Assembly: GCF_001571005.1 (NCBI RefSeq)
Contig: NZ_BCST01000007.1
Span: 62,001-126,000, forward strand
DNA from: Herbiconiux solani NBRC 106740
Lineage (GTDB): Bacteria; Actinomycetota; Actinomycetes; Actinomycetales; Microbacteriaceae
DNA: 64,000 bases
Direction of reading: 5' to 3'
In this document: piece by piece, positions 1-64,000 of the stretch
Position numbering within the stretch: the first letter of the stretch is position 1
Layout of the letters: every line of letters begins with the position of its first letter
Translations under genes and position numbers: made by a program
Notes under the pieces: generated by a model
What the model was told of the DNA's origin: nothing
The model's input: the letters and a program-made list of their open reading frames with translations, nothing else
The model's database searches: none

Positions 1-944
1 GCGCCGAACGCCGAGCCGACCACGCGGCCTGCATTCAGCGAGGTGCCGCAGCCGAGCACCGCGACGCGGCGGAAGTCGGGGATGCCGAGGCCGTCCCAGA
101 GCGCGCCGTTCGCGATCCCGGGAGCCAGCTGGTCGATGATCCGGGCCGCCGTCTCGGGCTGCTCGGCGATCTCCTTGCCCATGAAGTCGGGGTGGCCGTC
201 GAGGTCACGGACCACGGCGGTCCACGACGAGCGTACGAAGGGCGGGGGAGTGGCGGGCTGCCCGTCACGGGTCCAGATCAGCTCGTCGGCGAGCTCGACG
301 ACGTCGCCGTCGCGCATGGCCTGGAAGCCGTCGACCCGGGAACCGATCGCCTGCACGTCGCTCGCCGCGAAGACCCCGGAGGGCGAGCTGGCGACCAGGA
401 GCGGCGACCGGTGCGTGGCGGCGACCAGCCGGCCGGTGTCCGCATCCAGGGCGACGATCGCCCAGGAGCCGGTGAGCCGGGCGATCGTCGCCTCGACGGC
501 GGCCCGCAGGTCTCCGGATTCGCGGAGCTCCTCCTCCACGAGGTGGCTGATGACCTCGCTGTCGACCTGCGTGATCAGACGGTGGCCTCGGGCGGCGAGC
601 TCGCGGCGCAGGGCCTCCGCGTTCTCGATGATGCCGTTGTGCACGATGCTCACGCGGCCCGAGCAGTCCAGGTGCGGATGCGCGTTGGTCTCGGTCACCG
701 CACCGTGCGTCGCCCAGCGGGTGTGGCCGATCCCGGCTCCCGGCAGGGTTGCTCCCGACCAGCCGGCGAGCTTGTGCGAAAGCGACTCGACGCGCGCGAT
801 CGTGCGGGAGGTGGCGGTGATGCCGCCCGTGGTCCGTACGGTCACGCCGGCCGAGTCGTACCCGCGGTACTCCAGCAGGGCCAGCGCGCCGATCAGGAAC
901 GGGGCGACCGGGGCATCCGTCCGGCACGCCACGATGCCGCACAT
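1..944 (-). CDS. glmS: Glutamine--fructose-6-phosphate aminotransferase (isomerizing), 3' end cut by window edge
   Basis: Makes glucosamine-6-phosphate from fructose-6-phosphate and glutamine, the first step to UDP-GlcNAc, in the cytosol. The translation opens MCGIV, so Cys2 becomes the N-terminal nucleophile of the class II glutamine amidotransferase domain. Further GlmS signatures are EYRGYDSAG, GHTRWATHG, HNGIIEN and the linker motif KEIAEQP before the sugar-isomerase (SIS) domain, whose beginning (VAVLGCGTS) is the last part visible. About 314 of some 610 residues are present. The start ATG shares one base with the stop of the upstream epimerase gene (TGATG), so the two are translationally coupled. 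Linkage to nucleotide-sugar genes suggests a copy serving polysaccharide synthesis; whether a second glmS exists elsewhere cannot be seen. Family certain, dedicated role inferred. Confidence 0.95.
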   Translation of the reverse strand, partial: MCGIVACRTDAPVAPFLIGALALLEYRGYDSAGVTVRTTGGITATSRTIARVESLSHKLAGWSGATLPGAGIGHTRWATHGAVTETNAHPHLDCSGRVSIVHNGIIENAEALRRELAARGHRLITQVDSEVISHLVEEELRESGDLRAAVEATIARLTGSWAIVALDADTGRLVAATHRSPLLVASSPSGVFAASDVQAIGSRVDGFQAMRDGDVVELADELIWTRDGQPATPPPFVRSSWTAVVRDLDGHPDFMGKEIAEQPETAARIIDQLAPGIANGALWDGLGIPDFRRVAVLGCGTSLNAGRVVGSAFG

Positions 945-1969
945 CAGGCGCTCCGGCCGTCGAGGATGACCTGGCGGCGGACGAACTGCGGCTCGCGCTC
1001 ACGGCGCTCCCGGCTGTGCATCTCGCCGGCCACCCGGAGGATGATGTCGTCCAGGCGGGTCGCCGGGTCGAAGCCGACGAGCTCGGCGGCCTTGGTGTAG
1101 TCCGGCACCCGACGGCGCATGTCCTCGAAGCCGGCCGCGTAGGCCTCGCCGTAGCTGAGGTGGGTGACGTGGCTCGTGCTGCCGGTGACGTCGATGATCC
1201 GCTGCGCGAGCGAGTTGATCGAGACCTCCTCGGCGCCGCCGAGGTTGAAGGCCTGACCGGTGGCGCGCGGCTCGGCGATCAATCGGACCATCGCGGGCAC
1301 CACGTCGCCGACGTACGAGAAGCAGCGGGTCTGCTCGCCGTCGCCGTACACGGTGAGCGGCTCGCCCCTGAGCGCCTGGCCCACGAGGTTGGGTACGACC
1401 ATCCCGTAGCGGCCGGTCTGCCGCGGGCCCACGGTGTTGAAGGGCCGCACGATGGTCACGTCGAGGCCGTACTCGGTCCAGTAGGCGTGGGCGAAGGCCT
1501 CGTCGATGCCCTTGGCGGCGGCGTAGGTCCAGCGCGACTTGAGCGGCGAGCCGAGGATGCGGTCGGATTCCTCGGTCAGCTTGTCCGAGGCGTTCTTGCC
1601 GTAGATCTCGCTGGTCGAGACCAGCAGCAGCGAGGCCCCCGTGGCGACGCAGGCGTCGAGCACGTTCTCGGTGCCGTGGATGTTCGTGCGGAGGCTCGAC
1701 AGCGGCTGCTCCACGATGAGCTTGACGCCGACGGCGGCGGCGAGGTGGAAGACGCGGTCGGCGCCGCGCACGGTGGCGAGCACCTTCTCGCGGTCGAGCA
1801 CCGAGCCGTGTTCGATCGTCAGCCGGGGATCGTCGAGCGAGCCCATCAGGTTGCGGGGAGCACCGGTCGACATGTCGTCGAGGACGACGACCTCGTCTCC
1901 CTGCTCGAGAAGGTGTTCTACGAGGTGGCTGCCGATGAAGCCGGCTCCACCGGTGATTACGGTACGCAT
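944..1969 (-). CDS. NAD-dependent nucleotide-sugar epimerase/dehydratase (extended SDR)
   Basis: A 341-residue extended short-chain dehydrogenase acting on an NDP-sugar. The N-terminal Rossmann motif GGAGFIG lies at residues 7-13, the catalytic segment STSEIYG at about 118-124, and the YxxxK pair is Tyr149/Lys153. RPFNTVGPRQ and the YGDGEQTRCFSYVGD segment are typical of UDP-glucose 4-epimerase and UDP-glucuronate decarboxylase relatives. Exact substrate is not readable from sequence. An AGGA ribosome site precedes the ATG. The gene follows the UDP-sugar dehydrogenase by 54 bases and overlaps glmS by one base, so the three probably form one transcript. With a dehydrogenase that makes uronic acids next door, epimerisation or decarboxylation of a UDP-uronate is the natural guess. 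Confidence 0.88.
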   Translation of the reverse strand: MRTVITGGAGFIGSHLVEHLLEQGDEVVVLDDMSTGAPRNLMGSLDDPRLTIEHGSVLDREKVLATVRGADRVFHLAAAVGVKLIVEQPLSSLRTNIHGTENVLDACVATGASLLLVSTSEIYGKNASDKLTEESDRILGSPLKSRWTYAAAKGIDEAFAHAYWTEYGLDVTIVRPFNTVGPRQTGRYGMVVPNLVGQALRGEPLTVYGDGEQTRCFSYVGDVVPAMVRLIAEPRATGQAFNLGGAEEVSINSLAQRIIDVTGSTSHVTHLSYGEAYAAGFEDMRRRVPDYTKAAELVGFDPATRLDDIILRVAGEMHSRERREREPQFVRRQVILDGRSA

Positions 1970-2023
1970 GTCATTCAGTCCTGTTCACTCATCGAGGTCT
2001 GGGTAAGGGGTGGTGGTCGGGGG

Positions 2024-3409
2024 TCAGAGGATCGAGCGCTGCGGGATGTCGGTCCCGCGGTAGGTGGTGTCGAGCACCAGCTGGTGCGACTGGATCCAGT
2101 CGACGTCGCTGTCGGTGTGCCGGGTGTGCAGCACGACGAGGGCGGCGCCGAAGGCGGCCGGATCCTCGAGGTTGCGGAGCACCGCGCCGCTCGGCAGCGT
2201 GATCGTGTCGAAATGCGCGTCGGTGAAGGCGACGGTCGCCCCCCGCGCCACCAGGCGGTCGAGGATCTCGAGCGCCGGCGACTCGCGGAGGTCGGCGACG
2301 TCGGGCTTGTAGGAGACGCCGACGACCAGCACGCGGGTGCCGTGCATCCCGAGGCCGGAGCCGGAGAGCACCTCCTGCACGCGGTCGACGACCCGGGTGG
2401 GCCGCGCCGCGATCTCGGTCATGGCCTGGGTGATCATCGGGGCCGAGACCCGGTTCTCGCGCAGCTGCCAGAGCAGGTAGTGCGGGTCGCACGGGATGCA
2501 GTGACCGCCGACGCCGGGGCCGGGCAGGAACGCCATGAAGCCGTAGGGCTTCGTCGAGGCGGCGTCGACGACGTCGGCGATGTTCAGATCGAGCGTCTTG
2601 CAGATGTCGGCGAACTCGTTGGCCAGGGCGATGTTGACAGCGCGAAACGTATTCTCCAAGAGTTTGGTCATCTCGGCCGCGGCCAGCGAGCGCACGCGGT
2701 GCACGCGTCCGACGTAGCGCAGCAGCAGGCGCGAGGCCTCCTCCTCGCACTCGGGGGTGGCGCCGCCGACGACGCGCGGCACTTCCTCGTGGTCGAACGA
2801 GGCGTTGCCCGGGTCGATCCGCTCGGCGCTGAAGGCGACGAAGACGTCCTGGCCGACGGTCATCCCGCGGGCCATCAGGGGCGTGACCAGCAGGTCGTCG
2901 GTGCATCCGACGTAGGTGGTCGAGGTGAGCATCAGGATCTGGCCGGGCATCACGTGATCGAGCACCATGGCGCAGGCGGCGCGGAGGATCGACAGATCGG
3001 GCACCAGGTGGTCGTCGACCGGCGTGGGCACGCAGACGATCACGGCGGCGGCGCGGCGGAGGTCGTCGGGGTCGCTCGTCAGCACGAAACCGGGGTCGTC
3101 CAGAGCGGTCGACAGACGGGCACGGTCGCTGTCGAGCAGGTCGGCCTGGCCCGCCTCGATGATGTCGATGCGGCGCTGCGAGACGTCGAGCCCGAGCACA
3201 CGGGTGTGGGCTCCGTGGTAGGCCAGCGCGGTGGGAAGGCCCACGTAGCCCAGGCCCACGATGGCGACGTCGAACTCGAAGCCGGCCGCCTGGGCCGCCT
3301 CGGCGGCGGTGGGCGTCCGCTCGATCGACGCGGGATCGGCGTCGGCGTCGCGGCCGCGCCTCCAGTCCTCGTCGATGTGCGTACGGGTGATGCTCTCGAA
3401 TGTGGTCAC
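2024..3409 (-). CDS. Nucleotide-sugar dehydrogenase, UDP-glucose/UDP-ManNAc type
   Basis: Oxidises the C6 hydroxyl of a UDP-hexose twice to a uronic acid, using NAD. The 461 residues carry an N-terminal tail of about 45 residues, the NAD motif GLGYVG at 52-57, central-domain Lys249 and Asn253 (EMTKLLENTFR), and the catalytic cysteine in GVGGHCIPCDP near 304. HCIPCDP is the form usual in the WecC/WbpA/TuaD branch (UDP-N-acetylmannosamine or UDP-GlcNAc dehydrogenases) more than in Ugd, so a UDP-HexNAc substrate is favoured. The GTG start follows GAGGGAGAA. It heads the leftward operon with the epimerase and glmS; together they could turn fructose-6-phosphate-derived amino sugar into an acidic precursor for a capsule or exopolysaccharide. 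Confidence 0.9.
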   Translation of the reverse strand: MTTFESITRTHIDEDWRRGRDADADPASIERTPTAAEAAQAAGFEFDVAIVGLGYVGLPTALAYHGAHTRVLGLDVSQRRIDIIEAGQADLLDSDRARLSTALDDPGFVLTSDPDDLRRAAAVIVCVPTPVDDHLVPDLSILRAACAMVLDHVMPGQILMLTSTTYVGCTDDLLVTPLMARGMTVGQDVFVAFSAERIDPGNASFDHEEVPRVVGGATPECEEEASRLLLRYVGRVHRVRSLAAAEMTKLLENTFRAVNIALANEFADICKTLDLNIADVVDAASTKPYGFMAFLPGPGVGGHCIPCDPHYLLWQLRENRVSAPMITQAMTEIAARPTRVVDRVQEVLSGSGLGMHGTRVLVVGVSYKPDVADLRESPALEILDRLVARGATVAFTDAHFDTITLPSGAVLRNLEDPAAFGAALVVLHTRHTDSDVDWIQSHQLVLDTTYRGTDIPQRSIL

Positions 3410-3469
3410 GGCGTTCTCCCTCGGATGTCCGGTGCCGATTGGCAGTCAGAAAGACGGTGTCGCCGGCTG

Positions 3470-3515
3470 CGGGATGAACGAGTGGGTGTCCCCGGGTGAG
3501 GCCTCGTTCATCCCG
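3470..3515. repeat. Perfect 13-bp inverted repeat, 20-base loop
   Basis: CGGGATGAACGAG at 3470-3482 is matched by its exact reverse complement at 3503-3515. It sits just upstream of the dehydrogenase gene. It may be an operator for a dimeric regulator or a leader stem-loop of the leftward operon. Confidence 0.6.
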
Positions 3516-3627
3516 GCGCCGGATGACGCGGTCGGGTCGGGTTGAGAGATGAGCGGATGTTCGGACTCTTGCCCCCGGACACACTGTCGCCGTCGCCGGA
3601 GAGCGAAATCAATCGGATCCGGGAGTC

Positions 3628-3690
3628 GTGCGGTTTCCCACGCCGGGTTCGCGTGGGGCTGCGGGAGCGCGCTCCGGGGTGCGGTTTCCC
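3628..3690. repeat. 12-bp direct repeat pair, 51-base period
   Basis: GTGCGGTTTCCC occurs at 3628-3639 and again at 3679-3690, 80-140 bases upstream of the GT2 start. The spacing of about five helical turns would put two bound proteins on the same DNA face. Function is inferred. Confidence 0.5.
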
Positions 3691-3768
3691 GCAGCCATCG
3701 TGCGGGTGGTCCAGGGGCCGTCGTCGCCTAGCGTGGGCGAGGAACACCGAGTGAGTGGGGAGGGGACC

Positions 3769-5115
3769 ATGCTGTCCTTCGTGATCGTGGTGATCCTCGT
3801 CTTCGGGGTCAACACACTGCTGTGGACGACCGCGGGCGGCCTGCGCGTCATCGCCGCCTGGGTGGCGAGACTGCGGTCGACGCCCGAGCGGGATGAGGCG
3901 CGCCGCGAGGCCACGCCCGGCCGCGACCGCGTCGCCATCCTGATCGCCGCGCACAACGAGGAGTTCGTGATCGGCCACACCCTGGAGGCGCTCGAAGGGG
4001 TCGGCGACGACATCGCCGTCTTCCTCGTCTCGGACGGGTCGAGCGACGCCACGGCCGACATCGCCCGCAGCCACGGCGCCACCGTGCTCGAGCTCAACCC
4101 GAACCGGGGCAAGGCCGGCGCGATCGTCGAGGCGGTCAAGCACTTCGAGATCGCCGACCGCTTCGAGGTGCTGCTGCTGCTGGATGCGGACACGCGGCTG
4201 AGCAAGGACTACTTCGACACCGGCCTCGGCGAGTTCGCCGACCCGGGCATCGTGGCCGTCGCCGGCCGCGCATCCACGCTCTTCAACCCGCGCTCGCCGA
4301 CGCGGATCGGCCGCATCCTGGTGGCCTACCGCGAACGCGTCTACATCGCGATGCAGTACCTGTTCAAGTTCGGGCAGGCCTCGAAGCACGCCAACGTCGT
4401 GCCGATCGTGCCGGGGTTCGCGAGCATGTACCGCACCCGCATCCTGGCCGACATCGACATCGCAGCCCCCGGTCTCAAGATCGAGGACTACAACATGACC
4501 TTCGAGCTGCACGCCAAGAAGCTCGGGCGCATCTCGTTCCATCCGCACGTGGCCATCGCGCTGACGCAGGATCCGGACACCTTCGCGGACTACGCCAAGC
4601 AGGTCGAGCGCTGGAACACCGGGTTCTGGCAGACCGTCGTGCGGCACCGCTTCCGGTTCCGCCTGTTCTGGTTCGTGCTCACGCTCTTCATCGTCGAGCT
4701 CGTGATGGCGAGCGTCGTGCTGATCTCCCTCGTGCCCTCGATCGTGCTCTCGCTCTACGCCTCCGCGGTCGTCGCGCTCGGCTGGGATCCGACCGGCACC
4801 GCCGCGGAGATCACGACGCTGCTGCCGCCGCTCGCGCTGGTGCTCGGCGTGGTGCTGCCGGACTACCTGCTGACGCTGATGGCGGCCGTTGTCGCGCGCC
4901 GGCCGGTGTACCTGCTCTACGGCCTCTGCTTCCCGATCCTGCGAGTGATCGACGCGGTGCTCTGCGCGATGGCGCTCGCCGTGGCGCTCACGGGCCGCAC
5001 GAGCGGCACCTGGACGAGCCCCTCCCGCCGCGCCATCCGCTCGGAGCCCGGCGGGGCCGAGGTGACCGTCACGGAGGGCAGCGTGCCCAAGGAGGCCGTC
5101 CCGGCGGTCAGCTGA
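3769..5115 (+). CDS. Membrane glycosyltransferase family 2 (polysaccharide synthase-like)
   Basis: A 448-residue inner-membrane GT2 enzyme that probably polymerises or transfers an activated sugar and moves the chain across the membrane. One N-terminal membrane segment (residues 1-25) is followed by the GT-A domain: AAHNEE, the nucleotide-binding VSDGSSD, the metal-binding DAD (LLLDADTRL), VPGFASMYRT and the acceptor-helix motif QVERW. At least three hydrophobic segments close the protein. This layout matches poly-GlcNAc synthases (PgaC/IcaA type) and related enzymes, though the polymer is not determinable. I chose the ATG at 3769 because AGTGGGGAGGGG lies just before it; longer in-frame starts lack a ribosome site. 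It diverges from the UDP-sugar operon, which suggests a shared pathway. Confidence 0.85.
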   Translation: MLSFVIVVILVFGVNTLLWTTAGGLRVIAAWVARLRSTPERDEARREATPGRDRVAILIAAHNEEFVIGHTLEALEGVGDDIAVFLVSDGSSDATADIARSHGATVLELNPNRGKAGAIVEAVKHFEIADRFEVLLLLDADTRLSKDYFDTGLGEFADPGIVAVAGRASTLFNPRSPTRIGRILVAYRERVYIAMQYLFKFGQASKHANVVPIVPGFASMYRTRILADIDIAAPGLKIEDYNMTFELHAKKLGRISFHPHVAIALTQDPDTFADYAKQVERWNTGFWQTVVRHRFRFRLFWFVLTLFIVELVMASVVLISLVPSIVLSLYASAVVALGWDPTGTAAEITTLLPPLALVLGVVLPDYLLTLMAAVVARRPVYLLYGLCFPILRVIDAVLCAMALAVALTGRTSGTWTSPSRRAIRSEPGGAEVTVTEGSVPKEAVPAVS

Positions 5116-5121
5116 CGGAGG

Positions 5122-7770
5122 TCAGTTCAGCAGGGACGCCAGGTGGGAGCGGGAGCGTGCCCCGACCTTGCGGTAGATGTGGGTCAGGCGGAGCTCGACC
5201 GTGCGGAGCGACAGGTACAGCTCGCTCGCGATCTCGCGGTTGCGGAACCCGCGGCTGACCATCTGGGCGACCTCGCGCTCCTCGGCCGTGAGCATCGCGA
5301 GCACGGCGCTCGCCTCCGCCGGCGCCCGCGGCACGTCGGGCGCATCCGTCCGCCGGGCCCAGCGCACGGCGCCGCTGCGCTCGAAGGCGGTCACGGCATC
5401 CGCGATCGCGCGGTCGGCGGCCTTGGCGTCGCCCTGCCGGGCCAGCCACTCGCCCTGGGCGAGGAGGGTGCGACCCCGGTCGTAGCCGAGCGAGTCGGTC
5501 GGTGCGCGGCGCACGGCCTCCTCGAACAGGGCTCCGGCGAGGTCGTCCGGTGCCACCAGGGCGCGGGATCGGGCGACCGCCAGGTCGAGCCACTGCGTGG
5601 GCCGGCGCACCAGCTGATCCTCGAGGCGGCGCAGCACGCCTTCGGCGTCCCGCGGCCGGCCCGCGGTCATCAGGGCTTCGACGAGATCGGCGGAGTGCCG
5701 GATCATCGCGGGGTTGCGCGGGCCCGCCCCACCCGTCGCCACGTCGGCCTGCTGCAGCAACCGGACGGCCTCCTCGGGCTCGCGCGCGAGGAGCGCGTCG
5801 GCTCCCTGGAGGGTGAACAGCATCGCCAGCACCGCGCTGTGGTGCTCGGCCGAGGCGCGTGCGAGGCAGTCCTTCGCGTAGCCCACCGCATCCTCGGAGC
5901 GGTCGCCCGACGAGGAGTACCAGTAGAGCGCGAGCGCGCGGGTCGAGCGGTTGATGACCGACTCGACGGGCTCGGCCATCCACTCCTCGACCGCGATCCG
6001 GGCGCGGTGGAAGTCCTGCGCGCGCATCTCGTTGATGTACGCCATCTGGCGGGCCCACTCGTTGGCGAGCCGGTGATGGGAGTGCCGGCGGAAGATGATC
6101 GTGTACACGCGCCTCGCCTGGCCGTACCGCTCGCGGTAGCTGAGCGTCTCGCCGAAGGTGACGAGCGAGTACACCGAGAGCCGTTGCAGGTCGTCGGCGC
6201 TCAGCCGATCGGTGCTGAGCCCCGGATCCGGCACGCCCTCGATCGCATCGAGCAGGGCGCCGGCCTCGTCGTGGGCGAAGATCGTGGAGGCTCCGGTGCG
6301 GGGGGCGAACCGCGCGCCGAGGGCATGGCCGCGCCGCGCCTCGTCGAGCTCCCAGCGGGAGCTGCGGAAGAAGGCGGCCCGGGAGAGCAGGGTCACGGCG
6401 CCGGCCGGGTCGTCGTCGCCGTACAGGCTCACCGCCGCGTCGACCTCGCCGGGAGTGATGGACTGGGAGCGCTCGAAGTCGATCGTGATCCGCTCGGCCG
6501 CGAGGGCCATGTTGAGCGAGGCGGAGGCCGGCGGGAAGCGTACGAACTTGAGGTAGCGGGCCGCGAGATCCAGCTCGGCCTGCGCGGTCAGCGCCCGAAC
6601 GAGCCGGAGCACCCCGTCGTGGTGCCCGGTGAGGTCGGCCGCGAGCAGCAGCGCGCGGTCGGCCAGCTCGACGGCCGTGGCCGGGTCGCCGTCGGCGACG
6701 AAGCCGGCAGCCGCCTCGAGCAGCGGATCGGTGGAGGGCTCCCCGGCCACGTCGAAGCTCTCGTGCCAGATGCAGAGCCGGGGGTCGGCCTCGCCGACGG
6801 CGCGCGCGAGTTCGAGGTGCCGTTCGCGGCGGAGTCGCGGCCTCATCTCCCAGTACAGCGAGGAGCGGAGGAGCGGTTCGTCCAGTCGCACCGACTGACC
6901 ACGGGCGACGGCGAGCCCGGCGTAGAGGATCTCCTCGAGGGCGTCCGCGTCGTCCGGTCCGCCGAGCAGCGCCGTGAGCGGCATGATCGGTGCCAGGGCG
7001 ATGCTCTGCAGCAGCCGCCGCTGGTTCTCCGGCACGGTGGTCAGGCGCTCGGCGGCGGCGGCCTTGAGTGCGTCGTGGGGTCGGGCCGGCAGCACGAGCG
7101 GCTCGAGTCCGGCTGCCTGCTCGTGGCTCAGCGAGCGGGCCGCGTCGATCATCACGAGCGGATTGCCGTCGCCCTGGGAGGCCAGGATGCGGAGAGTTCC
7201 GGCATCCGCCCCGGCGCCGAGCTCGGAGGAGAGCAGCTCGGCCGACTCCTCGATGCCGAAGCGCGGGATCTCCCGCTGCGCGAAACCGGCGAGCGGGCTG
7301 TCGGGGGTGAGCGGCGCTGCGGATGCGACGAAGCGGAGGCCGGTGCCGGCGAGACGCCCGGCCATGAAGCCGATGAGGGTCTGGCTCTCGGCATCCATGC
7401 GGTCGAGGTCGTCGATGAACACCATCAGCGGGTCGAGGTTGAGCCCGCGCAGCAGGGAGAGGAGGTCGCGCGCGGCGGCGAACATGAACTGCGGCTCGGT
7501 GGATCGGAGGGTGAATCGCCCGCTGAACTCCACCGCCCGCGAATCGTCGATCGAGGCGAAGATGGTCGAGAACCCGGAGAGCGGCCAGGCCGCCTCGGCG
7601 GGGTTCGCGCGGAGCAGCACCGACTGCGCGCGCAGCCGGTTGTGGGCCACCTCCAGCAGGCGGGACTTCCCCATCCCGAGCTCACCGGTGAACACTGTCG
7701 CCGTCTCGGCCGGGGACGCGGCGGCATGCTCGATGTACTCGAGCTCGTCGGTACGAGCCACAAACGTCAT
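5122..7770 (-). CDS. LuxR-family transcriptional regulator with AAA/STAND ATPase domain
   Basis: An 882-residue large ATP-binding LuxR (LAL/STAND) regulator. The N-terminal ATPase has a Walker A GELGMGKSR near residue 30 and a Walker B MVFIDDLDRMD near 115. A long alpha-helical middle, probably TPR-like, leads to a C-terminal GerE/LuxR helix-turn-helix (LTAEEREVAQMVSRG to LRTVELRLTHIYRKVG) in the last 60 residues. Such proteins are signal-gated activators, often of secondary or sugar metabolism; the ligand is unknown. I chose the ATG at 7770 because GGGAAGGAG lies ahead of it. It converges on the GT2 gene with only 6 bases between stops. A plausible promoter lies at 7901-7929. Confidence 0.88.
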   Translation of the reverse strand: MTFVARTDELEYIEHAAASPAETATVFTGELGMGKSRLLEVAHNRLRAQSVLLRANPAEAAWPLSGFSTIFASIDDSRAVEFSGRFTLRSTEPQFMFAAARDLLSLLRGLNLDPLMVFIDDLDRMDAESQTLIGFMAGRLAGTGLRFVASAAPLTPDSPLAGFAQREIPRFGIEESAELLSSELGAGADAGTLRILASQGDGNPLVMIDAARSLSHEQAAGLEPLVLPARPHDALKAAAAERLTTVPENQRRLLQSIALAPIMPLTALLGGPDDADALEEILYAGLAVARGQSVRLDEPLLRSSLYWEMRPRLRRERHLELARAVGEADPRLCIWHESFDVAGEPSTDPLLEAAAGFVADGDPATAVELADRALLLAADLTGHHDGVLRLVRALTAQAELDLAARYLKFVRFPPASASLNMALAAERITIDFERSQSITPGEVDAAVSLYGDDDPAGAVTLLSRAAFFRSSRWELDEARRGHALGARFAPRTGASTIFAHDEAGALLDAIEGVPDPGLSTDRLSADDLQRLSVYSLVTFGETLSYRERYGQARRVYTIIFRRHSHHRLANEWARQMAYINEMRAQDFHRARIAVEEWMAEPVESVINRSTRALALYWYSSSGDRSEDAVGYAKDCLARASAEHHSAVLAMLFTLQGADALLAREPEEAVRLLQQADVATGGAGPRNPAMIRHSADLVEALMTAGRPRDAEGVLRRLEDQLVRRPTQWLDLAVARSRALVAPDDLAGALFEEAVRRAPTDSLGYDRGRTLLAQGEWLARQGDAKAADRAIADAVTAFERSGAVRWARRTDAPDVPRAPAEASAVLAMLTAEEREVAQMVSRGFRNREIASELYLSLRTVELRLTHIYRKVGARSRSHLASLLN

Positions 7771-7900
7771 CACGGCTCCTTCCCGTCGGGTCGGGGAACC
7801 AGCCGCCGCGGATCGCTCGGGTGAAGCGAGGCGGGTCTGGTCAGGACCGCGCCGTCTGCGCAGCGGCGGCACGCGAGGTGCGCCGATAACGGGTACCTGA

Positions 7901-7929
7901 TGTTTACCCCAGGCCCCCGGTGTTCACAA
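7901..7929 (-). promoter_or_regulatory. Candidate sigma-A promoter of the LuxR/AAA regulator
   Basis: Read on the minus strand: TTGTGA (7929-7924), 17-base spacer, TAAACA (7906-7901). This gives a leader of about 120 bases before the ATG at 7770. The match to consensus is good for this GC-rich DNA. Confidence 0.45.
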
Positions 7930-8022
7930 CCCCTGAACTGGGGGACTGTGGTGAATCCTCAGCATCGTCGGATGCCCGGAAGCGCTCTCTCACGAACGCC
8001 CGGTGCTCCCGAGCCCCCTCCG

Positions 8023-8784
8023 TCAGGAGCGTTCGGCGAGGAATCCCTCGACGAAGGCCGCCGTGTCCTGCCAGCCCTCGACCGCGCGGGTCGGCACGCC
8101 GAGCGCCTTGACGGGGTAGTCGTTGCCACCCTCGTCGAGGCGGTCACCGACGAAGAGCATGTCGGCGAGCGGGATGCCGGTGAGCTCGGCGAGCCGGTTC
8201 ATCCCGTACGCCTTGTCGATGCCCTTGCGGGTGATGTCGACCGAGGTCGACCCGCCCGAGCGCACCTCGAGGTCGGGCAGCAGGGCGGCGACGGCCGCAC
8301 GGAGCGACTCCTTCTTCTCGCCCGTCGGGTCCCAGGCCGACTTCGCGTCGACGGGGGCCGCCTGGCCGAGTGCGGAGAAGGTGATCTGCGATTCGCGGTC
8401 CTCGAGCACGGGGCCCCAGGTGTCGGTCTCCCAGAGGCCGAGCTTCTTGGCCTCGTCGGCGAGCGCCGTGAGCGCCCGCTCCTTCTCGTCGTCGGTGAGG
8501 GTCTCGGCGTAGACCTGCACCCAGGTGTCGGCCTCGTAGCGGTAGTACTGGGTGCCGCAGGTCGGCATCAGGTGCAGGCGCTCGAGCTGGGCCTCACCGG
8601 TGGTCGGCAGGTTGGCGATGAGCTGCGACTGGAACTGGCCGAACTGGCCGCCCGAGATGACGCAGACCGGTACGACGTCGAGCAGTCGCACGAGGAGTTC
8701 GGCCATGCGGGGATCCAGCGGCGCCTTCGAGGGCGCGAGCGTGTCGTCGAGATCGAAGGCGACCAGGCGGACGTTCGTCGTCAA
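8023..8784 (-). CDS. HAD-IIB hydrolase resembling eukaryotic-type phosphomannomutase
   Basis: A 253-residue haloacid dehalogenase-fold phosphatase or phosphomutase. Motif I is AFDLDDTLAPSK (nucleophile and acid Asp about residues 10 and 12), and motif IV is VGDRLDEGGND. The segments SGGQFGQFQSQL and SGGSTSVDITRKGIDKAYG correspond to conserved stretches of alpha-phosphomannomutase 1-type enzymes (SIGGQISFDVFPKGWDKTY-like), so a hexose-phosphate substrate is likely. The start is a TTG preceded by GAGGAG at good spacing; no ATG or GTG fits the conserved N-terminus. Whether it is a mutase or only a phosphatase cannot be told from sequence. Confidence 0.8.
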   Translation of the reverse strand: MTTNVRLVAFDLDDTLAPSKAPLDPRMAELLVRLLDVVPVCVISGGQFGQFQSQLIANLPTTGEAQLERLHLMPTCGTQYYRYEADTWVQVYAETLTDDEKERALTALADEAKKLGLWETDTWGPVLEDRESQITFSALGQAAPVDAKSAWDPTGEKKESLRAAVAALLPDLEVRSGGSTSVDITRKGIDKAYGMNRLAELTGIPLADMLFVGDRLDEGGNDYPVKALGVPTRAVEGWQDTAAFVEGFLAERS

Positions 8785-8874
8785 AGGGGGTTCTCCTCGT
8801 GTGCGATGGGGTGCGATGGTTCGGCGGATGAGCCGGGAGGGCCCGCGGATGCGGGTGCACCGCCCTAGATTGTG

Positions 8875-10479
8875 TCAGATGAACCCGATGACCTCATCGC
8901 CCCAGGCCAGGCGCACCGCTGCGTCGGGGTCGTCGACGATCTGCTCCTCGTGTCCGATCACCAGGGTGGAGCGCGTGTCCTCCTCGTAGACGGGCCACGA
9001 CCCGGGGTCGCCGCCGGTCGCGAAGGCGAGCCAGTGCGCCTGCATCGAGGCGCTCACCCGCTCGGCCTCCGGGAGGCCGCCCAGGTCGAAGCTCGGATCC
9101 TTCTTGTTGACGCCGAGCGTGCCGAACACGTAGGCGATCTCGGTGCCGTGCGTGGCGCCGAGGCCGAGCATCTTGAGCATCGGCGTCGAGTGGTCGAACC
9201 GGTACATCCAGGTCGCAGCGCGCCGGCTGTGCGCCGAGGCGAGCCAGATCGATGGCATCCGGAACCCGGCGTCGCGCGCGAGCTCGGCCGGCGTGGTGCG
9301 CTTCGGGAACTCGGGGTACGCGGCCTCGATGCGGGCCTCGGCGGCGGCGACCTCCGGATGCTCCGCGGCCAGTTCGGCGAACATGGTGTGCACCGAGGCG
9401 CCCGTGATGGGCATCAGCGGCGACTTCATCATGCGGAACAGCGTCGCCTCGTCGTGGTTCGTGCCGATGATCAGGGGGATCGGCAGCTGGGTGCCCGCGC
9501 GGTAGGCGTCGAGCGGATGCACGGGGACGACGTCGCCGTCGACCACGGGGGCGATCGCGAGGGAGCCCGGGGCGTCGCCGGCGACGGCGGCCACGAGCTC
9601 GAAGGCCGCGGCCGAGAGCCGCTCCGGCGACACCCGGCGGAGTTGGGCCGGGTCGTCGGGCGAGACGCCGAGGAGGTCGAGGAAGCGGTGCGACACCGCG
9701 GCGGCCCGCACCTCGTCGTAGACCGAGGTCGCGGGGGAGCTCTCGGCGATCGCGCGGTGGAAGAGCCCCTCGGCCAGGGGCGAGGTGAGCAGCGTGGTCA
9801 CGCAACCGCCTCCGGCGGATTCGCCGAAGACGGTGACGTTACCGGGGTCGCCCCCGAACGCGGCGATGCTGTCCTTGACCCACCGCAGGGCGAGCAGGAT
9901 GTCGCGGAGGCCGAGGTTGGTGTCGAACGGCTCCTCCTCGGTCGCGAAGGCCGAGAAGTCGAGGAAGCCGAGGGCGCCGAGCCGGTAGTTGACGCTGACG
10001 AACACGACGTCGCCGCGCTCGATCAGGTGCACGGGGTCGTAGAGCGTGGGGGCGCTGCAGCCGGCGACGTAGGCGCCGCCGTGGATCCAGACCATCACGG
10101 GGCGGAGGCCATCCATCCCGTCGTCGCCCTCGAACTCGTAGTCGTCGGCACCGGAGTCGGCTCCGCCGTAGGCGGGATCGGTGTCGGCCTCGGTGTCCTT
10201 CGCGAAGACGTTGAGCGTGAGGCAGTCCTCGGACTGCACGATGCCGTCCGGCAGGGGCATCGCCTTGCCCTCGTGCTGCGGCGCGGCCGGGCCGAAGGCC
10301 TGAGCGCTGCGCACCCCGTCCCAGGGCTCGGGCGGCCGGGGGCTCCGGAAGCGCAGGGGTCCGACGGGGGCCGCTCCGTAGGGGATGCCGCGCCACGAGC
10401 GGATCCCCTTGACGACGCTGCCGCGGACGGCGCCCGACGGTGTCTCGACGATGAGGGGATCGGCCGCGACACGGTTCAT
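8875..10479 (-). CDS. Type-B carboxylesterase (para-nitrobenzyl esterase family)
   Basis: A 534-residue alpha/beta-hydrolase of the carboxylesterase/lipase family hydrolysing carboxylic esters. It has the oxyanion-hole segment WIHGGAYVAG, the nucleophile elbow FGESAGGG (catalytic Ser), an acidic residue region and the C-terminal catalytic His in GATHGTEI. FRGIPYA-like text near the N-terminus (WRGIPYGAAPVGPLRF) is a family hallmark. No signal peptide is evident, so it should be cytosolic. I chose the ATG at 10479 because TACAGT lies 6 bases upstream, the leaderless arrangement common in this window. An acidic, Asp/Gly-rich insert (DPAYGGADSGADDYEFEGDD) near residues 95-115 is unusual. Confidence 0.9.
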   Translation of the reverse strand: MNRVAADPLIVETPSGAVRGSVVKGIRSWRGIPYGAAPVGPLRFRSPRPPEPWDGVRSAQAFGPAAPQHEGKAMPLPDGIVQSEDCLTLNVFAKDTEADTDPAYGGADSGADDYEFEGDDGMDGLRPVMVWIHGGAYVAGCSAPTLYDPVHLIERGDVVFVSVNYRLGALGFLDFSAFATEEEPFDTNLGLRDILLALRWVKDSIAAFGGDPGNVTVFGESAGGGCVTTLLTSPLAEGLFHRAIAESSPATSVYDEVRAAAVSHRFLDLLGVSPDDPAQLRRVSPERLSAAAFELVAAVAGDAPGSLAIAPVVDGDVVPVHPLDAYRAGTQLPIPLIIGTNHDEATLFRMMKSPLMPITGASVHTMFAELAAEHPEVAAAEARIEAAYPEFPKRTTPAELARDAGFRMPSIWLASAHSRRAATWMYRFDHSTPMLKMLGLGATHGTEIAYVFGTLGVNKKDPSFDLGGLPEAERVSASMQAHWLAFATGGDPGSWPVYEEDTRSTLVIGHEEQIVDDPDAAVRLAWGDEVIGFI

Positions 10480-10567
10480 GTGGCCACTGTAGCGATCGGA
10501 GGCATCAGCGCGGGGGTGATTGTCCGAGGCATCCGCCGGGGGCTGACGAGAGGGGTTGAATAGGGGA

Positions 10568-12139
10568 GTGAATACCGAGCTGATCGACCGACTCCGCGAC
10601 GACCTGACCGCGGCCCGGTACCGCGTCGACGCGCTCGACGCCCTCTGGGGCGGCGCCGCTGCCTCCGCGCTCTTCCGGGGCCGCACGCTCCCGGCCGTGC
10701 GGGCGCTGGCCCGCCGCCGGGCCACCGGTGCCACGGTCACGCCGGTCGAGACCCTGGGTGCGCTCTTCGTGCTCGGCGAGACCGTGGGCCGTCACGAGCT
10801 CGACGCGGCCCTGCCCGCGCTCGGCTCGCTCGGCGCCGAGGAGCTCGGGCTGGTCGGGCCCGAGGACGACGGGCTGCGTGCCCGCCTCGACCTCCGCCCC
10901 TACAGCTTCGTCGACGGGCAGGGGGCCGGCAGCTGGTGGATCCTGTCCGACCTCGGCGAGACCGCGCTCGGCCGGGCCCTCGACCAGGACCACGTGCTCG
11001 GCGTCGGCGGCGCCTCGAACACGCTGAGCGGCCTGATGATCACCGAGCCCGCCGACTCGGTGCTCGATCTCGGCACCGGATGCGGCATCCAGGCCATGCA
11101 CGCCACCCGCTTCGCCCGGCGTGTGGTCGCGACCGACATCTCGCGCCGGGCGCTCGCCATGGCGGCGCTGAACGCGCGGCTGAACGGGATCGACTCGATC
11201 GAGTTCCGCCACGGCTCGCTGTTCGAGCCCGTCGCGGGGGAGCGGTTCGACCGGATCGTCTCCAACCCGCCGTTCGTGATCACCCCGAGGGTCGAGGGCG
11301 TGCCGCAGTACGAGTACCGCGATGGCGGGCTGATCGGCGACGCGCTGGTGGAGAGCGTCGTGCGCCAGGCATCCGAGCACCTCACGCCGGGCGGCATCGC
11401 GCAACTGCTCGGCAACTGGGAGTACCGGGTGGCGGGCGACGCCGTGCACGGCGGGCTCGACCGGGTGCGGGGGTGGGTCGAGTCCGGGGCGGGCGCGGGC
11501 GCCGGTGCCCATGAAGTGCTCGACGCCTGGGTGATCGAGCGCGAGCGGCAGGATGCGCCCACCTACGCCGAGACCTGGATCCGTGACGGCGGCACCCGCC
11601 CGGGTTCACCCGAGTTCGAGGCCCTCTACGCGGCCTGGCTCGACGACTTCGAGCGACGCGGAGTGTCCGAGGTCGGTTTCGGCTACATCCTTCTGCGGCG
11701 ACCGCCGGGCGACGGGCCGCGCGTCCCGCTCGCGCGCTACGAGCACGTCGACTCGGCGCTCGGCGACAACCCGGTGGGGCTCGGCGACCACCTGGCGACG
11801 AGCCTGGCCGGGCACGACTGGCAAGAGGCGCGGGATGACGCGGAGCTCGAGCGCGCCCTGCTCCTGCACGCGCCCGACGTCACCGAGGAGCGGCACTACT
11901 GGCCCGGCCACGACGACCCCGTGGTCATGACGCTGCGGCAGGGCGGCGGGCTCGGGCGGAGCGTTCCGCTCGACACGGGGCTGGCGGCCTTCGTGGGCGC
12001 CTGCGACGGCGACCTGTCGGCCGGGGCGATCATCGCGGCGATCGCCCAGGTGCTGGAGGTCGACGAGGCGGCGTTGCGCGCGGAACTCGTGCCGCGCATC
12101 CGCTCGCTGCTGGACGACGGGTTCCTGCTGCCGGCCTGA
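10568..12139 (+). CDS. Class I SAM-dependent methyltransferase with N- and C-terminal extensions
   Basis: A 523-residue methyltransferase. The SAM-binding motif is LDLGTGCGIQA (about residues 165-175), followed by ATDIS and the catalytic NPPF (SNPPFVITPR) typical of N-methyltransferases acting on amides or nucleobases (HemK/PrmC, RsmC relatives). A helical N-terminal domain precedes the SAM fold, and about 200 residues after it resemble a winged-helix-like tail. The substrate is not recognised. I prefer the GTG at 10568, with TTGAAT 6 bases upstream; a TTG at 10556 would add four residues. It diverges from the esterase gene with an 88-base spacer. Confidence 0.8.
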   Translation: MNTELIDRLRDDLTAARYRVDALDALWGGAAASALFRGRTLPAVRALARRRATGATVTPVETLGALFVLGETVGRHELDAALPALGSLGAEELGLVGPEDDGLRARLDLRPYSFVDGQGAGSWWILSDLGETALGRALDQDHVLGVGGASNTLSGLMITEPADSVLDLGTGCGIQAMHATRFARRVVATDISRRALAMAALNARLNGIDSIEFRHGSLFEPVAGERFDRIVSNPPFVITPRVEGVPQYEYRDGGLIGDALVESVVRQASEHLTPGGIAQLLGNWEYRVAGDAVHGGLDRVRGWVESGAGAGAGAHEVLDAWVIERERQDAPTYAETWIRDGGTRPGSPEFEALYAAWLDDFERRGVSEVGFGYILLRRPPGDGPRVPLARYEHVDSALGDNPVGLGDHLATSLAGHDWQEARDDAELERALLLHAPDVTEERHYWPGHDDPVVMTLRQGGGLGRSVPLDTGLAAFVGACDGDLSAGAIIAAIAQVLEVDEAALRAELVPRIRSLLDDGFLLPA

Positions 12140-12182
12140 ACTGCTGCTGGTCGCCGCCGCCCGCCGCCCCTAGAGTTGCGCC

Positions 12183-13418
12183 ATGCGACGGCGCATCGAG
12201 TGCGAGGTCTGCGTGGTCGGCGGCGGGCCCGCCGGGATCATGCTGGGTTACCTCCTCGCGCGCTCGGGCATCGACGTGGTCGTGCTCGAGAAGCACGGCG
12301 ACTTCCTGCGCGATTTCCGGGGCGACACCATCCATCCGTCGACGCTGTCGCTGCTCGGGCAGCTCGGGCTGCGCGAGGCGTTCCTCAGGCTGCCGCACAC
12401 GGAGGTGCGGACGATCGACTTCGTGGTCGACGGCGTGCGGATCCACGCGGTCGACTTCTCGCGGCTGCCGGCGCCGGACGACTTCCTCAGCACGATGCCG
12501 CAGTGGGACTTCCTCGACTTCCTGGCCGGTCAGGGGCGGGCGCTGCCGTCGTACCGGCTCCTGATGTCCACGGCCGCCACGGGGGTGCTTCGCGAGGGGG
12601 CCGCCGTCGCGGGCGTCACGGCGGTCGGCCCCGAGGGCGAGCTGGAGATCGTCGCGGGGCTCACTGTCGCCGCCGACGGGCGCTCATCGACCGTGCGGGC
12701 TGCGACCGGGCTCCGACCGCGCGAGTACGGCGTGGGGATCGACGTGCTCTGGTTCCCGCTGCCGTCGCCGGAACGCCGGCCGCCCTCGACCATCGCCTAC
12801 GTCGAGGGCGACTCCTTCGTGCTGACGATCGACCGCCGCGACCACTACCAGGCCGGAATGGTCATCGCGAAGGGCGGAGCGGCGGCGCTCGAGGCCGAGG
12901 GCATCGAGGCCTTCCGCACGCGGCTCGCCCGCACCGCCCGCCCGTTCGCGCCGGTCGTCGACGCGCTGCGCTCGTGGGACGAGGTGAAGCTCCTGGCGGT
13001 GCAGGTCTCCCGGCTCGAGCGCTGGCACCTCCCCGGGCTCCTCTGCATCGGCGACGCGGCCCACGCGATGTCGCCGGCGTTCGGGGTGGGGGTCAACTAC
13101 GCGATCCAGGATGCAGTGGCCACCGCCAACCTGCTGACCGCGTCGCTGCGGGCCGGCCACGGCGCCCCGGAGGAGCTGCTCGCGGCCGTGCAGCGCCGGC
13201 GGCTGCCCCCGGTGCGGGCGATGCAGGCCCTGCAGCTGAGGCTGCACCGTACGATCGCGACGCCGGAGCGGAAGCCGCTGCTGGCCGATCCGCCGACCGC
13301 GCTGCAGCGGGCCGGCCTCAACCTCACCGTCCCGGTCATCCGGGCGCTCGCTCCCCGGCTGATCGGGCGGGGCTTCCGCCCGGAAACGATCAGCGAGGCC
13401 GTGCTGGGCGCTCAGTGA
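12183..13418 (+). CDS. FAD-dependent monooxygenase (PHBH/UbiH fold)
   Basis: A 411-residue flavoprotein hydroxylase. The dinucleotide-binding GGGPAG is at residues 13-18, the DG motif is VAADGRSSTVR, and the second FAD motif is CIGDAAHAMSPAFGVGVN. These are the three hallmarks of class A flavin monooxygenases acting on aromatic or polyketide-like substrates with NAD(P)H and oxygen. A close homologue in a named pathway is not recognised. The ATG is placed 6 bases after TAGAGT, a leaderless start. The gene stands alone between the methyltransferase and a hypothetical. Confidence 0.88.
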   Translation: MRRRIECEVCVVGGGPAGIMLGYLLARSGIDVVVLEKHGDFLRDFRGDTIHPSTLSLLGQLGLREAFLRLPHTEVRTIDFVVDGVRIHAVDFSRLPAPDDFLSTMPQWDFLDFLAGQGRALPSYRLLMSTAATGVLREGAAVAGVTAVGPEGELEIVAGLTVAADGRSSTVRAATGLRPREYGVGIDVLWFPLPSPERRPPSTIAYVEGDSFVLTIDRRDHYQAGMVIAKGGAAALEAEGIEAFRTRLARTARPFAPVVDALRSWDEVKLLAVQVSRLERWHLPGLLCIGDAAHAMSPAFGVGVNYAIQDAVATANLLTASLRAGHGAPEELLAAVQRRRLPPVRAMQALQLRLHRTIATPERKPLLADPPTALQRAGLNLTVPVIRALAPRLIGRGFRPETISEAVLGAQ

Positions 13419-13536
13419 CGGGGGTCAGCTGATGCACGGGCTCAGTGACGTCGGCGCTCAGTGATCTGCCAGTCGCCGCGGCGAGACTGGACTCCAGCGA
13501 CGGCGCATCGGGCGCCCTGAGATCGGAGCGATCACC

Positions 13537-14331
13537 ATGGGATTCCTCGACCGACTCCTCGGCCGGGACGAGCCGCAGCAGGCCGTGCCCGCCCCCGCAC
13601 CGGCGCCAGCGCGCCCGGCATCCGCTCAGCCCGCGTCCCCGTCCGCGGCCCCTTCCGCGAACGGTCAGCCCGCGCGCAGCGAGGACGAGATCGCGGTCGA
13701 GCGCTACCGGTACCTCCTGCGCACCGCGCCTCCCGAGACGATCGAGCAGGTGCACGAGGAGGCCTTCACGAAGCTGACCCCGGACCAGCGGCGCATCCTG
13801 TTCACCCAGCTCAGCGAGAACGCGCCCGCCGGCGAGCAGCCCCGCGGCGACGACCCGCGCTCGCTCGCACAGGCCGCGACGCGCTCGGAGCTGCGCCAGC
13901 CCGGCACGATGGAGCGTTCGTTCGCCGGGGCCGGCCGCGCCGGCGGCGGTGGCGGGATGGGCTTCGGCGGCATGGTCGCCTCGTCGCTCCTCGGCACCGT
14001 GGCCGGCTACGTGATCGGCTCGGCGCTCGTCAGCGCGTTCCTGCCCGACCCGGGAGCCGACCAGGCCGGGGCCGATCAGAACGGCGACCAGAACGCTGCC
14101 GACCAGAACGGCGATCAGAACGGCGCCGACCAGAACGGTGACCAGAACGGCGGCGACCAGGGCGGTGACCCGGGGGCAGATGCAGGCGGCGACGGCAGTG
14201 TCGACGCCTCCGGTGCCGACGGCGGCGGCGACTGGTCCGGCGGCGGTGGCGACTTCGGTGGCGGAGGAGACTTCGGCGGCGGGGGCGGCGACTTCGGCGG
14301 CGGCGACTTCGGCGGCGGCTTCGACTTCTGA
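13537..14331 (+). CDS. Hypothetical membrane protein with Asp/Asn/Gln and Gly/Phe repeat tail
   Basis: 264 residues, family not recognised. It begins MGFLDRLLGRDE, then a Pro/Ala-rich stretch (20-50), a conserved-looking helical part (EDEIAVERYRYLLRTAPPETIEQ and following, about 55-110), one membrane helix near 150-170 (MVASSLLGTVAGYVIGSALV), and a low-complexity tail: tandem DQNGDQN units, then repeated GGGDFGGG ending in DF. The helical part resembles a domain seen with other repeat-tailed actinobacterial proteins, but I cannot name it. GGAG precedes the ATG. The Gly/Phe tail resembles sticky, disordered sequences. Confidence 0.65.
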   Translation: MGFLDRLLGRDEPQQAVPAPAPAPARPASAQPASPSAAPSANGQPARSEDEIAVERYRYLLRTAPPETIEQVHEEAFTKLTPDQRRILFTQLSENAPAGEQPRGDDPRSLAQAATRSELRQPGTMERSFAGAGRAGGGGGMGFGGMVASSLLGTVAGYVIGSALVSAFLPDPGADQAGADQNGDQNAADQNGDQNGADQNGDQNGGDQGGDPGADAGGDGSVDASGADGGGDWSGGGGDFGGGGDFGGGGGDFGGGDFGGGFDF

Positions 14332-14379
14332 CGGGCGCCCGTCAGGGGCGCGGTCATCGGGCCCGCTAGGATCTCGTGC

Positions 14380-14589
14380 ATGACTGACCTGCACATCGTC
14401 GAGCGCGAAGACGACGACACCATCAGCTACCTGGTGGTCACCGACCTCAACCCGGACGACTTCCCCGACGCGCCCTCGCTCGGACCGTTCGCCACCCGCG
14501 CCGAGGCCGAGCAGGCCATCGTGGAGTGGGACCAGGAGCTCGTCGACGACGCGACGCCCGACGACGAGAGCACCGCGCCCGCCGTCTGA
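14380..14589 (+). CDS. Small acidic hypothetical protein (69 aa)
   Basis: An acidic soluble protein with a pattern like a short strand-helix domain: YLVVTDLNPDDF, then FATRAEAEQAIVEWDQEL. Family not recognised. The ATG follows TAGGAT by 7 bases, a leaderless promoter arrangement, and codon usage is like that of neighbours, so I take it as real. Its 3' end runs into three 15-base tandem repeats. Confidence 0.6.
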   Translation: MTDLHIVEREDDDTISYLVVTDLNPDDFPDAPSLGPFATRAEAEQAIVEWDQELVDDATPDDESTAPAV

Positions 14590-14590
14590 G

Positions 14591-14635
14591 CGGCATCCGT
14601 CTGACCGGCATCAGTCTGGCCGGCATCCGCCCGTC
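14591..14635. repeat. Three tandem 15-base repeats
   Basis: Three adjacent imperfect units start CGGCATC at 14591, 14606 and 14621. They fill the space between two small convergent genes and reach the stop of the right-hand one. Confidence 0.6.
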
Positions 14636-14780
14636 AGGCGTTCTGCAGCACGACCACCAGCGAGATCGCCCCGATGCTGAGCGCGACGAGGCCGATGATC
14701 ACGATCCAGGTCAGCGCGCGTGCGCGGCCGAGCCTGCTGATGAACCCCGCGGGCCGGTCGTCCTGATCGTCGTCGCTCAT
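14634..14780 (-). CDS. Small single-pass membrane protein (48 aa)
   Basis: A 48-residue protein beginning MSDDDQDDRPAGF with a Gly-containing hydrophobic helix LTWIVIIGLVALSIGAIS and a short tail ending VLQNA. TATCGT lies exactly 6 bases before the ATG (minus strand), which supports transcription and this start. The acidic head, basic linker (SRLGRARA) and helix suggest an N-in inner-membrane peptide. Function unknown. Confidence 0.6.
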   Translation of the reverse strand: MSDDDQDDRPAGFISRLGRARALTWIVIIGLVALSIGAISLVVVLQNA

Positions 14781-14839
14781 GCCTCGACGATAGCGGGTAG
14801 CGTGAGTGCGAACCCATCCCGTCGACAGCGAAGAAGGCG

Positions 14840-16525
14840 ATGAACGTATTCGAGAGCCGGCCCTGGCTGAGCAGCTACTCCCCGGACCTCGCCCCCACGA
14901 TCGGCTCGACGCCGTTCGAGACGGTGGGTCAGCTGGTGCACGAGACCGCCGAGCGGTTCGCCGGCAAGACCGCGTACTCGAACCTCGGCACCGAGCTCAG
15001 CTTCCGTGAGATCGACGAGCTGTCAGACCGTTTCGCGGGCTTCCTCCTGGGCGAGCTGGGGCTCGTCAAGGGCGACCGCATCGTGGTGCAGATGCCGAAC
15101 CTGCTGCAGTACCCGGTCGCCCTGTACGGCGCTCTCAAGGCCGGGCTGATCGTGGTCAACGCGAATCCGCTCTACACCGCCCACGAGATGAAGAAGGTCT
15201 ACGCCGACTCGGGTGCCGTGGCGATCGTGCTGCTGGAGAACTTCGCCGATCGCCTCGAGTCGGTCGTCGACGAGACCGACCTGAAGCACATCGTGCTCAC
15301 CCAGGTCGGCGACCTCCTGCCCGCGCCCAAGCGGGTCGTGACGAATCTCGTCGTGAAGCGGGTGCGACGGATGGTGCCGGCCCACGGTCTCCGCAGCCGT
15401 ACAGGCACGGTCTCGTTCCGCGACGCGCTCGCGAAGGGCGCCCGGCACGCCGGCGTGGGGCTGCCCGAGATCACCCGCGACGACACCGCGCTGCTGCAGT
15501 ACACCGGCGGCACGACGGGCGGTACGAAGGCCGCCGTCATCTCGCACCACAACCTCGTGTCGAACCAGGCGCAGATGCTCGCGCCGATGCGGTTGCGGCT
15601 GCACGAAGGCGAGGAGACCGTGATCGCGGCCCTGCCGCTCTACCACATCTTCTCCTGCACGGTGAATGCGCTGGCGTTCTACGCCTTCGGGTCTCACAAC
15701 GTGCTGGTGACGAACCCGCGCGACACGAAAGACCTGATCAGCACCCTCGACAAGACGCGGCCGAGCGTGCTCATCCTGGTCAGCACCCTGGCCGGCGGTC
15801 TGCTCGAGAGCGACGCCTTCCGGGCCCTCGACTTCTCGCGGGTGAAGCTCGCCGTCGCGGGCGGGATGGCGGTGCGGAGCGCCACGGCGAACGCCTGGCG
15901 CGAGGCGACCGGCAGCGACATGCTCGAGGGCTACGGCCTCACCGAGGCGTCGCCCGTGGTCGCGGTGAACCCCACCTGGACCAGCCCGCGCGTCGGCACC
16001 ATCGGGCTCCCGCTGCCCTCGACCGACATCGAGCTGCGGGGCGAGGACGGCGAGCCCGTGGGTCTCGACGAGCCCGGCGAGCTCTGCGTGCGCGGCCCTC
16101 AGGTGATGCAGGGCTACTGGAACCAGGACGACGCGAGTGCCGAGGTGCTGAAGGACGGCTGGCTGCTGACCGGCGACGTCGCCACGATGTCGGCCGACGG
16201 CTACCTCACGATCGTCGACCGCAAGAAGGATCTGATCGTCGTGTCGGGCTTCAACGTCTACCCGAGCGAGGTCGAGGAGGTCGCGACCGCGCATCCGAAG
16301 ATCAAGGACGCCGGGGTCGTCGGCGTGCCCGACGACCGCTCCGGCGAGGCCGTCGTGCTCTTCGTGGTGCCCTCGGATCCGTCGCTCACCGAGGCCGAGC
16401 TCAAGACCTACTTCAAGGGCGAGCTGGCCGGCTACAAGCGGCCCACGCGAATCATCTTCCGCGACGACCTGCCGAAGTCGAACGTCGGCAAAGTGCTCCG
16501 TAGAGAGCTGAAGGAACTGCTCTGA
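14840..16525 (+). CDS. Long-chain fatty acid--CoA ligase (AMP-dependent synthetase)
   Basis: 561 residues of the ANL superfamily, activating a fatty acid as acyl-AMP and then acyl-CoA. The P-loop-like A3 motif is LLQYTGGTTGGTKAA, A5 is EGYGLTEASP, the hinge region is LTGDVATMSADGYLTIVDRKKD and the C-terminal catalytic lysine lies in KSNVGKVLRREL. Length and motif order match FadD-type long-chain ligases. AGAAGG precedes the ATG. A -10-like TAGCGT at about 14798-14803 would give a short leader. It converges on ltrA. Confidence 0.9.
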   Translation: MNVFESRPWLSSYSPDLAPTIGSTPFETVGQLVHETAERFAGKTAYSNLGTELSFREIDELSDRFAGFLLGELGLVKGDRIVVQMPNLLQYPVALYGALKAGLIVVNANPLYTAHEMKKVYADSGAVAIVLLENFADRLESVVDETDLKHIVLTQVGDLLPAPKRVVTNLVVKRVRRMVPAHGLRSRTGTVSFRDALAKGARHAGVGLPEITRDDTALLQYTGGTTGGTKAAVISHHNLVSNQAQMLAPMRLRLHEGEETVIAALPLYHIFSCTVNALAFYAFGSHNVLVTNPRDTKDLISTLDKTRPSVLILVSTLAGGLLESDAFRALDFSRVKLAVAGGMAVRSATANAWREATGSDMLEGYGLTEASPVVAVNPTWTSPRVGTIGLPLPSTDIELRGEDGEPVGLDEPGELCVRGPQVMQGYWNQDDASAEVLKDGWLLTGDVATMSADGYLTIVDRKKDLIVVSGFNVYPSEVEEVATAHPKIKDAGVVGVPDDRSGEAVVLFVVPSDPSLTEAELKTYFKGELAGYKRPTRIIFRDDLPKSNVGKVLRRELKELL

Positions 16526-16532
16526 TTTTTCT

Positions 16533-16557
16533 CCGCGCCGCCGCCTCTGCGGCGCGG
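16533..16557. terminator. GC hairpin between convergent genes
   Basis: CCGCGCCGC (16533-16541) pairs perfectly with GCGGCGCGG (16549-16557) around a 7-base loop. A T5 run lies before it rather than after it, so it is not a classical intrinsic terminator on either strand, though it may still stop or protect transcripts. Confidence 0.4.
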
Positions 16558-16644
16558 GGGACATGTTCCGCTGTGGTCGCTGCCGCGGCGACGGCGTCAC
16601 CCTGGGTCATTCGGGAGCGCCCAGCAGCTTTCGATCGGCGCTGA

Positions 16645-17850
16645 TCAGCGCGGGCGCCGGATCATGATGGTCAGGGTGATGACCGCCGCGATCGTGAGGG
16701 TGATGAGCAGGGCGACGACCCCGAGGGGGAGTGCTCCGGCCGTCAGGGCGAGCAGGAGGACGACGACCGCTGCGCCGAGCGAGACCGCCGGCGGGATGAC
16801 GGTGCTGCCGTTCAGCGGCCGGTAGAGCACCTGCATCGCCACCAGGAACACCGCGACCGGCACCGCGACCGCGAGCGCCACCACCACCGGCGGAGCCTCG
16901 ACGTGGTGCCCGACCGCCTCGACGCCCACCTCGAGCCCGGCGCCGATCGCGGCCAGTGACGCGAACACGACGTAGTGCCCATAGCCCCAGAAGAACGACC
17001 GGTCGCGGTTGCGTTCCAGGCCTTCGTGCGCCGGCTCCAGGAAGTAGATCCACCACAGCCCGAACAGCAGGGCCAGCCCCGACACGGCGAGCAGCACGAA
17101 CTCCACCGACGACGACCCGGCGCTGACGATGCTCTGCACCCCGACGGTCGAGGCGAGCACCGACTCACCGAGCAGGATGATCGTGAACAGCGAGTACCGC
17201 TCGGCGACGTGGTGCGGGTGCCACCGCGTCATGCCTGTCCGCTCTGCCCACAGCGGCACCGCCATCTCGCAGACGGCGAGCAGGGCGAAGATTCCGATCT
17301 GGGCAGGCACGGGCAGCCCGCCGACCGTGAACAGCCGGATGATCCAGAGGGCCTGCACCACGGTGATGCCGAGCGCGTAGCGCAGGGCCGTGGCACGACT
17401 GTCCGGATCCTGCATCGCGGCCCGGAGCCACTGCACGACCAGCGCGATCCGCATGATGAAGTACCCGAGCGTGATGAGCGTGAAGTCGCCGTCGTCGAAG
17501 GCGCTCGGGACCCCGGCGGCGAGCACCAGCACGCCGCCCATCTGCACCATCGTCAACAGCCGGTAGGGCACGTCGTCGGTGTCGTAGGCCGAGGCGAACC
17601 AGGTGAAGTTGAGCCACGCCCACCAGATGGCGAAGAACACCATCAGGAAGTTCGGCAGGGCCTGCCCGACGTGATCCTCCGCGACCGCATGCGCGAGCTG
17701 CCCGACGATGGACGAGATCGCCACCACGAAGGTCAGGTCGAACAGCAGCTCGAGCGGGCTGGAGACCCGGTTCGGTTCGTCGATGTCGCGGGCGCGCATC
17801 CGCACCATCGGGATCAGACCGGCGGCGGCGTGCACAGGTTTCGCGGGCAT
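16645..17850 (-). CDS. Low temperature requirement protein A (LtrA family)
   Basis: A 401-residue polytopic membrane protein of the LtrA family, of unknown biochemical role (named from Listeria growth in the cold). The family signature is visible at the start: ELLFDLTFVVAISSIVGQLAH, followed by many hydrophobic helices, and ERYSLFTIILLGESVLA in the middle. ATG at 17850 follows TAGGCT by 6 bases. The stop codon lies inside a perfect 14-bp palindrome, GCGCTGATCAGCGC (16638-16651). Confidence 0.85.
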   Translation of the reverse strand: MPAKPVHAAAGLIPMVRMRARDIDEPNRVSSPLELLFDLTFVVAISSIVGQLAHAVAEDHVGQALPNFLMVFFAIWWAWLNFTWFASAYDTDDVPYRLLTMVQMGGVLVLAAGVPSAFDDGDFTLITLGYFIMRIALVVQWLRAAMQDPDSRATALRYALGITVVQALWIIRLFTVGGLPVPAQIGIFALLAVCEMAVPLWAERTGMTRWHPHHVAERYSLFTIILLGESVLASTVGVQSIVSAGSSSVEFVLLAVSGLALLFGLWWIYFLEPAHEGLERNRDRSFFWGYGHYVVFASLAAIGAGLEVGVEAVGHHVEAPPVVVALAVAVPVAVFLVAMQVLYRPLNGSTVIPPAVSLGAAVVVLLLALTAGALPLGVVALLITLTIAAVITLTIMIRRPR

Positions 17851-17872
17851 GGCAGAAGCCTAGGGGGAGCCC

Positions 17873-17955
17873 GGCTCAGCCCGACCCGACCCGACCTGAG
17901 CCGGCCCGACCAGACCTGAGCCGCCCGCGCTCAGAAGAGACCCGGGCTCAGAAGA
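17873..17955. repeat. Short direct and inverted repeats between ltrA and a small membrane gene
   Basis: GACCTGAGCC occurs at 17893-17902 and 17913-17922; GGCTCAG at 17873-17879 is complementary to the CTGAGCC in each. GCTCAGAAGA occurs at 17929-17938 and 17946-17955, the second copy containing the stop codon of the gene at 17948. This looks like local slippage duplication. Confidence 0.55.
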
Positions 17956-18349
17956 ACAGCAGCACGAACTGGATGACGAGGGCCGCGAGCCCCAGCCCCA
18001 GCAGGATCCACCCCGTCGTACGGAGCGCCCGCCCCTCGTGGGCCGGGTCGTCGACGCGACCCACCGAGGGATCGCGCGGGTTCACGTAGACCGTCACGTC
18101 CTCGCCCGGCTCGAGCACCTGCGAGTCGTCGTCGATCGCCGGCGCCTCGTAGAGTGCGCCGTCCTCGCCGAGCCAGCGGTAGGCGAGGTCGCCCTGCTCG
18201 TCGAGCACCACGACCCCGAGAGCTTCCCGCCAGCCGCGGAAGAAAGCGCCCCGCAGATAGCCCGCGATGAGCAGCACGACGCCGAGCCCGAGACCGATCC
18301 AGCTGAACAGCTCGGTGATCAGCGAGGCTGCGGCGGCCGGATCATCCAT
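17948..18349 (-). CDS. Small two-helix membrane protein, DUF3592-like
   Basis: 133 residues: a membrane helix near 15-30 (IGLGLGVVLLIAGYLRG), a soluble beta-rich domain in the middle with the phrase PGEDVTVYVNPRDPSVGRVD, and a second helix at the C-terminus. The arrangement and the VxVNPxxP phrase are as in DUF3592 proteins, function unknown. The ATG follows TACGGT by 6 bases, back to back with the antiporter promoter. Confidence 0.65.
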   Translation of the reverse strand: MDDPAAAASLITELFSWIGLGLGVVLLIAGYLRGAFFRGWREALGVVVLDEQGDLAYRWLGEDGALYEAPAIDDDSQVLEPGEDVTVYVNPRDPSVGRVDDPAHEGRALRTTGWILLGLGLAALVIQFVLLFF

Positions 18350-18355
18350 GCAGCC

Positions 18356-18378
18356 ACCGTATCGCCCCTGGGTAGAGT
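18356..18378. promoter_or_regulatory. Back-to-back leaderless promoters
   Basis: Minus-strand -10 TACGGT (18361-18356) ends 6 bases before the ATG at 18349. Plus-strand -10 TAGAGT (18373-18378) ends 6 bases before the GTG at 18385. The two hexamers are 11 bases apart, so both cannot easily be occupied at once. Confidence 0.55.
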
Positions 18379-18384
18379 GGCACC

Positions 18385-20097
18385 GTGAACGGCGTCCAAC
18401 TGCTCCTGGTCATCGTGGGCGCGATCGCGGTCACGGGGCTCGCGCAGCGCCGCGGCCTCCAGCCCGCGCTCGTGATCACGCTCGTGGGCTTCGCGGCCTC
18501 GTTCATCCCGGGCTTCACCCGGCTGGAGCTCGACACCGACATCGTGCTCGGCATCGTGCTGCCGCCGCTGCTGTACTCGGCGGCGCTCAACTTCTCGTTC
18601 TTCTCGTTCGCGCGCAACTTCCGCCCCATCTTCGGGCTCGGCGTCGGCCTCGTGGTCGTCACGGCCCTCGTCGTCGGCGTGTTCGCGGCCTGGATCGTGC
18701 CCGCGCTCACGATCGGCACCGCCCTCGTGCTCGGGGCGATCGTGGCGCCGCCGGATGCGGTCACTGCGGTCGCGATCGGCCGCAAGCTCGGCCTGCCCAA
18801 ACGTGTGATGTCGATCCTGACCGGCGAGAGCCTGGTCAACGACGCCGCCGCGCTCACGCTCTTCAGCATCACCGTCGCCGCCGTCGCGGGCACCCACACC
18901 CTCTTCCAGAACCCCCTGCTGCTGTTCGCGTACAGCTCGGTGGTGGGCATCCTGGTGGGGGTCGTGCTCGCGGGCGTGGCCACGGTCATCCGCCGCCTGC
19001 TGAAGGACTCGTCGCTCGAGACCGTGCTGGGCCTGATCGTTCCGTTCGCGGCCTACCTGCTGGCCGAGCAGTTCGAGGCCTCGGGCGTGCTCGCGGTGGT
19101 CGCCGCCGGGTTCGCGGTCGGCGGCTCGTCGACGCGAGCAGGCTACGCGACCCGGCTGCAGGAGCGCCAGGTCTGGGCGTCGCTCGATGTGCTGCTGGAA
19201 GCCTTCGTCTTCGCCTACATGGGGCTGCAGCTGCGCTTCGTGATCCAGGACCTCTCGGATGCCGGTCAGTCGGTCTGGGCCGTCTTCGGCGCCGGGGCGC
19301 TGGTGCTGCTGGTGGTGCTGTTCATCCGGCCGGTCTGGGTGTTCCTGTCGTTCGGGCGCAACTGGCTGAGCGACCGGGTGATGCGGAGGAAGATCGCGAC
19401 CGACGTGCGGATGCGCGAACGGATCGAGCGCGAGAACGCCGTCCGCGTCGCGCGCGGCCGGAAACCGCGGCAGCTCCCCGTCTTCCTGAACTGGAAGGAG
19501 AGCCTCGTCGTCTCCTGGACCGGGATGCGCGGCGTCGTCACGCTCGCCGCCGCGGCCGGTGTGCCGCTCGTGCTGGCGTCCGGCGAGCCGTTCCCGGGGC
19601 GGCCGGAGATCCAGGCGATCGCGTTCATCGTGGCGGTCGGCACGCTGCTCGTGCAGGGCCTCACGCTTCCCCTCCTCATCCGCTCGCTGTCGCTCAGCGA
19701 CCCGAAGCAGGACGAGTACGACAAGGAGCAGACCCGGCTCGCCCACGAGATCGCCGAGAAGGCCTCGACCGGGGTGTTCGAGAAGTTCCTCGCCGCGCCG
19801 CCGAAGGATCTGCCGCCCGAGGTGCTCGAACGCGTGACGGCCGCCGTGAAGCGGCAGGCCGACCAGGCCGCCCGCGAGGCCGAACGGGATGCGGAGCAGC
19901 AGGGGGACTCGGCGGCCACCGGGCGCTGGGGCGGCGCCTTCGGCGAGCTCTACCGCCAGGTCATCCAGGCCCAGCGGCTCGCGGTGGTCGAGGAGCGCGA
20001 CCGCAACCGGCTCGACGACGACGCGGCCCGGGAGTTCCTCGAGCAGCTCGACTACCAGGAGGCCGCGATCGTCTCGCGGCTCGGAAACCGGCTCTGA
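18385..20097 (+). CDS. Na+/H+ antiporter, CPA1 family
   Basis: 570 residues: about twelve membrane helices followed by a 180-residue cytosolic tail. It exchanges Na+ or K+ for protons across the membrane for pH and salt control. Conserved CPA1 sequences are LPPLLYSAALNF, VLGAIVAPPDAVTAVA and the ion-binding TGESLVNDAAALTLF with its ND pair, plus GMRGVVTLAAA later. The tail is charged and helical (EQTRLAHEIAEKAS and following). The GTG start is leaderless (TAGAGT 6 bases upstream). The next gene begins 28 bases after its stop with its own ribosome site, so they may be cotranscribed. Confidence 0.92.
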   Translation: MNGVQLLLVIVGAIAVTGLAQRRGLQPALVITLVGFAASFIPGFTRLELDTDIVLGIVLPPLLYSAALNFSFFSFARNFRPIFGLGVGLVVVTALVVGVFAAWIVPALTIGTALVLGAIVAPPDAVTAVAIGRKLGLPKRVMSILTGESLVNDAAALTLFSITVAAVAGTHTLFQNPLLLFAYSSVVGILVGVVLAGVATVIRRLLKDSSLETVLGLIVPFAAYLLAEQFEASGVLAVVAAGFAVGGSSTRAGYATRLQERQVWASLDVLLEAFVFAYMGLQLRFVIQDLSDAGQSVWAVFGAGALVLLVVLFIRPVWVFLSFGRNWLSDRVMRRKIATDVRMRERIERENAVRVARGRKPRQLPVFLNWKESLVVSWTGMRGVVTLAAAAGVPLVLASGEPFPGRPEIQAIAFIVAVGTLLVQGLTLPLLIRSLSLSDPKQDEYDKEQTRLAHEIAEKASTGVFEKFLAAPPKDLPPEVLERVTAAVKRQADQAAREAERDAEQQGDSAATGRWGGAFGELYRQVIQAQRLAVVEERDRNRLDDDAAREFLEQLDYQEAAIVSRLGNRL

Positions 20098-20125
20098 GCA
20101 CGGCTCGGCGCCACAACGGAGGATC

Positions 20126-20641
20126 ATGATCGTCACCATCGAAGGCCGCACCCCCTCCGTCGAGCCGTCCGCCTGGATCGCCCCGACCGCCGTGCTCGTG
20201 GGCGACGTCACGATCGCCGCGGGAGCCAGCGTGTTCTACGGCGCCGTCGTGCGCGCCGACACCGACACCATCGTCCTGGGGGCGGGGTCGAACCTGCAGG
20301 ACAACGTGGTCGTGCACTGCGACGCCGGCCGGCCCACCACGATCGGATCCGGCGTGAGCGTCGGTCATGGCGCGGTGCTGCACGGCTGCACGATCGAGGA
20401 CGACTGCCTGATCGGGATGAACGCGACCGTGCTGAACGGGGCCGTGATCGGCACCGGGTCGCTGGTCGCGGCCGGCGCGGTGGTGCTCGAGGGCATGATC
20501 GTGCCCCCGGGGTCGTTGGTCGCCGGGGTGCCGGCGAAGGTGCGGCGGGAGCTGGGCGAGGCGGAGGCCGACGGGATCCGGCGGAACGCGCAGACGTACC
20601 TGCGGTTGAACGGGGAGCACCGGGTCGCGACGGTCGACTGA
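20126..20641 (+). CDS. Gamma carbonic anhydrase family protein
   Basis: 171 residues forming a left-handed beta-helix of hexapeptide repeats (VLVGDVTIAAGASVFYGAVVRAD and so on). The three zinc-ligand histidines of gamma carbonic anhydrases are present in VVVHCDAG and VGHGAVLHGC. It may hydrate CO2 or be a YrdA/PaaY-like relative with weak activity. GGAGG lies 5 bases before the ATG at 20126. It follows the antiporter closely, which fits a shared pH or bicarbonate role, but that is inference. Confidence 0.88.
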   Translation: MIVTIEGRTPSVEPSAWIAPTAVLVGDVTIAAGASVFYGAVVRADTDTIVLGAGSNLQDNVVVHCDAGRPTTIGSGVSVGHGAVLHGCTIEDDCLIGMNATVLNGAVIGTGSLVAAGAVVLEGMIVPPGSLVAGVPAKVRRELGEAEADGIRRNAQTYLRLNGEHRVATVD

Positions 20642-20707
20642 GCGGGGCCGGCGCCGGGCCGGCGCCTGGCGGGCGCCGGTGTCGGGTGCGGTGGGTAGGG
20701 TGGCCGC

Positions 20708-21901
20708 ATGGCCGACCAGAACCACGCTGCTGTAGAAACCGTCGAGTCGCTCATCGATGACGAGCTGCTCACGCGCATCCGGTCGCGGGCGGCGACGCAC
20801 GATCGCGAGAACACCTTTCCGGAGGACGACCTGCGCGAGCTCGCCGAGGTGGGCTACCTGCGGATGCTCGTGCCCGTCGAGCACGGCGGCCTCGGCTACG
20901 GGTTCGCCCGGGTCGCGCGCGAGCAGACGCGCCTCGCCACGGCCGCGCCCGCCACGGCGCTGGCGATCAACATGCACCTGGTCTGGACGGGGGTCGCCAC
21001 GCTGCTCGGCAAGCAGGGCGACCACTCGCTCGACTGGCTGCTCGAGGAGGCGGCGGCCGGCGAGGTCTTCGCCTTCGGCAACAGCGAGGCGGGCAACGAC
21101 CTCGTGCTCTTCGGCTCGCGCACCCGGGCGGTTCCGACGGGGGACGGCGGCTACGGCTTCACCGGCCGCAAGATCTTCACCTCGCTCTCTCCGGTCTGGA
21201 CCAGGCTCGGCGTGTTCGGCCTCGACGACAGCGACCCCGAGGCGCCGCTCCTCGTGCACGCCTTCCTCGACCGCGGCCCCGGCGTCGAGACCCTCGACGA
21301 CTGGGACACGGTCGGGATGCGCGCGACCCAGAGCCGCACGACCGTGCTGAGCGAGGCGCGGGCACCCGCATCCCGGGTATTCCGGAAGCTGCCGGCCGGG
21401 CCGAGCGCCGACCCGCTGATCTTCGGGATCTTCGCGGGGTTCGAGATCCTGCTCGCGGCCGTCTACACGGGGATCGGGCAGCGGGCGGTCGAGCTCGCGG
21501 TCGAGGCGGCGCACCGGCGCACCTCGATGAAGAACGGGGGGCGTCCGCTCGCGCACGATCCCGACATCCGCTGGAAGGTGGCCGAGGCCGGCATCCTGCA
21601 GGACGGGATCCCGCCGCAGATCCAGGCGCTCGCCACCGACGTCGACGAGGGGGTGCCGCACGGGGCCGCGTGGTTCCCGAAGCTCGTCGGGCTCAAGGTG
21701 CGGGCGACCGAGAACGCGCGGCTCGTGGTCGATCAGGCGTTGCGCGTCTCGGGCGGTTCGTCGCTGGCGAACTCGAGCGAGCTCGGGCGGCTGTACCGGG
21801 ATGTGGTGGCCGGCATGTTCCATCCCTCCGACGGGGAGTCGGCGCACGCCACCGTCGCCACGTCGCTCCTCGGGCCGGTGCCGGAGCCCGGTTCCGAGTA
21901 G
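20708..21901 (+). CDS. Acyl-CoA dehydrogenase family protein
   Basis: 397 residues with the acyl-CoA dehydrogenase fold: helical N-terminal domain (DDLRELAEVGYLRMLVPVEHGGLG), the beta domain with FGNSEAGNDLVLFG and GYGFTGRKIFTSLSP, and a C-terminal helical FAD domain ending LRVSGGSSLANSSELGRLYRD. It would oxidise an acyl-CoA, or act as a related flavin enzyme; the catalytic base cannot be placed with confidence, so a non-dehydrogenating member is possible. The ATG follows TAGGGT by 6 bases. Its stop lies 3 bases from the stop of the convergent DUF4349 gene. Confidence 0.85.
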   Translation: MADQNHAAVETVESLIDDELLTRIRSRAATHDRENTFPEDDLRELAEVGYLRMLVPVEHGGLGYGFARVAREQTRLATAAPATALAINMHLVWTGVATLLGKQGDHSLDWLLEEAAAGEVFAFGNSEAGNDLVLFGSRTRAVPTGDGGYGFTGRKIFTSLSPVWTRLGVFGLDDSDPEAPLLVHAFLDRGPGVETLDDWDTVGMRATQSRTTVLSEARAPASRVFRKLPAGPSADPLIFGIFAGFEILLAAVYTGIGQRAVELAVEAAHRRTSMKNGGRPLAHDPDIRWKVAEAGILQDGIPPQIQALATDVDEGVPHGAAWFPKLVGLKVRATENARLVVDQALRVSGGSSLANSSELGRLYRDVVAGMFHPSDGESAHATVATSLLGPVPEPGSE

Positions 21902-21904
21902 TGC

Positions 21905-22885
21905 CTAGTGCTCGGCGGGCTGCTGGGGCTGCTGCGGCTGCGGCTGTGTGGGCTGCGGTGGCTGCTGGGGCCGGTGCGGGGCGGGCGCGGTCGACGCGCG
22001 GCGTGCATCCCGACGCCTGGTCAGAACGACGATCGCGATGACGACGGCCGCGATCGCCGCGAGCGGCAGCAGCCACGGGATCAGCACACCGATGACCACC
22101 ACGAACCCGGTCAGGGCCGCCGTGAGCGAGGCCCACCCGGCGGCGAGGCCGCTCCAGAAGTCGCCGGGCGCATTGCTCGGCAGGGTGCCCTTCTGCACGA
22201 GGTCGAGCGTGATCGTGGAGTAGTCGATCTGGTCGGCGAGGTACTGCTTCTGCGACTTCAGGCTGTCGAGCTGGCCCTGCCTGTCCGAGATCGCGGTCTC
22301 GAGCTCGATCAGGTCGGCCGTGCTGCTCGCCGAGCCGACCAGCTGCAGGAGCCGGTCGACCGAGGCCTGGAGGGCGCCGATCTGCGCATCCAGATCCCGC
22401 ACCTGCAGGGTCACGTCGTTGGAGGAGAGGGAGACGGAGTCGACGCTGCCGAATTCTTTGAGCTTCTCGATCGTGTCGTCGACGGAGTCGGCCGGCACGC
22501 GGATCGTCAGCTGCGAGGTGGACCGCTGGCCGTCCGACCCCGCCTGCTCGGAGCGCGAGTCGATCCGCCCGTCGACCGAGGCGACCAGGGCGACCGCCTG
22601 CTCGGTCGCGGCGATCGGGTCGTCGACGGTCACCGTGATCCAGCCGGTCGTGATGACGCTCTGGCCCGATCGGGTCGAGCCGTCGGCGGCACCGCCCTCG
22701 GCCGTGCCGTTCTGCCCGAGCCCGTCCGGTGCCGCGCCGTCGCCGGGGACGAAGGGTTCCGAGCCGGGCGCGGCGGGCTGCGGGATGCCGCCGCCGGACG
22801 AGCTGCTCGACGACCCCGCGGCGGAGCAGCCGGCGAGCACGAGCACGGCCGCGACGGCGGCGGAAGCGAGGATCATTCGTCTCAT
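21905..22885 (-). CDS. DUF4349 lipoprotein with C-terminal membrane anchor
   Basis: 326 residues. A signal peptide ends in the lipobox LAGCS (Cys about 20), so it should be lipid-anchored outside. After a Ser/Gly/Pro linker comes the DUF4349 domain: TGWITVTVDDPIAATEQAV, then coiled-coil sequence around 170-230 (LQASVDRLLQLVGSA, SLKSQKQYLADQ), a membrane helix near 265-300 and a Pro/Gln tail. Two-ended anchoring is typical of this family, whose function is unknown. The ATG is 7 bases after TAGCCT. Confidence 0.85.
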   Translation of the reverse strand: MRRMILASAAVAAVLVLAGCSAAGSSSSSSGGGIPQPAAPGSEPFVPGDGAAPDGLGQNGTAEGGAADGSTRSGQSVITTGWITVTVDDPIAATEQAVALVASVDGRIDSRSEQAGSDGQRSTSQLTIRVPADSVDDTIEKLKEFGSVDSVSLSSNDVTLQVRDLDAQIGALQASVDRLLQLVGSASSTADLIELETAISDRQGQLDSLKSQKQYLADQIDYSTITLDLVQKGTLPSNAPGDFWSGLAAGWASLTAALTGFVVVIGVLIPWLLPLAAIAAVVIAIVVLTRRRDARRASTAPAPHRPQQPPQPTQPQPQQPQQPAEH

Positions 22886-22930
22886 GAGGCCCAGGCTAGG
22901 GATCGCACGCTGAGTCCGGGCTGGGGAGGG

Positions 22931-22946
22931 CCGGATGGTTATCCGG
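22931..22946. repeat. Perfect 6-bp dyad, candidate operator
   Basis: CCGGAT-GGTT-ATCCGG lies between the divergent DUF4349 and CsbD-like genes. GTTATC recurs 10 bases downstream. A regulator site is possible. Confidence 0.35.
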
Positions 22947-23056
22947 TCGTTATCGCGACGGGCGGCGCGAGCAGTCTGGGAGGCCGCTGAAACCCTTGGC
23001 CGGTGTCGGGAGCTCGTCCTAGGTTGGGAGGACAGACCACGAACGAGGAGGCGCTG

Positions 23057-23272
23057 ATGGGATTCATCGACGACGCGAAGGATGCGGCCGAGGCCACGGG
23101 CAAGAAGATCGGCCGGGCCGTCGACGACACGAAGGAGCGCATCGGCGACCGTGTCGACGAGGCGAAGGCCGACGCCCAGGTCAAGCGTGCCGAGGGCGAC
23201 GTGAAGAAGGCCGAGGCAGAGCGCGACGCCACGAAGGCCAAGAACGACTACAAGGAAGACCTGCGCGACTGA
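23057..23272 (+). CDS. CsbD-like small stress protein
   Basis: 71 residues, very rich in Lys, Asp, Glu and Ala: MGFIDDAKDAAEATGKK and then heptad-like helix to the end. No hydrophobic core is evident. This composition matches CsbD-like or LEA-like hydrophilic proteins that accumulate in general stress. GAGGAGG precedes the ATG. A -10-like TAGGTT lies at about 23021-23026, giving a leader of some 25 bases. Confidence 0.7.
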   Translation: MGFIDDAKDAAEATGKKIGRAVDDTKERIGDRVDEAKADAQVKRAEGDVKKAEAERDATKAKNDYKEDLRD

Positions 23273-23302
23273 CCTCGCTGCAGCATCCGCCCGGCGCCCG
23301 CC

Positions 23303-24133
23303 TCAGTTGCGGTCGTCCGGGTCGACGCCCGTCCGCATCCCGCTCTCGAGCGAGGCGATGACCGCGAGGTCGTCGTCATCCAGCTCGAAATCGAACACCT
23401 CGATGTTCTGGCGGATGCGGGCGGGCGTCACCGATTTCGGGATCACCGCGATGCCGAGCTGGATGTGCCAGCGCAGGATGATCTGGGCCGGCGACTTGCC
23501 GTGCTTCCGGGCGATCGCGGCGATCGGGCCGTCGTCGAGCAGCTGGCCGCGGGCGAGCGGGGACCAGGCCTGCGTCACGATGCCGTGGTCGGCGTCGAAG
23601 GCCCGGAGCTCGCGCTGGGGGAGCCACGGGTGCAGCTCGACCTGGTTGACGGCCGGGGCCTCTCCGGTCTCGTCTATCAGCCGCGAGACGTGGGCGGGGT
23701 GGAAGTTGGCGACCCCGATCGAGCGGGCGCGACCCTCGTCGCGGATCGTGCGGAGGGCCTGCCAGGTCGGCACGTAGAGGTCGTTCTTCGGCGCGGGCCA
23801 GTGGATCAGGTAGAGGTCGACGTAGTCGAGGCCGAGGCGGTCGAGCGACTCGCTGAAGGAGCGCAGGGTCGAGTCGTAGCCGTTGTCGGTGAACCAGACC
23901 TTCGTCGTGACGAAGACCTCCTCGCGGGGGAGGCCGCTGCGGCGGACGCCCTCGCCGACCCCGGCCTCGTTGAGGTACATCGCGGCGGTGTCGACCAGGC
24001 GGTAGCCCTGCCGCAAGGCGGAGTCGACCGCGTCGGCGGCCTCGTCGTCGGTCGTCTTGTAGACCCCGAGGCCGAGTTGCGGCATCCGGTTTCCGTCGTT
24101 CAGCGGGAGGAGGGGCGACAAGGCTTCGACCAT
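23303..24133 (-). CDS. Aldo/keto reductase
   Basis: 276 residues of the AKR superfamily (2,5-diketo-D-gluconate reductase-like), NADPH-dependent reduction of aldehydes or ketones. The catalytic tetrad is visible: Asp in RLVDTAAMY, Tyr in the same motif, Lys in VTTKVWF and His in LIHWPAP. The NADPH-binding IPKSVTPARIRQN segment is near residue 230. The ATG at 24133 was chosen because GATAAT lies 6 bases upstream and homologues start here (MVEALSPLLPLNDG); a longer in-frame start lacks support. Confidence 0.9.
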   Translation of the reverse strand: MVEALSPLLPLNDGNRMPQLGLGVYKTTDDEAADAVDSALRQGYRLVDTAAMYLNEAGVGEGVRRSGLPREEVFVTTKVWFTDNGYDSTLRSFSESLDRLGLDYVDLYLIHWPAPKNDLYVPTWQALRTIRDEGRARSIGVANFHPAHVSRLIDETGEAPAVNQVELHPWLPQRELRAFDADHGIVTQAWSPLARGQLLDDGPIAAIARKHGKSPAQIILRWHIQLGIAVIPKSVTPARIRQNIEVFDFELDDDDLAVIASLESGMRTGVDPDDRN

Positions 24134-24194
24134 GCCTCCATTATCGCGGGAGGCCGGGTGGGGCGGCTGGGCAGGCGGTGGCGAGCTCGGCGGC

Positions 24195-25403
24195 TCAGCT
24201 CGTGATGGCCTGCACCGGCTCGGTGTCCGGCAGCGGGCTCGCATCCTTGCCCCGCAGGTCCGGATGCCAGCGCCGGCCGAGCAGGGGTACGAGGAAGCCG
24301 AGCAGCGCGAGCGCCCCGGCGACGTAGAAGGCGCCGATCGCGCCGATGCCGTCGATCAGGAAGCCGGCGAGGGCCGATCCCACGGCGGCTCCGATCAGCT
24401 GACCGGTGCCGACCCAGCCGTAGGCCTCGGCGGTGTCGCTGAAGCGCACGCTCGTCGAGACGATGGCGAACATCACCGCGAGGGCGGGCGCGATGCCGAC
24501 GCCGGCGATGAAGAGCGTGATCGCGAGCCACCAGACGTTGAGCGAGGCGGCGGCGACGGCGGTGCCGACGAACACGATCGCCATGCGGCGCGCGAGCGAC
24601 CAGGGGCTGATCGGCCGGTGGCCGAACGAGAGCCCGCCGACCAGCGAGCCGACCGCGAAGAGCGCGAGCACGAGACCCGCCTCGGCGCCGCCCTCGCCGA
24701 AGGTCGAGACGACTCCGGCCTCGATCGCGGCACAGGTGGCGACGAGCAGGAAGCCGACGACCGTCGCCAGCAGCACCGGCGGCTTCTTGAGCACCGCGCC
24801 GAGCTTGCGCTTGGAGCGCGGGATGCGCACGCGGCCGAGCTCGGGACTGGTGAGGAACCAGATGCCGCCGCCGACGAGGAACGCGACCGCGAGCAGGATG
24901 CCCCAGACGGTGCCGATCTGGATCGAGACGAAGGTGATGACGACCGGGCCGAGCACCCAGATGATCTCCTGCGCCGAGGCGTCGAGCGAGAACAGCGGGG
25001 TGAGCTGCTTGGAGTTGACCATCTTCGGGTAGATCGTGCGCACGGCGGGCTGGATCGGCGGCGTGCTGAGGCCGGCGATCAGCGCGATGCCCATGTCGGC
25101 CGCGATCCCGAGCGGGAAGAGGGCGATGCTGGTGATCGAGAGGGCGCAGACGATCATCGCGAGCAGGATGACCGGGCGCATCCCCCACACGCCCATCAGG
25201 CGGCTGGTGAGGGGGCCGGCGATCGCCTGGCCGATACTCAGGGCGGCGAGCACGAGTCCGGCGACGCCGTAGGAGTCGTAGGTGTGCTCGATGTGCAGCA
25301 GGAAGGCCAGCGACAGCATTCCGTTGGGGAAGCGGGCCGTGAGCTGGGCGGCGATGATGCGCGCGACGCCTCGCGTCTTCAGGAGTTCGGTGTAGCTGCT
25401 CAC
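24195..25403 (-). CDS. Major facilitator superfamily transporter
   Basis: 402 residues with about twelve membrane helices in two halves split by a cytosolic loop (RIPRSKRKLGAVLKK near 195). Motif A-like sequence follows helix 2 (AGPLTSRLMGVWGMRPVILL). Similar to YbfB/SetA-type drug or sugar exporters; the substrate is unknown. The GTG start is placed 6 bases after TAAACT, and this hexamer overlaps the divergent promoter of the next gene. Confidence 0.85.
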   Translation of the reverse strand: MSSYTELLKTRGVARIIAAQLTARFPNGMLSLAFLLHIEHTYDSYGVAGLVLAALSIGQAIAGPLTSRLMGVWGMRPVILLAMIVCALSITSIALFPLGIAADMGIALIAGLSTPPIQPAVRTIYPKMVNSKQLTPLFSLDASAQEIIWVLGPVVITFVSIQIGTVWGILLAVAFLVGGGIWFLTSPELGRVRIPRSKRKLGAVLKKPPVLLATVVGFLLVATCAAIEAGVVSTFGEGGAEAGLVLALFAVGSLVGGLSFGHRPISPWSLARRMAIVFVGTAVAAASLNVWWLAITLFIAGVGIAPALAVMFAIVSTSVRFSDTAEAYGWVGTGQLIGAAVGSALAGFLIDGIGAIGAFYVAGALALLGFLVPLLGRRWHPDLRGKDASPLPDTEPVQAITS

Positions 25404-25409
25404 CGAACG

Positions 25410-25419
25410 AGTTTAGTGT
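25410..25419. promoter_or_regulatory. Overlapping divergent -10 elements
   Basis: Minus-strand TAAACT occupies 25415-25410 and plus-strand TAGTGT occupies 25414-25419, sharing the TA step at 25414-25415. Each ends 6 or 7 bases before a GTG start. Only one polymerase can bind at a time. Confidence 0.55.
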
Positions 25420-25426
25420 TGATGTG

Positions 25427-26269
25427 GTGGCCAGTGCGCAGATGACCCAGATCGAACCAGGCCCCGGACCGACCACCGGGGCGGCTGGGACGACCGCGGC
25501 TGCGACAGCGGCGGCGACATCTGGGGCGGCGACATCGGCAGCGGGCCCGGGCGCGGGCGCGTCGGTCGCCCGCGCGGTCGGAGCCGCTGCGCTGATGTTC
25601 GTACGCTTCGCGGCGATCGGCACGGCGGTGGGGGCGCTGGTCTCCCGCGCCGACTGCGCGTTCGTGTTCGGCACCTGCTCGCTGCGCAACCTGCTGGGCT
25701 ACTTCACGATCGAGAGCGCGATCCTGTTCGCGGTGACCATGGCGGTGGCGGTCGTGCTCGCGGGCAGTGGGTTCCGGATGCCGCGCTGGTTCGGCTTCGT
25801 CAGGCTGACCGTGGCGACCTACGTGATCGTGTCTGGCCTGGTCTTCGCGGTGCTGATGAGCACGGCGGGGTACACGGGGGCCGAGTTCCTCGTGCCGCTG
25901 TCCTCGCGCATCCTGCACTTCGTGCTGCCGGCGTTCGCGATCCTCGATCTCATGCTCGATCCGCCGCGCGGCCGCCCGTACCGCCTCTGGCCGGTGCTCG
26001 TCTTCCCGGCCGGCTGGTTCGTGGTCACCCTCTTCCGCGGTGCCTCGACCCAGTGGTACCCCTACTTCTTCGTCAGCCCCGAGGCCGTGGGCGGCTACCC
26101 CCAACTGACCCTCTACGCCCTAGCCCTCGCCCTGATCCTCCTAGCCGCCTTCTGGCTAGTCAGATCCCTCGCCCGAGCCGCAGCCGGCGACCCCACGAGC
26201 AAACCGACCCATCGCACTGGTCCCGCCAGTAATGCGAAGCCGCGGGCCGCGCTCAATGACCCAGCGTGA
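25427..26269 (+). CDS. Pr6Pr family integral membrane protein (paralogue 1)
   Basis: 280 residues: a 40-residue Ala/Thr/Gly-rich head, six predicted membrane helices, and a polar tail. The second half contains FRGASTQWYPYFFVSPEAVGGYP, which matches the corresponding segment of the second copy at 55553 (MIRGAITGWYPYPFLDPAQPGGY). The family function is unknown. GTG at 25427 is 7 bases after TAGTGT; a GTG one codon earlier is possible. The last 60 codons use many codons rare here (CTA, AGA, CGA, AAA, AAT), unlike the rest. Confidence 0.75.
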   Translation: MASAQMTQIEPGPGPTTGAAGTTAAATAAATSGAATSAAGPGAGASVARAVGAAALMFVRFAAIGTAVGALVSRADCAFVFGTCSLRNLLGYFTIESAILFAVTMAVAVVLAGSGFRMPRWFGFVRLTVATYVIVSGLVFAVLMSTAGYTGAEFLVPLSSRILHFVLPAFAILDLMLDPPRGRPYRLWPVLVFPAGWFVVTLFRGASTQWYPYFFVSPEAVGGYPQLTLYALALALILLAAFWLVRSLARAAAGDPTSKPTHRTGPASNAKPRAALNDPA

Positions 26270-26278
26270 GCGCGTCGC

Positions 26279-26354
26279 CGCGAGGCCCGACCGCAGGCCG
26301 GGCCTCGCGACGGCACGCGAACATGTCGCCCGCGCCGGGCAGGGACCGGCGCGG
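26279..26354. terminator. Two successive GC hairpins between convergent genes
   Basis: CGCGAGGCCCG at 26279-26289 pairs perfectly with 26299-26309 (9-base loop). CCGCGCCGG at 26330-26338 pairs perfectly with 26346-26354 (7-base loop). Neither has a U-tract. Likely a bidirectional stop between the Pr6Pr gene and hrpA. Confidence 0.5.
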
Positions 26355-26370
26355 CACTAATACAGAGCGC

Positions 26371-29300
26371 TTAGGCCAATAGTTTGGTGATCCGCTGCAG
26401 CGACGCCGGCTCTGCCGTACCCAGGGGCTGCGCGAAGAGGCCGATTCGCAGCTCCTCGATCATCCAGCGGGCCCGCACGAGCGGTTCGGGGGTGAACGGC
26501 TTCAGCGGGATGCTGCCCCCGGCGTCGACGTACCGGGCGGTGGCGGTCTGCACCTCGGTCATCCACGCCCGGTCGCGCGCCGGGTTGTCGGGCAGCTTCT
26601 CGAGGCGGTAGGTGATGCCGGCCAGGTAGCGGGGGAGGTGCTCGAGCCTGGCCAGGCCGGTCTGCGCGATGAAGCCGGGGTGCACGAGCGCCCCGAGCTG
26701 CTCCCGGGCGTCGCCGATCGCGGCCAGGAGCGCCATGCTCGTGACCTTCTTCAGCGCCCTTTCGGCGTCGCGGGCGGCGTTCAGGATGCGGATGACGGTC
26801 GACACCGTGTGGTCCAGCTGCGGCAGAACGGCCTTCGAGAAGCGGTCGCGCACGGCCTCGAACTCGGCCTCGGTCCAGAGCAGGCCGTCGGGGTGCAGCG
26901 CGTGCAGCGCCTCGTCGGCCCCGGCGCGGAGGGCGTCGTCGAACAGCGCGTTCACGTTCTGGTACGGGCTCGTCGCGAGCAGCAGCTTCTCGTTCTGCGT
27001 GAGGTGGTCGCGCACGTAGGCGGCCGGGCTCGGCACCTGGAGGAGCAGCATCCGGATGACACCGTCGGGGGTCGCCCGGGCCTGCTCCTCGGCCGTGGCC
27101 ATCAGCCGCACCGCGACGTCGTCCTTGCCGGCCACGAGCGCGGGGTAGGCGCGGATCACGCCGCCGTGCTGCCGGGTGTCGACGAAGCGGGGGAGGTCGC
27201 CGATCGTCCAGGAGCGGAGCCCCTCGACCTCGCGGAAGCCCGAACCGCCTCCCGCCCCACCGGCCGCCGCGATGCGGGACAGGGGAGAGCCTGCGTCAGC
27301 CGAGCCCGAGCTCGCGCCCGCGCCCGCAGCGGCGCTCCCGCCGTCGGCTCCGGCCTTCCCGCGTCCACGACGGCCGCCGCCGCCCGTCCCGGCCCCGTCG
27401 CCGCCGTCGGCCGCACCGGTCGACGCGCGGGTGATGCTCGCCCGGGCCGCATCCGACAGCGACGTCTGCAGGGCCGCCAGATCCTTGCCCTCGCCGACCG
27501 TGCGCCCGCGCTCGTCGACCACCCTGAAGGTGACCTTGAGGTGGTCCGGGATGCGGTCGCGATCGAAGTCGGCCGGGGTGACCGTGACGTGCGCGAGGCG
27601 CGACATGGTCGCGGCGAGCCGGGCGAGCAGCGCGTCATCCGCATCCTGACCCAGCTCGTCGAGCAGGCGGCCGGCCCAGTCGGTGGCCGGCACGAAGTTC
27701 ACCCGCAGCCGCTTCGGCAGCGAGCGGATGAGCGCGGTCACGAGCTCGCGCCGGAACCCCGGCACCTGCGACTCGAACGCCGCCTCGTCGAGCCGGGGCA
27801 GCAGCGCCAGCGGCACGGTCGCGGTCACGCCGTCCTCCGCGCTGCCAGGCTCGAAGCGGTACCGCAGGGCCAGCCGCTGGTCGCCCTGCTGCCACTGCGC
27901 CGGGAACTCGTCCTCGTCGACCTCGGGCGCCCCCTCGGGCAGCAGCGTCTCGAGGGTCATCGTGAGCAGCTCGGGGTCGTCGTGCCGCGCGGTCTTCCAC
28001 CAGCCCTCGAAGCTCCGCTGCGAGACGACGTCGCGGGGGATGCGCGCCTGGTAGAACTCGAACACGGCCTCGTCGTCGAGCAGGATGTCGCGGCGGCGGC
28101 TGCGCTCCTCGAGCTGTTCGAGGTCGCGCCGGAACGCCCGGTTCGCCCGGTCGAAGGCCTGCTGCGACTCCCACTCGCCCTCGACGAGAGCGTGCCGGAT
28201 GAAGAGCTCACGCGCGTAGGCCGGGTCGATCCGGGCGAACTGCACCCGGCGGCGCGCGATGATGGGCACGCCGTAGAGCGTCACCCGCTCGTAGGCGACC
28301 GCCGCGCCCTGCTTCTTCTCCCAGTGCGGCTCGGAGTAGGTGCGCTTCAGCAGGTCGCCCGCGAGCGGCTCGGCCCAGGCGGGGTCGATCGCCGCGTTCA
28401 TCCGCGCGAACAGCCTGCTGGTCTCGACCAGCTCGGCGCTCATCAGCGCGGCCGGCTGCTTCTTGGCCAGTGCCGAGCCCGGGAACACTGAGAAGCGAGT
28501 CTGGCGGGCGCCGAGGTAGTCGCGCTTGACCTGGTCGCGCAGACCGATCTGGCTGAGGAGGCCGGACAGGATCGACTTGTGGATGCCGTCGGGATTGACC
28601 GCGGGCTCACCGACCGTGAGGCCGAGCGGCTTGGCCAGCTGGCGCAGCTGCCGGTAGACGTCCTGCCACTCCCGGATGCGGAGGTAGTTGAGGAACTCGG
28701 CCTTGCAGAGCCGGCGGAACGCGCTCGAGCCGAGCTCGCGCTGCTTCTCCTCGAGGTAGTTCCAGAGGTTGAGCAGGGTGAGGAAGTCGCTCGTCTGGTC
28801 GGCGAAGCGCGCGTGCAGCTCGTCGGCCCGGCCGCGCTTCTCGAGGGGGCGCTCGCGGGGATCCTGGATGGTGAGGCCCGCCACGATCGCGAGCACCTCG
28901 CGGCTCGTGCCGGTGCGCTTGGACTCGACGACCATGCGGGCGAACCGCGGCTCGATCGGCAGGCGCGCGAGGTCGTGGCCGATGCGAGTGAGCGCGACGC
29001 CAGGCGTCGCGGAAGGCGGCAGCCCGGCCGGCCGCGAGGCCGATCGAGCCGCGGTGGTCTCAGGGCCGCTCCCTTTCGTCGGTCGCACTGCGCCCAGTTC
29101 CGCCAGCAAATCCAAGCCGTCCTTGATGCCCCGCGAGTCCGGCGGCTGGAGGAACGGGAACGCGGCGATGTCGCCGAGCCCGAGCGAGATCATCTGCAGG
29201 ATGACGGCCGCGAGGTTGGTGCGGAGGATCTCGGGGTCGGTGAACTCAGGTCGCCGGTCGTAGTCCTCCTCGGAGTACAGGCGGATCGCGATGCCGTCGC

Positions 29301-30480
29301 TCGTGCGCCCGGACCGGCCCGACCGCTGGTTGGCTGACGCCTGCGAGATCGGCTCGATCGGCAGCCGCTGCACCTTCGACCGCACCGAGTATCGGCTGAT
29401 GCGTGCGGTGCCCGCGTCGATGACGTACTTGATGCCCGGCACCGTGAGGCTCGTCTCGGCGACGTTGGTCGAGAGGATCACGCGGCGACGGATGCCCGGG
29501 GTGCTGCTGGGCTGGAACACCCGGTGCTGGTCGGCGGCGGAGAGCCGGCCGTAGAGGGGGAGGAGCTCGGTGGTGGCCGCGGCCCCGCTCGAGGCGAGCC
29601 GGCCGCGCAGGGACTCCTCGGCATCCCGGATCTCGTTCTCGCCCGAGAGGAACACCAGCACGTCGCCCGCCTTCTCGCGGGCGAGCTCGTCGAGGGCGTC
29701 GCCGATGGCCTCGAACAGGTCTTTCGGCTCGCGGTCGGATGCGTCGCGAGTGCCGCCGTCGCGAGGGGCGCCACCGCGTCGTGCGGTGCCACGGCGAGTG
29801 GGCTCGGCGGCCTCGCCCGCCCCGTCCTCATCGTCCTCGTCATCCGGGTCGTCGGAGGGGGCCTCGGGTGCCAGCGGCCGGTACCGGACCTCGACCGGGA
29901 ACGTGCGACCGGAGACCTCGACGATCGGCGCGGGCGTCCCGTCCGGCCGTGCGAAGTGGCGGGCGAAGCTCTCCGGGTCGATCGTCGCGCTCGTGATGAT
30001 GACCTTGAGGTCGGGGCGCTTCGGCAGCAGCTGCTTGAGGTACCCGAGCAGGAAGTCGATGTTGAGGCTGCGCTCGTGGGCCTCGTCGATGATGATCGTG
30101 TCGTACCGGCTGAGCATCCGGTCGTGGTTCATCTCGTTGAGCAGGATGCCGTCGGTCATCAGCTTGATGCGGGTCGCGGCCGACGCGCGGTCGGTGAACC
30201 GCACCTGGTAGCCGACGAGGCCGCCGACCTCCTGGCCGAGCTCCTCGGCGATGCGCTCGGCGATCGTGCGCGCCGCGAGCCGCCGAGGCTGGGTGTGGCC
30301 GATGCTCGTCCGCCCCAGCTCGAGGCAGATCTTCGGCAGCTGCGTGGTCTTGCCCGAGCCGGTCTCGCCGGCCACGATCACGACCTGGTTGTCGCGGATG
30401 GCGCGCGCGATCTCCCCCCTCTTCTGGCTGACGGGCAGCTCGGGAGGGAAGACGATGGAGAGGGGGGCGTCGGGGGACAT
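26371..30480 (-). CDS. hrpA: ATP-dependent RNA helicase HrpA (DEAH family)
   Basis: 1369 residues, a little longer than the usual 1300. An RNA helicase that rescues stalled or collided ribosomes in E. coli. Motif I is GETGSGKTTQ, motif II DEAH in IIIDEAHERSLN, motif III TSATID, motif VI NQRSGRSGRT. Helicase-associated and OB-fold domains and the long HrpA C-terminal domain follow. Two low-complexity inserts are odd: an Asp/Glu/Arg-rich stretch near 205-245, and a Gly/Ala/Arg-rich stretch near 1050-1110. The ATG at 30480 follows GGAGGG by 3 bases and a -10-like TACGAT. The chitinase-like gene lies 23 bases upstream on the same strand. Confidence 0.95.
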   Translation of the reverse strand: MSPDAPLSIVFPPELPVSQKRGEIARAIRDNQVVIVAGETGSGKTTQLPKICLELGRTSIGHTQPRRLAARTIAERIAEELGQEVGGLVGYQVRFTDRASAATRIKLMTDGILLNEMNHDRMLSRYDTIIIDEAHERSLNIDFLLGYLKQLLPKRPDLKVIITSATIDPESFARHFARPDGTPAPIVEVSGRTFPVEVRYRPLAPEAPSDDPDDEDDEDGAGEAAEPTRRGTARRGGAPRDGGTRDASDREPKDLFEAIGDALDELAREKAGDVLVFLSGENEIRDAEESLRGRLASSGAAATTELLPLYGRLSAADQHRVFQPSSTPGIRRRVILSTNVAETSLTVPGIKYVIDAGTARISRYSVRSKVQRLPIEPISQASANQRSGRSGRTSDGIAIRLYSEEDYDRRPEFTDPEILRTNLAAVILQMISLGLGDIAAFPFLQPPDSRGIKDGLDLLAELGAVRPTKGSGPETTAARSASRPAGLPPSATPGVALTRIGHDLARLPIEPRFARMVVESKRTGTSREVLAIVAGLTIQDPRERPLEKRGRADELHARFADQTSDFLTLLNLWNYLEEKQRELGSSAFRRLCKAEFLNYLRIREWQDVYRQLRQLAKPLGLTVGEPAVNPDGIHKSILSGLLSQIGLRDQVKRDYLGARQTRFSVFPGSALAKKQPAALMSAELVETSRLFARMNAAIDPAWAEPLAGDLLKRTYSEPHWEKKQGAAVAYERVTLYGVPIIARRRVQFARIDPAYARELFIRHALVEGEWESQQAFDRANRAFRRDLEQLEERSRRRDILLDDEAVFEFYQARIPRDVVSQRSFEGWWKTARHDDPELLTMTLETLLPEGAPEVDEDEFPAQWQQGDQRLALRYRFEPGSAEDGVTATVPLALLPRLDEAAFESQVPGFRRELVTALIRSLPKRLRVNFVPATDWAGRLLDELGQDADDALLARLAATMSRLAHVTVTPADFDRDRIPDHLKVTFRVVDERGRTVGEGKDLAALQTSLSDAARASITRASTGAADGGDGAGTGGGGRRGRGKAGADGGSAAAGAGASSGSADAGSPLSRIAAAGGAGGGSGFREVEGLRSWTIGDLPRFVDTRQHGGVIRAYPALVAGKDDVAVRLMATAEEQARATPDGVIRMLLLQVPSPAAYVRDHLTQNEKLLLATSPYQNVNALFDDALRAGADEALHALHPDGLLWTEAEFEAVRDRFSKAVLPQLDHTVSTVIRILNAARDAERALKKVTSMALLAAIGDAREQLGALVHPGFIAQTGLARLEHLPRYLAGITYRLEKLPDNPARDRAWMTEVQTATARYVDAGGSIPLKPFTPEPLVRARWMIEELRIGLFAQPLGTAEPASLQRITKLLA

Positions 30481-30503
30481 CAGCCCTCCATCGTACCCGC
30501 GCG

Positions 30504-32207
30504 TCAGCCGGCCGAGGAGGGCGCGGGCGCCGGGGTCGAGTCGGCGGCGGGCGCATCGGTGCCCGTGACGACGGCGGCGACCTGGGCCGCCGTCAGCGCG
30601 ACCCACGGCGATCCGTCGGAGTCGCGCTCGGTGGCGGCCGGGCTGTCGCCCTGCGTCCACCACTTCGCCTCGAACGGCACGCCCTGGAACAGCACTCGGT
30701 CGCCGGCCTGGTAGACGCTCGTGCCCGCCCAGTCCGGGTAGGTGCCGGCCGGCAGGGTGGGCGGCGTGTACGGGGTCTCGCCCGGGAGCACGGGGCCGAT
30801 CAGGGTCCACGCGGTGTCGGCCGCATCCGCGACCGGGTCGTCGGGGCGGTCGCCGCGGGTCCACCACTTGGCCGAGTAGACCGTGCCGTGCCAGACGACC
30901 TTGGAGCCGGAGAGGTACACGGTGCCGGGCGACCAGATCGGGTACGGGCTGGTCGCGGGGTCGTCGGCCGGGGGCTCGCCCTCGTGGCCGGGACCGGCGG
31001 TCGCTTTCCCGCCACCGGTCACCGTGGGGGTCGGCCGGATGCCGGACGACGACGACGATGCCGGCTGCCCCGGCCCGGTCGCGGTCGGCGTGCCGGCCAC
31101 CCCGCCCGCGGAGAGCCCGGTGGCGAGCACCTCGGCGAAGGTCTCGTCGCCTTGGTCGACCCCGCTGCAGAGGTTCGAGACGGTGGTCGTGTCGAGGTAG
31201 TTCGGGCCGCACGAGCGGTCGCGGTTGAGCGACCAGGCCGAGAGACGGCCGAGCTGCACCTGCTGGGCGAACTCGTTCAGCCGGTGCGCGTCGTCGAGGG
31301 TGAAGACCTCGCCGGGCACGTCGTTCTGCCCGATCAGCGGGGTGGCGCCGAGCTTCGACCAGAGGGTCGCGTCGGTGAGGTCGTCGCCGGCCACCGAGTA
31401 GGCGTGCGCGAGCTGGCCGTGCACAGAGTTGAGGGCGTCGACCGCGGCATCGCCCATCGTCTCGTCGCCGAGATCGATGCCGTAGTCCATGGTCATCACG
31501 TTGACGCCGGCGAGGTCGACGCCCGCGGCGAGCATCTGGTCGACGAGGTGGCTGCCGTCGGGGGTGAGACCGGTGGGCATGGTCGGCAGGGTGAGCCAGA
31601 CCGCGAGGTCGTGACCGGCCGCCTTGCGCTCGGTCTGGAGAGCAGCGATCGCGGTCGCGCGGCGCTCGCCGGCCACCGAGTCGGTCAGGTCGTCGGCCTC
31701 GACGTCGAGGTCGATCGTCGAGAGCGAGTAGCGGTCGACGACGGCGCGGTAGGCCGCGGTGAGGTCGTCCACGCTCGAGCAGGCGGTGGCGAGCTCGGCG
31801 TTGACCGCTCCGCCGAACGACACCACGACGTCGCCGCCGAGCTGGCGGAGGCGGGCGATCCGGCGGTCCATGTCGAGATCCTCGGCGGCCGCGTCGAGCG
31901 AGTAGGCCGCGCCCCAGCTCGGCGTGCAGTCGGTCGGCGAGGCCGCCACGACGAACGAGAGCACGACGTCGCCCTGCGCGCGCGTCTCGGGGGTCTCGAA
32001 GGCGTACTGAGGGGTGAGCGTCGCATCCACGTACCCGGCGAACCAGGGTGAGGTGCCCCCGGCCCGGGCCTGGTCGACGACGAAGAGGCGGAAGCCGAAC
32101 ACCGCGACCGCGGCCACGGCGGCCACGGCGACGAGGCCGAGCAGCACCCGCCAGAACGACAGGCGTTTGCCGGCGTGCGGGCCGGCGGGCTGGGGGAGGG
32201 TGCTCAT
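30504..32207 (-). CDS. Membrane-anchored GH18 chitinase-like protein with two chitin-binding modules
   Basis: 567 residues. A membrane helix at about 18-40 (VLLGLVAVAAVAAVAVFGF) anchors the protein, with the rest outside. The GH18 barrel begins SPWFAGYVDAT; it has SxGG (VSFGG), the catalytic DxDxE in STIDLDVEAD and MTMDYG, so all key residues for substrate-assisted cleavage of beta-1,4-GlcNAc bonds are present. A Ser/Pro/Gly linker leads to two C-terminal type-3 chitin-binding (CBM5/12) modules, each with an AKWWT core (YSAKWWTRGD and FEAKWWTQGD). Its ATG overlaps the stop of the GT2 synthase by four bases, so the pair is coupled: a synthase with its own hydrolase. Role in trimming or releasing a GlcNAc polymer is inferred. 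Confidence 0.88.
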   Translation of the reverse strand: MSTLPQPAGPHAGKRLSFWRVLLGLVAVAAVAAVAVFGFRLFVVDQARAGGTSPWFAGYVDATLTPQYAFETPETRAQGDVVLSFVVAASPTDCTPSWGAAYSLDAAAEDLDMDRRIARLRQLGGDVVVSFGGAVNAELATACSSVDDLTAAYRAVVDRYSLSTIDLDVEADDLTDSVAGERRATAIAALQTERKAAGHDLAVWLTLPTMPTGLTPDGSHLVDQMLAAGVDLAGVNVMTMDYGIDLGDETMGDAAVDALNSVHGQLAHAYSVAGDDLTDATLWSKLGATPLIGQNDVPGEVFTLDDAHRLNEFAQQVQLGRLSAWSLNRDRSCGPNYLDTTTVSNLCSGVDQGDETFAEVLATGLSAGGVAGTPTATGPGQPASSSSSGIRPTPTVTGGGKATAGPGHEGEPPADDPATSPYPIWSPGTVYLSGSKVVWHGTVYSAKWWTRGDRPDDPVADAADTAWTLIGPVLPGETPYTPPTLPAGTYPDWAGTSVYQAGDRVLFQGVPFEAKWWTQGDSPAATERDSDGSPWVALTAAQVAAVVTGTDAPAADSTPAPAPSSAG

Positions 32208-34687
32208 GCGGGGTGCTTCTCGTTCTCTGCGTGGCGGGGGCCGGTCTCGGGCCGCTCGGTGCCGGCGGCGGGGGTGACCGTGGCCGCTGCGATGGATGCG
32301 ACGGCGGTGGATGCGGATGCGCCGAGTGCGGATGCGGCGGGTCGCGCCGGCCGCGCGTTCCGGCGCGTCACGGCCCGTGAGCCGCTCTGGGCTCCGGCCG
32401 GGGCGTGCCCGTGATAGAGCGCGGTCTGCCAGTCGAACTCGCCGCCGGTGCTCTGGTCGTGGTCGTCGTCGCGGCGCTTCTTGTCGACCCACATCCAGTC
32501 GGTGAGCCCGAGCCAGATGTCGGCGAGCGAGTTGACGACGCCGATGTTGCCGAGGATGGCCCAGGAGGCGGTGAAGGCGTTGAACGCCGCGAAGGCCGCG
32601 TTGCCCCAGTTCTGGTCGAGCACGTTGCGCCAGGCGGTGAGCACCGAGAACGCGACGATGCCGTAGGGCGCGACGACATAGAGCAGCTGGGTGGCGGTGC
32701 GGTTGCGCACCTTGGGCGTGCGGGCGAACGGGATCTTCTTGCCGGTCAGCGACTGCTCGATCGACTTGAGCACCCCGGCGAGGTTCACCGGCAGCAGGAT
32801 CAGGTTGAACCCGTAGATGCGAAGGATGTCGCTGTACTTGTAGCCGCAGGCCTTGAGGTCGCTGGCCTGCGCGATGAAGTAGGGCAGCGCGGCAAGCAAC
32901 ACGAGCGGGCTCAGCAGCCGGCTGTCGTAGGGGTAGGCGAGCAGGAACACCAGGCCGAAGCTCGCCCAGGCGATCGAGGCCATGTAGTTGACCCGCAGCA
33001 TGACCTCGGTCAGCCGCACCGGCACGCCGGCGCGCTTCCGCGCCTTCATCTGCCGGAAGAACTTCGGCAGGATGAGCAGCCCGCCGTTCGCCCAGCGCCG
33101 CCGCTGCACGACGAGCGAGCCGAAGTCGGGCGGGGTCGCGCTGTAGCTCAGGCGCTCGGGGTAGTTGACCAGGGTCCAGCCGTGCTCGCCGAGGTCGATG
33201 CTCGACTCGGTGTCCTCGATCACGGTGCGGTCCTGCACGTAGCGGCGCACCTCGAAGCCGCCGGAGGTCTCGATCTCGAGGATGTCGTCGAGCGCCTCCA
33301 TCCTGATCACCGCGTTCGCACCCACCCAGAAGGTGGCGTCGTACTCGGTGAGGCCCTGGTGCAGGATGTGCTGCAGATCGGTGCTCGCCCCCGCGAGCCG
33401 CTCGATGCGCGTCGGGGCGCCGCGGAATGAGGAGTACGGGGTCTGCGTCACGGCGACCCGCGCGTTGTCGGGCTGCTCGAGCAGGTAGACCAGGCGCAGG
33501 CAGTAGTCGCGCAGCAGCAGCGAGTCGGCGTCGAGCGTGAGGAGGTACTCGGCGTTCGGCACCACGAGGTCGGCGGGCTGGGCGCCGGCGACCGGGCGGA
33601 GCACGACGCCCTCGGGGATGCGCTCCTCGCGGAAGCGGCCGCCCATCAGGCCGATGTAGGCGTTGAGGTTCATCGCCTTGTTGGCCTCGTGCGAGAGCGA
33701 GGCGTAGGCCTTGCGTTCGAAGGTCGCGGTCTCGACGCCGAAGATCCAGACCAGGCGGCGATGGAGTTCGAGCATCCGGTCGCCGCTGAGGGGGGATTCG
33801 GGGGTACGGGGGTCGCCGGGCTCACCGGGCTCGGCGTGCAAACCGGGCTCGGCGGTCTCGGCCCGCAGGGCGGCGTCGAGGGCGAGGGCGGTGAGCTCGA
33901 GGTCGTCGGCGAGACCGCCGAGCACCTGGTCGATGAAGAAGGTGTCGACGTGGTCCTCGTGCGGCTCGTCCGCGGCCATGGCGCGGAGCCAGCGCACGGC
34001 CTCCTCGTACTCGCCGGCGAGGATCTCGACGGCGTCGAGGGAGACCCGCCCGGTCAGCAGCAGCTCGTGCTCGAAGGTGAGCAGGGCATCCGCGAACCGC
34101 GCCGCGGGCTCTTCGAGCGCGCGGGCGATGTCGTCGGTGATCGCCCTAGTGGTCTCGAGGCGTGCGGCGACGAAGGGGTCGCTCGGCTTCGGCGGGTCGT
34201 CGAGGAGGAGCACGACGCGGAGGGCCGGGTACTCCTGCAGCGCGGCCGACCAGAGGGTCTTGCGGATGACGGAGGGCTCCTCGGCGTACGAGGGCACGAG
34301 CACCGTCATCCCGTCGGGGTGCGGCGAGGCGAAGTGGTGGTCGAGCTCGGCGCGCGGCACCCGCACGTGGTCGCGGAACCGGCGGAGCGCACCCTGCCGC
34401 GCGACCAGGTACATCAGCGCCGAGAAGGTGAGGAAGGTCACGACCACGAGGTAGAAGATCGCCTCCATCGAGAGACGGAAGTCCTGGTTGCCGTACTCGA
34501 AGATCTGGCGGGCGATCGTAGTCACCAGGTAGAGCACCCAGGCGGTGACGGTGACGATGATGGCCACCCGCCCCCGCACGATCTTCGCGTCGCTCGGGCG
34601 GAGGTGCACGGTGGGGAGGGGAGTGCGAGTGCGCTCGGATCCCCATTGCCGCCGCCTGGTTGACGGCGGTCTCGTCGATCTCGACAT
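32204..34687 (-). CDS. Processive glycosyltransferase family 2 (cellulose/chitin/hyaluronan synthase-like)
   Basis: 827 residues. Two membrane helices near 45-110, then the GT-A domain: VLVPSYAEEP, DDPP, the metal site TLDADS, TED-type VIEDTESS and the acceptor motif QRRRW, i.e. the D,D,D,QxxRW set of processive synthases. At least five membrane helices follow. A 100-residue acidic insert sits inside the GT domain between the first Asp and DADS, which is unusual. ATG at 34687 is preceded by GAGGG; upstream in-frame starts lack support. The product would be a beta-linked polymer extruded through the membrane; coupling to GH18 plus chitin-binding modules favours a GlcNAc-containing one (inference). 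Confidence 0.87.
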   Translation of the reverse strand: MSRSTRPPSTRRRQWGSERTRTPLPTVHLRPSDAKIVRGRVAIIVTVTAWVLYLVTTIARQIFEYGNQDFRLSMEAIFYLVVVTFLTFSALMYLVARQGALRRFRDHVRVPRAELDHHFASPHPDGMTVLVPSYAEEPSVIRKTLWSAALQEYPALRVVLLLDDPPKPSDPFVAARLETTRAITDDIARALEEPAARFADALLTFEHELLLTGRVSLDAVEILAGEYEEAVRWLRAMAADEPHEDHVDTFFIDQVLGGLADDLELTALALDAALRAETAEPGLHAEPGEPGDPRTPESPLSGDRMLELHRRLVWIFGVETATFERKAYASLSHEANKAMNLNAYIGLMGGRFREERIPEGVVLRPVAGAQPADLVVPNAEYLLTLDADSLLLRDYCLRLVYLLEQPDNARVAVTQTPYSSFRGAPTRIERLAGASTDLQHILHQGLTEYDATFWVGANAVIRMEALDDILEIETSGGFEVRRYVQDRTVIEDTESSIDLGEHGWTLVNYPERLSYSATPPDFGSLVVQRRRWANGGLLILPKFFRQMKARKRAGVPVRLTEVMLRVNYMASIAWASFGLVFLLAYPYDSRLLSPLVLLAALPYFIAQASDLKACGYKYSDILRIYGFNLILLPVNLAGVLKSIEQSLTGKKIPFARTPKVRNRTATQLLYVVAPYGIVAFSVLTAWRNVLDQNWGNAAFAAFNAFTASWAILGNIGVVNSLADIWLGLTDWMWVDKKRRDDDHDQSTGGEFDWQTALYHGHAPAGAQSGSRAVTRRNARPARPAASALGASASTAVASIAAATVTPAAGTERPETGPRHAENEKHPA

Positions 34688-34959
34688 AGTCCCTCGGTTG
34701 TCGGAGCACGGCGGTCGACCCCGCGAGAGGGGTGGGGTTCTCGCGCGGGGCCGGCCGTCTTCGGGTGGGCGCCGGGGGATCGCACGGGTGATGCGGCCCA
34801 CACCGGCATCTGAACGCTAGTGCGCGACGCCTGTCGAGAACGGCGTCTTGATCAAAAGCTGAGCAGAAACTTGAGCTCGGCGATGGTGTGTGGATGCCGC
34901 CGGCCCAGGCGGGTGCCGCGACAGGCGGGCGGGCGCGCGGGCGGCGTAGGCTCGGCTTC

Positions 34960-35690
34960 GTGAGCGAGAGTCGGCAGGAATTCGAGGAGTCGTGGAACGC
35001 CTGGCACCGGGCGCGGATGCGTCTGGTCACCGCCCCGCACGGCCTCGCCTCGCTGGTCGGCACGCACTGGCTCTCGCCCGAACCCCAGACCATCGAGGGC
35101 GTCCCGGGCAGCTGGTACCTCGACGGCGCCGCGATCGTCGGGGAGGACTGCACGATCGACGAGGGCGGCGAGCTGCTCGTGGGCGGCCGGGTGTTGCGCA
35201 ACTTCCGTCGCGACGACGACGTGGCCCTGCGGGTGCTCGACCCGGACGCGCCCTCGCGGGCCGCCGTCGCCGACATCGACGCGTATCCGCCCGACCCGGC
35301 GCTGGTGCTCAAGGGCCGCTTCCGTCCCGCCGAGGACGCCGCCCGGATCGACCTGACCGAGATCGACGGCTACGTCGAGAGCGAGGCGCTCGCCGGAACG
35401 GTGACGGTCGAGATCGACGGCGTCGAGGCCGAGCTCGTGGTCACAGGCCCGCTCACCCGGCTCGAGGTGGTGTTCTCGGACACGACGAGCGGCGACGAGA
35501 CCTACCGCTTCCGCTTCCTCACGCTGCGGGCCGACGGCGGGGCCGGCGAGATCGACGTCGATCTCAACCGCTCCTACCTCCCGCCCTGCGCCTTCTCCGA
35601 CTTCTACGTCTGCCCGCTGCCGCCGCTGCAGAACCGGCTGACGGTGCCGGTCCGGGCGGGGGAGAAGACGGTCGTCCGAAAGGAAGCAGC

Positions 35691-35694
<4 letters not shown>
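34960..35694 (+). CDS. DUF1684 domain protein
   Basis: 244 residues, cytosolic. The DUF1684 signature at the end is clear: [28 protein letters not shown], with conserved Asn, Pro, Cys and Asp. The family is widespread in actinobacteria, biochemical role unknown. GTG start 7 bases after TAGGCT. Overlaps the next gene by four bases (ATGA). Confidence 0.82.
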
Positions 35695-37985
<2,291 letters not shown>

Positions 37986-38030
37986 CCGCTGCGCCGTCCG
38001 AACGGGCTCTTTCCCACCAGCCTCTTTCCC

Positions 38031-38095
38031 AACGGAATGAGAAACAGGGGGTTCGAGTGCATAGTGCACTCAGACCCCCGGAATCTCATTCCGTT
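38031..38095. repeat. Long three-segment hairpin between convergent genes
   Basis: AACGGAATGAGA (38031-38042) pairs perfectly with 38084-38095; GGGGGT (38047-38052) with 38074-38079; GAGTGCA (38055-38061) with 38065-38071, closing a 3-base loop. 25 base pairs in 65 bases. No U-tract follows. Confidence 0.7.
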
Positions 38096-38113
38096 CGGAT
38101 CGGACCCTGCGCG

Positions 38114-39208
38114 TCAGGCCGCCGAGGTCACCAGCGGAGCGTGCAGATCGGCGCTCCACTCCTCGAGCGAGCCGTCGTAGACCGCGACGTCGGTCTCGCC
38201 GATCACGGCGAGCGCGAACGCCGTCGCCGAAGCCGCGATGCCCTGGTTGCAGTACGTGATGACGCGCGGAGACTCGGCGGGAGCCGCCGCACGGCGACTG
38301 CCGACGGGCGGGGCGAGAGCGTCGAGCACCCGTCCGAACCGCTCCCGGAGCGCCGCCGGCTTCAGCCAGCGCGCGCGGTCGCGGTCGAACAACCCCGTGG
38401 CGGGCACGTTCAGACTCCCGGGGATGTGGCCGGGACGCGCCTGCAACCCCGTCTCGCCGCGGAAGTCGGATCCCGACAGCGCGCACAGCAGCAGAGCGCT
38501 CCGCGATCCCGTCACGACGGACTGCACGTGGGCCTTGTCGACCCAGTACCCCGGCTGCTCCACGGCGACGAAGGGGGCGAACTCGTCGCCCTCGTCCTCG
38601 TCCGACAGGTCATCGCCGACGGAGGACGTCGCGGCAGCGAGGACCGGTTCCACCGAAGCTCTCAGCGGCCCGCTCTCGACCGGCCGTTCCTCGTCGCGCC
38701 AGGCGCCGAGGCCGCCGTCGAGCACCGCGACGCGCTCGTGCCCGAACGACCGGAACAGCCACCACAGCCGCGCGGCCCACTGCCCGGCAGCGCCGTCGTA
38801 GACGATCACGGTCGACTCGGCGTCGATCCCGAGTGCCCGCACCGACGCCTGAAAGCGCTCGGCGTCCGGCCGGCTGAACACGTGCGCGCCGTCCGGGTTC
38901 GAGAAGCCGTCGAGCAGATCGGCGAAGAGAGCCCCCGGGATGCGGTCGCCCGTCAGGTGCGCGTCCCGCCCGCTCAGCCACACCGGCCCGCGCCCGATCG
39001 ACACGACACCGGCCAAACCGGAACCGCCGACGCCGGAACCGCCGGCACCCGAACCGCCCGCGCTCGACCCGCCCGGCCCCGCCCCGCCCCGCACCGTCGC
39101 GTCGACGACGACGAGGCCGTCCGACCCGAGATGGTCGGCCAGCCACTGCGGCGAGACGAGGGGTGAGGCGAGATACGGCGACACCCGGAGAGCACTGTTC
39201 CTGGTCAC
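38114..39208 (-). CDS. Sulfurtransferase with two rhodanese domains
   Basis: 364 residues, thiosulfate or 3-mercaptopyruvate sulfurtransferase (SseA type). Two rhodanese domains: the first, inactive, with VVDATVRG, the second with the active cysteine in ITYCNQGIAAS. GDRIPGALFADL and HIPGSLNVPA are family motifs. A repeat insert of GGSG units near residues 43-66 interrupts the first domain. GTG start 6 bases after TAGCGT. The 15 bases TAGCGTGGAGCCGTG around this start are repeated at the hydrolase start (63359). Confidence 0.9.
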   Translation of the reverse strand: MTRNSALRVSPYLASPLVSPQWLADHLGSDGLVVVDATVRGGAGPGGSSAGGSGAGGSGVGGSGLAGVVSIGRGPVWLSGRDAHLTGDRIPGALFADLLDGFSNPDGAHVFSRPDAERFQASVRALGIDAESTVIVYDGAAGQWAARLWWLFRSFGHERVAVLDGGLGAWRDEERPVESGPLRASVEPVLAAATSSVGDDLSDEDEGDEFAPFVAVEQPGYWVDKAHVQSVVTGSRSALLLCALSGSDFRGETGLQARPGHIPGSLNVPATGLFDRDRARWLKPAALRERFGRVLDALAPPVGSRRAAAPAESPRVITYCNQGIAASATAFALAVIGETDVAVYDGSLEEWSADLHAPLVTSAA

Positions 39209-39293
39209 GGCTCCACGCTAACCACGAACCGATCGTCCGGGCTGGCAATCGCAACAGAAAGTAACGTGAACATAACGGTCACGACGGTGACTC

Positions 39294-39323
39294 TTGCGTG
39301 CCGACCCGAGGCGCCGCTAACGT
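39294..39323 (+). promoter_or_regulatory. Sigma-A-like promoter of the rtcB leader
   Basis: TTGCGT (39294-39299), 18-base spacer, TAACGT (39318-39323). The start would be about 39330, 60 bases before the leader ORF. TAACG words at 39262 and 39273 precede it and may be regulator contacts. Confidence 0.5.
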
Positions 39324-39389
39324 GACCAAGCCCCAGAGGCACAACCCCACGCGGCACAACCCCAGACCACGCACGAGAAAGGACGAGCC

Positions 39390-39518
39390 ATGTCGATCAC
39401 GACGCAGAAGCAGCACCCGCTGCAGCAGCGCATCCAGCGACAGCTCGCCCTCGCACCCGTCCGCGCACTCGCGGGCAATCGCGATCTCGAGTACACCGTC
39501 GTGGTGCATCCGGCCTGA
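39390..39518 (+). CDS. Leader ORF upstream of rtcB (42 aa)
   Basis: A 43-codon ORF starting MSITTQKQHPLQQRIQRQL and ending EYTVVVHPA, with AAAGGA 6 bases before its ATG. It is Gln/Arg-rich in the first half. No family is recognised. Its stop at 39516-39518 lies 6 bases before a hairpin set that ends in an intrinsic terminator, and no -10 element is apparent between that terminator and rtcB. The layout is that of a leader peptide in a transcription attenuator, though a free-standing small protein is the alternative. Confidence 0.6.
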   Translation: MSITTQKQHPLQQRIQRQLALAPVRALAGNRDLEYTVVVHPA

Positions 39519-39524
39519 TCCGCC

Positions 39525-39582
39525 GCCCCTGAGAAGGGGCAGCTCTCCCGCCCCGCACCGCGTCCAGGTCCGGGGCTTTTTT
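39525..39582 (+). terminator. Candidate attenuator: alternative hairpins and intrinsic terminator before rtcB
   Basis: Segment 1 GCCCCT (39525-39530) pairs with segment 2 AGGGGC (39535-39540) across a GAGA tetraloop. Segment 3 GCCCCG (39550-39555) pairs with segment 4 CGGGGC (39571-39576), extended inside by ACC/GGT, and is followed by T6 (39577-39582): a textbook intrinsic terminator. GGGGC of segment 2 can instead pair with GCCCC of segment 3, which would destroy the terminator. Terminator well supported, switching inferred. Confidence 0.65.
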
Positions 39583-39671
39583 CATGCTTCCGTCGTTCCA
39601 GCCCACGCGGCGCGAGCGGCCCCGGTCCGAACGGGCACCGTGAAGAACGAATCAAGAAGAGAGAAAGGACC

Positions 39672-40847
39672 ATGGAGAAGATCACCGACCGCCTGTTCAG
39701 TTGGGCGAGCATTCTCGACGAGAACGCCCGCGCGCAGGCCGTCACCACCTCCACGATGCCGTTCGTGTACCCGCATCTGGCCCTGATGCCGGATGCGCAC
39801 CTCGGCCTCGGTGCGACCGTCGGCTCGGTCATCCCCACCCTGGGGGCGATCATCCCGGCTGCCGTGGGAGTCGACATCGGCTGCGGCATGATCGCGGTGA
39901 AGACGCAGTTCACCCGCGACGACCTGACCGCGAACGAGAAGGGCCTGACCGAGCTGCGCGAGCAGATCGAGCGCGCCGTCCCGCTCTCGGCGGGCGGCGT
40001 GAACCGTCGCGTCGTCGAGACCGCGGCGCCGAGGATCGCCGACCTCGAGGCGCGGGCCGCCGAGTCGGGCTTCGACCCGGCACTGTACGCCAAGCGGTGG
40101 CGCGAGCAGCTCGGCACCCTGGGCTCCGGCAACCACTTCATCGAGGTGTCGGCCGACGAGACCGGCGCGGTCTGGCTGTTCCTGCACTCGGGTAGCCGGG
40201 GTGTGGGCAACCGCATCGCCGGCCACCACATCGAGGTCGCGCAGAAGCTGATGACGCGCTGGTGGATCGAGCTGCCCGACCGCGACCTCGCCTACCTGGT
40301 CGAGGGCACGGACGAATTCGACCGGTACATCGCCGAGCTGCGGTGGGCACAGCACTACGCGTTGCTCAACCGCGAGGAGATGATGGACCGGGTCGTCCGC
40401 CAGACGAGCGAGTGGATGGGCGTGCCGGTGATCGAGCAGGAGCGGATCAACTGCCACCACAACTTCACCGAGAAGGAGCGGCACTTCGGCAAGGAGGTCT
40501 GGGTCTCCCGGAAGGGCGCGATCATCGCGACCGACGGCGCCCCCGGCCTCATCCCGGGGTCGATGGGCACCGCGAGCTACGTGGTCGAAGGCGCGGGCAA
40601 CCCGCTCGCGCTCAACTCCTCGCCGCACGGTGCGGGCCGCGAGTACTCGCGGTCCAAGGCTCGCAAGACCTTCACGCACGACCAGCTGCGCGAGGCGATG
40701 ACGGGCATCGAGTTCCGTGACACCGACGCCTTCATCGACGAGATCCCGCAGGCCTACAAGCCGATCGACCGGGTGATGGAGGATGCGCGCGACCTCGTGC
40801 GCATCCGTCACACCCTGCGGCAGCTGGTGAACGTCAAGGGCAACTGA
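39672..40847 (+). CDS. rtcB: RtcB family RNA ligase
   Basis: 391 residues. RtcB joins 2',3'-cyclic-phosphate (or 3'-phosphate) and 5'-OH RNA ends using GTP and Mn2+, in RNA repair. Metal and nucleotide motifs are visible: PDAHLGLGATVGSV, GVDIGCGM (Cys ligand), GSGNHFIEV, CHHNF, GSMGTASYVV and SSPHGAGRE, whose His is guanylylated. Length is that of the short bacterial RtcB branch. The ribosome site AGAGAGAAAGGA is purine-rich and close to the ATG. No archease or RtcA gene is adjacent. Transcription probably comes from the promoter at 39294 through the leader ORF and terminator. Confidence 0.93.
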   Translation: MEKITDRLFSWASILDENARAQAVTTSTMPFVYPHLALMPDAHLGLGATVGSVIPTLGAIIPAAVGVDIGCGMIAVKTQFTRDDLTANEKGLTELREQIERAVPLSAGGVNRRVVETAAPRIADLEARAAESGFDPALYAKRWREQLGTLGSGNHFIEVSADETGAVWLFLHSGSRGVGNRIAGHHIEVAQKLMTRWWIELPDRDLAYLVEGTDEFDRYIAELRWAQHYALLNREEMMDRVVRQTSEWMGVPVIEQERINCHHNFTEKERHFGKEVWVSRKGAIIATDGAPGLIPGSMGTASYVVEGAGNPLALNSSPHGAGREYSRSKARKTFTHDQLREAMTGIEFRDTDAFIDEIPQAYKPIDRVMEDARDLVRIRHTLRQLVNVKGN

Positions 40848-40869
40848 CGCCGGTCCGAGATCGAGGATG

Positions 40870-40909
40870 CACGGCGCTGACACGGGTGGACACCCGCGTC
40901 AGCGCCGTG
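40870..40909. repeat. 18-bp near-perfect hairpin after rtcB
   Basis: 40870-40887 pairs with 40892-40909 at 17 of 18 positions around a GGAC loop. It lies 23 bases after the rtcB stop and has no U-tract. Likely an mRNA 3' end structure. Confidence 0.6.
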
Positions 40910-40946
40910 TAAGCCCCGCGCAAGCGCGCCCTCGCACACTGGTCGA

Positions 40947-40961
40947 GAACCCCAGGGGTTC
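40947..40961. promoter_or_regulatory. Palindrome ahead of drrAB, candidate operator
   Basis: GAACCCC-A-GGGGTTC, perfect, 32 bases before the ATG of the ABC ATPase gene. A dimeric repressor site is plausible; no regulator is adjacent on this side. Confidence 0.4.
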
Positions 40962-40993
40962 CACGACATCCCCCTCGATCGAAAGGAGATCGG

Positions 40994-42016
40994 ATGCCTG
41001 AATCACGATCCACCGACTGGGCCGTCGAGGCCCACGGCCTCGTCAAGGTCTTCGGCGACAACCGGGCGGTCGACGGCGTCGACCTGAGCGTGCGCACCGG
41101 AACGGTGTACGGCGTGCTCGGCCCGAACGGCGCCGGCAAGACCACCACAATCCGCATGCTCGCCACCCTGCTGAAGCCGGACGGCGGCGAGGCCACGATC
41201 TTCGGCCACGACGTGCGGCGCGAACCGCAGATCGTGCGCCAGCTGATCGGCGTCACCGGCCAGTACGCCTCGGTCGACGAGACGCTGAGCGCGACCGAGA
41301 ACCTCGTGCTCTTCTCGCGCCTGAACGGCCTCAGCCGAGCGGATGCGCGGCGCCGGTCGAGCGAGTTGCTCGAGGAGTTCGGGCTCAGCGAGGCCGCGAA
41401 GCGCCCGCTGAAGAACTTCTCCGGCGGCATGCGCCGGCGCCTCGACCTGGCGGCGAGCCTCATCTCACAACCGCCGCTGATCTTCCTCGACGAGCCCACC
41501 ACCGGGCTCGACCCGCGGACGCGGGCGCAGATGTGGGACACCATCCGCCGCCTGGTCGCGACCGGATCCACGGTGCTGCTGACCACCCAGTACCTCGACG
41601 AGGCCGACCAGCTGGCCGACCGGATCGCGGTGATCGACCGCGGCATCGTCGTGGCCGAGGGCACGGCCGACGAGCTCAAGGGCTCGGTCGGCTCGGCCTC
41701 CCTGCTGCTCCGGCTCGCCGACCCCGCGAGCCTCGAGCGTGCCCGGCAGGCGATCCTCGACGTGCTGCACGTCGACGCCGTCCTCTCGCCCGAGGCGGGC
41801 CGGATCACGGCTCCCATGAGCGACCCGGACAGCGTCACCGACCTGCTGATCCGCCTCCGCACCGACGGCATCGCCGTGGCGGAGATCGCGGTGCAGCAGC
41901 CCACGCTCGACGAGGTCTTCCTCGCCCTCACCGGGCACGACACCACCGCGGCGGACGCCGCATCCGGAGACCCCGCCGGCCCCGGCGCCGAACTCGAACT
42001 GGAGGGAGCACGATGA
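40994..42016 (+). CDS. ABC transporter ATPase, DrrA-like (daunorubicin resistance family)
   Basis: 340 residues, ATPase of a two-component ABC-2 exporter. Walker A is GPNGAGKTT (about residue 43), signature FSGGMRRRLDLA, Walker B LIFLDEPTTGLD, followed by the DrrA-type C-terminal domain. Starts at ATG after GAAAGGAGA, an excellent ribosome site. Overlaps the permease gene by four bases. Exports a hydrophobic drug or lipid; the substrate is unknown. Confidence 0.9.
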   Translation: MPESRSTDWAVEAHGLVKVFGDNRAVDGVDLSVRTGTVYGVLGPNGAGKTTTIRMLATLLKPDGGEATIFGHDVRREPQIVRQLIGVTGQYASVDETLSATENLVLFSRLNGLSRADARRRSSELLEEFGLSEAAKRPLKNFSGGMRRRLDLAASLISQPPLIFLDEPTTGLDPRTRAQMWDTIRRLVATGSTVLLTTQYLDEADQLADRIAVIDRGIVVAEGTADELKGSVGSASLLLRLADPASLERARQAILDVLHVDAVLSPEAGRITAPMSDPDSVTDLLIRLRTDGIAVAEIAVQQPTLDEVFLALTGHDTTAADAASGDPAGPGAELELEGAR

Positions 42017-42828
42017 CCCAGCTCACCATCGCCCCGGGTGTCTCGCGCACCCTGAAGAATCACGTCAGCATCGGCCAGACCGTGCAGAACTCGCTCAGCA
42101 TGGCCTGGCGCGGGCTTCTCAAGGTGCGCCGTACGCCCGAGCAGCTGATCGACGTCACCGTGCAGCCGATCATCTTCACTCTGATGTTCACCTACATCTT
42201 CGGCGGTGCGATCGCCGGAAGCGTGGCGAACTACCTGCCGTTGCTGATCCCCGGCATCCTCGTGCAGACCGTCGTGACCACCTCGGTGGTCACCGGTGTG
42301 CAGCTGCGGGAGGACATGGACAAGGGGGTGTTCGACCGCTTCAAGTCGCTGCCGATCGCCCGGATCGCGCCGCTGGCCGGTGCGCTCCTGGCCGACACGG
42401 TGCGGTACGCCATCGCCACGACCCTGACCTTCGTGATGGGGTTCGTGCTCGGCTACCGTCCCGAGGGCGGGATCGGCTTCGTCATCCTGGCGGGGCTGCT
42501 CGTGATCGTCTCGTCCTGGGCGATCAGCTGGATCTTCGCGTTCTTCGGCGTCATCGCCCGCAGCGCGGCCAGCGTGCAGGGCATCTCGTTCCTGGTGCTC
42601 TTCCCGCTCACCTTCCTCTCGAACGCCTTCGTGCCGGTCGACACGCTGCCGGTCTTCCTGCAGTGGTTCGTCAACATCAACCCGGTCTCGCACCTGGTGA
42701 CGGCGGTGCGCGACCTCGCGAACTCCGGAACGTGGACGGGCGACGCGTGGATCTCGCTGCTCGGCGCCGCGGTGATCGTCGCGATCTTCGCACCGCTGAC
42801 CGTGCGGGCGTACATGAAGAAGGCGTGA
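42013..42828 (+). CDS. ABC-2 transporter permease, DrrB-like
   Basis: 271 residues with six membrane helices, partner of the ATPase just upstream. The ABC-2 signature is FLSNAFVPVDTLPVFLQWFVNINPVSHLVTAVRDL. GGAGGGAGC lies ahead of the ATG inside the end of the ATPase gene, and the ATGA overlap couples the two. Ends against the convergent SARP gene with a short dyad (CCCGGA/TCCGGG, 42829-42847) between. Confidence 0.9.
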   Translation: MTQLTIAPGVSRTLKNHVSIGQTVQNSLSMAWRGLLKVRRTPEQLIDVTVQPIIFTLMFTYIFGGAIAGSVANYLPLLIPGILVQTVVTTSVVTGVQLREDMDKGVFDRFKSLPIARIAPLAGALLADTVRYAIATTLTFVMGFVLGYRPEGGIGFVILAGLLVIVSSWAISWIFAFFGVIARSAASVQGISFLVLFPLTFLSNAFVPVDTLPVFLQWFVNINPVSHLVTAVRDLANSGTWTGDAWISLLGAAVIVAIFAPLTVRAYMKKA

Positions 42829-42859
42829 CCCGGAAGTCACGTCCGGGAGCGGGCGCCGA

Positions 42860-45800
42860 TCAGGCGCCGCGCACCGACCAGGGCCCGGATGCCCGCAGCA
42901 CCGCTGCGGCGCGTCCGGGTCTTTCCGTCGGGGTGAGGGCGGCGGCGGCCGCGCGGGCGTGCTCGACGGCAGCGTCGGAGGTCTGGGCGCGGAAGCGGGC
43001 GAAGAGCGGGGCGAGGTGGAGTCCCGGCGCGTCCTGCTTGGCGCCCATCCTCTCGGCGAGGGCGAGGAGTTCGAGGGCCATGGCGGTCAGGCGCGACTGC
43101 TCGGCGTCGGCCGTGAGGCTCCCGTGCATCCGCGGGTCGGCGAGCCAGACCGCGAGGCCGACGAGCGAGGCGCCGAGCACCGGCTGGTCGGCGAAGGGGC
43201 TGATGCGCAGCGTCGCGATCGTGCGCGACCGGAGGCGCCGGGCGAGCCTGAGGGCCTCGTCCGGCCCGCCGGAACCGTCGAGCACGAGCACCGCCAGCGT
43301 CTCCGACAGGACGGTGCGGAACCACGGTGACGCCCGCAGCCGCGGCGCGTCGAAGGTGTCGAGCGCCTCCCGCAGCCGGGCGAGTCCTTCGACCGGCCGG
43401 CCCTCGGCCCGCAGCAGTTCGCCCTGGCCGGCGAGGCCGATCGAGCGGTACTCCACACCGTCGGTGCGGCCGGGCAGGGCGACGAGCCGCTCGAACACGT
43501 CCCGGGCCGCCGCGAGGTTGCCGACACCGATCGAGTTCACGCCGATCACCCAGTCGAGCTGCTGCAGATCCTCGGTGGCGCCGATGACGGCCAGGCCTTC
43601 GCGCGCGGGTCGCGCCCAGCGCAGCGCCTCCTCGGGCTCGGCGCTCTGGCTGGCGAGGGCCGCGAGCATCTGGGCGGCCATCGCGGCGCCCCAGGTGTCG
43701 CCGAGCTCTGCGGCGAGCCGCGCTCCGTTTCGCGTGACCACCGCGGCGGTGTCGCGGTCGCCGTCGTTCTCGGCCGAGATGCCGGCGATCAGGGTGCCGA
43801 GCAGGGCAGTCGCACGGTCGTCGGACGCCATGGCCCGTTCGACGCGCGCGGCGAGCTCGACCGCGTTGCCGGCCGCCATCATGATCTCTGCGACGGCGAT
43901 CAGTCGCCGATCGCGGACCGACCGGGTGCGGAGGAGCCACCGCAGCCGGCCGAGCGGCCGCACCGCGAAGCGCAGGTCGCTGACCATCGTGGTCGCCGTG
44001 ATGATCACGAGCACGCCGGCGAGCGCATCCACCTCGTCGGGGGCGGGCTCGAAGTGCCGGATCGCGTCGAAGACCGGCCGGCTGAACGCGTCGACCTCGG
44101 AGTGCGCGCTGCGGAGCGACCAGTAGTAGGCCAGCAGCGCGAAGACCGAGGTGACGATGTCGGGGCGCCCGGCGTCGATGGCTCGGCGGAGCACGTCGAT
44201 GAGGTTGTCCTCCTCGGCCGTGACCTCGCGGAAGGTCGGCACCTGCTCGCGGCCGTCCATCCGGGCGCCGCGTGCGCGCGAGAAGTCGTCGGCCCAGGCA
44301 AAGAGGGCGTCGCGCACCTCGTCGCGGGCGCCCTGGCGCTCCAGCTGCAGCTGCCCGAACTCGCGGACCGTCTCGAGCATGCGGTAGCGGAGGCCGGTGC
44401 GGGTCTCCCGCACCATCACGAGCGACTGCGCGACGAGGGCGTCGAGGAGGTCTTCGATGGATTCGGGACTTGACGCGCTAGTGGCCGTGGTCGTGCTTGC
44501 TCCCGCCGCCCCGGCGAACACCACCGCCCCCGCCGCCTCCGCGCCGAACCCGTCGGCGAACTCCGAGAGCCGGGCGAGTGCGCGCTGCTCGTCCCGCCCG
44601 AGCAGGTTCCAGCTCCACTCGATCACCGCGAGCAGTGTGCGGTGCCGTTCGGGAGCCGACCGGTCGCCGCCCGCGAGCAGCGCGAAGCGGTTCGAGAGCC
44701 GGCGCTCGATCTCGTCGATCGACATCGTGCGCACCCGGGCGGCGGCGAGCTCGATCGCGAGCGGCAGGCCGTCCAGGCGCGCGCAGAGCCGCGCGACCGT
44801 CGCCACGGGCAGCACGGCGTCCTGCCGGGCGGCTGTCGCGCGGTCGAGGAACAGCCTGACCGCGTCATCCGTCTCGCCCGCACCGAGGGGCGCGAGCGCG
44901 AAGACCCGCTCGCTCGAGATCGCGAGCGGCGTGCGGCTGGTGGTGAGGATCGTGAGCTCGGGCAGCTCGGCCGTGAGCGTCGCGCACCACTCGGCAGCCG
45001 CCTCGATCACGTGCTCGCAGTTGTCGAGCACGAGCAGCGTGCGCGTCTCGCCGAGCCGGTTCAGGATGCGCGTGCGCAGGTCGGCGCGCACCACCTGATC
45101 GCCGAGGCGCCGGCCGTTCCCCGAGTCCCGGATGCCGAGGGCCGAGGCGATGCCGAAGACGACGTCCTCCTCGGAGCGCACGCTCGCGAGCTCGACGACG
45201 GCGACCGCGCGGAAGCGGTCGAGCGAGCGCGCGGCGACTTCGTGCGCCACCCGCGTCTTGCCGAGTCCGCCCGGACCGAGGATCGTGGTGACCCGCGCGA
45301 TCTCGAGCAGCGCGAGGATCGCGGTCACCGCCGTCTCTCGGCCGATCAGCGCGTTCGGCGCGGCCCGGATGCCGCGGCCGATGCCCCGACCGGCGCTGCT
45401 TCGAACCGGGAGCGGTTTCTCGACGGGGGAGCGGTCGCTCCCGCCCGCCGGAGCGTCGCGGCCGAGCAGCTCGAGGTGCAGCGCCTGCAGCTCGACGTCG
45501 GGGCTGGTGCCGAAGGCGTCCTGCACCCGCTCGCGGAACCCCGCATAGACGGCCACCGCTTCGGTCGACCGGCCCCGGGCATCCAGGGCGCGCATCAGGA
45601 GCAGGTGCGCGGTGTCGTCGAAGGGGGCTCGGCCGGCGAGGCCCCGGGCGAGCTCCTCGGCGGTCTCGGCGCGGCCGAGCGCGAGGGCGGCGCCGGCGGC
45701 GACGGTCTGCAGCGCGTCGAAGACGTGCGCTGCCCGACCATCGAGGGCGTCGGCCAGGGCTCCGTCGTCGAGGTCGGCGCCGGGCTCGCCGCGCCAGAGG

Positions 45801-46294
45801 GCGACCGCCTTCCCCGCCAGTGCGGTGGCGGCGTCGGGCGACCCGTCGGCGACCGCGATGCGCGCCCGCTCGAGCAGCTCCTCGGCCGCCATCAGGTCGA
45901 TCGCGGTCGGCTCGAGCGTCAGGCGGTAACCCGACGGGAGGGACTCGATCAGCTCGTCGCCGACGCTCGACCGCAGCCGGGAGACGAGGGTCTGCAGCGC
46001 GGCCCGAGCTCCGCGGGGCGGGTCGTCGCCCCAGATCTCGTCGGTCAGCCGCTCGGCCGAGACCGGCCGGGGAGCGGCGAGCGCGAGAGCCGCGAGCAGG
46101 GCCTTCGCGCGCGGCCCGGAGGCCTCGACGAGCGTGCCACCGGTGGCACCCGCGGTCGCGGTCCTAGCGGCGACGGGCCCGAGGACCCCCACCCGGACGC
46201 CCGCGCGGGCGTCGGCACCATCGCGGGAGGCACCGTCCGCCGGGACGGCGCCCGGCGCGGCCGGTGCGGTCGCCTCCGCGGGTTGCTCGCTCAC
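42860..46294 (-). CDS. AfsR/SARP-type transcriptional regulator with NB-ARC and TPR-like domains
   Basis: 1144 residues. An OmpR-type winged helix (about 35-115; RVGVLGPVAAR, AERLTDEIWGDDPP, LQTLVSRLRSS) and a BTAD domain (AIDLMAAEELLERARIAV and onwards) define the SARP class. The NOD/NB-ARC ATPase follows, with Walker A GPGGLGKTR and hallmark VLDNCEH. The rest is helical repeats. SARPs activate antibiotic or stress gene clusters after a signal. GTG start is 7 bases after TAGGCT. Next to a DrrAB exporter, it may govern a local resistance function, but no biosynthetic cluster is seen. Confidence 0.9.
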   Translation of the reverse strand: MSEQPAEATAPAAPGAVPADGASRDGADARAGVRVGVLGPVAARTATAGATGGTLVEASGPRAKALLAALALAAPRPVSAERLTDEIWGDDPPRGARAALQTLVSRLRSSVGDELIESLPSGYRLTLEPTAIDLMAAEELLERARIAVADGSPDAATALAGKAVALWRGEPGADLDDGALADALDGRAAHVFDALQTVAAGAALALGRAETAEELARGLAGRAPFDDTAHLLLMRALDARGRSTEAVAVYAGFRERVQDAFGTSPDVELQALHLELLGRDAPAGGSDRSPVEKPLPVRSSAGRGIGRGIRAAPNALIGRETAVTAILALLEIARVTTILGPGGLGKTRVAHEVAARSLDRFRAVAVVELASVRSEEDVVFGIASALGIRDSGNGRRLGDQVVRADLRTRILNRLGETRTLLVLDNCEHVIEAAAEWCATLTAELPELTILTTSRTPLAISSERVFALAPLGAGETDDAVRLFLDRATAARQDAVLPVATVARLCARLDGLPLAIELAAARVRTMSIDEIERRLSNRFALLAGGDRSAPERHRTLLAVIEWSWNLLGRDEQRALARLSEFADGFGAEAAGAVVFAGAAGASTTTATSASSPESIEDLLDALVAQSLVMVRETRTGLRYRMLETVREFGQLQLERQGARDEVRDALFAWADDFSRARGARMDGREQVPTFREVTAEEDNLIDVLRRAIDAGRPDIVTSVFALLAYYWSLRSAHSEVDAFSRPVFDAIRHFEPAPDEVDALAGVLVIITATTMVSDLRFAVRPLGRLRWLLRTRSVRDRRLIAVAEIMMAAGNAVELAARVERAMASDDRATALLGTLIAGISAENDGDRDTAAVVTRNGARLAAELGDTWGAAMAAQMLAALASQSAEPEEALRWARPAREGLAVIGATEDLQQLDWVIGVNSIGVGNLAAARDVFERLVALPGRTDGVEYRSIGLAGQGELLRAEGRPVEGLARLREALDTFDAPRLRASPWFRTVLSETLAVLVLDGSGGPDEALRLARRLRSRTIATLRISPFADQPVLGASLVGLAVWLADPRMHGSLTADAEQSRLTAMALELLALAERMGAKQDAPGLHLAPLFARFRAQTSDAAVEHARAAAAALTPTERPGRAAAVLRASGPWSVRGA

Positions 46295-46374
46295 CCGGCA
46301 CAGCCTAATCCGTGCCTGCACAGGCGGTGATCAGGGCCATCCGGCATCATGGAGGCAAGGCCGCGATGCGGCCT

Positions 46375-46414
46375 CCGGACGAGGGCGCAGTACCCGGAGA
46401 GCGACAAGACTGAC
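46375..46414 (+). ncRNA. Guanidine-III riboswitch (ykkC-III)
   Basis: The conserved core CCGGACGAGG (46375-46384), UACCCGG (46391-46397) and GACAAGAC (46403-46410) appears in order with the expected short spacing, and CAGU at 46388-46391 can pair with ACUG at 46409-46412 for the pseudoknot. This matches the ykkC-III class from memory. It lies 18 bases before the sugE start and would free translation when guanidinium is bound. Confidence 0.85.
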
Positions 46415-46432
46415 CACACGAGGAGTGTCGTC

Positions 46433-46747
46433 ATGTCCTGGGTCGTTCTGATCGCATCCGGTGTTCTCGAGGCCGTCTGGGCCACGGCCCTGGGCCGCTC
46501 GGCGGGATTCACCAAGCTCTGGCCGACGGTGATTTTCGCGGGCGGGCTGCTCGCCTCGATGGGCGGGCTTGCGTTCGCGCTCCGCACCATCCCGGTCGGA
46601 ACCGGCTACGCCGTCTGGGTCGGCATCGGCGCCTCGCTCACGGTCGCCTACGGGATGGCCTTCGGCGGCGAGGGCTTCTCGCTGGTGAGGACGCTGCTGG
46701 TGCTGGGGATCGTGGGGTGTGTGATCGGCCTCAAAGTCCTGCATTGA
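46433..46747 (+). CDS. sugE: Small multidrug resistance family guanidinium exporter (SugE/Gdx)
   Basis: 104 residues, four membrane helices, dual-topology SMR protein. Glu13 and Trp16 in SGVLEAVWATALG and the GTGYAVWVGIGA segment are features of the Gdx (guanidinium/proton antiport) branch. The riboswitch just upstream confirms the substrate class. AGGAG precedes the ATG at 46433. Confidence 0.92.
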   Translation: MSWVVLIASGVLEAVWATALGRSAGFTKLWPTVIFAGGLLASMGGLAFALRTIPVGTGYAVWVGIGASLTVAYGMAFGGEGFSLVRTLLVLGIVGCVIGLKVLH

Positions 46748-46760
46748 CTCCGGCCACGCC

Positions 46761-46830
46761 GAGTAACTCTGCAAATGGGCGAGAGTGGGGGCGTATACGG
46801 GGTCGGTGTGCGTTATTTGCAGGGTTACTC
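46761..46830. repeat. 16-bp inverted repeat, 38-base loop, between convergent genes
   Basis: GAGTAACTCTGCAAAT (46761-46776) pairs with 46815-46830 over all 16 positions if one U-G pair is allowed. It lies between sugE and the convergent YeiH gene and is AT-rich for this DNA. Confidence 0.65.
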
Positions 46831-46845
46831 CGTGCTCACCCGCAC

Positions 46846-47889
46846 TCAGCCGCGGAGGAGGGCTACTGCTGCGAGCGACAGGAGGGCGATCAGGGCCCAG
46901 GAGGTGAGGCCTACTGCGAGGGCGCGGGTGCCGGTGCGGGCCAGGGCTCGGAAGCGGATGCTCGAGCCGAGCGCGAACAGGGCCATCGCCAGGAGGATCG
47001 TCTGCACGAGGTCGGCGGTGTCGAGCAGGGCCGACGAGCCCGACGCCGGCAGCAACGGCAGCAGGAAGGTGCGCACCAGCACCGCGGCGATGAACCCCGC
47101 GATGAACAGCGGCACGATCGGCGGCCGCTTCGCCGCCGGACGCTCGACGTAGTCCGGGTGCCCGGCGCCGAGCGCCGCGTTCCGGGCATCCGCCCGCCGC
47201 TCCACCAGACCCACGATCGCCACCATCGGCGCGAGCGTCAGCACCCGCGTCAGCTTCACGACGACCGCGGCCGCGAGCGCCGCCGGCCCCGCGATCTGGG
47301 CGGTCGCCACGACCTGGCCCACGTCGTGCACGCTGAGGCCAACCCAGAGCCCGAAGTCCTCCGGCGACATCCCGAGCGGGATCCGCAGCACCGGCAGGAT
47401 GAAGATCGCCAGCGTGCCGCAGAGCGTCACGAGCGCCACCGGCGTCGCGGTGTCCTCGTCCTTGCTGCGGGTCACGGCGCTCATCGCTCCGACCGCCGAG
47501 GCGCCGCAGATCGAGAAGCCGGCGGCGATCAGGATGGGCTGCGTCCCGGGCAGCCGCAACGCACGCCCGAGCAGCAGGGTCGCGGCGAAGGTGATGCCGA
47601 CGATCAGCACGATCACGACGATCGTCTCCCAGCCGAGTCCGGCGATGTCGACCAGGCTGAGCTTGAGGCCGAGCAGCACGATGCCGATCCGCAGCAGGCG
47701 CCGGGCCGCGATCGCGAGCCCGGGCTTCAGCACCCCGTCGAGCACGCGTTGCACGGCCGGGATCTGCCCGGCGATCATCCCGAGCCCCACGGCCGCCGTG
47801 AGCATCGGCACCGCCGGCAGCAGCAGGTGGATGCCGAAGGCCACCAGCGCGGCGACTCCCGCGACGGCCAGCCCGGCGACGAGCCTCAT
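46846..47889 (-). CDS. YeiH/UPF0324 family membrane transporter
   Basis: 347 residues, about ten membrane helices, putative sulfate exporter family (YeiH). Characteristic phrases are LRIGIVLLGLKLSL, AGFSICGASAVGAMSAV and VHDVGQVVATA. The ATG at 47889 overlaps the stop of the pmt gene by four bases (ATGA), which decides the start over a longer one. Confidence 0.85.
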   Translation of the reverse strand: MRLVAGLAVAGVAALVAFGIHLLLPAVPMLTAAVGLGMIAGQIPAVQRVLDGVLKPGLAIAARRLLRIGIVLLGLKLSLVDIAGLGWETIVVIVLIVGITFAATLLLGRALRLPGTQPILIAAGFSICGASAVGAMSAVTRSKDEDTATPVALVTLCGTLAIFILPVLRIPLGMSPEDFGLWVGLSVHDVGQVVATAQIAGPAALAAAVVVKLTRVLTLAPMVAIVGLVERRADARNAALGAGHPDYVERPAAKRPPIVPLFIAGFIAAVLVRTFLLPLLPASGSSALLDTADLVQTILLAMALFALGSSIRFRALARTGTRALAVGLTSWALIALLSLAAVALLRG

Positions 47890-49544
47890 CGCCAGCTCGG
47901 CAGCCAGTAGTGCAGGCTGAGGAACCAGGCCGGCACCGGCATCCCGACCCAGACGGGGTAGAACCAGGCCGAGACCAGCACGCAGATCGCGAAGAAGCCC
48001 CCGACGATCCACAGAGCCCTCGTGCGAACCGGGCGCGGATCACCCCGCGAACCGAGCGCGAGCCCGATCACGAAGGTCAGCCCGAGGATCATGTAGGGCT
48101 CGAAGGCGATCGTGTAGAACTGGAAGATCGTGCGGTTGACGTAGAGCAGCCACGGCAGGTAGCCGGCGACCATCCCCATCAGGATGAGGCCGACCTGCCA
48201 CTCACGCTTCCGGACCAGCCGGTAGACCAGGTAGAACAGGGCGGCGGTCGCGCACCACCAGATGATCGGGTTCGCGATCGAGGTGATGTTCTCGTAGCAG
48301 ACGTCTCCGCCGCACTGGTCGGCGGGCACCGAGTTGACGTACATCTGCGTCGGCCGCACGAGGAACAGCCAGCTCAACGGGTTCGCCTGGTAGGGATGCG
48401 GCGAGTGCTCGTTGACGTGGTAGTTGTACACCGCCGACTCGAGGTGCCAGAAGTTCTGCAGCGACAGCGGCACCCAGGAGAGGCCTCCGGTCCACTGGCC
48501 CTGCGCGGCCTCGGCCCAGTTGCGGTACATGCCTCCCGAGGTCGAGAACCAGCCGATCCAGGTCACCATGTAACAGACCAGGGCGAGCGGCAGCAGCAGC
48601 ACGGCGGTCACCGGCCCCTGCTTCAGCACCGCCGCGCTCAACCAGAACGGGATGCCCAGGCGACGGCGCGCGAGCGCATCCACCACCACGAGGTACACGC
48701 CGAACGCGGCGAGGAAGTAGACGCCCGACCACTTGACCGACGAGGCGAAGCCGAAGGCGACCGCCGCGGCGAGCACCCAGGGCCGGTTCCAGAGCACGGG
48801 CCCCCAGGCGGGCACGACGGGAGGCCGGGACGTGCCGTCGGGCCGGTCGGGCGGGTGCGTCGTGCGCGCGGCGACCGCGGCGGCGAGCCGCGTGGCGTGC
48901 CACTCCCGGTCGAGCAGCACGGCCCCGAAGCCGAGCAGCAGAAACAGCGCCACGATCCCGTCGAGCACCGCGACCCGGCTCATCACGATCGCGTGCCCGT
49001 CGATCGCGAGCAGGAACCCGGCGATCGTGCCGAGCAGGGTCGACTTGAACAGCTTCGTGGCGATCAGCGCGGTGAGCAGCACGAGCAGGATGCCGCAGAC
49101 CGCCACCGAGATGCGCCAGCCGAACGAGTTGTCGGCGCCGAAGATCGCCATGCCGAGCCCGATGATCCACTTGCCGAGCGGCGGATGCACGGCGAACGAG
49201 GAGTTGGTCTGGAAGATCTGGTACGCCCCGGCGTTGAACTGCGCGTCGGCGTCAGCGGGCCAGGAAGCTTCGTACCCGAGGTTCCAGGTGGTCCAGGCAT
49301 CCTTCACGTAGAAGGTCTCGTCGAAGACGAGGCTGTGCGGATGCGCGAGGTCGACCAGGCGGAGCACGGCTGCCAGCAGCGTCACCGCGATCGGCCCGCC
49401 CCAGCGCCAGAGCCGCTGCCGGCCCGGAGTGCCGACGAGCCGCAGCCACCAGTCGTCGAGGCGCGAGCCGGTGGGGCCGGTGTACTCGGGCGGGGTCGGG
49501 GGCGACGCCGGGGCCGGGGGCTCGGTCGTCACCTCTGTGCTCAC
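47886..49544 (-). CDS. pmt: Dolichyl/polyprenyl-phosphate-mannose--protein mannosyltransferase
   Basis: 552 residues, GT39, about eleven membrane helices. Transfers mannose from polyprenyl-phosphomannose to Ser/Thr of exported proteins. The catalytic acidic pair is in VFDETFYVKDAW on the first outer loop; HPPLGKWIIG follows. Its divergent position beside rsmI is conserved in actinobacteria including Mycobacterium (pmt is Rv1002c there). GTG start 6 bases after TAGCAT. Confidence 0.93.
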   Translation of the reverse strand: MSTEVTTEPPAPASPPTPPEYTGPTGSRLDDWWLRLVGTPGRQRLWRWGGPIAVTLLAAVLRLVDLAHPHSLVFDETFYVKDAWTTWNLGYEASWPADADAQFNAGAYQIFQTNSSFAVHPPLGKWIIGLGMAIFGADNSFGWRISVAVCGILLVLLTALIATKLFKSTLLGTIAGFLLAIDGHAIVMSRVAVLDGIVALFLLLGFGAVLLDREWHATRLAAAVAARTTHPPDRPDGTSRPPVVPAWGPVLWNRPWVLAAAVAFGFASSVKWSGVYFLAAFGVYLVVVDALARRRLGIPFWLSAAVLKQGPVTAVLLLPLALVCYMVTWIGWFSTSGGMYRNWAEAAQGQWTGGLSWVPLSLQNFWHLESAVYNYHVNEHSPHPYQANPLSWLFLVRPTQMYVNSVPADQCGGDVCYENITSIANPIIWWCATAALFYLVYRLVRKREWQVGLILMGMVAGYLPWLLYVNRTIFQFYTIAFEPYMILGLTFVIGLALGSRGDPRPVRTRALWIVGGFFAICVLVSAWFYPVWVGMPVPAWFLSLHYWLPSWR

Positions 49545-49587
49545 CGGGCCATGCTAACGGGTGCGGCCCTGGTGGGAGACTGGGGCC

Positions 49588-50433
49588 ATGCTCATCCTCG
49601 CGGCCACCCCCATCGGCAACCTCAAGGATGCGTCGCTCCGGCTGATCGAGATCCTGGAGAACGCCGAGGTGGTCGCCGCCGAGGACACCCGGATGACGGC
49701 GAAGCTCCTGCGAGGCCTCGGCATCGAGAACCGGCCGCGCTTGATCCCGCTGCACGAGCACAACGAGCGCGAGAAGTCGGCGTCACTGGTCGAGCTCGCC
49801 CGCGACGGCGACCTGGTGCTGGTCAGCGACGCCGGGATGCCCACGGTCTCGGACCCCGGCTACCAGCTCGTCGTCGCCGCGGTCGCCGCGGGCGTGGACG
49901 TGACGGTCGTCCCCGGGCCGAGCGCCGTCGTCACGGCCCTGGCGCTCTCCGGGCTGCCGACCGACCGCTTCACCTTCGAGGGTTTCCTGCCCCGCAAGCA
50001 GGGCGAGCGCCTCGCCGCCTTCCGGGCGCTGTCCCGCGAGACCCGCACGATGGTCTTCTTCGAGTCGCCGAACCGCATCGCCGACTCGCTCACCGACCTG
50101 GCCACCGCGCTCGGCGCCGACCGCCGGGCCGTCGTGGTCCGCGAGCTCACCAAGCTGTACGAGGAGGCCAAGCGCGGCACGGCGGCCGAGCTGGCCGAGT
50201 GGGCCGCCCAGGGGGTCAAGGGCGAGATCTGCCTGGTCGTCGCCGGCGCCGCGGCGCTCGAGATCGATCTCGGCACCGGGGTGACGCAGGTGCTCGAGCT
50301 CGTCTCCGACGGGCGGAGGCTGAAGGACGCGGCGGCCGACATCGCCGAGGCCACCGGCCTGTCCAAGCGCGACCTCTACGAAGGCGCCCTCGCGGCCCGC
50401 CGTCCCGGGGCGGGCGGGCCCGCCGCCCCCTGA
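49588..50433 (+). CDS. rsmI: 16S rRNA (cytidine-1402-2'-O)-methyltransferase
   Basis: 281 residues, tetrapyrrole-methylase fold. Motifs: LAATPIGNLKDASLRL at the N-terminus, AAEDTRMT, VSDAGMPTVSDPGY and PGPSAVVTALALSGL. Methylates C1402 in the P-site of 16S rRNA. I chose the ATG at 49588 because homologues begin MLILAATPIGNL; GAGACT sits 6 bases upstream and GGGAG is also near. Confidence 0.93.
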   Translation: MLILAATPIGNLKDASLRLIEILENAEVVAAEDTRMTAKLLRGLGIENRPRLIPLHEHNEREKSASLVELARDGDLVLVSDAGMPTVSDPGYQLVVAAVAAGVDVTVVPGPSAVVTALALSGLPTDRFTFEGFLPRKQGERLAAFRALSRETRTMVFFESPNRIADSLTDLATALGADRRAVVVRELTKLYEEAKRGTAAELAEWAAQGVKGEICLVVAGAAALEIDLGTGVTQVLELVSDGRRLKDAAADIAEATGLSKRDLYEGALAARRPGAGGPAAP

Positions 50434-50460
50434 GTCCGCCCGGCCTTTAGGATGGTCACC

Positions 50461-52035
50461 ATGTCCGACGGCTCCTCGTTCTACGTCACCACGCCGATCT
50501 TCTATGTGAACGACGTCCCGCACATCGGGCACGCCTACACGGAGGTCGCCGCCGACGTGCTCGCGCGCTGGCACCGTCAGGCGGGCGACCCCACCTGGTT
50601 CCTCACCGGCACCGACGAGCACGGCCAGAAGATCCTGCGCACCGCGACCGCCAACGGGGTCACTCCGAAGGAGTGGGCCGACAAGCTCGTCGCCGAGGCC
50701 TGGCAGCCACTGCTGGAGACGATCGACATCTCCAACGACGACTTCATCCGCACCACCGACGAGCGGCACGAGGTCAACGTGCAGCTGTTCCTGCAGCGGC
50801 TCTACGACGCCGGGTACATCTACACCGGCGAGTACGAGGGCTACTACTGCGTGGGCTGCGAGGAGTACAAGCAGCTCTCCGACCTGGTCGACGGCACCGG
50901 GCAGTACGAGGGCCAGCTGGTCTGCGCCATCCACTCCCTCCCGGTCGAGCTGCTGAAGGAGCGCAACTACTTCTTCAAGATGAGCGAGTTCGCCGACCGG
51001 CTGCTCGAGCTCTACGAGACCCGGCCCGACTTCGTGCAGCCCGAGAGCGTGCGCAACGAGATCGTGTCGTTCGTGCGCCGCGGCCTCACCGACCTCTCGA
51101 TCTCGCGCCAGACCTTCGACTGGGGCGTCAAGGTGCCGTGGGACGAGTCGCACGTCGTCTACGTCTGGTTCGACGCGCTGCTGAACTACGCCACGGCCGC
51201 CGGCTACGGGTCGGATGAAGAGAAGTTCGCCCGGCTCTGGCCCGCCACCCACATCGTGGGCAAGGACATCGCCCGGTTCCACGCCGTCATCTGGCCGGCC
51301 ATGCTGATGGCCGCCGGGCTCGAGGTGCCCAGGCAGGTCTACGGGCACGGCTGGCTGCTCGTCGGCGGCGAGAAGATGTCGAAGTCGAAGCTCACCGGCA
51401 TCGCCCCCGAGCAGATCACCGACACCTTCGGGTCGGACGCGTTCCGCTACTACTTCATGCGCGCCATCAACTTCGGCCAGGACGGCTCGTTCAGCTGGGA
51501 GGACCTGGCGGCGCGCTACCAGGCCGAGCTCGCGAACGGCTTCGGCAACCTCGCCTCCCGCGTGGTGGCCATGGTCACCCGCTACTTCGACGGCGCCATC
51601 CCCGACGCGGTCGAGTCGGCGGTGACGGAGGCCGAGACGGCCATCCGCGCCACCGAGCGGCGCGTGACGGCGGCCGCGGACGAGGCGATCGGGCGGCTCG
51701 CCATCCACGAGGCCATCGCCCGCATCTGGGAGCTCGTCGACGAGCTCAACGGCTACATCACGATCCAGGAGCCGTGGAAGCTCGCGAAGGATCCGGCGAA
51801 CGCCGACCGGCTCGCCACCGTGCTCAACACTGCCGTGCGCGGCATCGGCACCCTCGCGGTGCTCCTGTCGCCCGTGGTGCCGGAGGCGGCTGCGAAGCTG
51901 TGGACCGCGATCGGCGGGGTGGGGGCCGTGGGCGACCAGGGCATCCGCACCGCCTGGGAGTGGAATGGCGAGGCCCGGGTCGAGCCGCTGGAGGCCCTGT
52001 TCCCGCGCATCGAGCTCGAGGCCACGGCGTCGTGA
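50461..52035 (+). CDS. metG: Methionyl-tRNA synthetase
   Basis: 524 residues, class Ia synthetase that charges tRNA-Met. HIGH motif is PHIGHAYT (residue 20-27), KMSKS is GGEKMSKSKL (about 305), and the connective peptide has CVGC with a single Cys pair rather than a full zinc knuckle. No C-terminal tRNA-binding domain. ATG at 50461 lies 7 bases after TAGGAT. GTGA overlap with tatD. Confidence 0.95.
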   Translation: MSDGSSFYVTTPIFYVNDVPHIGHAYTEVAADVLARWHRQAGDPTWFLTGTDEHGQKILRTATANGVTPKEWADKLVAEAWQPLLETIDISNDDFIRTTDERHEVNVQLFLQRLYDAGYIYTGEYEGYYCVGCEEYKQLSDLVDGTGQYEGQLVCAIHSLPVELLKERNYFFKMSEFADRLLELYETRPDFVQPESVRNEIVSFVRRGLTDLSISRQTFDWGVKVPWDESHVVYVWFDALLNYATAAGYGSDEEKFARLWPATHIVGKDIARFHAVIWPAMLMAAGLEVPRQVYGHGWLLVGGEKMSKSKLTGIAPEQITDTFGSDAFRYYFMRAINFGQDGSFSWEDLAARYQAELANGFGNLASRVVAMVTRYFDGAIPDAVESAVTEAETAIRATERRVTAAADEAIGRLAIHEAIARIWELVDELNGYITIQEPWKLAKDPANADRLATVLNTAVRGIGTLAVLLSPVVPEAAAKLWTAIGGVGAVGDQGIRTAWEWNGEARVEPLEALFPRIELEATAS

Positions 52036-52994
52036 CCGGGTTCGAGTCGGCGCTGCCCGAGACGCCGGGGGAGCCGCCGCTGTTCCTCCGCACCCGCGAG
52101 CCCGGCGAGGCTTCGGACCGCAGCGACCATAGCTACCCGCCCCTGCCCGAGGCGCTCGTCGTACCGGTCTACGACAACCACACCCACCTCGAGATCGCGA
52201 ACGGCTCCGAGCCCGACGGTGGAGGCTCGCTCGACTACCACGAGCAGCTCGACCGGGCCTCGGCCGTCGGCGTGCGCGGCGTGGTGCAGGTCGGCACCGA
52301 CCTCGAGACCTCGCGCTGGTCGGCCGAGCAGGCCGCCCGCGAACCCCGGATGCTCGCCGCCGTCGCCCTGCACCCGAACGAGGCCCCGGTGTACGCCGAG
52401 GCCGGTGGGCTGGACGACGCCCTCGCGGAGATCTTCGAGCTGGCCGGCTGGCCACGCGTGCGCGCGGTGGGCGAGACCGGGCTCGACTTCTACCGCACGA
52501 CGACCGACGAGGCCCGGGCCACGCAGTACCGGTCGTTCGAGGCGCACATCGAGATCGCGAAGGAGAACGGCCTCGCGCTGCAGATCCACGACCGCGACGC
52601 GCACGCCGAGGTCATCGCCACGCTGAAGCGCGTCGGGGCTCCCGAGCGCACGGTGTTCCACTGCTTCTCCGGCGACGCCGAGCTCGCCGAGATCTGCACC
52701 GAGAACGGGTGGTACATGTCGTTCGCCGGCAACGTGACCTTCAAGAACGCGAACAATTTGCGCGAAGCCCTCTCGGTCGCGCCCCGTGCGCTCATCATGG
52801 TCGAGACGGATGCGCCGTACCTCACGCCGATGCCGTTCCGCGGGCGGCCCAACGCCCCGTACCTCATCCCGCACACCCTGCGGGCGATGGCGGCGCACCT
52901 CGGCACCGACGTCTCGATGCTCGCGGCGCAGATCTCCTCGAACACCGAGCTGGTCTACGGCAGCTGGAGCGACGAACCCGTGACGGCGTCGTGA
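52032..52994 (+). CDS. tatD: TatD family metal-dependent deoxyribonuclease
   Basis: 320 residues, TIM-barrel hydrolase acting on DNA 3' ends. Metal ligands: DNHTHLE, VGETGLDFYRT, LQIHDRD, VFHCFSGD and VETDAPYL. An N-terminal extension of about 45 residues precedes the barrel. GTG start overlaps the metG stop by four bases; the same 12-base string ACGGCGTCGTGA recurs at its own end, where ksgA begins. Confidence 0.92.
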   Translation: MTGFESALPETPGEPPLFLRTREPGEASDRSDHSYPPLPEALVVPVYDNHTHLEIANGSEPDGGGSLDYHEQLDRASAVGVRGVVQVGTDLETSRWSAEQAAREPRMLAAVALHPNEAPVYAEAGGLDDALAEIFELAGWPRVRAVGETGLDFYRTTTDEARATQYRSFEAHIEIAKENGLALQIHDRDAHAEVIATLKRVGAPERTVFHCFSGDAELAEICTENGWYMSFAGNVTFKNANNLREALSVAPRALIMVETDAPYLTPMPFRGRPNAPYLIPHTLRAMAAHLGTDVSMLAAQISSNTELVYGSWSDEPVTAS

Positions 52995-53896
52995 GCGAGA
53001 CCGGGCCGTCTGGCGTGGATTCCGCCGATTCCGGTGGTCCGGATGCGGCGGCCTCGTCGGTCTCGCTGCTCGGCCCCGCCGAGATCCGCGACCTCGCCGG
53101 TCTGCTCGACCTCACCCCGACCAAGAAGCTCGGCCAGAACTTCGTGATCGACGCCAACACGGTCCGCAAGATCGTGCGGGTCGCCAAGGTCGAGCCCGGC
53201 GACACCGTGGTCGAGATCGGGCCGGGCCTGGGCTCCCTCACCCTCGGCCTCCTCGAGGCCGGTGCCGCGGTGGTCGCGGTCGAGATCGACGGCCGGCTCG
53301 CCGCGCAGCTGCCGGTGACCGTGTCGCAACTGGCACCGGATGCGCGCCTCACGGTCGTGCACGACGACGCGCTCCGCATCCTGTCGCTTCCCGACGAGCC
53401 CACGCGGCTCGTGGCCAACCTGCCCTACAACGTCTCGGTGCCGGTGCTCCTGCACTTCCTCGAGCACTTCCCGTCGATCCGCTCGGGGGTGGTGATGGTG
53501 CAGGCCGAGGTCGGGCACCGGCTGGCCGCCGAACCCGGGTCGAAGGTCTACGGATCGCCGTCGGTCAAGGCCGCCTGGTACGGCTCGTGGCGCACCGCCG
53601 GTCAGGTCTCGCGGCAGGTCTTCTGGCCGGTGCCGAACGTCGACTCGGTGCTCGTCGGCTTCGAGCGGGTCGGCTCGGGGCTCGACACCGAGGAGCTGCG
53701 GGTGCGCACCTTCGAGATCGTCGACGCCGCCTTCCAGCAGCGGCGCAAGATGCTCCGGCAGTCGCTCTCGGTCGTGCTCGGCGACTCGCAGAACGCGGCC
53801 CGCACCCTCGAGGCGGCGGGGCTGCCGCCGACCGAGCGCGGGGAGCAGCTCACGGTGCACGACTTCCTGGCGATCGCCAAGGCCTCGCTCGGCTGA
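52991..53896 (+). CDS. rsmA: 16S rRNA (adenine-1518/1519-N6)-dimethyltransferase
   Basis: 301 residues (KsgA). Motifs: KKLGQNFVID, SAM site VVEIGPGLGSLTLGL and catalytic NLPYNVSVPVLL. Dimethylates two adenines near the 3' end of 16S rRNA, a late 30S quality step. GTG start overlaps tatD by four bases. In Mycobacterium rpfB separates tatD and ksgA; here it is absent. Confidence 0.95.
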   Translation: MSETGPSGVDSADSGGPDAAASSVSLLGPAEIRDLAGLLDLTPTKKLGQNFVIDANTVRKIVRVAKVEPGDTVVEIGPGLGSLTLGLLEAGAAVVAVEIDGRLAAQLPVTVSQLAPDARLTVVHDDALRILSLPDEPTRLVANLPYNVSVPVLLHFLEHFPSIRSGVVMVQAEVGHRLAAEPGSKVYGSPSVKAAWYGSWRTAGQVSRQVFWPVPNVDSVLVGFERVGSGLDTEELRVRTFEIVDAAFQQRRKMLRQSLSVVLGDSQNAARTLEAAGLPPTERGEQLTVHDFLAIAKASLG

Positions 53897-53958
53897 GTAC
53901 GCCGGTGCTCGCGGAGGCCCGTGCGGAGGGCCGTCTGCCCGTGAGATAGGTTGGAGGC

Positions 53959-54894
53959 ATGATCAACCGGGGTGGCACGAGGACCGTGCGTGTCAGGGCT
54001 CCCGGCAAGATCAACGTCTTCCTCAAGGTCGGCGCGGTGATGGATGACGGGTACCACGACGTCGCCACCGCCTACCAGGCCGTCTCGCTCTACGAAGACG
54101 TGCACGCCTCGCCGGCGAGCGACTTCTCGGTCGAGTTCGCCGGCCACATCGACACCTCGGGCCTCGAGACCGACGGCTCGAACCTCGCCATCAAGGCCGC
54201 TCGTCTCCTGGCGCGCCGGACCGGGTACCGCGAGGGCGTGCACCTCCTGATCGAGAAGAACGTGCCGATCGCGGGCGGCATGGGCGGGGGCTCGGCGGAT
54301 GCCGCGGCCACCCTGCTGGCCTGCGACACCCTCTGGGGCACCGACGTCGGCCGCGAGGAGCTGCTCACGCTCGCCTCCGAGCTCGGCGCCGACGTGCCCT
54401 TCGCGTTCCTCGGCGGCACGGCCATCGGCACCGGCCGAGGCGACCAGCTGAGCCCGGCCCTCGCGAAGGGTCAGTTCCACTGGCTCCTCGTGCTGTCCGA
54501 GCAGGGACTCAGCACGCCGGCGGTCTACCGCGAGCTCGACCTCCACCGCGAACGCCACGCACAGGACATCTTCCCGGCGCGCGGCCAGCCGGTCGTCGAC
54601 ACCGACGTGCTGCAGGCGCTCCGGGCGGGCGACCCGCACATGCTCGCCGAGTCGCTTCACAACGACCTCCAGGCGCCCTCGCTGCACCTGCACCCCGGCC
54701 TCGCCCGGGTGCTCGAGGTGGGGGAGGCCAACGGCGCCCTCGCGGGGCTCGTCTCGGGCTCCGGGCCCACGGTCGCGTTCCTCGCGGCCGACATCGACAG
54801 CGCCCTCGAGTTGCAGATCGCGCTGAGCGCGGCGCGGTACCACGTGGTGCGGGTCACCGGGCCGGTGGCCGGCGCCCGCGTGATCGGCGAGTAG
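53959..54894 (+). CDS. ispE: 4-diphosphocytidyl-2-C-methyl-D-erythritol kinase
   Basis: 311 residues, GHMP kinase. Phosphorylates CDP-ME in the non-mevalonate isoprenoid pathway. Motifs: [12 protein letters not shown] near residue 15, ATP-binding [15 protein letters not shown] near 110, and SGSGPTVAF near 270. ATG follows TAGGTT by 6 bases; the GGAGG in between is too close to serve as a ribosome site, so a leaderless message is likely. Confidence 0.95.
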
Positions 54895-54921
54895 CGCTTC
54901 GCTGACCGACCGCCTCGGCGA

Positions 54922-55512
54922 CTAGAGGGTCAGCAGCGCCGTGATCGGCGCATCCGTCACGGCCTCGACCGCTTCACGGCCGCCCAGGCCGTCGAGCTCG
55001 AGCACCACGGCGATGCCCACCGTCTCCCAGCCCGCGCGGCGCATCAGCCGTACGGTCGCGGCCAGGGTTCCACCGGTCGCGAGCACGTCGTCGACGATCA
55101 CGACCTTGCTGCCGCGCGGCAGCGTGTCGGGGTGCACCTCGAGGGTGGCGGTGCCGTACTCGAGGCCGTAGCTCTCGGCGAGCACCTCGCCCGGGAGCTT
55201 GCCCGCCTTCCGCACCGCGAGCATCCCGTGACCGGTCGCGACGGCGGCCGCGGTGCCGAGCACGAAGCCCCGGGCCTCGACGCCGGCGACCGCGTCGACC
55301 TCGGGGAAGCGCTCGAGCAGGGCGGCGCCGACCGCGCGGAGCCCCTCGGCGTCGGCGAACAGCCCCGACAGGTCGCGGAAGAGGATGCCGGGCGACGGGA
55401 AGTCGGGCGTCTCGGTCATCCCGCGCCGGATCACAGCGGCGATCGGGGCTTCGGCGGGGGCGGGCGTCGGGTTCGCGGCGGGCTCGGTCGGGTTCGTCTC
55501 AGCGGCAGGCAC
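54922..55512 (-). CDS. apt: Adenine phosphoribosyltransferase
   Basis: 196 residues. Salvages adenine with PRPP to AMP. Motifs: FRDLSGLFAD, VAGVEARGFVLG and the PRPP site VVIVDDVLATGGT. A Pro/Ala/Glu/Thr tail of about 30 residues precedes the domain. I chose the GTG at 55512 because TAGCAT lies 7 bases upstream; an ATG three codons earlier (55521) would lie inside that -10 element. Confidence 0.9.
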   Translation of the reverse strand: MPAAETNPTEPAANPTPAPAEAPIAAVIRRGMTETPDFPSPGILFRDLSGLFADAEGLRAVGAALLERFPEVDAVAGVEARGFVLGTAAAVATGHGMLAVRKAGKLPGEVLAESYGLEYGTATLEVHPDTLPRGSKVVIVDDVLATGGTLAATVRLMRRAGWETVGIAVVLELDGLGGREAVEAVTDAPITALLTL

Positions 55513-55519
55513 GGCTCCC

Positions 55520-55546
55520 ATGCTAGAGCGACCGTGTCGCTAGTGT
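55520..55546. promoter_or_regulatory. Back-to-back leaderless promoters (apt / Pr6Pr)
   Basis: Minus-strand TAGCAT (55525-55520) serves apt; plus-strand TAGTGT (55541-55546) ends 6 bases before the ATG at 55553. The hexamers are 15 bases apart. Confidence 0.5.
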
Positions 55547-55552
55547 GTGGGC

Positions 55553-56182
55553 ATGCGCACCGTCTTCGGCCTCATCCGCATCGTCGCGGCGGGCGTGATC
55601 ATCGCGGCCATCGTCGGGCAGCTGACCTACAGCATCGACGTCGTGCCGGACACCGGGTTCTTCCTGGTCAACTTCTTCAGCTACTTCACGATCCTCTCGA
55701 ACGCCCTCGCGGCGATCGCGCTCCTGGTCGGGGCGGTCTACTCCTTCCGGGTGCGGAAGGATCCCGCCTGGTACAACCTCTCGCTCGCCGCGGTCGTGAC
55801 CTACATGGCCACCACCGGCGTGGTCTACAACCTGCTGCTGCGCGGAATCACGCTCGAACAGGGCCGCACGCTGGCCTGGTCGAACGAGGTGCTGCACCTG
55901 ATCGCGCCGATCTACGTCGTGCTCGTCTGGGTGCTGACGCCGGGCAAGTCGCCGCTGAAGTGGAACGCGATCGGCGCGATCATCGCCTTCCCGTTGGTCT
56001 GGTCGGTGTACACGATGATCCGCGGGGCGATCACCGGGTGGTACCCGTATCCGTTCCTCGACCCGGCGCAGCCCGGCGGCTACGGAGCGGTCGCCGTGTA
56101 CGTCCTCGCCATCGCCGGGTTCATCGGCATCATGGCCTGGGTCGTGGTGGGGCTCAGCCGCACGCGCATCCTGCGCTTCTAG
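55553..56182 (+). CDS. Pr6Pr family integral membrane protein (paralogue 2)
   Basis: 209 residues, six membrane helices, no long head or tail. The MIRGAITGWYPYPFLDPAQPGGYG segment links it to the copy at 25427. NFFSYFTILSNALAAIALL at helix 2 is a family signature. Function unknown. Confidence 0.78.
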   Translation: MRTVFGLIRIVAAGVIIAAIVGQLTYSIDVVPDTGFFLVNFFSYFTILSNALAAIALLVGAVYSFRVRKDPAWYNLSLAAVVTYMATTGVVYNLLLRGITLEQGRTLAWSNEVLHLIAPIYVVLVWVLTPGKSPLKWNAIGAIIAFPLVWSVYTMIRGAITGWYPYPFLDPAQPGGYGAVAVYVLAIAGFIGIMAWVVVGLSRTRILRF

Positions 56183-56274
56183 CCGGCTCTGCTGGCAGGT
56201 CCGCTGCGGTCTGCCGGCTGGCCCCCTGACCCCACCGGGCCGGAGCGCCCAGCCGCACCCGGTACCCTCGACGG

Positions 56275-58098
<1,824 letters not shown>

Positions 58099-58108
58099 GG
58101 CTTACGGC

Positions 58109-58609
58109 TCAGGCCATATCAAGGGAGAGCCTGCGAAGCAGCGCCGCAAGCCGGTCCTGATCGGCGCGGCTGAGTCCTGCCAGCAGCTCGGACTCGGCCC
58201 GCACCAGGTGCGAGATCGCGCCGTCGACCCGGTCGCGCCCCTCGTCCGTCATCCGCACCAGCACGCCCCGGCCGTCGTTCGGGTCGGTGCGTCGCTCGAC
58301 GAGCCCGCGCCGCACCATCCCGTCGATCCGGTTCGTCATCGTGCCGCTGGAGACGTAGGTCTGCTCGAGCAGCGCCTTCGGGCTCAGCTCGTGCGGTTCG
58401 CCGGCGCGGCGGAGTGCCGCCAGCACGTCGAACTCCCACGACTCGAGGTCGACCGTGGCGAAGGAGGCCCGGCGGGTGCGCTCGAGCTGCTTGGCCAGCC
58501 GGGAGACCCGGGAGAGGATCTTGAGCGGCGAGAAGTCGAGGTCGGGGTGCTCCCGCATCCACGCGTCGACGATCTCGTCGACGGTGTCCCGGGAGTCCCT
58601 GTTGTCCAT
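58109..58609 (-). CDS. MarR family transcriptional regulator
   Basis: 166 residues, dimeric winged-helix repressor. The DNA-binding part is LSPKALLEQTYVSSGTMTNRIDGMVRRGLVERRTDPNDGRGVLVRMTDEGR. Controlled genes unknown. ATG at 58609 is 6 bases after GATAAT. It converges on the ABC-F gene (10 bases apart). Confidence 0.9.
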   Translation of the reverse strand: MDNRDSRDTVDEIVDAWMREHPDLDFSPLKILSRVSRLAKQLERTRRASFATVDLESWEFDVLAALRRAGEPHELSPKALLEQTYVSSGTMTNRIDGMVRRGLVERRTDPNDGRGVLVRMTDEGRDRVDGAISHLVRAESELLAGLSRADQDRLAALLRRLSLDMA

Positions 58610-58692
58610 CCCCCCATTATCGTCACCGGGTCGGCCCGTGTCGTTCCCGGTCTGGCAGACTGGACTACTGCGCCGGGACGGGGTTCCGGTGA

Positions 58693-58764
58693 TCCGCCTT
58701 GGTGTAATGGCAGCACGACAGCCTTTGGAGCTGTTAGGTCTAGGTTCGAACCCTGGAGGCGGAG
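58693..58764 (+). tRNA. tRNA-Gln (anticodon TTG)
   Basis: 72 bases. Acceptor TCCGCCT pairs with AGGCGGA; anticodon stem ACAGC/GCTGT encloses CTTTGGA with TTG; T-arm GGTTCGAACCC. CCA is not encoded. Flanks at 58671-58679 and 58767-58775 are complementary. Confidence 0.97.
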
Positions 58765-58813
58765 CAGTCCCGGCGTGACGCCCGCGACCGCTCCCAGAGC
58801 TAGGAGAACCGGA

Positions 58814-60292
58814 ATGACCGACACCCGACTCGCGATCGTCGTCCTGGCTGCAGGCCAGGGCACCCGGATGAAATCCGCGACCCCCAAGCTGTTGCACGAG
58901 ATCGCGGGGCTCCCGCTGATCGGCCACGTCCTGGCCACGGCCGGGCAACTGGATGCGGCGCACACCGTGAGCGTCGTCCGGCACGAGCGCGACCGGGTCG
59001 TCGCCGTGATCGAGGACCACTTCCCGGGCAGCATCATCGTCGACCAGGACGAGATCCCCGGCACCGGCCGCGCCGTCGAGCAGGCGGTCGCGGCCCTCCC
59101 CGCCGACTTCGACGGGGACGTGCTGGTCGTCTCGGGCGACGTCCCCCTGCTCGACTCGGACACCCTCACCGAGCTGATCGCCGCCCACCGCGCCGGTGGC
59201 GCCGCAGCCACCCTGCTCTCCGCGCTGCCGGAGGACTCGACCGGCTACGGGCGCATCGTCCGCACCGCCGACGGCATGCTCGACCGCATCGTCGAGCAGA
59301 AGGATGCGAGCGACTCCGAGCTCGCCATCCGCGAGATCAATGCCGGCGTCTACGTCTTCGGTCTCGCCGAGCTCCGCGACCAGCTGGCCCAGGTCACGAC
59401 CGCGAACGCGCAGGGCGAGAAGTACCTGACCGACGTGATCGGCCTGCTCCGCCGCGCCGGTTCCGACGTGGCCGCCGTGCCCGTCGCCGAGCCGTGGATC
59501 GTCGCGGGCGTCAACGACCGCGCCCAGCTCAGCGAGGCCGCGGCCAAGCTCAACGCGCTGATCGTGCGCGGCTGGCAGCTGAACGGCGTGACCATCGTCG
59601 ACCCCGCCACCACGTGGATCGACCTCAAGGCGAGCCTCGCGGCCGACGTCGAGATCCTCCCCGGCACCCAGATCAAGGGGGCGACCAGCATCGCGCGCGG
59701 CGCGACCGTGGGCCCGGACACGACGCTCGTCGACTGCGAGATCGGTGAGGATGCGGTGGTGAAGCGCACCGACGCGACGCTCGCGGTGATCGGCGCACGT
59801 GCATCCGTCGGCCCGTTCGCCTACCTCCGGCCCAACACGGTGCTCGACGCCGACGGCAAGATCGGCACCTTCGTCGAGACCAAGAACTCGCACATCGGGG
59901 TCGGTTCGAAGGTGCCCCACCTCTCGTACATCGGCGACACCGAGGTCGGCACGGGCTCCAACGTCGGGGCCGGCACGATCACCGCGAACTACGACGGCGT
60001 GAACAAGCACCGCACGGTCGTGGGGTCGCACGCGCGCACCGGATCGCACAACGTGTTCGTCGCCCCGGTTAGAATCGGAGACGGCGCCTACACGGGCGCC
60101 GGAACGGTCGTCCGGAAAGACGTTCCCGCTGGCTCCCTCGCGATCAACGTGGCCCCTCAGCGGAACCTGGCCGGCTGGGTCGAGGAGAATCGACCCGGTT
60201 CGGCGGCGGCCACGGCGGCTTCGGCCGCCACCACGGAGGCTTCGGCCTCCACCACGGCGGCGGCGCAGTCGGCCGGAGAGAGCGGAGAATAG
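58814..60292 (+). CDS. glmU: Bifunctional GlmU: GlcNAc-1-P uridyltransferase / GlcN-1-P acetyltransferase
   Basis: 492 residues. Makes UDP-GlcNAc for peptidoglycan. Pyrophosphorylase motif LAAGQGTRMKSATPKLLHEI at the start; left-handed helix acetyltransferase with catalytic VETKNSHIGVG and NYDGVNKHRT. The C-terminal tail is Ala/Ser/Thr-rich and is coded by a tandem repeat that forms RNA hairpins. TAGGAGAACC precedes the ATG. tRNA-Gln lies 49 bases upstream; prs follows with no gap. Confidence 0.96.
   Translation: MTDTRLAIVVLAAGQGTRMKSATPKLLHEIAGLPLIGHVLATAGQLDAAHTVSVVRHERDRVVAVIEDHFPGSIIVDQDEIPGTGRAVEQAVAALPADFDGDVLVVSGDVPLLDSDTLTELIAAHRAGGAAATLLSALPEDSTGYGRIVRTADGMLDRIVEQKDASDSELAIREINAGVYVFGLAELRDQLAQVTTANAQGEKYLTDVIGLLRRAGSDVAAVPVAEPWIVAGVNDRAQLSEAAAKLNALIVRGWQLNGVTIVDPATTWIDLKASLAADVEILPGTQIKGATSIARGATVGPDTTLVDCEIGEDAVVKRTDATLAVIGARASVGPFAYLRPNTVLDADGKIGTFVETKNSHIGVGSKVPHLSYIGDTEVGTGSNVGAGTITANYDGVNKHRTVVGSHARTGSHNVFVAPVRIGDGAYTGAGTVVRKDVPAGSLAINVAPQRNLAGWVEENRPGSAAATAASAATTEASASTTAAAQSAGESGE
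60212..60253 (+). repeat. Two tandem 21-base repeats, each a cUUCGg hairpin
   Basis: GGCGGC-TTCG-GCCGCC (60214-60229) and GGAGGC-TTCG-GCCTCC (60235-60250) are perfect 6-bp stems with extra-stable UUCG tetraloops. The C-G to A-T change is compensatory. They lie in the last codons of glmU, 43 bases before prs. Confidence 0.75.
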
Positions 60293-61270
60293 GTGTCCGG
60301 AATCAAGGCCAGCGGAGAGAAGAGCCTCGTCGTCGTCTCAGGGCGGGCGCATCCTCAGCTGGCGGAGGACATCGCCGCCGAGCTCGGCACCACCCTCGTC
60401 GAGACCGAGGCCCGCACCTTCGCCAACGGCGAGCTCTACATCCGCTACGGCGAGAGCGTGCGCGGCAGCGACGTCTTCGTCATCCAGTCGCACACCGCGC
60501 CGATCAACGAGTGGCTCATGGAGCAGCTGATCATGGTCGATGCGCTCAAGCGCGCCTCGGCCAAGCGCATCACGGTGGTCGCGCCCTTCTACCCCTACGC
60601 CAGGCAGGACAAGAAGGGCCGCGGCCGCGAGCCGATCTCGGCCCGCCTGGTCGCCGACCTGTTCAAGGCCGCCGGCGCCGACCGCATCATGTCGGTCGAC
60701 CTGCACGCCGCTCAGATCCAGGGCTTCTTCGACGGCCCCGTCGACCACCTGTTCGCGATGCCGGTGCTGCTCGAGCACATGCGGCAGTCGCTCGACCCCG
60801 CGACCCTCACGGTCGTGTCGCCCGACATGGGCCGGGTGCGGGTGGCGGATGTCTGGAGCGACAAGCTCGGCGTGCCGCTCGCGATCATCCACAAGCGCCG
60901 CGACCCGCGGGTGCCGAACCAGGTCAGCGTGCACGAGATCGTCGGTGACGTGAGCGGCCGGGTCTGCCTGCTGGTCGACGACCTGATCGACACCGGCCGC
61001 ACGATCGTGGCCGCTGCCGAGGCGCTCAAGGCCAGCGGCGCGATCGGCGTCGTCGTCGCGGCGACGCACGCGGTGTTCTCCGACCCGGCGGTCGAGATCC
61101 TGCAGTCGCCGTTCATCGACTCGGTCGTCGTCACCGACACCCTTCCGCTTCCCCCCGAGAAGCACTGGGACAGACTGACCGTCCTCCCGATCGCCCCCCT
61201 GATCGCCCGCGCGATCCACGAGGTCTTCTCAGACGGGTCGGTCACCACGATGTTCGATGGAGATGCCTGA
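60293..61270 (+). CDS. prs: Ribose-phosphate pyrophosphokinase
   Basis: 325 residues. Makes PRPP from ribose-5-phosphate and ATP. Motifs: FANGELYIRYGESVRG, YARQDKKGRGREPISARL, HKRRDPR and the PRPP loop VDDLIDTGRTI. GTG start directly abuts the glmU stop. Overlaps mycoredoxin by one base. Confidence 0.96.
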   Translation: MSGIKASGEKSLVVVSGRAHPQLAEDIAAELGTTLVETEARTFANGELYIRYGESVRGSDVFVIQSHTAPINEWLMEQLIMVDALKRASAKRITVVAPFYPYARQDKKGRGREPISARLVADLFKAAGADRIMSVDLHAAQIQGFFDGPVDHLFAMPVLLEHMRQSLDPATLTVVSPDMGRVRVADVWSDKLGVPLAIIHKRRDPRVPNQVSVHEIVGDVSGRVCLLVDDLIDTGRTIVAAAEALKASGAIGVVVAATHAVFSDPAVEILQSPFIDSVVVTDTLPLPPEKHWDRLTVLPIAPLIARAIHEVFSDGSVTTMFDGDA

Positions 61271-61539
61271 TGCCCGCTTCGCTCGAGACGTTCACCCCTG
61301 AGGCCGGGGGCATCACGATGTTCTCCACCAGCTGGTGCGGTTACTGCGCGCGGCTGAAGAGCCAGCTCACGGCTCAGGGCATTCCGTTCACCGAGGTGAA
61401 CATCGAAGAGGTGGATGGCACGGCCGAGCTCGTGGCCGCAGTCAACGGCGGCAACCAGACGGTGCCGACGGTGGTGTTCCCCGACGGCTCGACCGCCACG
61501 AACCCCTCGGCCCGCGAGGTCGTCGAACGCATTGGATAG
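61270..61539 (+). CDS. Mycoredoxin / glutaredoxin-like protein
   Basis: 89 residues, thioredoxin fold, CGYC active site at about residues 23-26 (STSWCGYCARLK), cis-Pro in QTVPTVVF. CGYC is the mycoredoxin signature; such proteins reduce mycothiol mixed disulfides in actinobacteria. ATG shares one base with the prs stop. Confidence 0.88.
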   Translation: MPASLETFTPEAGGITMFSTSWCGYCARLKSQLTAQGIPFTEVNIEEVDGTAELVAAVNGGNQTVPTVVFPDGSTATNPSAREVVERIG

Positions 61540-61550
61540 TCAGGACTCAG

Positions 61551-62426
61551 ATGGCTGATCGCACCCCTTGGTCGCTCTCCGGCGCGCTGCGCGGGATGTT
61601 CCAGAAGCGCACGATCGACGCCGACACCTGGGACGACCTCGAAGACGCCCTGATCAAGGCCGACTTCGGCCCTGACATCACCGAGCAGGTGGTGGGGGAG
61701 CTGCGTGCCAACGTCGCGCGCTACAACACGACCGACCCTCGTGACCTGCAGCGGATGCTCCGCGAGACGATCGAGGAGCGGCTGTCGAAGTACGACCCGA
61801 CCCTCAAGCTCACCGAGCGCCCGGCGGTCGTGCTCGTCGTCGGCGTGAACGGCGTCGGCAAGACGACGACGATCGGCAAGTTCGCGCGGTTCCTCAAGAC
61901 CTACAACCGCTCGGTGGTCGTCGGTGCGGCCGACACGTTCCGTGCCGCCGCGGTCGAGCAGGTCGCGACCTGGGCCGAGCGGGCGGGTGCCGACGTGGTG
62001 CGGCCGCAGCACGAGGGACAGGATCCGGCCTCGGTCGCCTTCCAGACCATCGAGCGGGCGAAGGCGAACGGCACCGAGATCGTGCTGATCGACACCGCCG
62101 GCCGCCTGCAGACCAAGGGCGGGCTGATGGACGAGCTCGGCAAGATCCGCCGCGTGATCGAGAAGCAGGCGCCGGTCGCCGAGGTGCTGCTCGTGCTGGA
62201 TGCGACGACCGGGCAGAACGGGCTCGCCCAGGCCGATGCGTTCATCCAGCACGCCGGGGTCACCGGACTCGTGATCACGAAGCTCGACGGCTCGGCGAAG
62301 GCCGGGTTCGTGCTCGCGGTGCAGGAGAAGACCGGCATCCCGATCAAGCTCGTGGGTCAGGGTGAGGGCATCAACGATCTCACGGGTTTCACGCCGCACG
62401 TCTTCGCGCAGAACCTCGTGGGGTAG
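61551..62426 (+). CDS. ftsY: Signal recognition particle receptor FtsY
   Basis: 291 residues, NG-domain GTPase that docks SRP-ribosome complexes at the membrane. Motifs: VNGVGKTTTIGK, ADTFRAAAVEQ, LIDTAGRLQTK and TKLDGSAKAG. The acidic A-domain common in E. coli FtsY is absent, as in many actinobacteria. AGGA precedes the ATG. Confidence 0.95.
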   Translation: MADRTPWSLSGALRGMFQKRTIDADTWDDLEDALIKADFGPDITEQVVGELRANVARYNTTDPRDLQRMLRETIEERLSKYDPTLKLTERPAVVLVVGVNGVGKTTTIGKFARFLKTYNRSVVVGAADTFRAAAVEQVATWAERAGADVVRPQHEGQDPASVAFQTIERAKANGTEIVLIDTAGRLQTKGGLMDELGKIRRVIEKQAPVAEVLLVLDATTGQNGLAQADAFIQHAGVTGLVITKLDGSAKAGFVLAVQEKTGIPIKLVGQGEGINDLTGFTPHVFAQNLVG

Positions 62427-62452
62427 CGGGGCACTTTCTCTCGTTCTCTCGC

Positions 62453-62508
62453 CGAGAAGTCACCTTTACGTCCAAATCCGCTCGGGTGGACGTAAAAGTG
62501 ACTTCTCG
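62453..62508. repeat. 22-bp near-perfect inverted repeat between convergent genes
   Basis: 62453-62474 and 62487-62508 are complementary at 21 of 22 positions, loop 12 bases. AT content is well above the surroundings. Between ftsY and the convergent hydrolase. Confidence 0.75.
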
Positions 62509-62531
62509 ACGCGTGGGCGGGCGCCTCGGGG

Positions 62532-63359
62532 TCAGGGGTGGCGGGCGAGGAAGGTCTCGACCAGGGGGAGTACCTCGGGGTGCCTGGGGGTGTCGGCGTG
62601 GTTCGCGCCCTCGACGATCCGCAGCTCGGCACCCGGCAGGAGTCCCGCCACGTGGTGGGCCGCCTCGAGCCGCGGGCGGTCGCGACTGCCGGCGACCAGC
62701 AGCACCGGCATCGGGAAGGCGGCGATCGCCGCATCCGGAACCCGCGGCTGCCGCTCGGTCTCGCGCATGTACGCCGCGAGCGCGGCGCCGTCGTTCGCGA
62801 GGAACGCCGCTCGGGTCATGGGGTCGACCGCGTTCCCGGATGCCTGCTCCCAGTCGGCGAGGAACGCCGGCATCCCGCCCCGCTCGAGCGCCGCGATGCT
62901 GCCCGGGAAGAAGACGCGGTCGAACACCCCGACCCCGGTTCCGGGCGCGCCGGCGACACTCGTGAAGCTCGCCACCCGTCCGGGCGCCTCGGCGGCGAGC
63001 GAGAACCCGACCCGCGCCCCGAGCGAGTAGCCGAGGTAGTGCGCGCGCTCGAGCCCGAGCGCGTCGAGCACGGCGAGCACGTCGCCGACGAACAGCGGCA
63101 TCGCGTAGGAATGGTCGGCGTGCGGCTTGTCGCTCCGCCCGTGCCCACGGAGGTCGACCGTGATCACGGGCCGACCCGGCGACAACGCCTTGAGGTAGCC
63201 GAACCCGCGCCAGATCGCCTGCGAGAGCGCGGTCCCGTGCACGAGCACGATCGGCGTTGCCGACCCCGCCGCGGCCGTCGAGCCCTCCGCGCCGGCGGGC
63301 GGCGTGGTCACCCGGTAGGCGATGCGGATGCCGTCGGTCGGGTTGGTCGCGTAGTCCAC
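62532..63359 (-). CDS. Alpha/beta-fold hydrolase
   Basis: 275 residues. Oxyanion loop HGTALSQ, nucleophile elbow GYSLGARVGF (Ser), acid in LLVAGSRDRPR and His in EGANHADTP. Substrate unknown; similar to proline iminopeptidase or lactonase relatives. GTG start 6 bases after TAGCGT, whose TAG is also the stop of the upstream gene. Confidence 0.88.
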   Translation of the reverse strand: MDYATNPTDGIRIAYRVTTPPAGAEGSTAAAGSATPIVLVHGTALSQAIWRGFGYLKALSPGRPVITVDLRGHGRSDKPHADHSYAMPLFVGDVLAVLDALGLERAHYLGYSLGARVGFSLAAEAPGRVASFTSVAGAPGTGVGVFDRVFFPGSIAALERGGMPAFLADWEQASGNAVDPMTRAAFLANDGAALAAYMRETERQPRVPDAAIAAFPMPVLLVAGSRDRPRLEAAHHVAGLLPGAELRIVEGANHADTPRHPEVLPLVETFLARHP

Positions 63360-63368
63360 GGCTCCACG

Positions 63369-64000
63369 CTACTCGCGACGGGATGCTGGGAAGCGGCTGG
63401 CCACCTCCTCGAGCACCGACTCCGAGCCGGTGTAGATGCCGTCGCGGCGCGGCCAGTGGCTGATGACGTCGGTGAAGCCCAGCTCCGCCGCCCGCCCCAC
63501 CATGTCGTCGAACGCCCCGACGCTCTCGAGCGAGTACACCGCGGCCGAGTCGAACGAGAGGTACCGGTCGAGTGACGCCCGCTCCCGTCCGGCCGCCTCC
63601 AGCGACTCGTCCAACCGGGCCGACAGCTCGGCCACGCCCTTCCACCAGTCCTCGCCGCCGGCCTCGCTCTTGCCGGTCGTGACCCAGCCCTGAGCCCGCT
63701 CGGCGACGAGCGCGAGACCCTTCGGGCCGTTCGCGGCGAGCACGAAGGGCATCCGCGGGCGCTGCGCCGGCGCCCCCACCATCCGCGCCTCGTGCGCCTG
63801 GAACCACTGCCCGTCGGCCGAGATCCCCTCCGACCCCGGAGGCTCGAACCGGAGCAGCTCGTCCAGCAGCGCCACGAACTCGACGAAACGCTCGTGCCGC
63901 TCGCGCGCGGTCAGCTCCGCCTGCCCGAGCACGAAGGCGTCGAACCCCGTCCCGCCCGATCCGACCCCGAGCAGGAATCGCCCGCCCGAGATCTCGTCCA
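63369..64000 (-). CDS. LLM class flavin-dependent oxidoreductase, 5' end beyond window
   Basis: The C-terminal 210 residues of a luciferase-like monooxygenase. FLLGVGSGGTGFDAFVLG and PFVLAANGPKGLALVAERAQGWVT are family signatures (F420 or FMN binding). Substrate unknown. Its stop codon TAG is part of the -10 of the hydrolase gene next door. Confidence 0.85.
   Translation of the reverse strand, partial: DEISGGRFLLGVGSGGTGFDAFVLGQAELTARERHERFVEFVALLDELLRFEPPGSEGISADGQWFQAHEARMVGAPAQRPRMPFVLAANGPKGLALVAERAQGWVTTGKSEAGGEDWWKGVAELSARLDESLEAAGRERASLDRYLSFDSAAVYSLESVGAFDDMVGRAAELGFTDVISHWPRRDGIYTGSESVLEEVASRFPASRRE

Follow-up and report, generated by a model that had tools for sequence, protein, structure and literature searches.

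A putative translation-coupled transcription attenuator upstream of rtcB in Herbiconiux solani and related Microbacteriaceae

Our analysis indicates that the region upstream of rtcB in Herbiconiux solani NBRC 106740 is very probably an rtcB attenuator, in which completed translation of a short leader ORF is predicted to turn the gene off. For the fuller reading, namely that a translation-coupled transcription attenuator controls rtcB and that its signal is failing translation in general, we estimate a probability of about 0.7. Sequence comparison among relatives supports the putative promoter, the leader ORF, the intrinsic terminator and an alternative pairing (2:3) that tracks each lineage's own terminator; we infer the sign of control, the coupling between ribosome and RNA polymerase, and the general nature of the signal. 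All positions refer to the window, that is, the whole stretch of 64,000 nucleotides that was analysed, in which the rtcB locus contains the following features:

39294..39323, + strand: promoter, with -35 TTGCGT (39294-39299), an 18 nt spacer and -10 TAACGT (39318-39323); recognised as a family-wide pattern
39390..39518, + strand: leader ORF of 42 codons, starting with ATG, with the ribosome site AAAGGA just upstream and the stop TGA at 39516-39518; from the ORF list and the sequence
39500..39507, + strand: segment 2, the putative antiterminator strand CGUGGUGC, within the last leader codons; from the fold and the family-wide swap test
39525..39540, + strand: local hairpin GCCCCU-GAGA-AGGGGC (1:2 of the original prediction), six bases after the stop; from the sequence
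39550..39582, + strand: intrinsic terminator, with GCCCCG 39550-39555 pairing with CGGGGC 39571-39576, ACC 39557-39559 with GGT 39567-39569, and T6 at 39577-39582; -17.5 kcal/mol
39555..39562, + strand: segment 3, the putative antiterminator partner GCACCGCG, forming eight pairs with 39500-39507, one of them G-U; from the fold
39672..40847, + strand: rtcB, RNA ligase RtcB, 391 aa; PF01139, 6.7e-119

The promoter-like element, the 42-codon ORF with its ribosome site, the terminator with T6 and rtcB all lie in the sequence where the original prediction had placed them, and transcription probably starts near 39330. A profile search across the 3.85 Mb genome gave a single PF01139 match, which is rtcB, and the terminator pattern has one occurrence in the whole genome. 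The closest named relatives of this RtcB are Herbiconiux records (87-89% identity). An RtcB match is absent in five of 16 same-genus genomes. The leader is missing at one same-genus rtcB (L010), the same-genus loci inspected for a leader being those other than the partial matches L011 and L012. One same-genus genome carries a second rtcB copy (L013, G010:C18; 68% identity) which has no leader and comes directly after another reading frame. Elsewhere in the window, a guanidine-III riboswitch (RF01763, 54.9 bits, 46355-46418, + strand) is followed by a small membrane protein ORF (46349-46747, true start probably near 46433) whose product, on visual inspection, resembles a Gdx/SMR guanidinium exporter.

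Among the best 80 of 567 named rtcB relatives, chosen by RtcB similarity alone and nearly all of them Microbacteriaceae by record titles, 78 have a leader ORF whose stop lies a short distance upstream of a GC-rich hairpin. In a second family (f7), all four genomes of the sample that bear RtcB have the leader too. The two misses are L092, which has no clear leader, and L021 (Rathayibacter iranicus), in which the leader ORF apparently has no stop and the terminator is degraded, other Rathayibacter leaders being intact; the decay at L021 is possibly a natural loss of control. In another record, L031, both RtcB and leader are of Microbacterium type, and the name in its title, Planococcus sp. APC 4015, is probably wrong. 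The 78 relatives, the window, two same-genus loci (L008 and L009) and eight others from an order sample make up a set of 89 leaders, no two identical, which were placed mostly by script (17 of the final set and L028 by hand). Their ORFs measure 19-44 codons (median 30), start with ATG in 72 cases and GTG in 17, and end 10-35 nt (median 18) before the hairpin. A strict test, consisting of a ribosome site, 18-45 codons and a stop 5-36 nt before the hairpin, is passed by 80 of the 89, where shuffles expect 0.56 with a maximum of 3; as these leaders were picked partly for having an ORF, 78/80 is the less selected figure. The terminator helix is 99.1% paired in the Microbacterium-type alignment. 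Folding 72 leaders jointly with RNAalifold was also tried and set aside; because leaders of different genera cannot be aligned, hardly more than the terminator emerged.

In relatives, a 5'-terminal hairpin, GCUGUGCCG..CGGCRCAGC, stands before the leader ORF and shows double changes in five of its eight pairs (40 chosen sequences). Such a hairpin could serve as the binding site of a leader RNA that senses a ligand or a protein independently of translation. We consider this reading highly improbable: the window shows no evident hairpin of this kind, the ORF and its ribosome site are kept in 78 of 80 relatives, and no Rfam family reaches its gathering score at the leader site, the best weak match having an E of 0.12.

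The alternative pairing had to be relocated. The original prediction took AGGGGC, located after the stop codon and forming one arm of hairpin 1:2, as the strand that would pair with segment 3 in place of the terminator. Hairpin 1:2 is indeed present in the window, but a local, perfect hairpin (at least five pairs, between stop and terminator) is found in just 9 of the 89 leaders. The AGGGGC:GCCCC pairing was discarded as a general mechanism, since it depends on a hairpin that only 9/89 leaders have in any form; it is not the conserved alternative. The antiterminator supported by our comparison would instead have the terminator 5' arm (39555-39562) paired with the final codons of the leader ORF (39500-39507). 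Examining rtcB leaders of related genomes for conservation and covariation, as had been suggested, thus bears out the ORF, the terminator and the corrected 2:3 pairing, and not 1:2.

The leader peptide ends differ by genus: Herbiconiux has VVH.. or VH.., Microbacterium mostly a PPARAV-like end, Agromyces an EPAP-like one, and most Rathayibacter have RHP. In each genus, the last codons are complementary to their own terminator 5' arm and loop (GGUGC:GCACC, CGGYGCG:CGCACCG, GGCAC:GUGCC and GUCGUCCGG:CCGGACGAC). A swap test on 27 representatives chosen by hand gave a mean duplex energy of -14.8 kcal/mol for tails with their own terminators versus -11.8 kcal/mol when swapped (0/20,000 permutations). 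Other arm widths gave p 0.0001 at 10 nt and 0/20,000 at 18 and 22 nt, and one representative per genus (n=15) gave 0/20,000 at both widths tried; taken singly, nine of the 27 tails beat their own shuffles at p <= 0.05.

A second line of evidence comes from alignment A1, which holds 48 of the 49 Microbacterium-type leaders (L088 left out). One antiterminator pair is G-C in 41 rows and A-U in 7, a double change, and another is a C.A mismatch in 41 rows and U-A in 7; double changes occur at only the former pair in this alignment, where they are shared by descent and represent few events. When only distinct rows are counted (41), the antiterminator has 82.9% of its cells paired, versus 18-50% when the pairing is slid, and the covariation score is 0.073 versus 0.036 in shuffles (0/500), a value which the slide -2 control equals (0.073). 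Mimicry of the anti-Shine-Dalgarno sequence (CCUCC, in Microbacterium) was considered and dropped by eye; leaders of other genera have no CCUCC.

Computed folds are consistent with a switch. For the leader RNA 39329-39584 of the window, the fold of minimum energy is the antiterminator 39500-39507:39555-39562, with the GAGA hairpin inside it; the shorter RNA 39480-39584 adopts the terminator fold or, as long as segment 4 has yet to be transcribed, the 2:3 fold. Across the 27 representatives, early pairing of segment 3 with the ORF, ahead of the synthesis of segment 4, has a median probability of 0.68 and is weak in some (0.03-0.14 in seven, 0.25 in an eighth), and masking the last codons gives a terminator probability of at least 0.82 in all 27. 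By computed folds and swap tests, the antiterminator overlaps the ORF and excludes the terminator. Since its strand is the 3' end of the ORF, the sign of control becomes predictable, which the original prediction had held it not to be: completed leader translation is predicted to cause termination, and delayed translation to turn rtcB on. This comparison of sequences gives good support to the earlier idea that read-through into rtcB depends on ribosome behaviour on the leader, with the antiterminator strand moved to the 3' end of the leader ORF. The opposite sign, where leader translation would be needed for read-through, or no switch at all, with rtcB constantly low, would fit the preference of the free shorter tail for the terminator at equilibrium in many leaders (0.95 in the window, 1.0 in Microbacterium), so that transcription order must decide there. 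We see very little chance for either, given that masking segment 2 raises the terminator probability by more than 0.05 in 17 of the 27 representatives and lowers it in none.

In the proposed mechanism, RNA polymerase would start near 39330 and transcribe the leader ORF. A ribosome close behind it that reaches the stop would cover segment 2, which lies in the last codons, allowing the 3:4 terminator to form and transcription to stop before rtcB. When the leader is translated slowly, or when its translation stalls upstream or never begins, segment 2 would be free as segment 3 emerges, 2:3 would form, no terminator would arise and RtcB would be made. Candidate triggers may be translation inhibitors, lack or cleavage of tRNA, and damaged ribosomes.

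Regarding what the leader senses, pN/pS is 1.04 in codons 2-24 and 0.24 in the last eight codons of 21 equal-length Microbacterium-type leaders, a group in which three divergent leaders were aligned without gaps, so that both rates may be inflated. This pattern fits selection on RNA pairing and not on the peptide. A query with the leader peptide found no relative in 149 other family genomes, matching its own genome only (1/150), and no conserved arrest-peptide sequence was found among the leaders; the last codons are conserved within genus, which is explained by RNA pairing. The lack of amino-acid constraint in the leader body speaks for a sensor of translation in general.

A plain sigma-70 consensus scan did not call the window promoter (TTGCGT-18-TAACGT). 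Of the 89 homologous leaders, 72, the window's included, carry the pattern TTG[AC]-N18-21-TANNNT no more than 110 nt upstream of the leader ORF, where mononucleotide shuffles expect 0.36 with a maximum of 2; it lies at a median of 48 nt from the start codon. The same pattern occurs in none of the 89 intervals between terminator and rtcB; for this promoter type, to which the scan was limited, the lack of a promoter that had been noted there in the window extends to the family. The small ORF and its terminator might otherwise be read as an independent small gene, rtcB having its own promoter after the terminator. Terminators are common after short genes and only one promoter type was covered by the scan, yet we give this reading hardly any credence in view of the 89 intervals free of that pattern, the unconstrained ORF body, the tail that tracks its terminator and a peptide that finds no relative in the other family genomes. 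Between terminator and rtcB, several genera carry a CTGCAG-centred near-palindrome (e.g. CGACACTGCAGGGTCGG, CTCCTCTGCAGGGGAGG; L028, L034, L035, L051, L053, L065, L068, L077 and L087).

The same RNA switch could also be codon-specific, reading the supply of Gln, Tyr and Asn aminoacyl-tRNAs, that is, their cleavage or starvation, a reading that we regard as unlikely. In 38 chosen leaders, Gln makes up 9.3% of residues, whereas nucleotide shuffles give 3.4% and four other ORFs of the window 2.3%, and it is present in all 38; Tyr, Asn, Glu and Leu are also raised against shuffles (Glu not against the four window ORFs), and Gly, Cys and Trp are lowered. However, Gln is enriched but scattered, and no single-codon run at a fixed control site is shared across the leaders; the pN/pS of the body also speaks against codon-specific reading, and the bias, for which the background is only four ORFs, may reflect selection for unstructured, G-poor RNA. 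A more specific form of this idea, which we consider doubtful, is that the Gln/Tyr/Asn-rich ORF would be slowed by anticodon-loop cleavage of tRNAs, RtcB being switched on by its own substrates, and that in genomes without WhiB7 this cis device would replace control by the WhiB7 regulon. If true, broken tRNAs would induce the ligase that repairs them, closing the loop on RtcB substrates. Our preferred reading continues to be a signal from failing translation in general.

The rtcB leader was not found in more distant relatives. Of 84 leaderless upstream regions that we collected, 24 have AAAA-N2-5-TG no more than 200 nt from the match start, where shuffles expect 2.8 with a maximum of 7, and in the next 200 nt it is found once; some of the class-level regions belong to RtcB proteins of only ~45-55% identity, and one region without strict motif (L134 = L156, the same place) is counted twice in these 84 and in the 82 used below. 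These findings suggest that rtcB belongs to the WhiB7 regulon in those leaderless relatives. Boxes of this kind upstream of rtcB were recorded at L106, L107, L109, L119, L120, L123, L125, L127-L130, L140, L141, L150, L152, L153, L157, L166, L167, L169, L171 and L173. An excerpt of PMC7157823 gives the WblC box as GAAAWY, 3 nt before the -35 element. GAAAWY occurs in 20 of 82 leaderless regions (6.0 expected, maximum 13) and, together with a fitting -35 in a pattern devised here, in 12 of 82, where shuffles expect 0.6 with a maximum of 3 and the opposite strand gives 2; this last pattern was found in 0 of the 89 leader loci.

A WhiB7-type query with an AT-hook tail gave strong matches (above 80 bits, a cut chosen here) in many families of a 198-genome order sample. 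Among the matches listed, none was strong for Microbacteriaceae (f1) or f7, theirs being of about 40 bits. The H. solani genome itself encodes two WhiB proteins, both without AT-hook tail, which we take to be WhiB1- and WhiB2-like. WhiB7 and boxes, here defined as AAA[AT]-N2-5-TG, were compared for 65 of the 69 RtcB matches outside this genome. WhiB7-positive genomes have the box in 19/50 and the leader in 0/50, and WhiB7-negative genomes have the box in 0/15 and the leader in 8/15 (Fisher, 0.0025 for the box and 1.3e-6 for the leader, with kinship ignored, so that these are facts about few clades). Counter to a simple swap, the strict box is absent from 31 of the 50 WhiB7-positive genomes, and both box and leader are absent from seven WhiB7-negative ones (f6, f10 and one f16). 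WhiB7 presumably acts through these rtcB boxes; its AT-hook is described in the available text of PMC3905903 as binding an AT-rich motif upstream of the -35 element. The comparison points to a swap of two wirings with the same logic, WhiB7-type boxes at rtcB where WhiB7 is present and, in relatives that seem to lack WhiB7, a uORF attenuator private to rtcB.

Attenuation mediated by ribosomes has been known for a long time, and rtcB is an unusual target for it. Full-text searches of mostly non-subscription literature found no described rtcB attenuator among the matches listed, judged by title and start of abstract, in agreement with the original statement that none of this type was known. In trp/his-type attenuators, alternative 2:3 and 3:4 hairpins are chosen according to ribosome position on a leader ORF. 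The rtcB leader likewise would have 2:3 and 3:4 alternatives read by ribosome position; it differs in having no run of control codons, in using the end of the ORF as its segment 2, and in having no conserved 1:2 hairpin (9/89, counted only from stop to terminator).

Within actinobacteria, the likeness to whiB7-type attenuators drawn by the original prediction is apt, both systems placing uORF attenuation ahead of a translation-stress gene. According to excerpts of PMC7157823 and PMC12121999, whiB7/wblC is controlled by uORF transcription attenuation and induced by several classes of ribosome-targeting antibiotics. Its target is the regulator whiB7, whereas here it would be rtcB directly, in genomes without a strong WhiB7 match; the two are likened by layout and not by leader sequence. 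In Escherichia coli, stalling at various sites of the toiL uORF before topAI is proposed to free the gene, which would make toiL a general translation-stress sensor (PMC12121999, excerpt), as we propose for the rtcB leader. In that account toiL governs ribosome-site access and Rho-dependent termination, whereas the rtcB leader has an intrinsic terminator before the gene. In enterobacteria, the available text of PMC7790460 describes that rtcBA, under RtcR/sigma-54, responds to tRNA fragments, and that of PMC12606134 names antibiotics that target the ribosome, as well as colicin D, as inducers of Rtc. In both cases RtcB would be made upon damage to the translation machinery, but RtcR is a protein sensor acting in trans and the rtcB leader an RNA acting in cis, a concrete cis device for rtcB that predicts RtcB production when translation falters.
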